The position numbers were made by a program, and so were the translations under genes. Of a stretch of DNA of 35,641 bases, positions 1 to 35,641 are shown in pieces (the first letter of the stretch is position 1; each line of letters opens with the position of its first letter). The stretch comes from a virus: the IMG/VR virus record IMGVR_UViG_3300011116_000019, positions 1 to 35,641 of that record, one strand, 5' to 3'. The notes beneath the pieces were generated by a model that was not told the DNA's origin, made no database searches, and saw only the letters and a program-made list of their open reading frames with translations.

Positions 1-2411
1 AAGACAAGTGGCTGCCTGTAGCCGAGACTTTCAAAGCCAAGTGCCTTGAATACAAGTTTATTGTTGACCCCGCTGTACCAGCAGATGCAGCGCGGGTGTT
101 GCGGATTCCGGGGACAAAGAACTTCAAAGACAACCCACCGCATGATGTTGTCCTGATGCACTTGTCTCAGCCCATGACGTTCGATGACTTTGCCCAGCGC
201 ATGGGGCCGTTGATAGACGTGAAGAAGCCTTATGCCCCCAAAGAATTAGACGACTTCACAAAAGCTGTTATCGGCAATAAGCAATCGCGGTTTCGCACCA
301 TCCTGAAGAAGACCGCCGATGGCTTTGGGTGTGAGCAGATGCGATTGATTGTTGAAGATCAACCCAATATCGAAGAACCATTGTGGCGGGCGGGGTTGTC
401 CGTCGCCCAGCATTGTGTAGACCGGGACAAAGCGATTCACCTGATATCCAAGAACCACCCGAAGTACGACGCAGCTGCAACGGAACGCAAAGCCAATCAG
501 ATCAAAGGCCCATACACCTGCGACACATTCGATTCGTTTGCGCCGGGCCTATGCGACAAGTGTATTCACCGAGGCAAGATCAAGTCCCCCATTGTGCTTG
601 GCCATGAGATCGCCAAATCGGAAGTTGGGGAAGTTATTGCGTACCAGCCCACAAGCAGCGACGCTACGCCCGCTGAATTTGTAGTACCGAAGTTACCAAA
701 TCGGTATTTTCGTGGAAAAAACGGTGGTATCTACAAACACATGAAAGAAGACAACGAAGAAGGCGATGGCCCTTCTGTTGCCCTTGTGTATGAGTACGAC
801 CTGTTCGTCACAAAACGGATGTATGACCCCGCACTGGGCGAGACGATCTTGATCCGTCGGGTGCTTCCGAGGGACGGGGCCAAAGAGTTTTCTGTGCCGT
901 TGGTAGATGCGCTGAGTAAGGATGAGTTGAGAAAAACCGTTTCTTTTCACGGTGTAATTGCGGGCGTGGCCCAGATGGCCTTGATTTTGGATTACCTGAT
1001 GCAATGTGCAAAAGAACTACAAATAACACAAGAGGTGGAGATGATGAGATTGCAATTTGGTTGGGCAGACGATGACGAAAAGTTCATATTGGGGAACAGG
1101 GAGATCGGGGCGAGCTATGTTAAATACAGCCCCCCGTCCAAGGCTACACGGGAAATTGCCCACGCCCTGCGCCCGGTTGGGTCGCTGGAAGAGTGGAAGG
1201 ACATCATCAATGTCTACGATATGCCGAACTTTGAACCGCATGCCTTCGCCGTATTCTCTGCGTTCGGCGCACCACTTATCAAATTCATGGGTATCAAAGG
1301 CGGCATCATCAACCTTATAAATAATAAATCTGGTACGGGTAAGTCAACCATACTTCAGGTTATGAACAGCGTGTGGGGACACCCAGATGAACTGATGCTG
1401 CAATGGAAAGATACCTTGAACGTCAAGCTCCATCGCATGGCAGTCATGTGCAATCTACCACTGGGGGTAGATGAAATCACGAAGATGAGTGGGGACGACT
1501 TCTCCGATTTGGCCTACAGCGTGACGCAAGGCGCACCGCGCCGCCGTATGAAAGCAGCCTCCAATGAGGAGCGTGAGTCACAAGGATTCTGGGCGACCAT
1601 GATGGTGGCTACCTCCAACGCCAGTATGACCGACAAGCTGGAGTCCTTGAAGTCAACATCAGAAGGCGAGTTGATGCGTCTGATGCAGTACAAGATTGAT
1701 CCCACCAACAACCTTGACAAGGCCACAGCCAAGCATATCTTTGGCCGGTTGCACAGCAACTACGGTCTGGCTGGCCTGCCGTACGCCCAGTACCTTGTGC
1801 AGAATCTTGAGGAAGTTGTGGAGACCGCGCTGAAAGTACAGGCCCGGTTTGATCAGGCTGTAAAGATAGACACCCGGGAACGATTTTGGTCAGGCATGGC
1901 GGGCGCAAATCTGACCGGCGGGCTGATTGCCCACAAGCTGGGCCTGCACAACATAAACCATAAACGGGTATTTGACTGGGCGGTGGCCGAGATTTCTGAC
2001 ATGCAGTCGGCCACACGGTTGTCGTTCAACGACTACGCCACCATCGTTGGCGAGTTCCTGCTCAAGCACAACCTGAACATTCTGGTGGTCAACAAGTACA
2101 GCAGTTCCAAGTCAGGTATTGCCGCCACCCCGCTGTTGTTGCCCCGTGGTGCGTTGGTTGTCCGGTACGAGCCAGATACACGACGTATATACATAATCCG
2201 CCAGTCGCTCAAGGATTTCTGCGTACTCAAGCAGATCACCTTTACCGACCTGCTGACCGCCCTAAACAAGACGGGCGCGTTCATCTCCGAGGTTCGTACC
2301 CGATTGGATATCGGTACAGACATCAGCGCCCCACCGGTGGTGGCGTTGGAGTTTGATTCCGACCTGTTGGGCGTTGCACCCAGTGTTGACCTGCAAGGCA
2401 ATGAGGATTGA
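1..2411 (+). CDS. Phage primase-helicase (DUF927/D5-like ATPase), 5'-truncated
   Basis: The reading frame is open to the left edge (codons begin at base 3), so the true start lies outside the window; the GTG at 96 is internal. The visible protein is about 802 residues. Near its start is DAARVLRIPGTKN, a signature of archaeo-eukaryotic-type primase domains in phage primase-helicases. A Cys-rich stretch (YTC...GLCDKC) follows, then GKIKSPIVLG. The P-loop NKSGTGKST is at 1323-1349, an acidic Walker B-like GVDEI near 1464-1478, and an ATSN sensor-like motif near 1608-1622. This resembles DUF927/D5-type helicase modules. The family primes and unwinds DNA in phage replication. It is the only recognisable replication gene here and runs opposite to the virion genes. 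The ATPase assignment is firm; the primase half is inferred from the motif at the edge. Confidence 0.82.
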   Translation, partial: DKWLPVAETFKAKCLEYKFIVDPAVPADAARVLRIPGTKNFKDNPPHDVVLMHLSQPMTFDDFAQRMGPLIDVKKPYAPKELDDFTKAVIGNKQSRFRTILKKTADGFGCEQMRLIVEDQPNIEEPLWRAGLSVAQHCVDRDKAIHLISKNHPKYDAAATERKANQIKGPYTCDTFDSFAPGLCDKCIHRGKIKSPIVLGHEIAKSEVGEVIAYQPTSSDATPAEFVVPKLPNRYFRGKNGGIYKHMKEDNEEGDGPSVALVYEYDLFVTKRMYDPALGETILIRRVLPRDGAKEFSVPLVDALSKDELRKTVSFHGVIAGVAQMALILDYLMQCAKELQITQEVEMMRLQFGWADDDEKFILGNREIGASYVKYSPPSKATREIAHALRPVGSLEEWKDIINVYDMPNFEPHAFAVFSAFGAPLIKFMGIKGGIINLINNKSGTGKSTILQVMNSVWGHPDELMLQWKDTLNVKLHRMAVMCNLPLGVDEITKMSGDDFSDLAYSVTQGAPRRRMKAASNEERESQGFWATMMVATSNASMTDKLESLKSTSEGELMRLMQYKIDPTNNLDKATAKHIFGRLHSNYGLAGLPYAQYLVQNLEEVVETALKVQARFDQAVKIDTRERFWSGMAGANLTGGLIAHKLGLHNINHKRVFDWAVAEISDMQSATRLSFNDYATIVGEFLLKHNLNILVVNKYSSSKSGIAATPLLLPRGALVVRYEPDTRRIYIIRQSLKDFCVLKQITFTDLLTALNKTGAFISEVRTRLDIGTDISAPPVVALEFDSDLLGVAPSVDLQGNED

Positions 2412-2622
2412 TGGCGTTACGTACCAACTTAACTGGGATGAGTTTACGGTTGGAAGTTCGTTCTTCGTGCCATGTCTCAATGACGTAGAAGCGCGAGACC
2501 GAGTAGACCGTAAGATGCGGCGTCTTGGCTACGCCACAATCAGTAAGTTAGTAATAGAAGATGGCGTAAGGGGATTGCGCGTGTGGCGGGTTAAGCGCGT
2601 ACAATTGAAGCGCAACTTGTAG
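2401..2622 (+). CDS. Small conserved phage protein, function unknown
   Basis: Predicted 73-residue protein starting at the ATG at 2401, which overlaps the end of the primase-helicase gene by 11 bases, so translational coupling is likely. An earlier in-frame start at 2353 lies deep inside the upstream gene and is less credible. The protein is basic (RVDRKMRRLGY; VWRVKRVQLKRNL) with short beta-like segments, and has no signal peptide or membrane segment. I recognise no domain. Position suggests an accessory role in replication or nucleic-acid binding, but that is inference from context. An intrinsic terminator follows 21 bases after the stop codon. Confidence 0.7.
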   Translation: MRIDGVTYQLNWDEFTVGSSFFVPCLNDVEARDRVDRKMRRLGYATISKLVIEDGVRGLRVWRVKRVQLKRNL

Positions 2623-2643
2623 TTGCTCTCTCCTTTTGGTTTT

Positions 2644-2673
2644 CGCCCCGCCGTAAAAAGCGGGGCGTTTTTT
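2644..2673 (+). terminator. Intrinsic terminator ending the + strand replication transcript
   Basis: A perfect 8-bp stem CGCCCCGC / GCGGGGCG (2644-2651 and 2660-2667) encloses an 8-base loop and is followed by six T residues (2668-2673). The T-run lies downstream on the + strand only, so it terminates rightward transcription. It sits at the convergence point and its T-run overlaps the stop codon (2672-2674) of the giant - strand gene. Confidence 0.9.
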
Positions 2674-5600
2674 ATTGCGCAAACTTCGCGAATGGGTTTT
2701 CTTCAGCGGAGCTTTTACTTTCTTTCTCCGTTATTTTCTGGATGTAAGTGTCCGTAAATAAGTACCGCAGCTTGGGGTCAACATACAAACCATGATCAGT
2801 CTGCGCTGACTTTTCGAACTTGCCTTCTATAGACTTGAAGAGGGTGTCCACGTCTATTGCGAGCGTAGGATACTTGGCGTTGAATTTTATTATTTTCTCG
2901 ATCGCCGCCTGTGTTCCCTTTTCATCGTTGGTCATGATAGTCAACCCAAAAATGTTTAACACATTCTGGCGTTTTTTAAGTATCTCCTGCTCCTGCCCTT
3001 TTACCTTGATGTTTCGGAACTGAATCTCTGCAAGGTCAGCGGGTCGTATACCCAATCCCTGCATCATCAACTCAAAAGGAGTGAACTCTTTCTGCATGAC
3101 GTCACCCTGTAAGGTCAACGCCCCTTCTTTTGAATACCTATAAGCCACCATAGGCTGTTTGGCAAACCCGGGCAGAATTGTCTCTATTGCGCGATCTGCG
3201 TGACCCTTGTTGTACAAGTCATATGCGCGGCCAAAACCTACCCCTATGCCAGCCAATGGGCCAAGTATCCCAACAAATATAGATTCAACCCAACTTTCAG
3301 CATCTTGATTTTGACGTCCGTCTCTGAACCACATACCGTCTAGTTTCAGGCGACTATGCAAATCAACGCCAGCGGCGTTACCTATACCGCGTGACAGCAT
3401 GGTACCCATGTTTTCGCCGAACGTATTGACCGCCCAGTTTGCAAACTCAAGTTCAAAATCAAACGGTGGTTCGTCATCATCGTCGCCAAAAGCCGCACAA
3501 GCCTCAACAATAAAAGCCACAGTTGAAAAGCCCCAGAGACCAGTGACTCCAGAGAAGATAGCTGCCATGCCCATCGTGCCGACAAAGCGGGCGCGGGCTT
3601 CACGTTTTTCTTCCTCGGGCAAGTTACCAAACGAGTTCCAAGCGTTGCGGGCCAAGAACCAAGTCATTTGTTGCGGGAACTGTTTGAATTGGAAGATGAC
3701 TCGCGACACGGCGCTTTGTAAGAAACGAGGCTTGTTGGTAGAGGAATAGTCAAACATGGCCCGTTGGGTCAAGTCTTTGGCCTCAGCAATAGATTCCGCA
3801 AACGCCTGTTGTTTGTTGGGGTAGTTCGCCCGCTTTTCCATAGCTGATCTGAAAGCAGACATGGCCATGATTTCACGGTTGAACCGCTCAGCGTGGTGAA
3901 AAGCGTAAGCGACAACCTGCATGGCCCGGTTGGGTATGCTGGAGTATTCAGACGTTGGGTTTGCAGCCAAACCAGATTGGTCATAAGCTGCGGTTATGTC
4001 AATGATGCCATCGGCAACAAAACGGTTATATGCCGCTTTATCTATTGCGGGGATACTTTTTGATCTTTCAAGCGACGGAGACAACAGCCGCGAATCTATT
4101 ACACGCCCGCCAGATTCAATTCCAAAACCAGTAGCCATGATCTCGGCCATAGTTTTGCTCATGTTGTATAGAACACGGCCAGTGGCTCTTGTGTAACTCA
4201 TGCCGGGGTTTGCACGAACTTGTTGCCCAATCAGCGTTGGTGCGCCAATCATCACGCCGCCCATCACGTTGACAAGCGCGGAGCCGATCGAAGTTAGATA
4301 GTAAACAAACCCTATATTTGAAAAGTATGTTGTCCACTTACCAGTATCTTCTGGATTGAGTATTGCGCCAAGTCGGTTATCAATCTCCCGAACATAACTG
4401 CGGAGTTCATCGTTCTCGGCGGTCAGTGCTTCATCGTATTTTGCACCGGGGGTGAAGCGGCCCTTGATCTGTGACTGGGCCGCATCCAACTGAGAGAACA
4501 TCTCTGGGGAATACTCCAATCGTGCCATCTGATACGCCATGCTGAACGACGACGACGTAAAGCTACGCAGTGCATCTTCGGAGTAGCCAGCAATACTCTT
4601 GCGGTGAATGAAGGCGTTACGGATACTGCGATCTGGCTGGTTGGCCAAATACGTTTGATACAGGTTGTCTTTTAATTCAGTTTTACGTTCGTTAGCTTCA
4701 GCTGGCGTGAGACCCTTTATGTCCATACTGTCAATAGCAGCAAACGAGTTTTTCAAAAACTCAGACTGCCGAGCGTGCAAATCCATTTGCTTCTGGTAAT
4801 CATCACCTATGTTTGTACCAATAGTTTTTTCTAAAGCATCACGGGCAGCTTGATTTGGTTCTTGGTCTAAGCGAGCTTGCAAGTGCGCTTCTCTGGCGGC
4901 TTGGGACTCGAACATGTAGTACTCACGACTGGCCCCTTTGCCAATCTGATACCAGAATCGACCAAAACGCATCAACGGAAAGTAAGGCCCCGCTCGTTTA
5001 CCTTTTTCAAACTCATTACGAATCTCTGTAATGGACGCTTCAGACACACCCATCTGACGCATGAATATGATGCGCTGGTTCATGAGGCGCTTGTAGTTAC
5101 TATACCGGCGTTCGTAGAAATCACGCACCTCTCTGTATATGGTGCGGGCTTCTGGGTTTAACGCTCTCCAGTCGTTCATTAACTTTGCGTTATTGGCCCG
5201 TTGGGCAGACGTGGCTTTGTCTGGATCAACCTCCAAAATTGTGGCGCTGTGCATCACAACACCAAGCTGCCTAGACATGTCAGGATTAGCAGCTTGCAGG
5301 CGTTCCCACTTACGGGATATGTCACCAGACTCTTTAAGTATTTGTGACTTGCGGGCCAGAAACTTCTCTGTCACGTTAATAAAGTTACCAATTTGCGGGA
5401 TACGGCCAGCAACCAAATCATTGATTTGGCGTAACGTCAATATACCCAGATACGCGCCGCGTGCAGCCGAATCCATGCTGCGTATCTCACGCATCTTATT
5501 TTTTGTCCATGTGCTGGCCATCATCCAGCGTTTGATTGTGGACGGTTGATTTGGCATACCTTTGGGTACAACCTTGGCTCTGCCCGGCCTTTGGGTGGCC

Positions 5601-8600
5601 ATAGCTTTTGGCCCAGTGGTTACTTGCATGCCCTCCAAGGACATTGTGCCCGCCATCATTGCATCAGCAGCAAACATGACTTCAACCATCACGTTACTTG
5701 GTGCGCCGGGCTTTACGTTGAACAGTTTTCTTACCGCGTCAGTGAAGCGGTTGTACAAAGAGAACGGTGAGGCCTTGTACCGGATAGAACGCAACAGTGC
5801 TTGGAACTCTGGGTTTGTGAGCGACTCAGACAAGAACTCATGTATGTCTTGCAAGCCGTACACGGTAGACAAGTCTATGCCCTTCTGCGAGAACATGTTT
5901 CTAGAATACTCGTACAACTCGTTGAGTCGTTCATAACCTTGGCGCTGTATACCAACAAGTCGATCTTTGTTATCTATCAAATGAGATGCGGCTGCGTGCA
6001 AAGTTTCGTGCAGCAACAGGTGATTTGTGAGATGGCCAGCACCTTGGCGCATAACAATGGTGTCGGTTGCCGGGTCGTACTTACCATTCCACGCAAATTG
6101 TTCATTAACCAACTGCGCCACGCTATCGAGCAACATCTGGTTGGATTCAGTCCCGCCGTTTTGCCCCAGCGTATCTTGCATAGTCTCAACAGCGAAAACC
6201 AAGTTACGCAACTTGCCAGATTGCAGCCCATCAATAATGGTTGCCTGTTGTTCTTGCGGATAGAGCGCTACAACTAAATCACGTAGCGCACGCAGACGTT
6301 CGTCTAGCGACTCTTTGACTTGCGGGTCGTTTGACAACGACTCCATAGTGTCGGGGTCAATTAAACGTGTCTCAGCTGTAAAACCAGTATCCAGTATGCG
6401 TTGGGCCAGTTCAGCGTAGTACTTGTTGTTCTTTGTTTGCGCAACCAGTTCAAGAGCTTCACGGGTCTTACCTTCAATCAACAGGCGGCGAATAGCCGGA
6501 TGCACTTCAGTGAGCATCTCAACAGTGGGCAGATTTTTTGTGCTGACTTCTGTGAATGGTTCTTGGGTTTCTTCACCTTCGCCCGCTTCGGTCTCCGCCT
6601 CTTCCTGCATTTTGGAAAGGCGTTCTTTGGCTGGCTTTTTTCTCCGGGGTGCTTTAGGCAGCTTGGCCCCTTGCTCTTCGGCTTTCTTACGGTTTTTCTC
6701 TGCCGCAATATCTAACAATTCGTTGTAAACAGTTATTGCGTTTTCAAACTTTGCGGCTTCTGCGGCATTCTGTTTGTTCTCCGCCACCAGTTCATTAAGC
6801 AAGTCAACGGTGTTAGCGTCAAGGTTAGCCTCAATCCATGCGCGGAAATCCTGCGCGTATTTACCACCCTCTTTGTAAAACGTAGAACCAGCGCCGTAAT
6901 GTTTTGGATCAATCTCAAAATATGCAAGATCAAAGGCCAAGTCTCTTAGCGCGTCACCAAATGTGGTGCGGTTTAGGTTTGTTAAGTATGTGATGGCAGC
7001 TTGCGCTTGTGGAGAAATTTTCCCCGTCATCTGCTTAAGGATCAAAGCAGCCGCACGCAGTTTGTTGTCGTTAATATCACGCACCACTTCTTTGGTGGCC
7101 TGATTTGGGCGTCGAGGTTTAACACCGATCGGTGTCTCAAACGCTTGTGTCACTGTGGATGTGGTGGTAATAGTCTCTTGGTACGGCAGTTTTGTACCGG
7201 TAACTTGAGATGGGCGCATTTTGCTTGTTCGTATATTAGCAAGTGGCCCTTCCCCTGTAGCCATTATTTGGTCTACATAAGATTGAACCTGTGCGCTGAA
7301 CTCATCCATGCCGCGACGGGTGGTGAGGTCTGGTAGCCCTGCTTTTTGCAGCAATGCTGATTGTGTTTCTGGAGTTGCGCCTTGAAGCGCACTCAATAAT
7401 TTGTCTAACTGATCTTGTCCTCCTACACGGCGGGCAAGATAGTTGAGCATCTGCTGTGAACCAGCGCTGGTGGTTTCGCCCGGCTGAGCAATATCAAACT
7501 CCAGCATGGTGTCAGCGGCGGTATTCTTTGAATTGCCGTGGCGTTCTTGCTCCGCAGGAGAATCAGATGCAGACTGAATGGCATCAAAGAAGCTTTTGAT
7601 CTTGCCACCTTCTTCTGTCTGTACAACGTGTTCTGTGTCTACGAGCGGGGCTTTTTCAAATCTTTCTCTAGGTGTGACACCCTGACGAACAGTTTCAGTC
7701 GGCTGGGTTTCCTTTATTTTTTCTCCAGTAGGGACTCTAACCATGTAATCCGCACGGTCTTCAAATCCATTACGTGCATACCATTCTTTTAATTGCTCTT
7801 GTGTTAATCCACCAAGCGTGGCATCTGGACTTGCAGCTGGGACAAGAACCAACGTTTTACCGTTTTTGTCGGCCCAGTTTGTAATACTATTTAAAAGTTT
7901 TGTGCCAGCGCCTTTATTCCTTTCTGACACATCCATACCAGTAATAAAAGTGGCCCCAGCAAGGTCACTTGATAAATTGTTGTCTTCATCAAGAGTTTTA
8001 AACCCAGCAGATGCAATTGGTGGTTCACCTTTTTCAGGAGATTTTATAAACGCGCCAGTTTCGCTTACTATTGGAGCCGCTCTGCGCTCGCGCATAGCAT
8101 CAGCGTTCTCCTGTTGAATTTTTTCGTTGTTAAACAAATCACCTTGCATAGCACGGGGCTGGCCAACGCCTCTGCGCAGCATATCAATCGCCTGATCAAT
8201 CTCAGCATTTGATCGTTGCGAAAAGTTTTGAATGATGGAGTCCCGGCTTTTGAGGGCTTGGCCAGACGACATGCCAGCGGGGCGCATGCTGATGATTGTT
8301 GCATCATCAAACCCGCCAGAGTCAATCTTTTCTTGGATGCGGGCACGGTTGTCTTCCAACTCTGCGATTGCCCCGTCTACGCTTTGCCCAGACAGCGCCA
8401 TAGCATTTTTCATGCGGCGTGCAGCGCCTTGGAACACACCAAACAAGTTGCCCTGCATCCCGCGTGGTTGGCCAACATTTGGTTCAAGTCTGGCCAAAGC
8501 TTTTTCCCCGTTAAACACAGGGTTCTTGAGTTGAGCAGCCAAACCTTTATTGCGAATGAAGCCCATGTTGGAATCAACAACTTCAGCTAAGTCCTTCAGA

Positions 8601-10174
8601 ATTAGCGCACGCTGATTCATGCCCGCTTGATCTATGCGGCCTTGAGGAAGAGAGTTGTACTCATCCCGCAACTGCGTGTACTGCCGTACAAAATCGCCAT
8701 AGGCTTCAAGAGATTGCGCAGGTGCAGCGGCGGCAGGTGTAGCAGGTGCGCTTGGAGCTGCTGTAGTTGTAGCGCCAGTATCTACATCTTCAAACAAACC
8801 GGGCGGTTCGGTTGATGATGGCAAGGTTTGATCAGCATCACCATATTTTGCAGATACGGTACTTCTTCCCGCACTGACATTTGCTGCATCCATCGCATCT
8901 GCTGCCCGCTGCGCGTAGAGACCAACTTGAGATTGTTCTCCAGCGGGTTGACCGCCTTCTTGGTCTGCAAACAAACCGGCAGGTTCTTCTATGCCTTGAG
9001 TAAGGGCGTCAAGAATTGTTTGGCGTTCTTGCTGCGTAGTGTTTGGGTCTTTAAATTTTTCCGCAAGAGAAGTTTTCAACCCACGTACACCGCCTACTGG
9101 AGAGCCACCCAATGCACCAAGAATAAGATTGGCAGCTGAGTCTTCACCAATTTCTTTATTTTTGGCGACTCGATTGATGGCGATGTCAGCCGCAACGCCT
9201 TCGGCGGTTTCTTGTACGCCTTCTTCTACCCCAGAAACAGTTGCACCTGCTGCTGTGCGCCCCAAAATAGATTTACCAGCCACCTTCTTCAGTAGGTCAT
9301 CGAACGCGCCGGTAACAAGTTGCCCAGTAAAACGGTCGCCAAATGTAGCAACCATCCCCTGCATGATTGCACCTGTTTCCGCCGCTTTGCGTGTGGCTAA
9401 ATCTTTGGCCTCTGCCTGCCCAACACCTTGTTTTATCAGCGAAGCATAGAACGGGCTGTTCTTCATCAAGTCTTCATGACCCATCTCACCAATGAATTCA
9501 CTTGCTTTTGTAGCCGCTTCATCTGCGGCCATAGCGCCGCCCGCAACACCACCGGTGGTTGGACTTTTTGTAATTATTGCGGTGGCAATTACGGGGGCCA
9601 TTGACCCAAATACACTAGCCGCTTGCATAGCGTAACCACGCACAGTTGGGTTTTTACCGAAGTCTATTTCACCTTTAAATATGTTTCCAGTTATTTGTGC
9701 TTCGGCAACAGCTTTTTTAGATTGTTCTGATACGCTGTCTTCAATACTTTTTTGAGCTTGTTTACCAAGGTCTCGTAAATACGCAGAACCGGGAATTTCT
9801 GGTACTTTTGCAATGGTACGTTCCAAAGCCAAAGCATCCTTGTCCCGTTGATCTTTACCCCGGATCAACTCGTCAACTTTTTGAGTGAGAAGTTTTCCAA
9901 AGAGTAAAGGTTTTGGTTCTTGGAGGTTAACTTCACCTTCCGCTGCTTTACGTACCGCGCCCTTTGCGCCTTCTTCGAGACCTTTCGGTATGCTGGCTAC
10001 ACCAGAAGTGGCAGACCCAAGTACGTACTTAGAAAAGTCCGCCGCCTTAGTCCAGATACTGTCATCTTCTTCTGGTTTTTGAGGCGCAGCAGTTTCTTCC
10101 TGCGGGCGGACAAACTGAGCAAACGGGTTTTGCTCTACCTCTGGCTGAGCAAATTTTGCAAAAGGGTTTGCCAT
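2672..10174 (-). CDS. Giant polyvalent virion protein (GNAT + HExxH peptidase + PLxRFG/LPD region)
   Basis: A 2500-residue protein. The N-terminus carries NPFAKFAQ and NPFAQFVR, and NPFAKFAQ recurs as the last residues. Residues about 160-360 are glycine/alanine-rich and hydrophobic. Two QGxLF motifs lie at 574-578 and 677-681. Residues about 700-810 look like a GNAT acetyltransferase, with the acetyl-CoA loop RNKGAG at 752-757. HETLH at 1389-1393 with a downstream HEFLSESLTN is typical of a gluzincin-like zinc peptidase. PLMRFG at 1733-1738 is the PLxRFG signature. Hydrophobic segments lie near 1950-1985 and 2197-2230, and the C-terminal about 300 residues resemble the LPD38-type region of polyvalent proteins. 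Such proteins are packaged in virions and thought to be ejected into the host. No frameshift is seen. It begins 2 bases after the stop of the upstream gene; its ribosome site is weak (GGGAC). Confidence 0.85.
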   Translation of the reverse strand: MANPFAKFAQPEVEQNPFAQFVRPQEETAAPQKPEEDDSIWTKAADFSKYVLGSATSGVASIPKGLEEGAKGAVRKAAEGEVNLQEPKPLLFGKLLTQKVDELIRGKDQRDKDALALERTIAKVPEIPGSAYLRDLGKQAQKSIEDSVSEQSKKAVAEAQITGNIFKGEIDFGKNPTVRGYAMQAASVFGSMAPVIATAIITKSPTTGGVAGGAMAADEAATKASEFIGEMGHEDLMKNSPFYASLIKQGVGQAEAKDLATRKAAETGAIMQGMVATFGDRFTGQLVTGAFDDLLKKVAGKSILGRTAAGATVSGVEEGVQETAEGVAADIAINRVAKNKEIGEDSAANLILGALGGSPVGGVRGLKTSLAEKFKDPNTTQQERQTILDALTQGIEEPAGLFADQEGGQPAGEQSQVGLYAQRAADAMDAANVSAGRSTVSAKYGDADQTLPSSTEPPGLFEDVDTGATTTAAPSAPATPAAAAPAQSLEAYGDFVRQYTQLRDEYNSLPQGRIDQAGMNQRALILKDLAEVVDSNMGFIRNKGLAAQLKNPVFNGEKALARLEPNVGQPRGMQGNLFGVFQGAARRMKNAMALSGQSVDGAIAELEDNRARIQEKIDSGGFDDATIISMRPAGMSSGQALKSRDSIIQNFSQRSNAEIDQAIDMLRRGVGQPRAMQGDLFNNEKIQQENADAMRERRAAPIVSETGAFIKSPEKGEPPIASAGFKTLDEDNNLSSDLAGATFITGMDVSERNKGAGTKLLNSITNWADKNGKTLVLVPAASPDATLGGLTQEQLKEWYARNGFEDRADYMVRVPTGEKIKETQPTETVRQGVTPRERFEKAPLVDTEHVVQTEEGGKIKSFFDAIQSASDSPAEQERHGNSKNTAADTMLEFDIAQPGETTSAGSQQMLNYLARRVGGQDQLDKLLSALQGATPETQSALLQKAGLPDLTTRRGMDEFSAQVQSYVDQIMATGEGPLANIRTSKMRPSQVTGTKLPYQETITTTSTVTQAFETPIGVKPRRPNQATKEVVRDINDNKLRAAALILKQMTGKISPQAQAAITYLTNLNRTTFGDALRDLAFDLAYFEIDPKHYGAGSTFYKEGGKYAQDFRAWIEANLDANTVDLLNELVAENKQNAAEAAKFENAITVYNELLDIAAEKNRKKAEEQGAKLPKAPRRKKPAKERLSKMQEEAETEAGEGEETQEPFTEVSTKNLPTVEMLTEVHPAIRRLLIEGKTREALELVAQTKNNKYYAELAQRILDTGFTAETRLIDPDTMESLSNDPQVKESLDERLRALRDLVVALYPQEQQATIIDGLQSGKLRNLVFAVETMQDTLGQNGGTESNQMLLDSVAQLVNEQFAWNGKYDPATDTIVMRQGAGHLTNHLLLHETLHAAASHLIDNKDRLVGIQRQGYERLNELYEYSRNMFSQKGIDLSTVYGLQDIHEFLSESLTNPEFQALLRSIRYKASPFSLYNRFTDAVRKLFNVKPGAPSNVMVEVMFAADAMMAGTMSLEGMQVTTGPKAMATQRPGRAKVVPKGMPNQPSTIKRWMMASTWTKNKMREIRSMDSAARGAYLGILTLRQINDLVAGRIPQIGNFINVTEKFLARKSQILKESGDISRKWERLQAANPDMSRQLGVVMHSATILEVDPDKATSAQRANNAKLMNDWRALNPEARTIYREVRDFYERRYSNYKRLMNQRIIFMRQMGVSEASITEIRNEFEKGKRAGPYFPLMRFGRFWYQIGKGASREYYMFESQAAREAHLQARLDQEPNQAARDALEKTIGTNIGDDYQKQMDLHARQSEFLKNSFAAIDSMDIKGLTPAEANERKTELKDNLYQTYLANQPDRSIRNAFIHRKSIAGYSEDALRSFTSSSFSMAYQMARLEYSPEMFSQLDAAQSQIKGRFTPGAKYDEALTAENDELRSYVREIDNRLGAILNPEDTGKWTTYFSNIGFVYYLTSIGSALVNVMGGVMIGAPTLIGQQVRANPGMSYTRATGRVLYNMSKTMAEIMATGFGIESGGRVIDSRLLSPSLERSKSIPAIDKAAYNRFVADGIIDITAAYDQSGLAANPTSEYSSIPNRAMQVVAYAFHHAERFNREIMAMSAFRSAMEKRANYPNKQQAFAESIAEAKDLTQRAMFDYSSTNKPRFLQSAVSRVIFQFKQFPQQMTWFLARNAWNSFGNLPEEEKREARARFVGTMGMAAIFSGVTGLWGFSTVAFIVEACAAFGDDDDEPPFDFELEFANWAVNTFGENMGTMLSRGIGNAAGVDLHSRLKLDGMWFRDGRQNQDAESWVESIFVGILGPLAGIGVGFGRAYDLYNKGHADRAIETILPGFAKQPMVAYRYSKEGALTLQGDVMQKEFTPFELMMQGLGIRPADLAEIQFRNIKVKGQEQEILKKRQNVLNIFGLTIMTNDEKGTQAAIEKIIKFNAKYPTLAIDVDTLFKSIEGKFEKSAQTDHGLYVDPKLRYLFTDTYIQKITEKESKSSAEENPFAKFAQ

Positions 10175-10176
10175 GT

Positions 10177-12669
10177 TTATTGTCCCAATGCTTTGGCTGC
10201 TGCTCCCGGGCCAAATATTTCGTCAAAATCTTTCCTGTTTTTGGCTGAAGGATTTGATTTCAGCATGTCTACAGCCGCTGGGGGTGGAGTAGTACCTACC
10301 GCCACAGCAGATTTAGCCGGTGTGGTATTCGCATCAGCAGAGCCACGTTGTGCCCTGCCACTTTGCGCTGCCTGATCTCTAAGTCCCTGCTCAACGATCT
10401 GCAAAATACGGTCGTAATTTTCTCGTGCGGCTTGCTTTTTGACGGGGTCGCTACCAGCCGCAATTATTGCAAGTCCAGCATCTTTCACACGATCATCATC
10501 CAAAGCTTGCTTTCTAATTGCTGCGGCCTGTTCTGGTGATTTATCTGGCCCCAAGTATCTGTAGCCGCCTCGCGCTTCACCAACTTGGCTAAGAGTTTCT
10601 TTATAAGCTTGAGCGCCTTCTTCGCCTGTTTTACCCGCAAATGATTTCTTACCTGAGCGGATAGCTTCTACGTCGGCCATTATGCGCTCCAACTCACCGG
10701 GTTTATTCGCTGTTTCACGTTGAACTCTTGCGTTTAGGGCCGCAATTTCTTTCTGCGTTTTACCCTGCATCTCAGTCGTGGCCAAACCTTTGTTAATTTC
10801 AGTAAGTTTTTCTTGTATACCAATTTGTGTTTTGAACGCGTCTTTCTTCAAATCTTGTGCGCGAGTCTCTTCAGCATCTGCTTTGTTAATCAAACCTTCT
10901 TTACGAGATTGTTGTGCGGTGGCCAACAAAATTTCAGACTGACGCAGCTTGTCGTCAACCTCTCTGTGTTCTTTCTTGAGGCGACCAACTTCACCAATAA
11001 ATGCCTCGCCCGCTTCACCAATACCGGAAAGAAGCTGGTCTTTTTCGCTGCGACCGCGAACATTCTTACTTGGGCTTAGCAACTTCAAACTCGCCATTGC
11101 AATAGCAAGTCCTTTGTCTTTCTCCATTTGCTCTGACAGTGCAGCCCGTTTGGTTTTGGTCTCTTCCAAGTACGGCGCAGTAACATCTGGGCCATAGCGT
11201 TTTTCCAACATTGGGATACGAGCAGAAATAGCTTTATCTCTTTGTTCTGGGGTCTGTTCCGCCGGGGCTTGATTAGACATTGCTTTTAAGTCAATCAAAC
11301 TTTGCTCTAACCTGTTTACGTAGGTGTCTTTACCTTCCGCAACTCCGCCCGGGGCAAACGCAACGATACCGCCACCGGCCATCATCTGTTCTTGTTGTTC
11401 CATAGGGATTTGGTTGAACGCGCCGCCAAGACCGCCACGGATCGAAGCACGCTCCGCCATCTCTGCATCAATCATTTCAGCTTGCGCAACATCTTGACGA
11501 TTCAATGCCGCTTCTTTGGCTTGTGCCAACTGTTGGTCACTGAGTTTGCTAAGAATACTTTCTACGTTTTGGTCACTTGTTACACCGCCGTCGGCGTACG
11601 ACCCCATCAAACCGCCTTCAGCAGCTTTTCGGTCACTGCTGCCAAACAAACCAGACTGGTTAAAGCCATAAGCCGCGCCACCCAAGCCCGCCAAAGTCTG
11701 TATTGCGCCCGGCCCCGAGCCTCCGTAAACTTGTTGAGTAGACTGCTGACCCAGCGGCAACCCACGGATCATGTCGGACATGAAACCCAATTGTTTATAC
11801 GGGTAGTTCTGTTGGTTCAGGAAGTCCTGATACGCCACATCCAGCGGACGCTGTGCTTGCTGTTGCTGCTGCGCTCCAAGCTGGCTTTGCAACTGAGTAA
11901 TACCCATTCTTTGACCGTACTCGGTTTGACCAAGCTGCCCTAATTGACCTGCGGCTTGTAGCCCGGTCTGGAGTCCTTGCATACCCAAACCAGCGCCGTA
12001 CTGACGAGACTGCTCACCCATTTGCTGGGCTTGCAATCTGCGGGCCATGTCTGCATTAAATTGGTTTGCCGCCTGCTCGTAAGCCGTTTGATAGCCTTTG
12101 GCGCGGATGTCGCCTTGTTGTATCCCAAGATTACGCTCACGCTCTGCTTCCATGATCCCTTGGCGAGAACCTCCAAATGCCCCTGCCTGCACCGCTTGCG
12201 CGCGTTGCTGAGTGCCTTGGATTTGCGAAGCGCGTTCTGCTTCCCGCAACTGCGGCTGCATGGCTTGTTCAATGAATGGGGACATGTACTGAGCAGCTTG
12301 GCGGTTACCAAACTGCCCGCCGGAGAATCTACCCGCCTGATAATTTGTACCTAATGCGCCAAAGCCAGCCGCGCCAGCTAAACCCGTTGCATATCCCAAT
12401 TGAGATGAGGGCTGCATACCAGCCGCTGTTTGGAATGTTTGTTCTTGTAAAGGCTGGAACCCAGCAATGCGCTCACCGCGATACTGTTGATACGGATTTT
12501 GGCTGATGTCAGTAAGAGCCGCACCTTTTGCCAAAGTGTCTTTGGCGTAGCCTTTTGCCCAATCGGGCAACTCAACAACAGTGGTTGTTTTTTCTGGGGT
12601 GCTTGGGCCGCTGTCGATGTAAAGGCGCGGGCCAAGCAAAAAATCAAGTATCCATGAGACCTTAAACAT
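10177..12669 (-). CDS. Putative virion structural/internal protein, Gln/Ala-rich
   Basis: An 830-residue protein starting at an ATG with a good AAGGAG seven bases upstream; the start overlaps the stop of the upstream gene by 8 bases. The N-terminal half is Gln/Ala/Gly-rich and predicted helical, with GAFGGSRQG and long amphipathic stretches (ERNLGIQQG, ANQFNADMARRLQAQQ), an arrangement I associate with podovirus internal or tail-tip proteins. The middle contains glycine motifs (YADGGV, MMAGGGIVAFAPGG). The C-terminal half is charged coiled-coil (about 480-700) and ends in a low-complexity Ala/Pro tail. No enzymatic motif was seen. It lies directly upstream of the giant polyvalent protein, which fits an internal virion core partner. 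Function is inferred from context. Confidence 0.65.
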   Translation of the reverse strand: MFKVSWILDFLLGPRLYIDSGPSTPEKTTTVVELPDWAKGYAKDTLAKGAALTDISQNPYQQYRGERIAGFQPLQEQTFQTAAGMQPSSQLGYATGLAGAAGFGALGTNYQAGRFSGGQFGNRQAAQYMSPFIEQAMQPQLREAERASQIQGTQQRAQAVQAGAFGGSRQGIMEAERERNLGIQQGDIRAKGYQTAYEQAANQFNADMARRLQAQQMGEQSRQYGAGLGMQGLQTGLQAAGQLGQLGQTEYGQRMGITQLQSQLGAQQQQQAQRPLDVAYQDFLNQQNYPYKQLGFMSDMIRGLPLGQQSTQQVYGGSGPGAIQTLAGLGGAAYGFNQSGLFGSSDRKAAEGGLMGSYADGGVTSDQNVESILSKLSDQQLAQAKEAALNRQDVAQAEMIDAEMAERASIRGGLGGAFNQIPMEQQEQMMAGGGIVAFAPGGVAEGKDTYVNRLEQSLIDLKAMSNQAPAEQTPEQRDKAISARIPMLEKRYGPDVTAPYLEETKTKRAALSEQMEKDKGLAIAMASLKLLSPSKNVRGRSEKDQLLSGIGEAGEAFIGEVGRLKKEHREVDDKLRQSEILLATAQQSRKEGLINKADAEETRAQDLKKDAFKTQIGIQEKLTEINKGLATTEMQGKTQKEIAALNARVQRETANKPGELERIMADVEAIRSGKKSFAGKTGEEGAQAYKETLSQVGEARGGYRYLGPDKSPEQAAAIRKQALDDDRVKDAGLAIIAAGSDPVKKQAARENYDRILQIVEQGLRDQAAQSGRAQRGSADANTTPAKSAVAVGTTPPPAAVDMLKSNPSAKNRKDFDEIFGPGAAAKALGQ

Positions 12670-13108
12670 CTAAATGCTCCTTGCGGTACTCGTCAAACCG
12701 CTCATAAAAAACTGTTTTCCACATGTCAGGCAAAACTTCTTTTGCTTTTTCAGCGCCTACACAAACATGAACTGCATACGCAATGATGTTGCCAGACGCA
12801 TAACGCAAACTGTGGGCAATCTCAATGCCGTGCTGGTCTTTGCTTGTCTCAAAAAAATTTGCAGTTTCATACGCAGAGACCACTGTGAGCCACATAGGTA
12901 GCACTTGATCTTGAATGCTGCGGTAAAACGGATTTGCCGGTAGATACACCAAGCAAGTCAAAAATGCCCGGTTAATCAAATCGGCAGAAACAGGTTTGTC
13001 TTTGTCAATCAAATCATCCCATATATGCGCCAAATCAACAAATGCATGGTACATATTCAAAGCATCTTGATTGCCTCCAAACCACTCTAATTTTCCACGG
13101 CTATTCAT
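12662..13108 (-). CDS. Conserved helical phage protein, function unknown
   Basis: A 148-residue, mostly helical soluble protein. Its ATG overlaps the upstream stop as ATGA (13105-13108) and its stop overlaps the downstream start, so it is tightly coupled inside the virion operon. A conserved-looking centre reads HIWDDLIDKDKPV, which contains DDxxD, followed by INRAFLTCLVYLPANPFYR. DDxxD is the metal-diphosphate motif of isoprenoid synthases, but the protein is far too short for that fold and lacks a second motif, so I do not assign that activity. It has no membrane segment. A virion accessory or assembly role is plausible from position only. Confidence 0.65.
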   Translation of the reverse strand: MNSRGKLEWFGGNQDALNMYHAFVDLAHIWDDLIDKDKPVSADLINRAFLTCLVYLPANPFYRSIQDQVLPMWLTVVSAYETANFFETSKDQHGIEIAHSLRYASGNIIAYAVHVCVGAEKAKEVLPDMWKTVFYERFDEYRKEHLDV

Positions 13109-14421
13109 GCGGGCAAATACTTTTCAGAGCGACTGTTCTTGGCAACCTTGCCCTTGCCCACAGTTTTGCTGCGAGCTTTTTGGATTCTGTCCATCATGGC
13201 GTAGAGCTTACGTGCGCCAGCCTCAGTCGAGCCGTTGCCCAACTCAGAAACGATACGTGCAGGTATTACAAACTCACCGTCAGCTAAACGTGCGGGTTGC
13301 TTTTTACCTATCACAGCAGGAATAGAGTCGGACACGCCATCACCGGGGCCACGAAGCAGTCGGCCACCATCTGAGTAGCCACCAAGGTTGTATTGCGCAT
13401 CGGACAAACCACCAGAAGCCATCATGCCGCCAGCAGCAGCGCGGGCAGTGTATGTGGGGGAGAAATATCTTTGTTCTCTACCGTACGGATCAGGTGTGGG
13501 AGTTGGGTTGGTTGGATTGGCGGCGTACGTGTATTGTTGACCGGGGTCGGAGTCTGATGGAGTTGGTGTTTGTTTTTTAGACTCCATGTACTCAGAAAGA
13601 GCAGGCGCGGCAGCGGCGGCAAGGGTGGTCTTGGGGCCAAATGTGTATTTCACGTTGCCAAGATTTTCATAAAATCTGGTGGGGCCACCTTCTGTGCCAA
13701 GGCTTTTTATACCTTCAAACGCTTGATTTCCAAAGTTTCTTAAATTGGCTGACGCTTGATCTCCAATATTTCTTAAATTGCTTGCTGTGCTATTTGGCAA
13801 AACAGCTTGATCTACCTGTGGAAGAGGAGCATTTACAGGGGTAGGTTTAATATTCACCCCCGCCATAGGACTTCCTGAACCAACCTGCACGGCAGGATTG
13901 GGATCAATTGCTGAAAACGCGGGTTGGGAAACTGTGGATGACGGAGCGTAATTTATACCGCCGAGAGGGCTACCTGTTGGAACAACAGGTGCTGGTGGAA
14001 CTGCTGTTCCCGCAACTGCCTCACCCGCCCCTGCCGCCGCCGTTCCTGCCGCCTGCGTTCCAGACGCTGCCAATGCGCTGCCAATACCAGCACCACCATA
14101 AGCGCCAAGACCTGCCATCAAACCTTTTTGCAAACTACCTGTTGCAACAGCAGTTCCGCCGCCGACCAACAGTCCAGCAGTCATTGGGTTAATAACTCCG
14201 CCAGTCAAACCAGTTAAAGCTGCGCCCGCTACCATTGGCAAAATAGCTCTTAAAAACCCAGCCTCGGGCAGTCCAGTCTGCGGATTGATGGTCAAATGCC
14301 CGCCATGCGCCATAGCCAAATCATTAAGGCTTTTGACTTCGCCTTTGGACATGTGAACAAGCGTGGTATCGCCGTTACGCCCTTGCTTTTCAAGATGTTT
14401 TGCAGCGTGTTGTAGGCTCAT
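13105..14421 (-). CDS. Putative virion protein with glycine-rich core and conserved C-terminal domain
   Basis: A 438-residue protein. I chose the ATG at 14421 because GAGG lies five bases upstream and the N-terminus MSLQHAAKHL is a plausible domain start; an upstream TTG at 14478 lies inside the neighbouring gene. Residues 1-60 form a small domain (VHMSKGEVKSLNDLAMAHGG, LTINPQTGLPEAGF). Residues about 60-160 are Gly/Ala-rich and hydrophobic, like a membrane-interacting or glycine-zipper segment. A Pro/Ser/Thr-rich linker follows. The C-terminus (YSDGGRLLRGPGDGVSDSIPA, ADGEFVIPA, GNGSTEAGA) is a conserved module I associate with phage structural proteins. The stop overlaps the next start as ATGA. 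A tail or internal virion role is likely, though the exact function is unknown. Confidence 0.65.
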   Translation of the reverse strand: MSLQHAAKHLEKQGRNGDTTLVHMSKGEVKSLNDLAMAHGGHLTINPQTGLPEAGFLRAILPMVAGAALTGLTGGVINPMTAGLLVGGGTAVATGSLQKGLMAGLGAYGGAGIGSALAASGTQAAGTAAAGAGEAVAGTAVPPAPVVPTGSPLGGINYAPSSTVSQPAFSAIDPNPAVQVGSGSPMAGVNIKPTPVNAPLPQVDQAVLPNSTASNLRNIGDQASANLRNFGNQAFEGIKSLGTEGGPTRFYENLGNVKYTFGPKTTLAAAAAPALSEYMESKKQTPTPSDSDPGQQYTYAANPTNPTPTPDPYGREQRYFSPTYTARAAAGGMMASGGLSDAQYNLGGYSDGGRLLRGPGDGVSDSIPAVIGKKQPARLADGEFVIPARIVSELGNGSTEAGARKLYAMMDRIQKARSKTVGKGKVAKNSRSEKYLPA

Positions 14422-14455
14422 TTTTGCCTCATAAATTGGGGGTTGGTGGACTTTA

Positions 14456-15100
14456 TCATGTTGAGAGCGCGGAGACAAACGAAAGTGTGGCTACCACAGA
14501 CTGGGTAGACGGCTTGGTTGGGGTTCCTGATGCGGCAAGATGCTGGATGGTTACAGCGGCGTTAGGCACAGACCAGTAAATCTCAATGTAGTCGCCCGCC
14601 GCCATGTTCAAAAAGTAGTTCCAGCCAATGATGGAATGTCCATCTGTTCCGGCGTGTCTGTTTGGGATGGATATAAAGCCTGTTGACCCCGGGATGTCTA
14701 CCCCGTTTTGTCTTAGCCAGATGTAAACATCTTGGAAAGCAGTGTCTGTGTTTTGGAACTGCACACTGAACTGGAGGTTGTATATGCCTGCATTCACCAC
14801 TGTGATCTGCGACGAACTGATTGACACCTCGTTGGCAAAGTCCGTGGTGTTAAACGTCATCAGTGTGGCGGTGTTTACCGTGGCAGTCTGATCTTGGTCG
14901 CTTGAAAACGCCCCGTATGGGAAACGAATAAACCGACCGCCGGACTCGCCCAATACAACCCCTGTCAAATTGTCCAGTTGGTTGAAATACAGACGCAGAA
15001 TGTTTGAGTACTGCTCGATAAACTCAGAACTGTATTCGGTCGGAGCCGCTGGCAGTCGAGGCTGGACGACTGGGCGGTATCGGTTGATGATGGTAGCCAT
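14456..15100 (-). CDS. Virion appendage protein with C1q/TNF-like jelly-roll
   Basis: A 214-residue protein. The N-terminal about 60 residues (FIEQYSNILRLYFNQLDNL) form a helical stem. The rest reads as beta strands: AFSSDQDQTA, MTFNTTDFAN, ITVVNAGIYNLQFSVQFQNT, VYIWLRQNGVDIPGS, GDYIEIYWSVP. The pattern Y-L-F-S-x-Q followed by WLRQNG and GDYIE is the usual signature of C1q-like trimeric jelly-rolls in phage appendages. Its start overlaps the stop of the nozzle-like gene as TGATG. It could be a receptor-binding or tail-decorating protein; trimerisation is inferred from the fold. No glycosidase motif was seen. Confidence 0.65.
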   Translation of the reverse strand: MATIINRYRPVVQPRLPAAPTEYSSEFIEQYSNILRLYFNQLDNLTGVVLGESGGRFIRFPYGAFSSDQDQTATVNTATLMTFNTTDFANEVSISSSQITVVNAGIYNLQFSVQFQNTDTAFQDVYIWLRQNGVDIPGSTGFISIPNRHAGTDGHSIIGWNYFLNMAAGDYIEIYWSVPNAAVTIQHLAASGTPTKPSTQSVVATLSFVSALST

Positions 15101-17340
15101 CAGCGTCTTCCGTCGGGCCTGATGTCAATCCGAGGTACACCCAACTGCCACTGGACACCAAGCTCATCTGAACTTACCTTGAACGCCATCTGACGACCAC
15201 GTATCCGCACATACACCTGCTGGGTGAACTCTTGGATGGCGTAGGTTCTGGTGTTCTGGTAGTTCTGTGTGCTGACCACATCAGGGTTGTTTGAGTTCCC
15301 GTACGGCGCACCAGAGTTGGCGCGAGGCAGTACCGTGAACATGGCGGTTGGTTGGTTCACATTCGATCCGTCAAAGGTCAAGTCAGGGATCAACCTCCAG
15401 ACAAACCCAAAGTTGTGTCCATCCCCGATGTCAAAGTCAGAGGATGTCACCTGCGCCACAATTGGCACGGACGGGTTCACTGTGCCGTCGTCCACCCCAC
15501 TCTCATGGTACACAAGCTGTGCGTTTGAGCTACCCCCTGCCACGCCGTATGTGGTTGCCATTGGGAATGAGCGAAGGGAACTGTCCAGCCATGCTGTGCG
15601 GCCTTGGTTTAGATTCTGGTAGTTGTTCCAGTCGCCGTAATACCAAGTGTTTTCCAAGTGGTTGTAGATCACATAGCGATCAACCACGGATGAGCCTGCG
15701 GAGCAATACTGCCACCATATTTCACTGTAGCCCTCGTTTGTGCCAGCACAGAACTGAAACGCTTGCTCAAGGTTGATGTCATTAAACACGTATTCACGCA
15801 GGGTAGACGGCAGGGTCTGCACCCGACCGGAGTACATGTAGAACTTGTCTGTACCCATCCAGTACGTGATGTTGTTAGCGGTTGCTATCGCATTTGGCCC
15901 AGCAATAGATATGTTGTCGCCCATGATCTGGAAGCTCCAGACGTAAGGCGGGCCAAGGTACTGCATGGAATAAATGGCTGAATCCGTCAGTACCAAAATC
16001 TCTTGGCGGGTCTGCATGGCGGTCACAATTTGTGAACCGTGGCTCAGTCGGTAGCTACCTGCTTGGTTGGTCACTGCCGGATACCATGTGGCAAAACTCT
16101 CTTGGTCAGACCAGCGTATCAGCAACGGGTCTTGGATGGCGCTGCCGTAGTCGTTACACCCAAACACCAAAACAAACCTTGAGGCATCGGACACCATGAC
16201 AAAGTTGGCGACCGTCGGGCAGTATGCGTCGGTGGTAATTGTTCCAGATTTTGTAACAATAGCGGTGCTTGGGCCAAGGTATTGGCCTCGGTTAAATGTG
16301 CTGGCAGATGCGGCGTTTGCCCAGTAGTACAGCGCACCACCACGGGGGTTGAAGATCAGGTCTTCGCCAAAGTTTGACTGGCTCCACAAACGAAGCTGTA
16401 TGCCGATACCTGTAGCTGCCGGAGAACCCCAGCCTGTAAACGTAGTGGACTGCACAACCGTCGCCCCGTTTGCGTGGGTGGTGGCTGCGCCCGAACCTGT
16501 GCCGCTCACTCCTCGGGTACAGCCTGTGAATGTGGTGGCTGTCTTGCCTGAATACGTGATTGTTTCTGAATCAATCAAAATGCTGCCGGATGATGTAAAC
16601 GCAGCCGTAGAACTCACCGTCACTGTGGTATTTGATGAGGATAGCGTGCCGCCTGTAATCACAGTTGTTGCTGTACCAAAAACGATACCACCCCAAGTAC
16701 CTGCACCCCAGCCCACATTCAAAGAGTAAATATCTACGCCTGTTGTAATCTGGTATGCGGCAACCACTGATGCCCCGCCATTGCCCGAATCACTGCTGTT
16801 TGCGTTGACAGAAGCTGTGATGGTGTACTGGTTGGAACTGATGTACGTGGTGATTTGGAACTCAGCGTTCAGGATGGCGGCAGTGATATTGCCGCCCAAG
16901 GAAACCGCGCCACTGAATGTGACGAAGTCCCCTGCCTGCGCACCGTGGGCCACGTCTGTGACTGTGATGATTGGAGAGCCGTTGGTTGCAGCAAAAGTAG
17001 CTTCACCCGCGCTGGTGGTAAAGCGCAATGGGGTAACGTCGTACACCAAACCGTTTGGCCCGTTTTGGATGTAGTACTTGAGGTTTGTGCCTATCGCCAA
17101 CAGGTTGTAGCCTGTCAAATTAAGCCAGTTCCACATACCCCGAGCAACGCCCCACAGCGTACCCGTTGGGGGTTTTAACGCAGATACAGTTGTTCCCGTG
17201 TCGGCTGCCCACCCGCCAATCTTTTCTGGTTGACCTGAGCGGAACCGAATTTTGTTGGATGCGTAATAGCCACCCTCATTGGCATACGAGGTGTTTTCTC
17301 TGTTTACACCGGGGCGAAAGGCGAGCTTTTGGAGCGGCAT
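15100..17340 (-). CDS. Tail nozzle-like / tail tubular B-type structural protein
   Basis: A 746-residue beta-rich protein beginning FRPGVNRENTSYANEGGYYA and continuing KIRFRSGQPEKIGGW, a start I associate with podovirus tail nozzle or stabilisation proteins (T7 gp12 and P22 gp10 types). Residues about 250-292 hold an inserted module (LIDSETITYSG, CTRGVSGTGSG, THANGATV) also seen in the 310-residue adaptor-like protein. Further recognisable stretches are FGCNDYGSAIQDPLLIRWSD and YWMGTDKFYMYSGRVQTLP, consistent with a beta-propeller-like body. It starts 2 bases after the endopeptidase stop. No strong ribosome site is visible, so coupling is likely. The protein would close the tail tube and retain packaged DNA. 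Confidence 0.65.
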   Translation of the reverse strand: MPLQKLAFRPGVNRENTSYANEGGYYASNKIRFRSGQPEKIGGWAADTGTTVSALKPPTGTLWGVARGMWNWLNLTGYNLLAIGTNLKYYIQNGPNGLVYDVTPLRFTTSAGEATFAATNGSPIITVTDVAHGAQAGDFVTFSGAVSLGGNITAAILNAEFQITTYISSNQYTITASVNANSSDSGNGGASVVAAYQITTGVDIYSLNVGWGAGTWGGIVFGTATTVITGGTLSSSNTTVTVSSTAAFTSSGSILIDSETITYSGKTATTFTGCTRGVSGTGSGAATTHANGATVVQSTTFTGWGSPAATGIGIQLRLWSQSNFGEDLIFNPRGGALYYWANAASASTFNRGQYLGPSTAIVTKSGTITTDAYCPTVANFVMVSDASRFVLVFGCNDYGSAIQDPLLIRWSDQESFATWYPAVTNQAGSYRLSHGSQIVTAMQTRQEILVLTDSAIYSMQYLGPPYVWSFQIMGDNISIAGPNAIATANNITYWMGTDKFYMYSGRVQTLPSTLREYVFNDINLEQAFQFCAGTNEGYSEIWWQYCSAGSSVVDRYVIYNHLENTWYYGDWNNYQNLNQGRTAWLDSSLRSFPMATTYGVAGGSSNAQLVYHESGVDDGTVNPSVPIVAQVTSSDFDIGDGHNFGFVWRLIPDLTFDGSNVNQPTAMFTVLPRANSGAPYGNSNNPDVVSTQNYQNTRTYAIQEFTQQVYVRIRGRQMAFKVSSDELGVQWQLGVPRIDIRPDGRR

Positions 17341-17342
17341 GA

Positions 17343-17810
17343 TTAGGCTACAAGTCCGGGAACATATTGCGTTTTACCAGCGACTTTCATGGCGGTCAAC
17401 TCCTGCTTCTTTAAGTTGTCTGGGTTGTAACTCACATGCACCCAACCACTGTCAGGAATGCCGGGGGTGTAGAACTCCAGAATCAACTGGGTGTAGTCCA
17501 GATTATCCATGATCCACTGCGCCAACTCAGCATTTGGTACGCCGGGAATCTCTATATCGGCTGCTTGGCCCTTGCAATGGTCTGAGGTACGAGACCCTCC
17601 GACTGCTGAATTTGAGTCAGGAGAGCGATAGGCAGAGTTCACCTTGACACCTTTTTGGAAGTGATCGCGGATGGGCTGGAGAACACGTTCAGCCAAGATT
17701 TTGAGGTACTCGGTCTCAACTGGCCCGGGGGTGTTGTCCAAGCCCATGCGCAGGGCGGTCTCAGATTTGGTCAGTTCGTGCAGGGAGAAATTGGCGGTCA
17801 ACTGGGTCAT
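17343..17810 (-). CDS. M15-family peptidoglycan endopeptidase (endolysin)
   Basis: A 155-residue protein of the Peptidase_M15_3 type. Zinc ligands are visible as H78 and D85 in SDHCKGQAADIE and H125 in GWVHVSY, with E112 a likely catalytic acid; YRSPDSNSAVGG precedes them as in the family. These enzymes cut peptide cross-links in peptidoglycan at the end of infection. There is no signal peptide or membrane segment, so release would need a holin, and several holin-like genes lie immediately upstream in the operon. The start overlaps the inner-membrane spanin stop as ATGA. The length is normal for a single-domain phage endolysin. Confidence 0.9.
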   Translation of the reverse strand: MTQLTANFSLHELTKSETALRMGLDNTPGPVETEYLKILAERVLQPIRDHFQKGVKVNSAYRSPDSNSAVGGSRTSDHCKGQAADIEIPGVPNAELAQWIMDNLDYTQLILEFYTPGIPDSGWVHVSYNPDNLKKQELTAMKVAGKTQYVPGLVA

Positions 17811-18274
17811 TTCATACTCCTCACTTGGTTGTACTGGTCGATGCAGGTGTTGAGTTGCCGGATGGCTTGGTCGCCTCGGGCGGTGAGATCGACAAGAGCT
17901 TGAGCAACTCGTCCGTCAAGCTCGGCTCTTGTTTCTGTATCTCCACTGGCAGGGGCGGATGGTTCGGACACTGACATGGGGCAGTCGGGCGCTTTGACAG
18001 GAATGAACAGCTTGCGCTCGCCAGAGGCAAGATCAGTACGAAGCTTAATTTCTTTAATCCGTGCAACATCGTTGGCTTTCTTCAAGGTCTGGGCGTAGGT
18101 CTGGGCAACCTCTGCCATGCGTTGTTCTGTTTCCCGTGCCTGTTCGTTTAAACGGGCAATCTCTATCTGCTGGCGTTCATACTCCTCCTGTTCGCCACTG
18201 TAATACCCGGCTCCAAAACTGCCAAGTAGGGCAAGCACGATGACAAGCAGGACGTAGGGGTTGAGCAGGCTCAT
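17807..18274 (-). CDS. Inner-membrane spanin (Rz-like)
   Basis: A 155-residue protein with an N-terminal membrane anchor (VLLVIVLALLGSFGAGYY, about residues 8-25) followed by a long charged coiled-coil (EQEEYERQQIEIARLNEQA) and a C-terminal helix (QAIRQLNTCIDQYN). This is the standard i-spanin layout: cytoplasmic N-terminus, one anchor, periplasmic coiled-coil. I-spanins join an outer-membrane lipoprotein to fuse the two membranes in the last step of lysis of Gram-negative hosts. The candidate partner gene lies wholly inside it in another frame (17821-18069). It overlaps the endolysin gene by ATGA, and its own start overlaps the stop of the 80-residue membrane protein gene by four bases. Confidence 0.88.
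   Translation of the reverse strand: MSLLNPYVLLVIVLALLGSFGAGYYSGEQEEYERQQIEIARLNEQARETEQRMAEVAQTYAQTLKKANDVARIKEIKLRTDLASGERKLFIPVKAPDCPMSVSEPSAPASGDTETRAELDGRVAQALVDLTARGDQAIRQLNTCIDQYNQVRSMK
17821..18069 (-). CDS. Nested outer-membrane spanin (Rz1-like lipoprotein)
   Basis: An 82-residue reading frame completely embedded in the i-spanin gene in a different frame. It begins with a basic-hydrophobic signal sequence (LKKLSFVLILPLASASC) and a candidate lipidated Cys21, followed by a proline-rich stretch (RPTAPCQCPNHPPLP), as expected of o-spanins. The lipobox is not ideal: position -3 is Ser instead of Leu/Val. The ribosome site is weak (GAAAG). The nested arrangement matches lambda Rz/Rz1, and signal peptide, Cys and Pro-rich segment together are unlikely by chance. 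It would act as an outer-membrane lipoprotein that binds the periplasmic end of the i-spanin. Confidence 0.72.
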   Translation of the reverse strand: MLHGLKKLSFVLILPLASASCSFLSKRPTAPCQCPNHPPLPVEIQKQEPSLTDELLKLLSISPPEATKPSGNSTPASTSTTK

Positions 18275-18513
18275 GGTTTGTTGACTTCCTCGTCGTCGTG
18301 GCTAAGTTTGATGCCCGCCAGCAACCCAATGAACCCCCCAACCACCGTCTGAAACGCAGGACTGATTAGTTTAAAAATTTCGGTGTTGTCCACTTTTTCG
18401 TCAAACAGTCCAAACATCAGCGTAAATACCATACTGCACACCACAATACACAGAGTTGCGGCGACCATCAAGGTCACCTTGTAGGTCAGTTTGCCCCGCA
18501 GTGTCTGCTCCAT
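18271..18513 (-). CDS. Small two-helix membrane protein, candidate holin
   Basis: An 80-residue protein with two predicted membrane helices, about 14-36 (VTLMVAATLCIVVCSMVF) and about 48-69 (LISPAFQTVVGGFIGLLAGI), and a charged C-terminal tail (HDDEEVNKP). Size and topology fit small holins, which open the inner membrane to release the endolysin. It is directly upstream of the spanin genes, with a four-base overlap. A neighbouring EF-hand protein also has two membrane helices, so I cannot say which of the two is the holin or whether one is an antiholin. Confidence 0.65.
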   Translation of the reverse strand: MEQTLRGKLTYKVTLMVAATLCIVVCSMVFTLMFGLFDEKVDNTEIFKLISPAFQTVVGGFIGLLAGIKLSHDDEEVNKP

Positions 18514-18515
18514 AT

Positions 18516-18842
18516 TTACTCTCCCGCTTTACCACGGACATAAGCCGTTGCCGCCATGAACGCCACCACAATCGTTCCCATTGCCGCGCAGTAGGTGGTA
18601 ACAAGACCATTCAGTGCGTTGACTTTCTCCAGTGTCACCAACTCGGATGCCAAGTACGCAATGAGGGCAGGTGGTGCAACCAACGCCGCCCACGCCATGA
18701 TCCTCTGCTGGTCAGCCATCTTGTCCATGTTTTCGATCTGCATCATGCGCTCAGACCGCGCCAACTCTGTGTCAGTCACCACGCCGTCATGGTCGGTGTC
18801 AAATTGGTTGTAGCTTGAGTCTTTTTCCAGTTGCTTACTCAT
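18516..18842 (-). CDS. EF-hand membrane protein, holin-like
   Basis: A 108-residue protein. The ATG at 18842 was chosen because GGAGG lies seven bases upstream; longer versions run into the upstream gene. Residues 15-26 (DTDHDGVVTDTE) form a complete canonical EF-hand calcium loop: Asp at 1, 3 and 5, Gly at 6, a hydrophobic residue at 8 and Glu at 12. Two membrane helices follow, about 48-70 and about 80-102. It lies in the lysis cassette between a small holin-like gene and a one-helix coiled-coil protein. A holin or lysis regulator responsive to calcium is an attractive inference, but no function is established by the sequence. Its start overlaps the upstream stop by 8 bases. Confidence 0.72.
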   Translation of the reverse strand: MSKQLEKDSSYNQFDTDHDGVVTDTELARSERMMQIENMDKMADQQRIMAWAALVAPPALIAYLASELVTLEKVNALNGLVTTYCAAMGTIVVAFMAATAYVRGKAGE

Positions 18843-19053
18843 GTTTCTTCCTCCGGTCAAAAACAGGGTTGTCCTCAAATTCTTTTGGACTGTCCCGATT
18901 CTTCCTCTCGACTTCCCGTCTTAACTTCTCCACCTTCTCCAACTGCTGCTTGGCATCGTTCCTTGTCTCCAGTATGTCCAGATACATGAACGCCAACAAC
19001 GGCAGCATGAGGGCCACCAACAAAACCGCCACCACCCAGCCCACCATCCCCAT
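18835..19053 (-). CDS. Small single-pass membrane protein with coiled-coil tail
   Basis: A 72-residue protein starting at the ATG at 19053. This start overlaps the upstream stop as TGATG and has GAGGAG six bases before it. A longer in-frame ORF starting at 19176 would overlap the upstream gene by 124 bases and has only a poor ribosome site, so I reject that extension. Residues about 3-26 form a membrane helix (WVVAVLLVALMLPLLAFMYL), followed by a charged helix (RNDAKQQLEKVEKLRREVER) and a hydrophilic tail ending DRRKKHE. The layout resembles a small spanin- or holin-accessory protein. Function unknown; lysis role inferred from neighbours. Confidence 0.68.
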   Translation of the reverse strand: MGMVGWVVAVLLVALMLPLLAFMYLDILETRNDAKQQLEKVEKLRREVERKNRDSPKEFEDNPVFDRRKKHE

Positions 19054-19751
19054 CACAAGCTCCTCAGTTGTTTCAGCCACAGGAGCCACGTCCACAGGTA
19101 TGCGATAAGGATCAAGGTTAGGACGGCTGCTCCTGCTCGCAGGTTTTGGCTTCTTTCCCTTTGGTGTCGTTGCCATCTCAATCTTCGCTCCCGCTGTTCT
19201 TGGGCCAGCCTTGCGGCTTCTTGTTCAGCGGCGATGATGTCCCGCATTTCAAACACCTTGGAATACAGCGCCCCCATCTCTGGTGGACTGCGGTAAACCA
19301 TCGTCTCCCTGACCTCAATCTCCAGTGCCGCCATCTGATCCTGCGCCATGATCCGCTTCAATGCGGCTTCCATCTGGTTTTGGTCAGGTTCGTAGACGTT
19401 TCTGGACTTTTCTTCTTCCTCCCGAATGTGTGCTGCTAACTGCTCTTGGAGCCGGAAAAGCTCGGTGAGATGTTTGACAACATCGACCATGATTTGGGTT
19501 TCGTCAAGGGCGACGAACTTCTCTTTCTTTTTCGCCACAGGCTTCGACGCTGGTCGAGCTGTAGGCTTCGCGCCAAAGAAAGCAGAAATCTTTCCCCAAA
19601 ATCCATAGATTTCTTTTCCGATGTCAACAGCTTCGTCAACTGTGGCTTTGACCTCCATGAAAGAAGTCTTCGCCTGCTTGTATAGCTCACAACCTTCCTT
19701 GATGGCTGCGACACAAGCATTGGCTGCAAAGAGGAGACTGATCGGATCAAT
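19053..19751 (-). CDS. Coiled-coil, C-terminally membrane-anchored phage protein, apparent ATT start
   Basis: The frame is open and coding-like up to a stop at 19755-19757. The first ATG is at 19658, but the stretch upstream of it (IDPISLLFAANACVAAIKEG, then CELYKQAKTS) is a well-formed hydrophobic-amphipathic N-terminus, and GAGGTG sits just before an ATT at 19749-19751. I therefore take ATT as the start, giving 232 residues; the ATG version would be 201. The middle is charged coiled-coil with FFGAKPTARPASKPVAKKK, and the last about 30 residues form a Trp-rich membrane helix (LTLILIAYLWTWLLWLKQL). I recall related phage proteins starting MIDP, which supports the longer form. Function unknown; it belongs to the membrane/lysis run. 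Confidence 0.7.
   Translation of the reverse strand: MDPISLLFAANACVAAIKEGCELYKQAKTSFMEVKATVDEAVDIGKEIYGFWGKISAFFGAKPTARPASKPVAKKKEKFVALDETQIMVDVVKHLTELFRLQEQLAAHIREEEEKSRNVYEPDQNQMEAALKRIMAQDQMAALEIEVRETMVYRSPPEMGALYSKVFEMRDIIAAEQEAARLAQEQRERRLRWQRHQRERSQNLRAGAAVLTLILIAYLWTWLLWLKQLRSL
19060..19065 (-). promoter_or_regulatory. Ribosome binding site deciding the 72-residue membrane protein start
   Basis: On the - strand this reads GAGGAG with a six-base gap to the ATG at 19053. It places the start at the TGATG junction and argues against the upstream ATG at 19176. Confidence 0.7.
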
Positions 19752-19755
19752 TTTT

Positions 19756-19761
19756 CACCTC
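19756..19761 (-). promoter_or_regulatory. Ribosome binding site supporting an ATT start at 19751
   Basis: On the - strand this reads GAGGTG, four bases before ATT (19749-19751). It overlaps the stop codon of the upstream fibre gene (19760-19762). No ATG, GTG or in-frame TTG lies at the right distance in the 232-residue frame; a TTG at 19750 is in another frame with no coding character. Confidence 0.6.
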
Positions 19762-20830
19762 AAGCGGTGCGTTGCCACATATACACCACAACGTACGGTT
19801 GCAAGTTTGCATCCGTTCCTGACACGCCTTCTGTGCTGTTTGTACCTGCTGGCGTTCCAGCGGATACGGCAGATGTTGTACCTGTGAATTTATTAGTCAG
19901 ACCAGTACCACCAATAGCGCCTTGAATAAATGTGTTGCTAGGTTGTTCGTAAGTGTGACTGTGTGTTGGCAGTGCAGAACCCGTAAATGTGTGGGTGTGG
20001 CTCACTACAACTGCGTCTTTGCTACCACCTGTTGCACCTGCGGTATATGTACCACCTCCACCCGTACCCGCACCAATCATCACCCGACCAGCACCAAACG
20101 CAGTCCATGTGCCAAATCCAAGCAATGTGCCGGGGTTTGTTGCAACAGAAGCGTTTGTATAGATAGAACCTACTGGGTATAAAGCTGCCAATGCAGCTTG
20201 CACAAATGCTGTTGTTGCAATGGATGTGTCGTTGTCACCAAACGAAGCAGTTGGCGCTGTGGGGTTGCCGGTAAACGCAGGAGAAGCTACGGGAGCCACG
20301 TCTGTGCCAATCACCAAGCCAAGGTTTGTTCTTGCGCCTGACGCAGTGGTTGCTCCTGTGCCACCATTGGCAATTGGTAGCGTACTTGTCAAACTTTGCG
20401 CTTGCACTTCGTAGAAACTTGTACCATCCGACCAGACTTGCACCTTATCGCCGTTGGCAATTGCAACCCCAGAACCCGCAGCGGTTGTGTTACCGATGAC
20501 CGTAGAGTTGTAGATGGTCAGGGTGTACCCTGAGTTGTTCCAGATGATGTAGCTCTTAGACACTGGCGGGGCGTATATGGCTGATGCCGCCGCTGCGCTG
20601 TTGAACTTCAACATGGCGTACACCGATTGGTTCAGTGCTGCGCTGGAGGATGGCCCGTTTACATATGTCAGGGCTTGCGCGGCTGAAGACACGGTGACCG
20701 CCTGATACCCCGCAATGGCTGTGTCCAGAACGTATGCCAGATTGCTGTCGGTGGTCGCACCCCACGCTCCGGCTTGGTCGCCCGAACCGATCAGTTCGAT
20801 CCGCAGGCTTGATGAATATGTACTGCTCAT
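19760..20830 (-). CDS. Tail fibre with collar-like C-terminal tip
   Basis: A 356-residue protein with an AAGGAT ribosome site. The N-terminus (LRIELIGSGDQAGAWGATTD) is a typical fibre anchoring segment. A repeat-like motif IANGGTGATTASGARTNLGL lies mid-protein, followed by a collar-like tip: YPVGSIYTN, GTWTAFGAGRVMIGAGTG, then HTHTFTG and HSHTY, and the end NLQPYVVVYMWQRT. This end is characteristic of phage tail collar/receptor-tip domains. The paired HxH motifs may bind metal ions along the trimer axis as in T4 gp12; that is inference by family. It is the most downstream fibre gene, directly upstream of the lysis/membrane run. Confidence 0.85.
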   Translation of the reverse strand: MSSTYSSSLRIELIGSGDQAGAWGATTDSNLAYVLDTAIAGYQAVTVSSAAQALTYVNGPSSSAALNQSVYAMLKFNSAAAASAIYAPPVSKSYIIWNNSGYTLTIYNSTVIGNTTAAGSGVAIANGDKVQVWSDGTSFYEVQAQSLTSTLPIANGGTGATTASGARTNLGLVIGTDVAPVASPAFTGNPTAPTASFGDNDTSIATTAFVQAALAALYPVGSIYTNASVATNPGTLLGFGTWTAFGAGRVMIGAGTGGGGTYTAGATGGSKDAVVVSHTHTFTGSALPTHSHTYEQPSNTFIQGAIGGTGLTNKFTGTTSAVSAGTPAGTNSTEGVSGTDANLQPYVVVYMWQRTA

Positions 20831-20839
20831 AGTAATCCT

Positions 20840-21106
20840 TTATTTAATGATGTTCACAATACGCGAATCGTCTTCCAGCGCAATGAATTCGTGGCTTTGG
20901 TCTGTAGGAAAGTCAATGACTGCGCCTGCGCTGTACTCGGCTTCCCACTCATTGCCATGCGCTTTGATTTTGCCCCTAGCCACGATGGTAATGTGGGAAT
21001 TGCCGCTGGTATGAGTGTGCATAGGTAGCATATCTCCCGCTTTCTCAAACGTGTAAACAGTGCCTGAAAGTTTTCCAGCGTTAAGCGGAATATTAAGCAA
21101 TGACAT
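20840..21106 (-). CDS. Cupin-domain protein
   Basis: An 88-residue single-domain cupin starting at the ATG at 21106; a longer version would need a TTG at 21178. Cupin motif 1 fits G24-x5-H30-x-H32-x5-H38-x6-G45, with His in place of the usual Glu. Motif 2 fits G61-x5-P67-x4-H72. All expected metal ligands (H30, H32, H38, H72) are therefore present. Cupins include metal-dependent enzymes and sugar-binding proteins. Its place between two fibre genes suggests a role in fibre folding, capping or sugar recognition, but this cannot be decided from sequence. It overlaps the upstream gene by 14 bases. Confidence 0.75.
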   Translation of the reverse strand: MSLLNIPLNAGKLSGTVYTFEKAGDMLPMHTHTSGNSHITIVARGKIKAHGNEWEAEYSAGAVIDFPTDQSHEFIALEDDSRIVNIIK

Positions 21107-21341
21107 TTGGTGTGCCGCCAACTGGTTTTGATGAGGGAAGCACAGGCACTGCTTTAATGGCTGCATCAACAGGGTCAAAATACCAAGAGTCAGCTACTAA
21201 TTCATCATTGCAATCTAGCCAATACAAAGGTTCAGCTACAGAAAAAATATTTTCTGCAAGTTCTACCTGAGCAACGCGATACCCTGCTTCCCCATTAAAA
21301 AAATTGACAGGTTCATTTGGACAAATCAATGCTTTTTTCAT
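21093..21341 (-). CDS. Small fibre-locus protein, possible assembly factor
   Basis: An 82-residue protein starting at the ATG at 21341, with GGAG seven bases upstream; a TTG at 21356 is rejected. The sequence MKKALICPNEPVNFFNGEAG, then YRVAQVELAENIF and LYWLDCNDELVADSWYFDP, is compact, beta-rich and acidic with no membrane segment. I have the impression of a recurrent small phage protein of fibre loci, but know no function. It sits one base after the glycine-rich fibre stop and overlaps the cupin gene. A chaperone or capping role for a fibre is a guess from position. Confidence 0.65.
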   Translation of the reverse strand: MKKALICPNEPVNFFNGEAGYRVAQVELAENIFSVAEPLYWLDCNDELVADSWYFDPVDAAIKAVPVLPSSKPVGGTPNVIA

Positions 21342-21342
21342 G

Positions 21343-22386
21343 TCAATACTCCACAATCACAACGCCTGCTGCGCCAACGCCGCCTGCTCTGGTTACTCCG
21401 TCATCAGGCATTTGAGCGCCACTACCGCCACCAGCGTAATTTCTTCCAGCGCCCCCGGCTGAACTAGCCCCTACAGCGGCGGCTCCGCCCCCCAACAGAG
21501 AACTGCCGCCAACACCGCCATTTGGATTTGCATACCCGGTAATCCCCGGACTTCCTGCAATGTTTAAGTCGCCTGAACTGCCAATTCCACCTGCTCCACC
21601 AGCAGCACCAAACACAGGGTTATTAGCGGAGTTGGCCCCGCCCGCTCCCCCTGTGGCAGAAACTGTAGATATTGATTGACTGCCAGAAGCAACACTACTT
21701 GTGCCACCTGTACCGCCATTCCCGCCGGAAGTTGCCGTTCCGCCAGCGCCAATCGTGACATTTAGTGTTGCCCCAATCGTTAATCCAGAGAGGATTTTGA
21801 TTGCCGCGCCGCCGCCACCTCCCCCACCTCCACGATTATCGCCAACACCACTCACGCCACCCCCACCTCCGCCACCGCCAAGCACAGTTATTTTAATTTT
21901 TGCGGCTGGGATTGAATAAGAAGCGTTGGTTGATGTCAGTACAACCATGTTGGAAAAGCCGCCAGCGCTTGTTGAGGCAATTGAAATAGAACCTGCGCCG
22001 TTGGTAATTGAAATACCTGAACCAGCAGTCAACGTAGCTCTTGTGAATCCTGTTCCATTACCAATATCCAAGGCTCCATTAGCTGGAGTAGATGACAACC
22101 CAGTGCCTCCTTGAGCAACACTCAAAGGTGTTGTTAAACCACTCAAGGAAGTAATGTCAGAGTTTGCACCTTTCAAAGCAAACGGTGCAGCAGCACTTGT
22201 AGTTGCTCCCGTTCCGCCTGATGCCACAGGCAAAGCATTTGTCAATGTAACAACCTGCCCCGTGCTGATAGACACTGCCGTCGTGCCGTTTGTTTGGAGC
22301 GCGAGTACCCCTGTGGAATCCGCAGCTTGCTTTAAGCCTGCGCTACCTGATATTGCGCCGTTGTCGGCATTGATCGTGACTGCCAT
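21343..22386 (-). CDS. Tail fibre with glycine-rich adhesin-like C-terminal domain
   Basis: A 347-residue protein. The N-terminal half carries fibre-type repeats (LPVASGGTGATTSAAAPFAL, LSVAQGGTGLSSTPANGALD). From about residue 165 (ITVLGGGGGGGG) the protein is dominated by glycine, with two runs of eight Gly separated by VSGVGDNR, and ends VTRAGGVGAAGVVIVEY. The ending and composition match the glycine-rich tip domain of phage adhesins (Gly_rich_2 type), thought to form a polyglycine-helix sandwich that contacts the receptor. The start overlaps the upstream stop as TAATG. The N-terminal segment (DSTGVLALQTNGTTAVSIST) resembles that of the 403-residue fibre. Confidence 0.8.
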   Translation of the reverse strand: MAVTINADNGAISGSAGLKQAADSTGVLALQTNGTTAVSISTGQVVTLTNALPVASGGTGATTSAAAPFALKGANSDITSLSGLTTPLSVAQGGTGLSSTPANGALDIGNGTGFTRATLTAGSGISITNGAGSISIASTSAGGFSNMVVLTSTNASYSIPAAKIKITVLGGGGGGGGVSGVGDNRGGGGGGGGAAIKILSGLTIGATLNVTIGAGGTATSGGNGGTGGTSSVASGSQSISTVSATGGAGGANSANNPVFGAAGGAGGIGSSGDLNIAGSPGITGYANPNGGVGGSSLLGGGAAAVGASSAGGAGRNYAGGGSGAQMPDDGVTRAGGVGAAGVVIVEY

Positions 22387-22619
22387 TATTTGTTCTCCAA
22401 AGCAACCTTGATTTCGTCTACTGTTGAAGCCGCATCAATCGCTGTTTGTATGGCTGCATACTTGGCCCTGATTGTGGCACGGGCGGCTTCTGCGCCTTCC
22501 ATCTGTCCGGGAATCTGTTTGGCAATGGCATCGTCGTAAGGTTTGAATTCCTCTGATCGTGCGGCACGGCGGATGTCGTGGGCAATGCCCTTGGCTTTTT
22601 CAATGTTGATGGTAATCAC
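22386..22619 (-). CDS. Small helical protein of the tail-fibre locus
   Basis: A 77-residue protein with a GTG start at 22619 that overlaps the upstream stop as GTGA; GGGAG lies eight bases upstream. The N-terminus then reads VITINIEKAKGIAHDIRRAA, and the rest is helical (FKPYDDAIAKQIPG, ARATIRAKYAAIQTAIDAAS). I recognise it as a recurrent small protein of phage fibre regions of unknown function. Its position before the glycine-rich fibre suggests assembly or chaperone activity. A longer form starting at 22634 would extend further into the upstream gene. Confidence 0.7.
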   Translation of the reverse strand: MITINIEKAKGIAHDIRRAARSEEFKPYDDAIAKQIPGQMEGAEAARATIRAKYAAIQTAIDAASTVDEIKVALENK

Positions 22620-22810
22620 TCTGTGTACTCCCATGCGTTACGGAATGTGCGGTCTGATGGAATGTCAGCGACATCCACAATTTTGTAAGGCTTGCCAGTA
22701 GGAACATCCTTGGCGGCAATTTCTTCAATGGTCATTGTCTCAAGTGCTTCTGGTGCTGGAATAACAATAGCCACACCACCGTCATCTGTTGGGTAAATGA
22801 TTCTTTTCAT
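22616..22810 (-). CDS. Small acidic protein of the tail-fibre locus
   Basis: A 64-residue acidic protein starting at the ATG at 22810. It reads MKRIIYPTDDGGVAIVIPAP, then LETMTIEEIAAKDVPTGKPY and KIVDVADIPSDRTFRNAWEY. It is compact with no membrane segment. The DRTFRNAWEY ending resembles a motif I associate with small proteins beside phage fibre genes. Role unknown. It lies 9 bases downstream of a fibre gene and overlaps the next gene by four bases, so it is part of the same operon. Confidence 0.72.
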   Translation of the reverse strand: MKRIIYPTDDGGVAIVIPAPEALETMTIEEIAAKDVPTGKPYKIVDVADIPSDRTFRNAWEYTE

Positions 22811-22819
22811 GGTTGATCT

Positions 22820-24169
22820 TTATCTAAAAATTGAAACACAAAATACATTTGGATCTTGTGCAGCACCGGCATCTTCCCAACAACGCACGCGGGCAGAGCC
22901 TGCTACTAAACCACCAGAATAATAAATAGATGACATAAAAGCATTGTTTATAGTCCTTGCCGCTGATGTAACACAAGAATAGTTTGCATCAGGCATGGCA
23001 GTTGTAAAATTAACTGTGTAATCGCCAACACCATTATCCGTAATGCTCGTCACATTCCCACTCGCACGAATCGCCACAGTGCCTGTGCCGTTGAAGTTCA
23101 CCCAAGCACGGCAACCATAAGCAGTAGCAACAGAGCCGTAGCCTGAGTTGAACAGCAAGTTACCGCTGGAGTCGATACGCATACGTTCTGTCATATTGCC
23201 AGCGTTAGGTCGTGTTCCAAACGCCAAATAGCCAGCAGTGTTTCCACCCGTAGAGTTTTCTTTTGCCCCAAAAATCGCACCAAAATCAACAGAAGCAGTT
23301 GTGGTTGTGTAGTAGCCACCAAGAGTTAATGCACCACCAACATCTGCGGCTTGGGTGGTATTACTCAAAACTCTAAAGTTTCCACCATTCAAGATACCGC
23401 TGTTAGCCCCAACGATTTGAGCAGTTTGACCAGTGGTTCCACCTCCCCAACCAGTAATGCCATTTACATCCAACTTAACCGCTGGCGAAGCAGTACCAAT
23501 CCCCACATTACCGCCATTAGGGTTGATTACAATATCGTAAGTAAACGATAGATCTGCTTTGTCTGCACCCTGCATCCAAACTCTGTTACCAGTAGTTACA
23601 CCAAAATCAAGCGTGACGTTGTTTGTGGTTTGAGAAAGCCTAGCAATACCAGTTGGGGTTGCACCTGATGTAACGGGATTACCATATGTACCCTCTGCAT
23701 TTAATTTCATTTTTGGTGCAGTAGTACCAATCCCCACATTACCAGAGGAGTCGATACGCATACGTTCTGCGTCTGACGTAAGGAATGTCATTGGTTTAAA
23801 TGCGCCAGTTGAGCCGTATGTCGCAGTAATTGCGCAAGTATCTGCCGCTGTTGCCGCACCAGCCCCACGATAACCTATATACAAGCCAGTGTCGTTAGCA
23901 TTAGCTTCTACCTTAAATGAGAAAGATGACGCTCCAGTATCAGCAGACTGTTTAACCTTTAAACGCTGGTCGGTGGTATTTGTAGTACCTATCCCCACAT
24001 TGCCAGAACTGTCAACTCTGACTCTCTCACTGCCACCAGTAGACACGCCAACAGTGTCAGCGGCAGGGTAAAACACACCTGTGTTGGTATCAGTTCCTTG
24101 GACAGCAGGAGTGCCAGCAGAACCATCTACTCCTGAGATTCCCGTTGTGCCATTTATGTAGATCGTCAT
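22820..24169 (-). CDS. Tail fibre with repeated beta-shaft motifs
   Basis: A 449-residue protein with GAGGAG five bases before its ATG. The N-terminus is a collagen-like short start (TIYINGTTGISGVDGSAGTP). Four shaft repeats follow (VRVDSSGNVGIGT, MRIDSSGNVGIGT, NPNGGNVGIGT, MRIDSSGNLLFNS), typical of trimeric beta-helical fibre shafts. The C-terminal about 100 residues (RAWVNFNGTGTVAIRASGNV, YTVNFTTAMPDANYSCV) look like a common fibre tip domain. No intramolecular chaperone (S74) motif is seen. Its start overlaps the stop of a 55-residue gene as ATGA. Confidence 0.82.
   Translation of the reverse strand: MTIYINGTTGISGVDGSAGTPAVQGTDTNTGVFYPAADTVGVSTGGSERVRVDSSGNVGIGTTNTTDQRLKVKQSADTGASSFSFKVEANANDTGLYIGYRGAGAATAADTCAITATYGSTGAFKPMTFLTSDAERMRIDSSGNVGIGTTAPKMKLNAEGTYGNPVTSGATPTGIARLSQTTNNVTLDFGVTTGNRVWMQGADKADLSFTYDIVINPNGGNVGIGTASPAVKLDVNGITGWGGGTTGQTAQIVGANSGILNGGNFRVLSNTTQAADVGGALTLGGYYTTTTASVDFGAIFGAKENSTGGNTAGYLAFGTRPNAGNMTERMRIDSSGNLLFNSGYGSVATAYGCRAWVNFNGTGTVAIRASGNVTSITDNGVGDYTVNFTTAMPDANYSCVTSAARTINNAFMSSIYYSGGLVAGSARVRCWEDAGAAQDPNVFCVSIFR
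23168..23769 (-). repeat. 23-bp direct repeat inside the fibre gene
   Basis: A 23-base identical stretch occurs at 23168-23190 and 23747-23769. Both encode RMRIDSS of the shaft motif. Near-copies of a second short string encoding NVGIGT lie near 23495, 23735 and 23990. These are coding repeats of the fibre shaft. Confidence 0.85.
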
Positions 24170-24333
24170 GTCTGCTCCTCATCTGCTGGCAATGGTGTGT
24201 TGCCCTGTTCGCACCAACGCAAATATTCCTGATAGTCGGTGTTGGCGGGGTCAAAAGGGATGCAAGCGTTGTCAGACAAACGAATTACGATGGTTGGTTC
24301 ACCACCAAATATGTTTTTACAAAGTTTATACAT
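24166..24333 (-). CDS. Small tail-fibre-locus protein (55 residues)
   Basis: A 55-residue protein starting at the ATG at 24333, with GGAG six bases upstream, and ending at a TGA that overlaps the next ATG as ATGA. The start overlaps the HNH gene stop by 8 bases. It reads MYKLCKNIFGGEPTIVIRLS, then DNACIPFDPANTDYQEYLRW and CEQGNTPLPADEEQT. The central IPFDPANTDYQEYLRW recalls a short protein I associate with phage fibre loci. Good ribosome site, tight overlaps at both ends and compact composition support it as a real gene despite its length. Function unknown; probably fibre-associated. Confidence 0.75.
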   Translation of the reverse strand: MYKLCKNIFGGEPTIVIRLSDNACIPFDPANTDYQEYLRWCEQGNTPLPADEEQT

Positions 24334-24781
24334 TTGCTACTCCAAAATTAAGTTTGGCGTTATTACCAAAATAACAAATTGCCGCCCAGTCATATTCTTT
24401 TGCAGCTTCTTCATCAGTCTTATAAGTGCCTAAATAAATAGTCTTGTAATTGACCATAATTTTTGATTGCCAATGTCCTGTGCGCTTGCATTGAGTAATG
24501 CCTTTAAATCTATTTGCTGTGCTTTTTGTGATAGAACGATTAGCAAGATTTTGGCTATGTGTAACAACCCTTAGATTTTCTCTGCGATTATCCAAGCCAT
24601 TGCCATTTATGTGGTCTACCTTTTCTGTGCGTTCTAATGTTCTGCCAAGCACTCTTTCCATTATTGCTCTGTGCATATAGCGATTATCTTTTAAACGCAC
24701 ATACATTGTTTTTGCTTGTGGATGTGTTTTATACGCACCAGTTATGCGTAAATCAGAATCTTGTTGGTCAAATAAGTACAT
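24326..24781 (-). CDS. HNH homing endonuclease with AP2 DNA-binding domain
   Basis: A 151-residue protein starting at the ATG at 24781, two bases after the upstream stop; starts further upstream lie inside the fibre gene. The HNH core is KVDHINGNGLDNRRENLR (residues 54-71), with H57 and N65/N69 as expected catalytic and metal positions, preceded by MHRAIMERVLGR. Residues about 91-147 form an AP2 domain (RFKGITQCKRTGHWQSKI, YLGTYKTDEEAAKEYDWAA). Such free-standing enzymes nick or cut DNA and spread within phage populations. It is inserted between two fibre-module genes, so it probably arrived as a mobile element. The coding sequence looks intact. Confidence 0.92.
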   Translation of the reverse strand: MYLFDQQDSDLRITGAYKTHPQAKTMYVRLKDNRYMHRAIMERVLGRTLERTEKVDHINGNGLDNRRENLRVVTHSQNLANRSITKSTANRFKGITQCKRTGHWQSKIMVNYKTIYLGTYKTDEEAAKEYDWAAICYFGNNAKLNFGVANV

Positions 24782-24783
24782 AG

Positions 24784-25995
24784 CTAGAGTTCCGCAGATG
24801 CTGTCCAATGTTGCGAATATTCTCGAGATGCTGTAGAACTATAAATACTTAATGTTGCTTGCTCACCAGTGTTGCCAGCAGATGTTGCAACATCAGCGCC
24901 AACAGTCACATCTCTAACATTCCCAGATGCACCCGTTCCAGGGGAATATAAAATAATTGTTGGAACAGTTCTTTTCTTTGTTTGAAATGAAATTGATAAC
25001 CTTCCAAGCGATGCTGGCGCTACCCAATATGATTGCCCGTTAGTGGTTGCCGTTCCCGGTGTTGTACCCAAATCATAAGACTTCTCAAAATAACGCTGTG
25101 CAAGCTGCAACTCAGTCCCATATGGTCTGTAATCAAAGCTCGTTGCTGTTGAGCCTTTTTCTAGCTGTACGCCTGTGATGTAGAAGGTTGCACCAGTGGT
25201 AGCGCATAAATTTGTAGCACCAGTTACGCCAATAAAAGTACCTGTAGCCCAAGCGCCAGCAGTTCCTTTAAAAGTCGTACCGCTACCTAAATCAAAGTTG
25301 ACATAGATTCCTGTGCCGTTTGTAGAGTCCCATGTGCCAGTTGTTGGGCCAGCAATAGTTACAGTCTTTTGCTCAAATGTATTTGCCGCAGAAATTGTGT
25401 AGTTAAATGGGTATGACTGTATTGTGCTTGCGCCATACAAAGCACCTGAGAATGTGCCAGTGACACTTGAACGAACCCAAAAAGATAATGTGACTGTTGC
25501 GGCAGATGCAGTTCCCCATGCAAGGTCTGCAATATTGAACCCCTCAATAACTTGGTAAATTCTGTTTACTGCACCAGCGGCTGGAGATGCGCCAGTTCCA
25601 ATAGTAATCAGAGCAGAGTTTGAAAATCCTGTCGTTGATGTTGTTGACCTTTGAATAGTTGTGCCTGTTGCCGTACCAACAGCACCAACCCATCTGTCTA
25701 GGGTGTAAGCCGCTGTAGTAAAGGCAACACTCGCCCCCGCATTCCTCTGGTCAATCACCATCCCGCCATTGATGATGCGGTTCTTGAAGCCAAATGTGTT
25801 TGGTACGTTTATATACCCCGTTGTGGTTGTTGTTCCGGTAACAGTTAAATTACCTGCTAACGCCACACTCTGATCCGTACCCACCGTCACAGCCGTGGTC
25901 GGCGTAGCACCTGTCTGAATAACCAACGTGCCTGTGGTGTCCGCAGTAACTACATACGCGGTGGTGGTTGTGGTTGAACTTGAAATCGTACTCAT
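24784..25995 (-). CDS. Tail fibre with carbohydrate-binding-like jelly-roll domain
   Basis: A 403-residue protein. The N-terminus is Thr/Ser-rich (TTTTTAYVVTADTTGTLVIQ) and similar to that of the glycine-rich fibre, followed by NLTVTGTTTTTGYINVPNTF. From about residue 68 the motif FKNRIINGGMVIDQRNAG begins a jelly-roll domain (YTLDRWVGAVG, QVIEGFNIADLAWGTASA, TLSFWVRSSVTGTF, QKTVTIAGPTTGTWD) like the CBM-like domains common in phage adhesins. A final beta segment ends HWTASAEL. It likely binds cell-surface glycans. Directly downstream lies the HNH gene. Confidence 0.75.
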   Translation of the reverse strand: MSTISSSTTTTTAYVVTADTTGTLVIQTGATPTTAVTVGTDQSVALAGNLTVTGTTTTTGYINVPNTFGFKNRIINGGMVIDQRNAGASVAFTTAAYTLDRWVGAVGTATGTTIQRSTTSTTGFSNSALITIGTGASPAAGAVNRIYQVIEGFNIADLAWGTASAATVTLSFWVRSSVTGTFSGALYGASTIQSYPFNYTISAANTFEQKTVTIAGPTTGTWDSTNGTGIYVNFDLGSGTTFKGTAGAWATGTFIGVTGATNLCATTGATFYITGVQLEKGSTATSFDYRPYGTELQLAQRYFEKSYDLGTTPGTATTNGQSYWVAPASLGRLSISFQTKKRTVPTIILYSPGTGASGNVRDVTVGADVATSAGNTGEQATLSIYSSTASREYSQHWTASAEL

Positions 25996-26462
25996 ATGAT
26001 TACGTGCCTTTGTCCAGAAGCAAGGGTGATCGTCACGCCGCTGTTAATTGTCAGAGGGCCAACAGTAAAACCATTCTGCCCTGCGGCAATTGTTCCGCTT
26101 GCAGTTGCGGTGTCGGCGTTAAGCATCACTGCTCCAACACCCCCGCCTATGGCGTTGGATGTAAAGCTTGCGGGGTAGGTGACAAACACATCTTTTGTAC
26201 CGGCACTGAAGTTAACCAATGCGCCTGCATTGCTGGAAGAAATAACTGTGTTTCTGGCAAGCGTTGTCCCCGATGAGGTATACGTGCCAATCCCAACCTC
26301 CCACTCCGAACCTGTCTGTCCGGCGATGGTGTAGTAGGTGGTGTTGCCGTTACCAATGGCTGAGAAAGACTGATACCCAGTCGATGCTCCAAGCAGGGTC
26401 ACTGTCCCCGTACCCGTCGTTGTGGTCGTCTCTTTAACTCGGTCTGCAAGTACAAAAGCCAT
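25992..26462 (-). CDS. Tail appendage/fibre-connector protein
   Basis: A 156-residue beta-rich protein with an AAGGAT ribosome site. It opens MAFVLADRVKETTTTTGTGT and continues LGASTGYQSFSAIGNGNTTY and EWEVGIGTYTSSGTTLAR, a pattern I have seen repeatedly in small phage appendage proteins near fibre genes. The C-terminal about 50 residues are a fibre-type segment (TATASGTIAAGQNGFTVGPL). The stop overlaps the start of the next fibre gene as ATGA. It likely attaches or joins a fibre to the tail; this is inferred. Confidence 0.6.
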   Translation of the reverse strand: MAFVLADRVKETTTTTGTGTVTLLGASTGYQSFSAIGNGNTTYYTIAGQTGSEWEVGIGTYTSSGTTLARNTVISSSNAGALVNFSAGTKDVFVTYPASFTSNAIGGGVGAVMLNADTATASGTIAAGQNGFTVGPLTINSGVTITLASGQRHVII

Positions 26463-26470
26463 GTGTATCC

Positions 26471-27616
26471 TTAATCCGTTTCAACCAGCGCCCAATCAGA
26501 AGTTTCTGCGTTATCTACCAATGCCCAGCCAGCGGTTTGAGAATTGTTCACATTTTGCCAGTTTGCGATCTGGCTGTCATCTACCAATTTCCAATAGACG
26601 GCAAGCACATCTCCGACTGCGCCTGCGGCTTGAACCCCAGACAGAGCCACCGTAGTACTGCGGCCAACCGAGCCAACTGCACCTGATGCAGCGGTACCAG
26701 TCAAATCTGCAACTTGGACAAACTCAACACTGCCAACTGCACCAGATGCGGAAACACCTGTCAGTGCTTTGGTTACGGTGTAAACAACTGTACCAACGCT
26801 GCCTGCCGCCTCAACACCTGTCAGCTCAGCAACCTTAACAAAGTTGACCGTCCCAACCGCTCCGTCGGCTTGAACACCTGTCAGGGTAACTAATTTGCTT
26901 TGTGTGACAGACCCAACTTCTCCAGAAGCGGCAACGCCTGTCAGAGCTTGTGTGTTTACAGGTGCAACGGTTCCAACTGACTCAGAAGAAGCAACACCTG
27001 TCAAAGCTTGCGTGCCTGTTGCAGTAACAGTACCCGCCAAACCAGCAGCCTCAACCCCGGACAGCGCGACAGATACAGCTACGTTTACAGAACCAACTTC
27101 ACCCGTGGCCTGATCCCCGGTCTCCGCTTCAGATATTGTGTAAGCAACCGTGCCAACAGCGCCAGTGGCCTCTACCCCAGATAAGGCAATTTGCCGCTCA
27201 TCGACCGCGACAGTTCCAACCGCGCCAGAGGCTTCTACGCCAGACAGCGCAATAGAGAGGGTCGGTGTGGTTGTACCAGCGTAACCGTTGGCATGGACTT
27301 CCTGAATCTCAGGGGTGTTGTTCTCGTCTACACCGCCAACATCCGGGTGGCACAAAACACCTGTCAAGGCGACAGATACATCAATCCCAACCGTTCCAAC
27401 AAAGCCGTTGGCCTGATCGCCTGTCTCTGGGGTGGTGTTTGTCTCTGTGACAGAACCAATGTCGCCTGTGGCCTGAACGCCGGTCAGGGCAAACTCTTTA
27501 CCCGCTATGACCGTTTCAACATTCCCAGTCGCAGATACCCCCGTCAGGGCTACGACAACTACGTTTTCGCCAAGGGCGGCGTACGGCGACTGGGCGTATG
27601 CGGATATACCAAACAT
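26471..27616 (-). CDS. Repeat protein with 16 tandem 20-residue beta repeats
   Basis: A 381-residue protein. Residues about 23-341 form 16 tandem repeats of about 20 residues with consensus ALTGVxAxGxVGTVxxxxxx, imperfect at copies 3-5 and 8. The last 40 residues form a different repeat, about 11 residues long and Trp-led: WKLVDDSQIAN, WQNVNNSQTAG, WALVDNAETSD, WALVETD. No catalytic motif is visible. Regular beta repeats suggest a beta-solenoid or stacked fibre/spacer on the virion. It lies at the upstream border of the fibre locus, 26 bases after the upstream gene. Repeat-number variation between relatives would be expected. Confidence 0.75.
   Translation of the reverse strand: MFGISAYAQSPYAALGENVVVVALTGVSATGNVETVIAGKEFALTGVQATGDIGSVTETNTTPETGDQANGFVGTVGIDVSVALTGVLCHPDVGGVDENNTPEIQEVHANGYAGTTTPTLSIALSGVEASGAVGTVAVDERQIALSGVEATGAVGTVAYTISEAETGDQATGEVGSVNVAVSVALSGVEAAGLAGTVTATGTQALTGVASSESVGTVAPVNTQALTGVAASGEVGSVTQSKLVTLTGVQADGAVGTVNFVKVAELTGVEAAGSVGTVVYTVTKALTGVSASGAVGSVEFVQVADLTGTAASGAVGSVGRSTTVALSGVQAAGAVGDVLAVYWKLVDDSQIANWQNVNNSQTAGWALVDNAETSDWALVETD
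26594..27550 (-). repeat. Sixteen coding tandem repeats of about 60 bp
   Basis: Degenerate 60-bp units encode the ALTGV-A-G-VGTV repeats of the 381-residue protein. Several neighbouring copies share the string ACACCTGTCA on the + strand. It is a coding repeat, with no CRISPR-like spacer pattern. Confidence 0.9.
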
Positions 27617-27642
27617 GGTTTACGGCCTGCGCCGCCTCCGCT

Positions 27643-28119
27643 TTAGGTTGTGGCTAAACGCAACAGAGCAGTCGAAGTTGTGTTGGAAGGCATTGTCAAG
27701 GTGAATGTACCTGCCGTGATGGTCTGTGAACCAAACGTGTGGACAGATACAGCCTTGTTGCTCTGTGAAGAGTTGTAGATCAACACCGCATCAAACGCTG
27801 TGGTCAGGGTCACAGAGGTGTAGGTCAAACTGGCAGAGGGCGTCCAGTAAGCCACGCCTGCGGTCGCAGAGCTGTTGGTTGCAGTGGGTGGGGTTGCATT
27901 GGTCACCGTCACGCCGCCAGCCGAATAGCCAGTACCAGTCACTTCTCCGGTTGTGGAGTATGCGGTGGTCGAAGCATTGATGGTGGCAGAAGCCAAATAC
28001 AGCGCACCCTTGAAGGTGTCGGCTGCTGATGTTGCGCGGGTTGGAGCAGTGCCAAAGTTATGGGTTGCTGTCATCAACTCGCCCATGAACGAGGTACACA
28101 TAGATTGGGTATTTGCCAC
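27643..28119 (-). CDS. Virion-associated beta protein, paralogue of 28322-28744
   Basis: A 158-residue protein with a GTG start supported by AAGGAG six bases upstream. The sequence is Thr/Ser/Ala-rich and beta-predicted: DTFKGALYLASATINASTTA, YSTTGEVTGTGYSAGG, VTLTTAFDAVLIYN, AVSVHTFGSQTITAGTFTLT, ending MPSNTTSTALLRLATT. The second half and the TTGE-G-Y-AGG segment align with the 140-residue protein two genes upstream, so the two are probably paralogues. It sits between head/adaptor genes and the fibre locus, where a decoration or tail-attachment protein is plausible. Function unknown. Confidence 0.65.
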   Translation of the reverse strand: MANTQSMCTSFMGELMTATHNFGTAPTRATSAADTFKGALYLASATINASTTAYSTTGEVTGTGYSAGGVTVTNATPPTATNSSATAGVAYWTPSASLTYTSVTLTTAFDAVLIYNSSQSNKAVSVHTFGSQTITAGTFTLTMPSNTTSTALLRLATT

Positions 28120-28130
28120 TTGAGTTCTCC

Positions 28131-28322
28131 TTAAAACGAAGCTGCTTCGCCACCAACAAATGTAGGCGGCTTTTTCAAAGTTACATGCGCGGAACGGTGG
28201 ACAAGTTCCCCGTCCAACCAGTACTCAACCCATGTGGTGAGTTCATTGTCATTATCGACTATACCCTCACGCTTTTCAAGCAGAGAGTCATCCATTTCGC
28301 CTTTGGTTGTTGTTACCAGCAT
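28131..28322 (-). CDS. Small conserved phage protein, function unknown
   Basis: A 63-residue protein starting at the ATG at 28322, which overlaps the upstream stop as TAATG, with AAGGAT six bases upstream. A longer frame reaching 28484 lies inside the upstream gene and is rejected. It reads MLVTTTKGEMDDSLLEKREG, then ELTTWVEYWLDGELVHRSAH and VTLKKPPTFVGGEAASF. It is compact, amphipathic and acidic with a basic end, and has no membrane segment. It separates two paralogous virion genes. No function is assigned. Confidence 0.7.
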   Translation of the reverse strand: MLVTTTKGEMDDSLLEKREGIVDNDNELTTWVEYWLDGELVHRSAHVTLKKPPTFVGGEAASF

Positions 28323-28744
28323 TACACGATCCTTATGAGTGCTGACGTGCTTGTGTTGGCAGGCATCGTCACGGTGAATGTATTGGTTGATGTTTTTGTG
28401 TTTCCAAAGTCCAAGACACAAACTGCGCCGTTGTCTCCGGCTTTGTAGATCAAAGCGCCACGGGCTGTGATCTGACCCGTCCATGATGGAGAGGAGAAAG
28501 TCACGTACGTAACGCTGCCAGATGCTGTTGTCTGCGATGTGACGGTGGTTGTAACAATCTGGCCGCCCGCCACATAATTCCCGCCAGATGCCTCTCCGGT
28601 TGTGGTGTAGGCTGTGGTGGTCTCATCCAGCGTTGCATCGTTGGTGTACAGAGCCAGACGGAACGTATCCGAGGTCAAATTGATTGACCCGTTTGCCAGC
28701 CCTGCTCGCAACGTATTGCAAGAGTAATTTCCTGTGAACGCCAT
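28322..28744 (-). CDS. Virion-associated beta protein, paralogue of 27643-28119
   Basis: A 140-residue Thr-rich beta protein. It opens MAFTGNYSCNTLRAGLANGS and contains DTFRLALYTNDATLDETTTA, YTTTGEASGGNYVAGG, ARGALIYKAGDNGAVCVLDF and ends FTVTMPANTSTSALIRIV. This order matches the 158-residue protein downstream. The start overlaps the adaptor-like gene stop as TGATG. No enzymatic motif. A virion surface or tail-attachment role is plausible by position, but unproven. Confidence 0.68.
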   Translation of the reverse strand: MAFTGNYSCNTLRAGLANGSINLTSDTFRLALYTNDATLDETTTAYTTTGEASGGNYVAGGQIVTTTVTSQTTASGSVTYVTFSSPSWTGQITARGALIYKAGDNGAVCVLDFGNTKTSTNTFTVTMPANTSTSALIRIV

Positions 28745-29460
28745 CAGGTTACCGCCTGTCTAAACTGTCCAGACCTGTAAGCATCTTGACGCTCCATACC
28801 ATCGCCCAAACGCTTCGCCAACGCAAGTGCTTCTTTGAATTTGGTGTCGTACAACGAGATGATGTCTTGCTCACCCTTCATAAAAGTGTACGCCTCCACC
28901 AAAGAGCTGTAGAGCAAAACAGAATCAAAGTTGTCGCCCAGCCATGTTGTGTTTGCAGTGGTGATGGACTCTGGGTAGTAATAGTAGTGAAGCTCAACGT
29001 AATACGCGGCATCAGGTGTTGGGCCAAGAATAATTGATAGCTCATTGGTGATTGCTGAACTAACAATTGTTGGGCCAAACAGCGCATAGTATTTTGGCTC
29101 GCCTGTGTCATTGGGGCTTGGGTACGCTTGGCGAATGAAGTTCACATCCTTGTTGAGCAAATACTCGAACGTGCCTGTATCCAGATTTCCGCCAGTCACA
29201 CCTGTTACCAACGCCAAAGAATACACCGCAAGAAAATCATTTGGCAATGACACATATTTGTTGTTTGCGGTGATGGGTGTGTACTGATTCTTCCGAAGCG
29301 ACGGAAACTGAATCATGTTGTAAATGCGTTGTTCAGCCTGCTCAATGAATCGATTGATCTGAGTGGTTGAGTCCTCAGTCGATCCATCAGCAAGATATAC
29401 GTCGGGGAACTGATTCTCCGTGTATGACTGAATCGCAGTTACAAGCTGGCTGTAATTCAT
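28744..29460 (-). CDS. Head-to-tail adaptor-like protein
   Basis: A 238-residue protein. The N-terminal half is helical (YSQLVTAIQSYTENQFPD, TTQINRFIEQAEQRIYNMIQ) followed by LPNDFLAVYSLALV and a beta-segment, with YVELHYYYYPESI and a C-terminal helical part (DSVLLYSSLVEAYTFMKGEQ). This looks like the adaptor/connector family of short-tailed phages (T7 gp11-, P22 gp4-like), which bridges portal and tail nozzle. Its start overlaps the preceding small gene by ATGA. Two adaptor-like genes occur in this window, and this one lacks the inserted module found in the other. Confidence 0.55.
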   Translation of the reverse strand: MNYSQLVTAIQSYTENQFPDVYLADGSTEDSTTQINRFIEQAEQRIYNMIQFPSLRKNQYTPITANNKYVSLPNDFLAVYSLALVTGVTGGNLDTGTFEYLLNKDVNFIRQAYPSPNDTGEPKYYALFGPTIVSSAITNELSIILGPTPDAAYYVELHYYYYPESITTANTTWLGDNFDSVLLYSSLVEAYTFMKGEQDIISLYDTKFKEALALAKRLGDGMERQDAYRSGQFRQAVT

Positions 29461-29657
29461 GCCATCGGGCCTCTAGCCATCACGCCTTTGGTAGCCGCGC
29501 CAGTGCCACGGATTTTGATACCGCTGGTTTTGGTGGGCTTGTAGTCATTGCTGCGATTGTTTGCCTCAGAGACGTTTAGGTCTTTCATGTATTTTTTATT
29601 GTCGGCTTCGCCAACAACAACGGTCGGAACCGTCTTGGGTACTTTGTATGTCGCCAT
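29457..29657 (-). CDS. Small basic protein, function unknown
   Basis: A 66-residue basic protein: MATYKVPKTVPTVVVGEADN, then KKYMKDLNVSEANNRSNDYK and SGIKIRGTGAATKGVMARGP. The glycine/arginine-rich end (GIKIRGTGAATKG) recurs, in my recollection, in small phage head-tail genes. No membrane segment, probably disordered. It overlaps the adaptor-like gene start by four bases and follows the 53-residue gene by one base. It could be a virion minor component or DNA-binding protein. Confidence 0.65.
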   Translation of the reverse strand: MATYKVPKTVPTVVVGEADNKKYMKDLNVSEANNRSNDYKPTKTSGIKIRGTGAATKGVMARGPMA

Positions 29658-29658
29658 G

Positions 29659-29820
29659 TTATTTACCCCGTCCAGAGCTACGTTGGTTCATTACCTTCGC
29701 CATATTGCGACCATACTTGAGCATATCGGCATTTGTTTTACCGCCAGCGCGAAGTTTGGTTGGCTTTTGACCGGGGTGCATGTTTTGCTCATGCTTGCGA
29801 ACTGCTTTCTTTGCGTCCAT
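29659..29820 (-). CDS. Small basic protein (53 residues)
   Basis: A 53-residue reading frame from the ATG at 29820, with TAGGAG six bases upstream, ending at TAA one base before the next gene's start. It reads MDAKKAVRKHEQNMHPGQKP, then TKLRAGGKTNADMLKYGRNM and AKVMNQRSSGRGK. It is strongly basic and predicted disordered, fills an otherwise empty 170-base gap, and fits the operon spacing. Function unknown; its charge is consistent with a minor virion or DNA-binding protein. Confidence 0.75.
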   Translation of the reverse strand: MDAKKAVRKHEQNMHPGQKPTKLRAGGKTNADMLKYGRNMAKVMNQRSSGRGK

Positions 29821-29829
29821 TGTTTACTC

Positions 29830-30255
29830 CTAAGTTACGCTTGCCGTTACTGTACCAAGTTCTACCGCCAAAACCAAATTGTTTGGTGTTAAATCGGTGT
29901 CAAAAAATGATGCCCCACCTACTGGGTTCCAGCCCCATTGAAAGATTCTGCTGCCGCCTTCTACTGTTCCTGTACCCAATGGGCCATTGCCCGTTGGAAC
30001 AATCTGCAATCCGCTTGTTCCTGACAGCACGTAGCTTCGGTCGGGGCGGGGGTTTCTCAGCGCCTGTGGGTCATCCACGGGCCACATGCCCAACTGCAAC
30101 TGCGGATGGTCAGGATCCCAGCATTCCGGGCAAACAAGCAAATCGTACTTCTTCGTCTTGATGATCTCAGTCTTCAAAACCTTCAGTTGAAATCGTTGCC
30201 CGCAGCGATCGCATTCCGAGATCGCATGTTTACCGGCAGCAAACCTATTACCCAC
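29830..30255 (-). CDS. Zinc-ribbon virion-region protein
   Basis: A 141-residue protein with a GTG start backed by GGAGG five bases upstream. Residues 15-18 (CDRC) and 42-45 (CPEC) form two Cys pairs of a zinc ribbon: NRFAAGKHAISECDRCG and KYDLLVCPECWDPDHPQLQ. The middle is RSYVLSGTSGLQIVP and the C-terminus a hydrophobic beta stretch (FQWGWNPVGGAS, LVLAVELGTVTASVT). The N-terminus is a likely metal-bound fold. I believe related proteins occur in many environmental phages in the head-tail region. Role unknown; structural or assembly function inferred. Confidence 0.72.
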   Translation of the reverse strand: MGNRFAAGKHAISECDRCGQRFQLKVLKTEIIKTKKYDLLVCPECWDPDHPQLQLGMWPVDDPQALRNPRPDRSYVLSGTSGLQIVPTGNGPLGTGTVEGGSRIFQWGWNPVGGASFFDTDLTPNNLVLAVELGTVTASVT

Positions 30256-30257
30256 AC

Positions 30258-31190
30258 TTACCTCCCAATGTAGGTTTGGCGGGGCACAAGCCGCAGGGCA
30301 GCTTTCTCATGATCTTCGTAGGCGGCAAGCTCCCAAGCTTCGTCGTACTGCTGTTTCAAGAATCCAAGACGTTCTGCTCCGGGCGGAATCTTTCCAGCAA
30401 TGTAGTACGACAGGCCAGCCGCCATGCAAGGGATGAAGCGAAACGGCACGTCCATGATGTTGACACCGCCACCTGCGTCTTGGGTTCGTCGCAAGCGCCA
30501 ATACACCAACTGATACTGCTGGGCATTGTCTGGGGTTGGCCAAACGGTGACTGCTGGGACTTGCTGCCAATAGACTGTTGTGCCATTTGCATGGCTTGCC
30601 GCCGTGGTGTTTTGCTGGCCACGGAAGCAGTTGTACAAAGTGTTGCCTGAGATATAGCTGTAATTGATGATCTCGTTGTCGATCTTTACAAACCCGGCGG
30701 CGGGAAGTCCAACCACAGAGTCCAAAGTGACCTGCGTTGCGTCTATAGCCATTCCACCTACTTGGCTGATTGCCAGTCCTGTGGGCGAAGTTTGGCCGTT
30801 GTACCGCTGAATCCAAATCTGAATGGGTCTGGCTTGGGTGATCTTGTTGGGGATAGTGGCGTAGGTTGAGACGCTGATACGTGTGATAGTGAGATCAGCT
30901 TGAGTTGAAGCCACGTTTGCGCCTGTGCGGATGACATGCTCCAGCAGGTCAATGGTGTCGTCAGGTAATGGGTAAGTGTTTTGCCCCTGCACCAAGTCAA
31001 TCGTACCCTGCTCAATTGTCCACAGATTGATGCCACGATTGGCCCAATCTGCAAACATGATGTTTAAACTGCGTCTGGCTGTACGTAGGTCATACCCGGT
31101 GCGCAACTCGCCACCGGCGCGTTCAAATGCCTCCTCGACCAACTCAGTAAGGTCTAGGTTAAAGCTGACTGCGCCAGAGGTATTTGCCAT
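30258..31190 (-). CDS. Head-to-tail adaptor-like protein with inserted RG-H-G module
   Basis: A 310-residue protein. The N-terminus (DLTELVEEAFERAGGELRTG, RTARRSLNIMFADWANRGIN) matches the P22 gp4-like adaptor pattern. Residues about 165-205 (VKIDNEIINYSYISG, LYNCFRGQQNTTAASHANGT) are an inserted module also present in the nozzle-like protein. The C-terminal helices (RFIPCMAAGLSYYIAGKIPP, GFLKQQYDEAWELAAYEDHE) complete an adaptor-like fold. It would bind the portal ring. It starts at a TAATG junction after the 77-residue gene. Confidence 0.55.
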   Translation of the reverse strand: MANTSGAVSFNLDLTELVEEAFERAGGELRTGYDLRTARRSLNIMFADWANRGINLWTIEQGTIDLVQGQNTYPLPDDTIDLLEHVIRTGANVASTQADLTITRISVSTYATIPNKITQARPIQIWIQRYNGQTSPTGLAISQVGGMAIDATQVTLDSVVGLPAAGFVKIDNEIINYSYISGNTLYNCFRGQQNTTAASHANGTTVYWQQVPAVTVWPTPDNAQQYQLVYWRLRRTQDAGGGVNIMDVPFRFIPCMAAGLSYYIAGKIPPGAERLGFLKQQYDEAWELAAYEDHEKAALRLVPRQTYIGR

Positions 31191-31423
31191 TATCTAAACC
31201 CTGCTGTTTTCTTTGCCACTTTGGGTGGCTGCTTTACGAATTGTTTTCCGGCTTTTTTGCCCGCACGTTTTGCCCGCGTTGTCGCAGCGTACTCAGCAGG
31301 GCTGAGAGCTTTGATTGCAGCCTCTGGAAGATATCTTTCGCCTGTGTCAGAAGAGCGTTTGCCACTTTTGGTTCTCCACTTTTGGGCAGTCCAATCTTTG
31401 AGGGATTGCTGCGGCGCTTTCAA
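31190..31423 (-). CDS. Small basic protein, DUF5872-like, TTG start
   Basis: A 77-residue basic protein. The in-frame region upstream to 31489 overlaps the neighbouring gene, and the best start is a TTG at 31423, which overlaps that gene's stop as TTGA. The protein then begins MKAPQQSLKDWTAQKWRTKS, followed by RYLPEAAIKALSPAEYAATT and KQFVKQPPKVAKKTAGFR. This matches a recurrent small phage family (DUF5872-like) of lysine-rich proteins. A G-rich ribosome site precedes it. It could bind DNA or sit in the virion. The start codon is uncertain. Confidence 0.65.
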   Translation of the reverse strand: MKAPQQSLKDWTAQKWRTKSGKRSSDTGERYLPEAAIKALSPAEYAATTRAKRAGKKAGKQFVKQPPKVAKKTAGFR

Positions 31424-31698
31424 TCTCTGTACCCCCCGCCAGCAGCCTTGTACTTCTTGGCTACCAACTGTGCTTTCCTCGCTGACCACTGACCTGCGCC
31501 TGTGCCTTGGGTTGCTGCGGCTTTTACCTGAGCCACGATCCGCTTACGAAGACCGGGTTTGGTGTAGTTACCAGCGGCGTTGACTTTGCCACCTTCCGCA
31601 TACATTGCCACATCCTGTGGCTTGTCCTTGCGGCGAATGACTTTTTTCCCCGGCATCTTTGACGGGTTAATCGCTCCCATGCCGCGAGAGGCCATCAT
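31420..31698 (-). CDS. Small basic glycine-rich protein, function unknown
   Basis: A 92-residue protein if it starts at the ATG at 31698 (a second ATG is at 31695); the ORF continues to 31740 inside the upstream gene, which I reject. It reads MMASRGMGAINPSKMPGKKV, IRRKDKPQDVAMYAEGGKVN and a basic end (GTGAGQWSARKAQLVAKKYK). The MYAEGGKV segment resembles similar glycine motifs in neighbouring virion proteins. No known domain. The choice between the two adjacent ATG codons is uncertain. Confidence 0.65.
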   Translation of the reverse strand: MMASRGMGAINPSKMPGKKVIRRKDKPQDVAMYAEGGKVNAAGNYTKPGLRKRIVAQVKAAATQGTGAGQWSARKAQLVAKKYKAAGGGYRD

Positions 31699-31700
31699 GT

Positions 31701-31919
31701 TTACACCATCTTTCCGCGAGTCTTGCCGCGCTGTGCGCATCCATCCGCACGGCTGGAGGCAGTGCCACCACCAGCCTTTTTTACGGGCTTGCCATCAACA
31801 CGAATGTCTTGACCGGGTTGCTCAGGCATGCCCGGCTCACCCTTTTTGAACTTGCGTCCAGCAGATGCGCCGTCAATGTCTTTTGGTGCTTCCTTGTTCT
31901 TTTCCAGATCATCAAACAT
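31701..31919 (-). CDS. Small protein ending in the ADG-GKT C-terminal tag
   Basis: A 72-residue hydrophilic, probably disordered protein with GAGGTG four bases before its ATG. It reads MFDDLEKNKEAPKDIDGASA, then RVDGKPVKKAGGG and ends SSRADGCAQRGKTRGKMV. That last segment recurs in two other proteins of this cluster (31928-32911 and 33687-34010). No catalytic or membrane motif. The short body makes the C-terminal tag its main conserved part. Confidence 0.7.
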   Translation of the reverse strand: MFDDLEKNKEAPKDIDGASAGRKFKKGEPGMPEQPGQDIRVDGKPVKKAGGGTASSRADGCAQRGKTRGKMV

Positions 31920-31927
31920 GATTCACC

Positions 31928-32911
31928 TCAATACATTTTGCAACGGGTTTTGCCGCGAGATGCAATCCCATCAGCGCGTTTGGAAGCAGAAGAAACTTTG
32001 GAGGTCATACCGCCGGAAGCCATCTTCTTGACCATACCACCGCGACGCATTGCGGAGCCTGTGCTGAGCGCATCCTCGTTAAATTCTCTTGGTGTAGATT
32101 TGGGCGGGGGATTTTTGGCTTCGCGTGCGCGACGTTCTGCGGGGGTTTCAAAATTCCTTACGTAGTCAGCGACGCTGCTACCAACAGATTTAAGCTTGTC
32201 GTATGCCGCTTGACGATTTGCTGCTGCTTGTTCAGGAGTTGGAACTCTGCTGCTACCGCTGCTGACTGCGGGTTTTGCGCTTGTGGCGGGGCCTTGGGTA
32301 GCTGTTTTTACAGCTGTTTTTGCTGCATCTGATACTGCATTTTTAACAGTACTTGATTTTGTATCTGTTTGTTTTGCTCCGCCCATAACTGCGGGGCGAG
32401 CGCCACGAGACGTACCAGCTTCCAAATTACTTTTTTCTGGGGCAAGTTTCACACGCTTGTCTGATGGCTCAGATACAAGCTTGCTAGGTTTTGGCGGCTC
32501 ATTTTTTGGTTTTGGTGGCTCATTTTTTGGTTCTGATTTGGAGCTTTTTGGCGGCTCTGGTTTGTTGGGTTTGTCGGATTTGTTATAGCCCGGGCCAAGC
32601 GTAGTTGTGCCGCTTGCGCCAGCTTGATTAAGGCCTTTACCGTAGCCTTCATTGCTGTAGTTTTCGTCGGTAATGTTATATTTTTCAGCGGATTTATCTG
32701 ATCTAGCAATAGTTTCTGCCGGAGTTTCTAATCTATTCTCAGCAGATTTATTCCCAGATACAGCATCTCTTTGGGCTTTTGTACGAGCATCAGACGCATC
32801 TTTTTCTGCCGCAGTTGCAGCAGGGCCTTCTTTGTCTTTGTCTTTGGACATCATATACGCCGCACCCGCAAGTGCAGCAAGCCCAGCTAATCTTCCAGCG
32901 TTTTTTGCCAT
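31928..32911 (-). CDS. Disordered Lys/Pro/Ser-rich virion-region protein with ADG-GKT tag
   Basis: A 327-residue protein with AAGGAG before its ATG. The N-terminus is a short hydrophobic helix (AGRLAGLAALAGAAYMMS). The rest is low complexity, with a Pro/Lys/Glu segment (PKNEPPKPKNEPPKPSK) and many Ser/Thr/Lys. Near the end are RRGGMVKKMASGGM and the tag SKRADGIASRGKTRCKMY at the exact C-terminus. No fold is predicted. It is probably an internal or surface virion protein; the tag links it to two neighbours. Low-complexity composition precludes firm naming. Confidence 0.65.
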   Translation of the reverse strand: MAKNAGRLAGLAALAGAAYMMSKDKDKEGPAATAAEKDASDARTKAQRDAVSGNKSAENRLETPAETIARSDKSAEKYNITDENYSNEGYGKGLNQAGASGTTTLGPGYNKSDKPNKPEPPKSSKSEPKNEPPKPKNEPPKPSKLVSEPSDKRVKLAPEKSNLEAGTSRGARPAVMGGAKQTDTKSSTVKNAVSDAAKTAVKTATQGPATSAKPAVSSGSSRVPTPEQAAANRQAAYDKLKSVGSSVADYVRNFETPAERRAREAKNPPPKSTPREFNEDALSTGSAMRRGGMVKKMASGGMTSKVSSASKRADGIASRGKTRCKMY

Positions 32912-32921
32912 GATTTACTCC

Positions 32922-33503
32922 TTAGCAGTAGGCTTTGCCGCCCTTTTTCATACCCAGCGGTTTAGAACTGGACATTTTGACCATAGTACCTTTAGAGATA
33001 CCGCTTTTTTGAACAGCGTGTTCGCCCTTACCTTTGCTTCCACCGGAAGGAACAGCGCCCATTTTGGCCTTGGTGATACCGCCATGAGCCATCTTGCCCT
33101 TGCCATCTGCGGCAAAGTCGGGAACCATCTTCCCGCCCTTGTTGACCATTGTCATGCCGCCGCCAGCCATTTTCTTCATGCCAGCTTCTTTCATTTCATG
33201 CTTGACCATAGACTTGGGTGCGCCTTTGGCTTTCATAAAGCTGATTTCTTTTTTCATCATTCCCTTGGATTCTTTCATTTCGCCACCTTTTTTAAAGAGT
33301 TCCTGTTTACCTTGATTGGTTTTAGGATTGTTGACTACTTGCCGGTCAGTACGAGTTTTTGACCCACTCCCAAACTTCATACCTTTGCTGGCTTCGCTGA
33401 AGTCTTTACCCACGGATTGTGGGACTCCGGCTTTCTTCGCAAATGCTGGATTGTGTGCCACAGCATCCATGAATTTCTTTTGTTTAAGACTTGTTGCTGG
33501 CAT
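32922..33503 (-). CDS. Basic Gly/Met/Lys-rich protein with DUF3008-like N-terminus
   Basis: A 193-residue protein starting at the ATG at 33503, which gives the N-terminus MPATSLKQKKFMDAVAHNPA, resembling DUF3008 (MPAxSKxQQxxM). An earlier ATG at 33521 would extend further into the upstream gene. FAKKAGVPQSVGKDFSEASK follows. The rest is strongly basic with repeated Gly-Gly-Met and Lys clusters (EAGMKKMAGGGMTMVNKGG, ADGKGKMAHGGITKAKMG) and ends GMKKGGKAYC. It is likely disordered. DUF3008 has no known function. Probable minor virion protein. Confidence 0.65.
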   Translation of the reverse strand: MPATSLKQKKFMDAVAHNPAFAKKAGVPQSVGKDFSEASKGMKFGSGSKTRTDRQVVNNPKTNQGKQELFKKGGEMKESKGMMKKEISFMKAKGAPKSMVKHEMKEAGMKKMAGGGMTMVNKGGKMVPDFAADGKGKMAHGGITKAKMGAVPSGGSKGKGEHAVQKSGISKGTMVKMSSSKPLGMKKGGKAYC

Positions 33504-33690
33504 TGTCGTCTTTCTTACCATTTACAAATCGTTGAACCGTGTCTGTTTCATAAATGCGGATACACATCCATACGATAGTCAACAAAGAACCAATCAAAGC
33601 TACTGTTGGCGTGAGCCACCCCATAACGCTAGTTGCGGCTACTGCCACAGCTGCGCCATCTGTAGTTACCTTTATTTCATGCGTGTTCAT
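33484..33690 (-). CDS. Small membrane protein, candidate holin-like
   Basis: A 68-residue protein starting at the ATG at 33690, which overlaps the upstream stop as ATGA; AAGG lies about nine bases upstream. A short polar N-terminus (MNTHEIKVTTDGAAVAVAAT) is followed by a membrane helix (PTVALIGSLLTIVWMCIRIY, about 29-48) and a charged tail (VNGKKDDNASNKS). It is separate from the main lysis cassette by about 14 kb and lies among head genes. It could be a second holin, an antiholin or a membrane protein for entry; sequence alone cannot separate these. Confidence 0.6.
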   Translation of the reverse strand: MNTHEIKVTTDGAAVAVAATSVMGWLTPTVALIGSLLTIVWMCIRIYETDTVQRFVNGKKDDNASNKS

Positions 33691-34010
33691 ACAAACTTGC
33701 CTTTCGTCTTGCCTTTGGTGGCACAGCCATCCGCTTTGGTGACGTAGCCACCATCTGCGCAGTTCCATGCACGCAAGCTTTTGTTAATCCTCGAATCCGG
33801 ATCGTTGGCGGTCTTGGCGCTCGTAAGCTTCGCTTTCATGCCTTTCATTCGGGCGCAGAAAGAGTCGCGACGTTTGCCGCCCTCTGGCTGGGGACGCTTC
33901 AACCCGGGTTTCCCCGGATTTGCTGCGTTGTAGGAAGCCCGCCCTTTGGCGTTCAGCCCGCCTTCGGGATTCTTCCCTTCCGCTCTTTGCCATGCGGGGG
34001 ACTTAGCCAT
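33687..34010 (-). CDS. DUF6321-like phage protein with ADG-GKT C-terminal tag
   Basis: A 107-residue protein starting at the ATG at 34010; the upstream TTG at 34031 is inside another gene. It reads MAKSPAWQRAEGKNPEGGLN, AKGRASYNAANPGKPGLKRP and KRRDSFCARMKGMKAKLTSA, the pattern of DUF6321, a family I associate with phage virions. The end is GYVTKADGCATKGKTKGKFV, the tag shared with two neighbours. It is basic, without membrane segments. The start overlaps the upstream gene by 8 bases. It may be a virion or DNA-associated protein; the family has no known function. Confidence 0.75.
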   Translation of the reverse strand: MAKSPAWQRAEGKNPEGGLNAKGRASYNAANPGKPGLKRPQPEGGKRRDSFCARMKGMKAKLTSAKTANDPDSRINKSLRAWNCADGGYVTKADGCATKGKTKGKFV

Positions 34011-34311
34011 AAAAGACCATGACGGAGGCAACGGTAGTCACGTCAACGTAAATACCAGAGGTAAACAGCAAGCCTTCGCCGGGGAGCAGTGTGTAGTCTG
34101 CCCCTGTAGTGCCAGCAAAAATGTTGAGCGTCAAACGCGTTGTGCCGCTTGCACCCCCATCTTTAAACACCACTGATCCGGCTGTAGATGCGGTTGGGAC
34201 GATGCGAATGCCTTTGACACGCGCACGTCCAATTGCATTACCAGCTTGGTCGTTCAGTACTCCATCGTCAGTACGTACCGCACTGGCTAGGACGTCAGTT
34301 TGCATTCCCAT
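34003..34311 (-). CDS. Head-associated beta protein, candidate decoration protein
   Basis: A 102-residue protein with TAGGAG six bases before its ATG. It reads MGMQTDVLASAVRTDDGVLN, ARVKGIRIVPTASTAGSVVF and ends LPGEGLLFTSGIYVDVTTVA plus SVMVFYG. It is predicted to be all-beta and compact. It lies two genes downstream of the capsid gene, in the usual position of a head decoration or head-tail protein. I recall similar small proteins in many environmental phages. Exact function unknown. Confidence 0.65.
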   Translation of the reverse strand: MGMQTDVLASAVRTDDGVLNDQAGNAIGRARVKGIRIVPTASTAGSVVFKDGGASGTTRLTLNIFAGTTGADYTLLPGEGLLFTSGIYVDVTTVASVMVFYG

Positions 34312-34324
34312 AGTTGGCTCCTAA

Positions 34325-34873
34325 TCAGGAATCTGCAAACGGTGTGGCAACAGTACCTGTACCCAAAGCAACGCCATTGACCATGTACTTGTTGGCTGCA
34401 AGAGCAAAAATCTGCACCCATGTGCCAGCAACACCGCCGGTCGTGCCGCCGTTGAAGTTGATGAAGTCGTTGGAAGAGCCGTTGGCGGTATAGGCAACCA
34501 AAGCGTTTGAGCTGTCGGTGTCTACACCAAGGATTGTTCCCAAAAACAAGTCGCTGGAACCAGAAGTTGTACCAATCTTTAATGAGCTGGTAGCGATGGT
34601 TGTAGGAACCCAGATTGTGTACACAACACCTTGGTTGTTCAGGGTGTTGGGGTCTTGGCCGGGGCCAGAAGAAGATGGGTTAGCAGAAGTAACAATGGTG
34701 GGCAAAGTCAAAGTGACGTTTGCAGCCAATGTACCGCCAACAGAAATGATGCGCCCACCGTGGTCAGCAGGGGTCAAAGACGTGCTGGAGGTGATTGTGA
34801 CGATAGAACCGGGGCCTTGGTTATACATACCCGCCAATGAGCGGACTGGGCCTTGAAACGTAGTGCGTGCCAT
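34325..34873 (-). CDS. Head-region virion protein
   Basis: A 182-residue Thr/Ser/Gly-rich beta protein with AAGGAA five bases before its ATG. It reads MARTTFQGPVRSLAGMYNQG, TITSSTSLTPADHGGRIISV and has GQDPNTLNNQGVVYTIWVP and KIGTTSGSSDLFLGTILGVD in its middle. It is the first gene after the capsid terminator, and its mRNA would begin in the 139-bp intergenic region. A head decoration or fibre-like virion protein is likely, but no clear family is recognised. Confidence 0.62.
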   Translation of the reverse strand: MARTTFQGPVRSLAGMYNQGPGSIVTITSSTSLTPADHGGRIISVGGTLAANVTLTLPTIVTSANPSSSGPGQDPNTLNNQGVVYTIWVPTTIATSSLKIGTTSGSSDLFLGTILGVDTDSSNALVAYTANGSSNDFINFNGGTTGGVAGTWVQIFALAANKYMVNGVALGTGTVATPFADS

Positions 34874-34897
34874 GTTTTTTCCTTACATGCAAGTTGG

Positions 34898-34944
34898 GGT
34901 GTATCTGTCTGCATGTCGTCAAGCCGGGACTTGTCAGATACACC
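34898..34944. promoter_or_regulatory. Intergenic inverted repeat upstream of the 182-residue virion gene
   Basis: GGTGTATCTG (34898-34907) and CAGATACACC (34935-34944) form a perfect 10-bp inverted repeat with a 27-base spacer. A related TGGTGTATATTG string on the - strand lies closer to the terminator (about 34965-34976). The intergenic region (34874-35012) contains no gene. The repeat could be a 5' leader hairpin or a binding site for a regulator; no convincing -35/-10 pair is visible. Confidence 0.5.
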
Positions 34945-34975
34945 GGATAACCCCGGAATGCCTTCAATATACACC

Positions 34976-35004
34976 AAAAGAAAAAGGGGCACAAGGCCCC
35001 TTTT
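34976..35004 (-). terminator. Intrinsic terminator downstream of the capsid gene
   Basis: On the - strand AAAAGGGGC and GCCCCTTTT (35004-34996 and 34990-34982) form a 9-bp stem with a 5-base loop, followed by a T-rich tail. It lies 8 bases after the capsid stop (35013) and would end capsid transcripts, at least in part. Confidence 0.88.
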
Positions 35005-35012
35005 CCAGTTTA

Positions 35013-35641
35013 TCAGGACGAACCTGAAGAACCCCACATACCGAGGGGATCAGACCAGCCAAAGCTGTAACGCTCACGGGCCTTGTAACGGACGTTGCCG
35101 GTGTCAAAGTCGCCGTCCATGCTGTTAGCCAGCGGAGAACGAACGAAGTGCTTCAGACCGTTAGGCACGTCTGTGGTCAGGAACCAAGCGTTGGTGTCTG
35201 TCAAGAAGTGGTTGACAGCGTAACCGCCGGGGATTGCGCCCATTTGCTTGATGGCGTTGATGTCGTTGTCCGCTGTAGACACACGCAGTTCGGTGTCCAA
35301 CAGACGTTTAGCGACGAACATCAAGTTCGGGGGGACAATCATCTTGACAGGCTTAGCTGCAATCAACAAACCACGCTCGTCTGTCCAAGCCGCAATTTGA
35401 ATAACGGCGGCTTCCAAGGAAGTCTCGTTCAAATCAACTTGGGTAGAAGGAGTGTTGCTGTTGGTACCGCCAGAAATCAATGGGTGAGCAGTACTAAACA
35501 ACGCCACGCCATCACCACCGGGGTAGCTGGAGCTAAAGCCATTGTTCAGGACGGCAGCAGCCTTGACCTGTTTGGTGTAAGCCATAGCACGGGCCAATGA
35601 CTTGGTGTAACGAGACGACAAGCTGTCGTACAAGTTATCTT
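35013..35641 (-). CDS. Major capsid protein (Mu gpT-like), 5'-truncated
   Basis: The frame is open to the right edge; the TTG at 35631 is internal, so the N-terminus is missing. About 208 residues are visible. Recognisable parts are SLARAMAYTKQVKAAAVLNN, GGDGVALFSTAHPLISGGTN, VPPNLMFVAKRLLDTE, GGYAVNHFLTDTNAWFLTTD and the end YSFGWSDPLGMWGSSGSS. AxxLFSTAHPL with the PPxL...A..LL segment matches the Mu gpT-like/HK97-fold major head subunit family found in many environmental phages. The protein forms the icosahedral shell. It is followed by a strong terminator, unlike the other genes here, which fits high expression. Confidence 0.82.
   Translation of the reverse strand, partial: DNLYDSLSSRYTKSLARAMAYTKQVKAAAVLNNGFSSSYPGGDGVALFSTAHPLISGGTNSNTPSTQVDLNETSLEAAVIQIAAWTDERGLLIAAKPVKMIVPPNLMFVAKRLLDTELRVSTADNDINAIKQMGAIPGGYAVNHFLTDTNAWFLTTDVPNGLKHFVRSPLANSMDGDFDTGNVRYKARERYSFGWSDPLGMWGSSGSS

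Follow-up and report, generated by a model that had tools for sequence, protein, structure and literature searches.

Encapsulin cargo-loading peptides are short, usually C-terminal, follow a flexible linker, and bring unrelated proteins to one shell. The capsid targeting sequence (CTS) of phage T4 is N-terminal and is removed by the prohead protease. This sequence is all that the diverse internal proteins of T4 have in common, and in T-even phages the bodies of the proteins that carry it differ between related phages (PMC3012670). In the Dar system of phage P1, several internal head proteins are co-ejected with DNA (PMC12810830).

The locus considered here lies in a virus record from IMG/VR, IMGVR_UViG_3300011116_000019 (positions 1 to 35,641, 35,641 bases in all, hereinafter the window), where three proteins end in the same short peptide, the tag (Table 1). 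As in the case of the T-even CTS, one short conserved terminal peptide is found on diverse small proteins, including diverse proteins of one phage. Unlike the CTS, the tag is C-terminal (only one small family is tagged at the N-terminus), belongs to podoviruses and has an unrelated sequence, and a virion location is suggested here by the genes. As in encapsulin cargo, the tag is short, occupies the exact C-terminus, is preceded by a GG/S-rich segment and is carried by unrelated proteins; however, encapsulins are cellular compartments with few enzyme cargos, whereas binding of the tag to a shell is what we infer. The likeness to the Dar system is that the window encodes a DarB-like protein of 2500 aa, which is probably an injected internal protein. 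In contrast, no common C-terminal tag is apparent in the Dar set in the available part of that source, and the tagged proteins of the window are small, with no Dar family found in PHROG scans. A text search of the open-access literature found no description of the tag. It resembles known targeting peptides in kind; what is new is its sequence, its place at the C-terminus, the phage lineage and the scale. Its function we infer below.

Tagged genes of the window and their neighbours

The original prediction, that three proteins of the window share a C-terminal tag, agrees with the ORFs, all three on the minus strand, and their ends, and the excess of the tag is far beyond chance. When the tag is written as a degenerate DNA pattern, the whole 35,641-base record matches it at three places only, which are these three ORFs, and the reversed control of the pattern has no matches in the same record. 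All three genes and their tags are kept in the closest relative, locus L208 (capsid 95%), where the counterpart of the 72-aa protein is also 72 aa long and tagged, and that of the 327-aa protein is shorter (224 aa). No family match for these two proteins was obtained in Pfam or PHROG scans. The body of the 72-aa protein had been described as acidic, which does not hold, as it is roughly neutral (about +1 ahead of the tag, by hand count). The ATG of the next gene lies 2 nt past the stop of this protein.

Table 1. Coordinates of the tagged genes, the genes around them and other large genes in the window
Feature	Position	Strand	Evidence	Remark
DUF927 primase/helicase-like protein, large	96-2411	+		sole long plus-strand gene
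2500-aa protein with LPD39 polyvalent-protein domain	2672-10174	-	strong similarity to DarB-like antirestriction family	
Adaptor, SU10_adaptor family	30258..31190	-	Pfam	downstream border of the tag island
p106, N-terminal MMASRGMGAINPSKMP, phrog_17747 C-terminal module	31420..31698	-	PHROG and locus comparison	
72-aa tagged protein	31701-31919	-	ORF check	C-terminus SSRADGCAQRGKTRGKMV / RADGCAQRGKTRGKMV
Tag of the 72-aa protein with stop	31701..31751	-	pattern match	
327-aa low-complexity tagged protein	31928-32911	-	ORF check	C-terminus SKRADGIASRGKTRCKMY / RADGIASRGKTRCKMY
Tag of the 327-aa protein with stop	31928..31978	-	pattern match	RADGIASRGKTRCKMY
199-aa protein, phrog_16759 N-terminus, untagged	32922..33521	-	PHROG and ORF ends	ends MKKGGKAYC
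107-aa DUF6321 tagged protein	33687-34010	-	ORF and Pfam	ATG 34010; C-terminus TKADGCATKGKTKGKFV / KADGCATKGKTKGKFV
Tagged extension of 22-23 residues that follows the DUF6321 domain, with stop	33687..33758	-	DUF6321 comparison	ADGGYVTKADGCATKGKTKGKFV
Major capsid protein (MCP), C-terminal 208 aa	35013..35639	-		truncated at the end of the contig; borders the tag island on its upstream side

The 107-aa protein, taken for DUF6321-like in the original prediction, is a true member of DUF6321 (PF19846; Pfam E 8e-19, residues 12-82, 68.5 bits vs the cut-off of 28.5). This family provides a natural experiment. Among 122 DUF6321 proteins, 86 have no tag and finish precisely with the last Cys of the domain (..LRAWNC), 35 continue into a discrete extension of 22-23 residues whose end is the tag or its RGGGCExRGKTKGKMV variant, and in the remaining one the tail is shorter and untagged. 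Most members hence end at the domain, the tagged extension being present only in part of the lineage studied here, and, since the extension is all-or-none, the tag is gained or lost as a unit. About 12 changes are required on the DUF6321 tree, which is poorly resolved. The AlphaFold model of the 107-aa protein (mean pLDDT 70.5, pTM 0.38) has a disordered end (pLDDT 37) and no match in PDB; no paper naming DUF6321 was found by text search of the open-access literature.

Many homologues of the 199-aa protein carry the tag 7-9 residues ahead of an MKKGGKAYC-like end, and this family shows a second recurrent C-terminal ending, of the GG-x-x-C type. In the p106 family (the window and about 60 loci), the N-terminal segment M.[AP]SRGMGxIxPSKMP... 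stays constant, and the C-terminal module attached to it is one of at least four different small basic ones (phrog_17747, phrog_16028, phrog_34011, and a module with no family), an arrangement that is the mirror image of the C-terminal tag. p106 is present in 65 of 66 tagged vs 1 of 10 untagged capsid-lineage loci, this comparison being confounded by phylogeny.

Consensus, placement and carrier lineage of the tag

The originally proposed consensus, [RK]ADGxAx[RK]GKT[RK]xKxx, has been corrected to [ST]-A-S-[KSR]-R-[AG]-D-G-[IC]-A-x-[RK]-G-[KR]-T-[RK]-G-[KR]-hydrophobic-[VCIYL]. The A-D-G-x-A segment, Gly in position -8 and Thr in position -6 are near-invariant, and the last two residues are hydrophobic. 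Cys in position -12 and Cys in position -1 occur together in only 2 of 392 distinct tagged ORFs (p 3e-17), a mutual exclusion that linked subtypes by descent explain as well as packing does.

The forward pattern of the tag was found in at least 120 stretches of IMG/VR, and the same pattern in reversed residue order in none. Among the matches listed, exactly 15 residues separate Ala of ADG from the stop in 115 of 162 stop-followed matches; most remaining ones lie 22-27 residues from the stop, ahead of an end of the MxxGGKxC kind, and a few tags are N-terminal (family MAFTKSADGIAxxGKTKGKNLGDSGP). A C-terminal 19-mer profile scores above 5 bits at 352 ORF ends vs 0 reversed ends (about 28,000 ORFs); this profile was trained on these same tags, so an independent scan matters. 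In the latter, which used a different core (GRT instead of GKT) and did not assume the terminus, the exact C-terminus was found in 109 of 123 matches, 105 of these 109 being on contigs with lineage markers. The reversed controls, the 19-mer profile and the GRT-variant scan rule out the chance origin of the tag. Only four stretches match among bacterial and archaeal genomes (257 Gb); three of them are contigs with lineage genes, and one is chance-like.

The exact C-terminus thus dominates. Absence of the tag from relatives or its random internal occurrence were to count against the original prediction, and this check did not refute it. Two families break the C-terminal rule, with a tag that is either internal, 7-9 residues short of the end, or at the N-terminus, so the signal is not strictly read from the C-terminus.

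The letters of the Walker A (P-loop) motif, GxxxxGK[ST], match many tags, yet an ATPase of this type was rejected, as about 22% of distinct tags (a share partly set by sampling) have Arg in place of the Walker A Lys and the protein stops five residues past Thr, leaving no room for the fold. The tag profile has no matches among solved structures; tblastn with tag peptides against cultured phages gave one unconvincing match only, and neither the 327-aa protein nor the N-terminally tagged family had any tblastn match.

Among the matches listed in the unbiased scan, 118 of 120 tag loci have MCP, adaptor or SU10-type markers, and the remaining two, both of them short, contain the 199-aa family. The tag is locked to one lineage, the mostly uncultivated, short-tailed podoviruses of the Pam1/Pag-Yong1 type. 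The structural module of this type, in which a GroES-like gene and MCP are followed by small genes and the adaptor, is represented in the window by MCP homology and the SU10-type adaptor, the window ending before the region upstream of MCP. The window MCP is 72% identical to the MCP of Planktothrix phage Pag-Yong1 and 45-65% identical to capsids of pelagiphages HTVC023P and HTVC027P, phage DSL-LC04, roseophages CRP-901/902 and others, whose records use Pam1-type names (the annotators' choice); it has no matches among solved structures. Most of the nearest cultured relatives are without the tag, which is therefore not essential to this capsid type. Among the cultured phages examined, a variant was found only in Pag-Yong1, by scanning the syntenic region: ..IGRDGCAKRGRTKGRFI is the exact end of UMO75986.1, a 308-aa low-complexity protein syntenic with the 327-aa protein of the window. 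MinM2 and Pra-JY27 show this same capsid match, and a variant may be present in them as well.

All 289 tags at loci with a capsid gene are on the strand of this gene, 0-6 kb downstream, there are none upstream of MCP in 80 loci with upstream sequence, and in 87 of 100 loci with 4 kb of downstream sequence a tag is found within 5 kb, these counts being not fully independent, since some loci overlap on the same contig. The capsid-to-adaptor interval usually contains 1-4 tagged ORFs. In 18 long records (48-87 kb) there are 0-5 tags each, in one island, and the single off-strand match elsewhere is chance-like.

The content of the island changes fast while its flanks stay constant. The fraction of tagged genes with a homologue in the other island is 27% at capsids 95-100% identical, 13% at 90-95% and about 8% below, all these figures being lower bounds, given the sensitivity of BLAST on short low-complexity proteins. 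In one island of IMG/VR record G006 (locus L185, positions 40254-41018, minus strand), three tags are identical over 35 nt, which is a case of recent duplication or gene conversion.

Tagged proteins and candidate functions of the tag

After masking of the tags, 431 tag-bearing ORFs form 136 body clusters, 115 distinct cluster examples having an exact C-terminal tag; the number of clusters is approximate, since low complexity swells the largest one and the starts of some ORFs were set mechanically. The bodies in these approximately 115-136 groups are small (the median length of tagged proteins is 126 aa), disordered-looking, poor in hydrophobic residues and otherwise unrelated. The N-terminal module of the commonest tagged family also occurs in GAP32_317, whose annotation is virion structural protein. 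Between unrelated bodies, tag identity is 69%, as high as between many orthologues. Tag similarity within a genome is 0.716 vs 0.646 in permuted data (sd 0.009), as expected for a shared partner, and could also stem from duplication or gene conversion.

The idea of a common short C-terminal signal has strong support from its specificity, exact terminal position, unrelated bodies, unit gain and loss in DUF6321, conservation at the peptide level, and confinement to one island next to the capsid gene. A constant terminal peptide, interchangeable passengers and an island of late genes, hypervariable and next to the capsid gene, together suggest a recruitment tag of 15-17 residues that is recognised in trans and whose most likely role is to bring variable passengers into the head, a reading whose probability we put at just under one half (about 0.48). 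The tag is borne by small basic low-complexity passengers encoded in the hypervariable island after the capsid gene, and, according to this reading, one conserved component of the phage lineage would recognise it. This shared partner would likely be in or on the assembling head (the inner capsid surface, scaffold, portal, or packaged DNA-protein core), so that any passenger a phage owns would enter the virion and might reach the next cell with it. The functions proposed originally, packaging, capsid binding and processing, are plausible, given gene position, hypervariability of the bodies and the analogy with known systems. A bolder version, a universal and lineage-wide C-terminal code in which any small protein with RADGxAxRGKTRGK would be virion cargo, is more tentative.

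The main rival to head loading is a nucleic-acid-binding tail, with basic residues alternating with Gly and Thr (R-G-K-T-R-G-K), by which basic passengers would enter the head or the replicating DNA through DNA binding. We consider it unlikely, and it is compatible with a head location. The bodies are indeed basic (K/R 20% vs D/E 13%), the charge in the alternating basic positions -9, -7, -5 and -3 of the tag is nearly invariant, and the island neighbours are small basic modules; still, charge alone leaves the A-D-G-x-A segment, Gly -8, Thr -6, the hydrophobic last two residues and the exact C-terminus unexplained. Some of these features, namely the exact C-terminus with its basic-hydrophobic end, would suit a signal that directs passengers during infection, rather than in the virion, to a host target or to a degradation or remodelling machine (e.g. 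a C-terminal signal of the ClpX type). Moreover, small, disordered, quickly evolving proteins are typical of host-takeover factors. Such a role is nevertheless improbable, as all copies are among late structural genes near MCP and the adaptor, with none elsewhere in the long records bar one chance match, internal and N-terminal versions exist, and the upstream A-D-G-x-A core is conserved as strongly as the end of the tag.

Selection could also act on DNA, the tag being a cassette that provides homology for swapping passenger genes, or a ribosome-binding or translational-coupling element for the next gene. Fast turnover of the island would fit the former. As for the latter, the next ATG is between -7 and +8 nt of the stop in 305 of 392 tags, and Gly -4 is coded by the Shine-Dalgarno-like GGR in 189 of 290 tags with a near next start vs 19 of 74 otherwise (p 1e-9). 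The last codons of the tag thus probably double as a ribosome site for the next gene, as the codon usage suggests, which would explain part of the GGR bias and help to explain the frequent final Val (the GTA-TGA overlap). This role does not account for the A-D-G-x-A-x-R-G-K-T core, which is too far upstream for a ribosome site. Furthermore, most of the tag has a codon entropy similar to that of the bodies, identity over 39 nt occurs in only 3 of 155 within-locus tag pairs, and the peptide is kept in internal and N-terminal copies. Since synonymous codons vary, selection acts on the peptide, and conservation at the DNA level is ruled out as the main cause. The cassette is somewhat more improbable than a host-directed signal. 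The least probable explanation, and a very improbable one, is common descent without function, the passengers being diverged duplicates of one ancestral gene and the tag its slowest-evolving remnant. Position-specific codon preferences (GGY in Gly -8, GGR in Gly -4) and linked residue variants suggest common ancestry of the tags themselves, the probable ribosome site explaining part of the GGR bias. Slow evolution itself requires selection on the peptide. The conserved DUF6321 domain has either the whole extension or none, which rules out a gene-family remnant as the sole cause.

Whatever its mechanism, the conservation of one peptide across more than 100 unrelated proteins of a single lineage is a strong constraint and calls for a partner. 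If the tag loads heads, it would provide a sequence rule to spot virion-packaged effectors in thousands of unannotated genomes of uncultivated phages, as well as a ready short tag for placing chosen proteins in phage particles in the laboratory. The universal code, if true, would give podoviruses a modular and evolvable way of delivering proteins that is independent of the T4 CTS.
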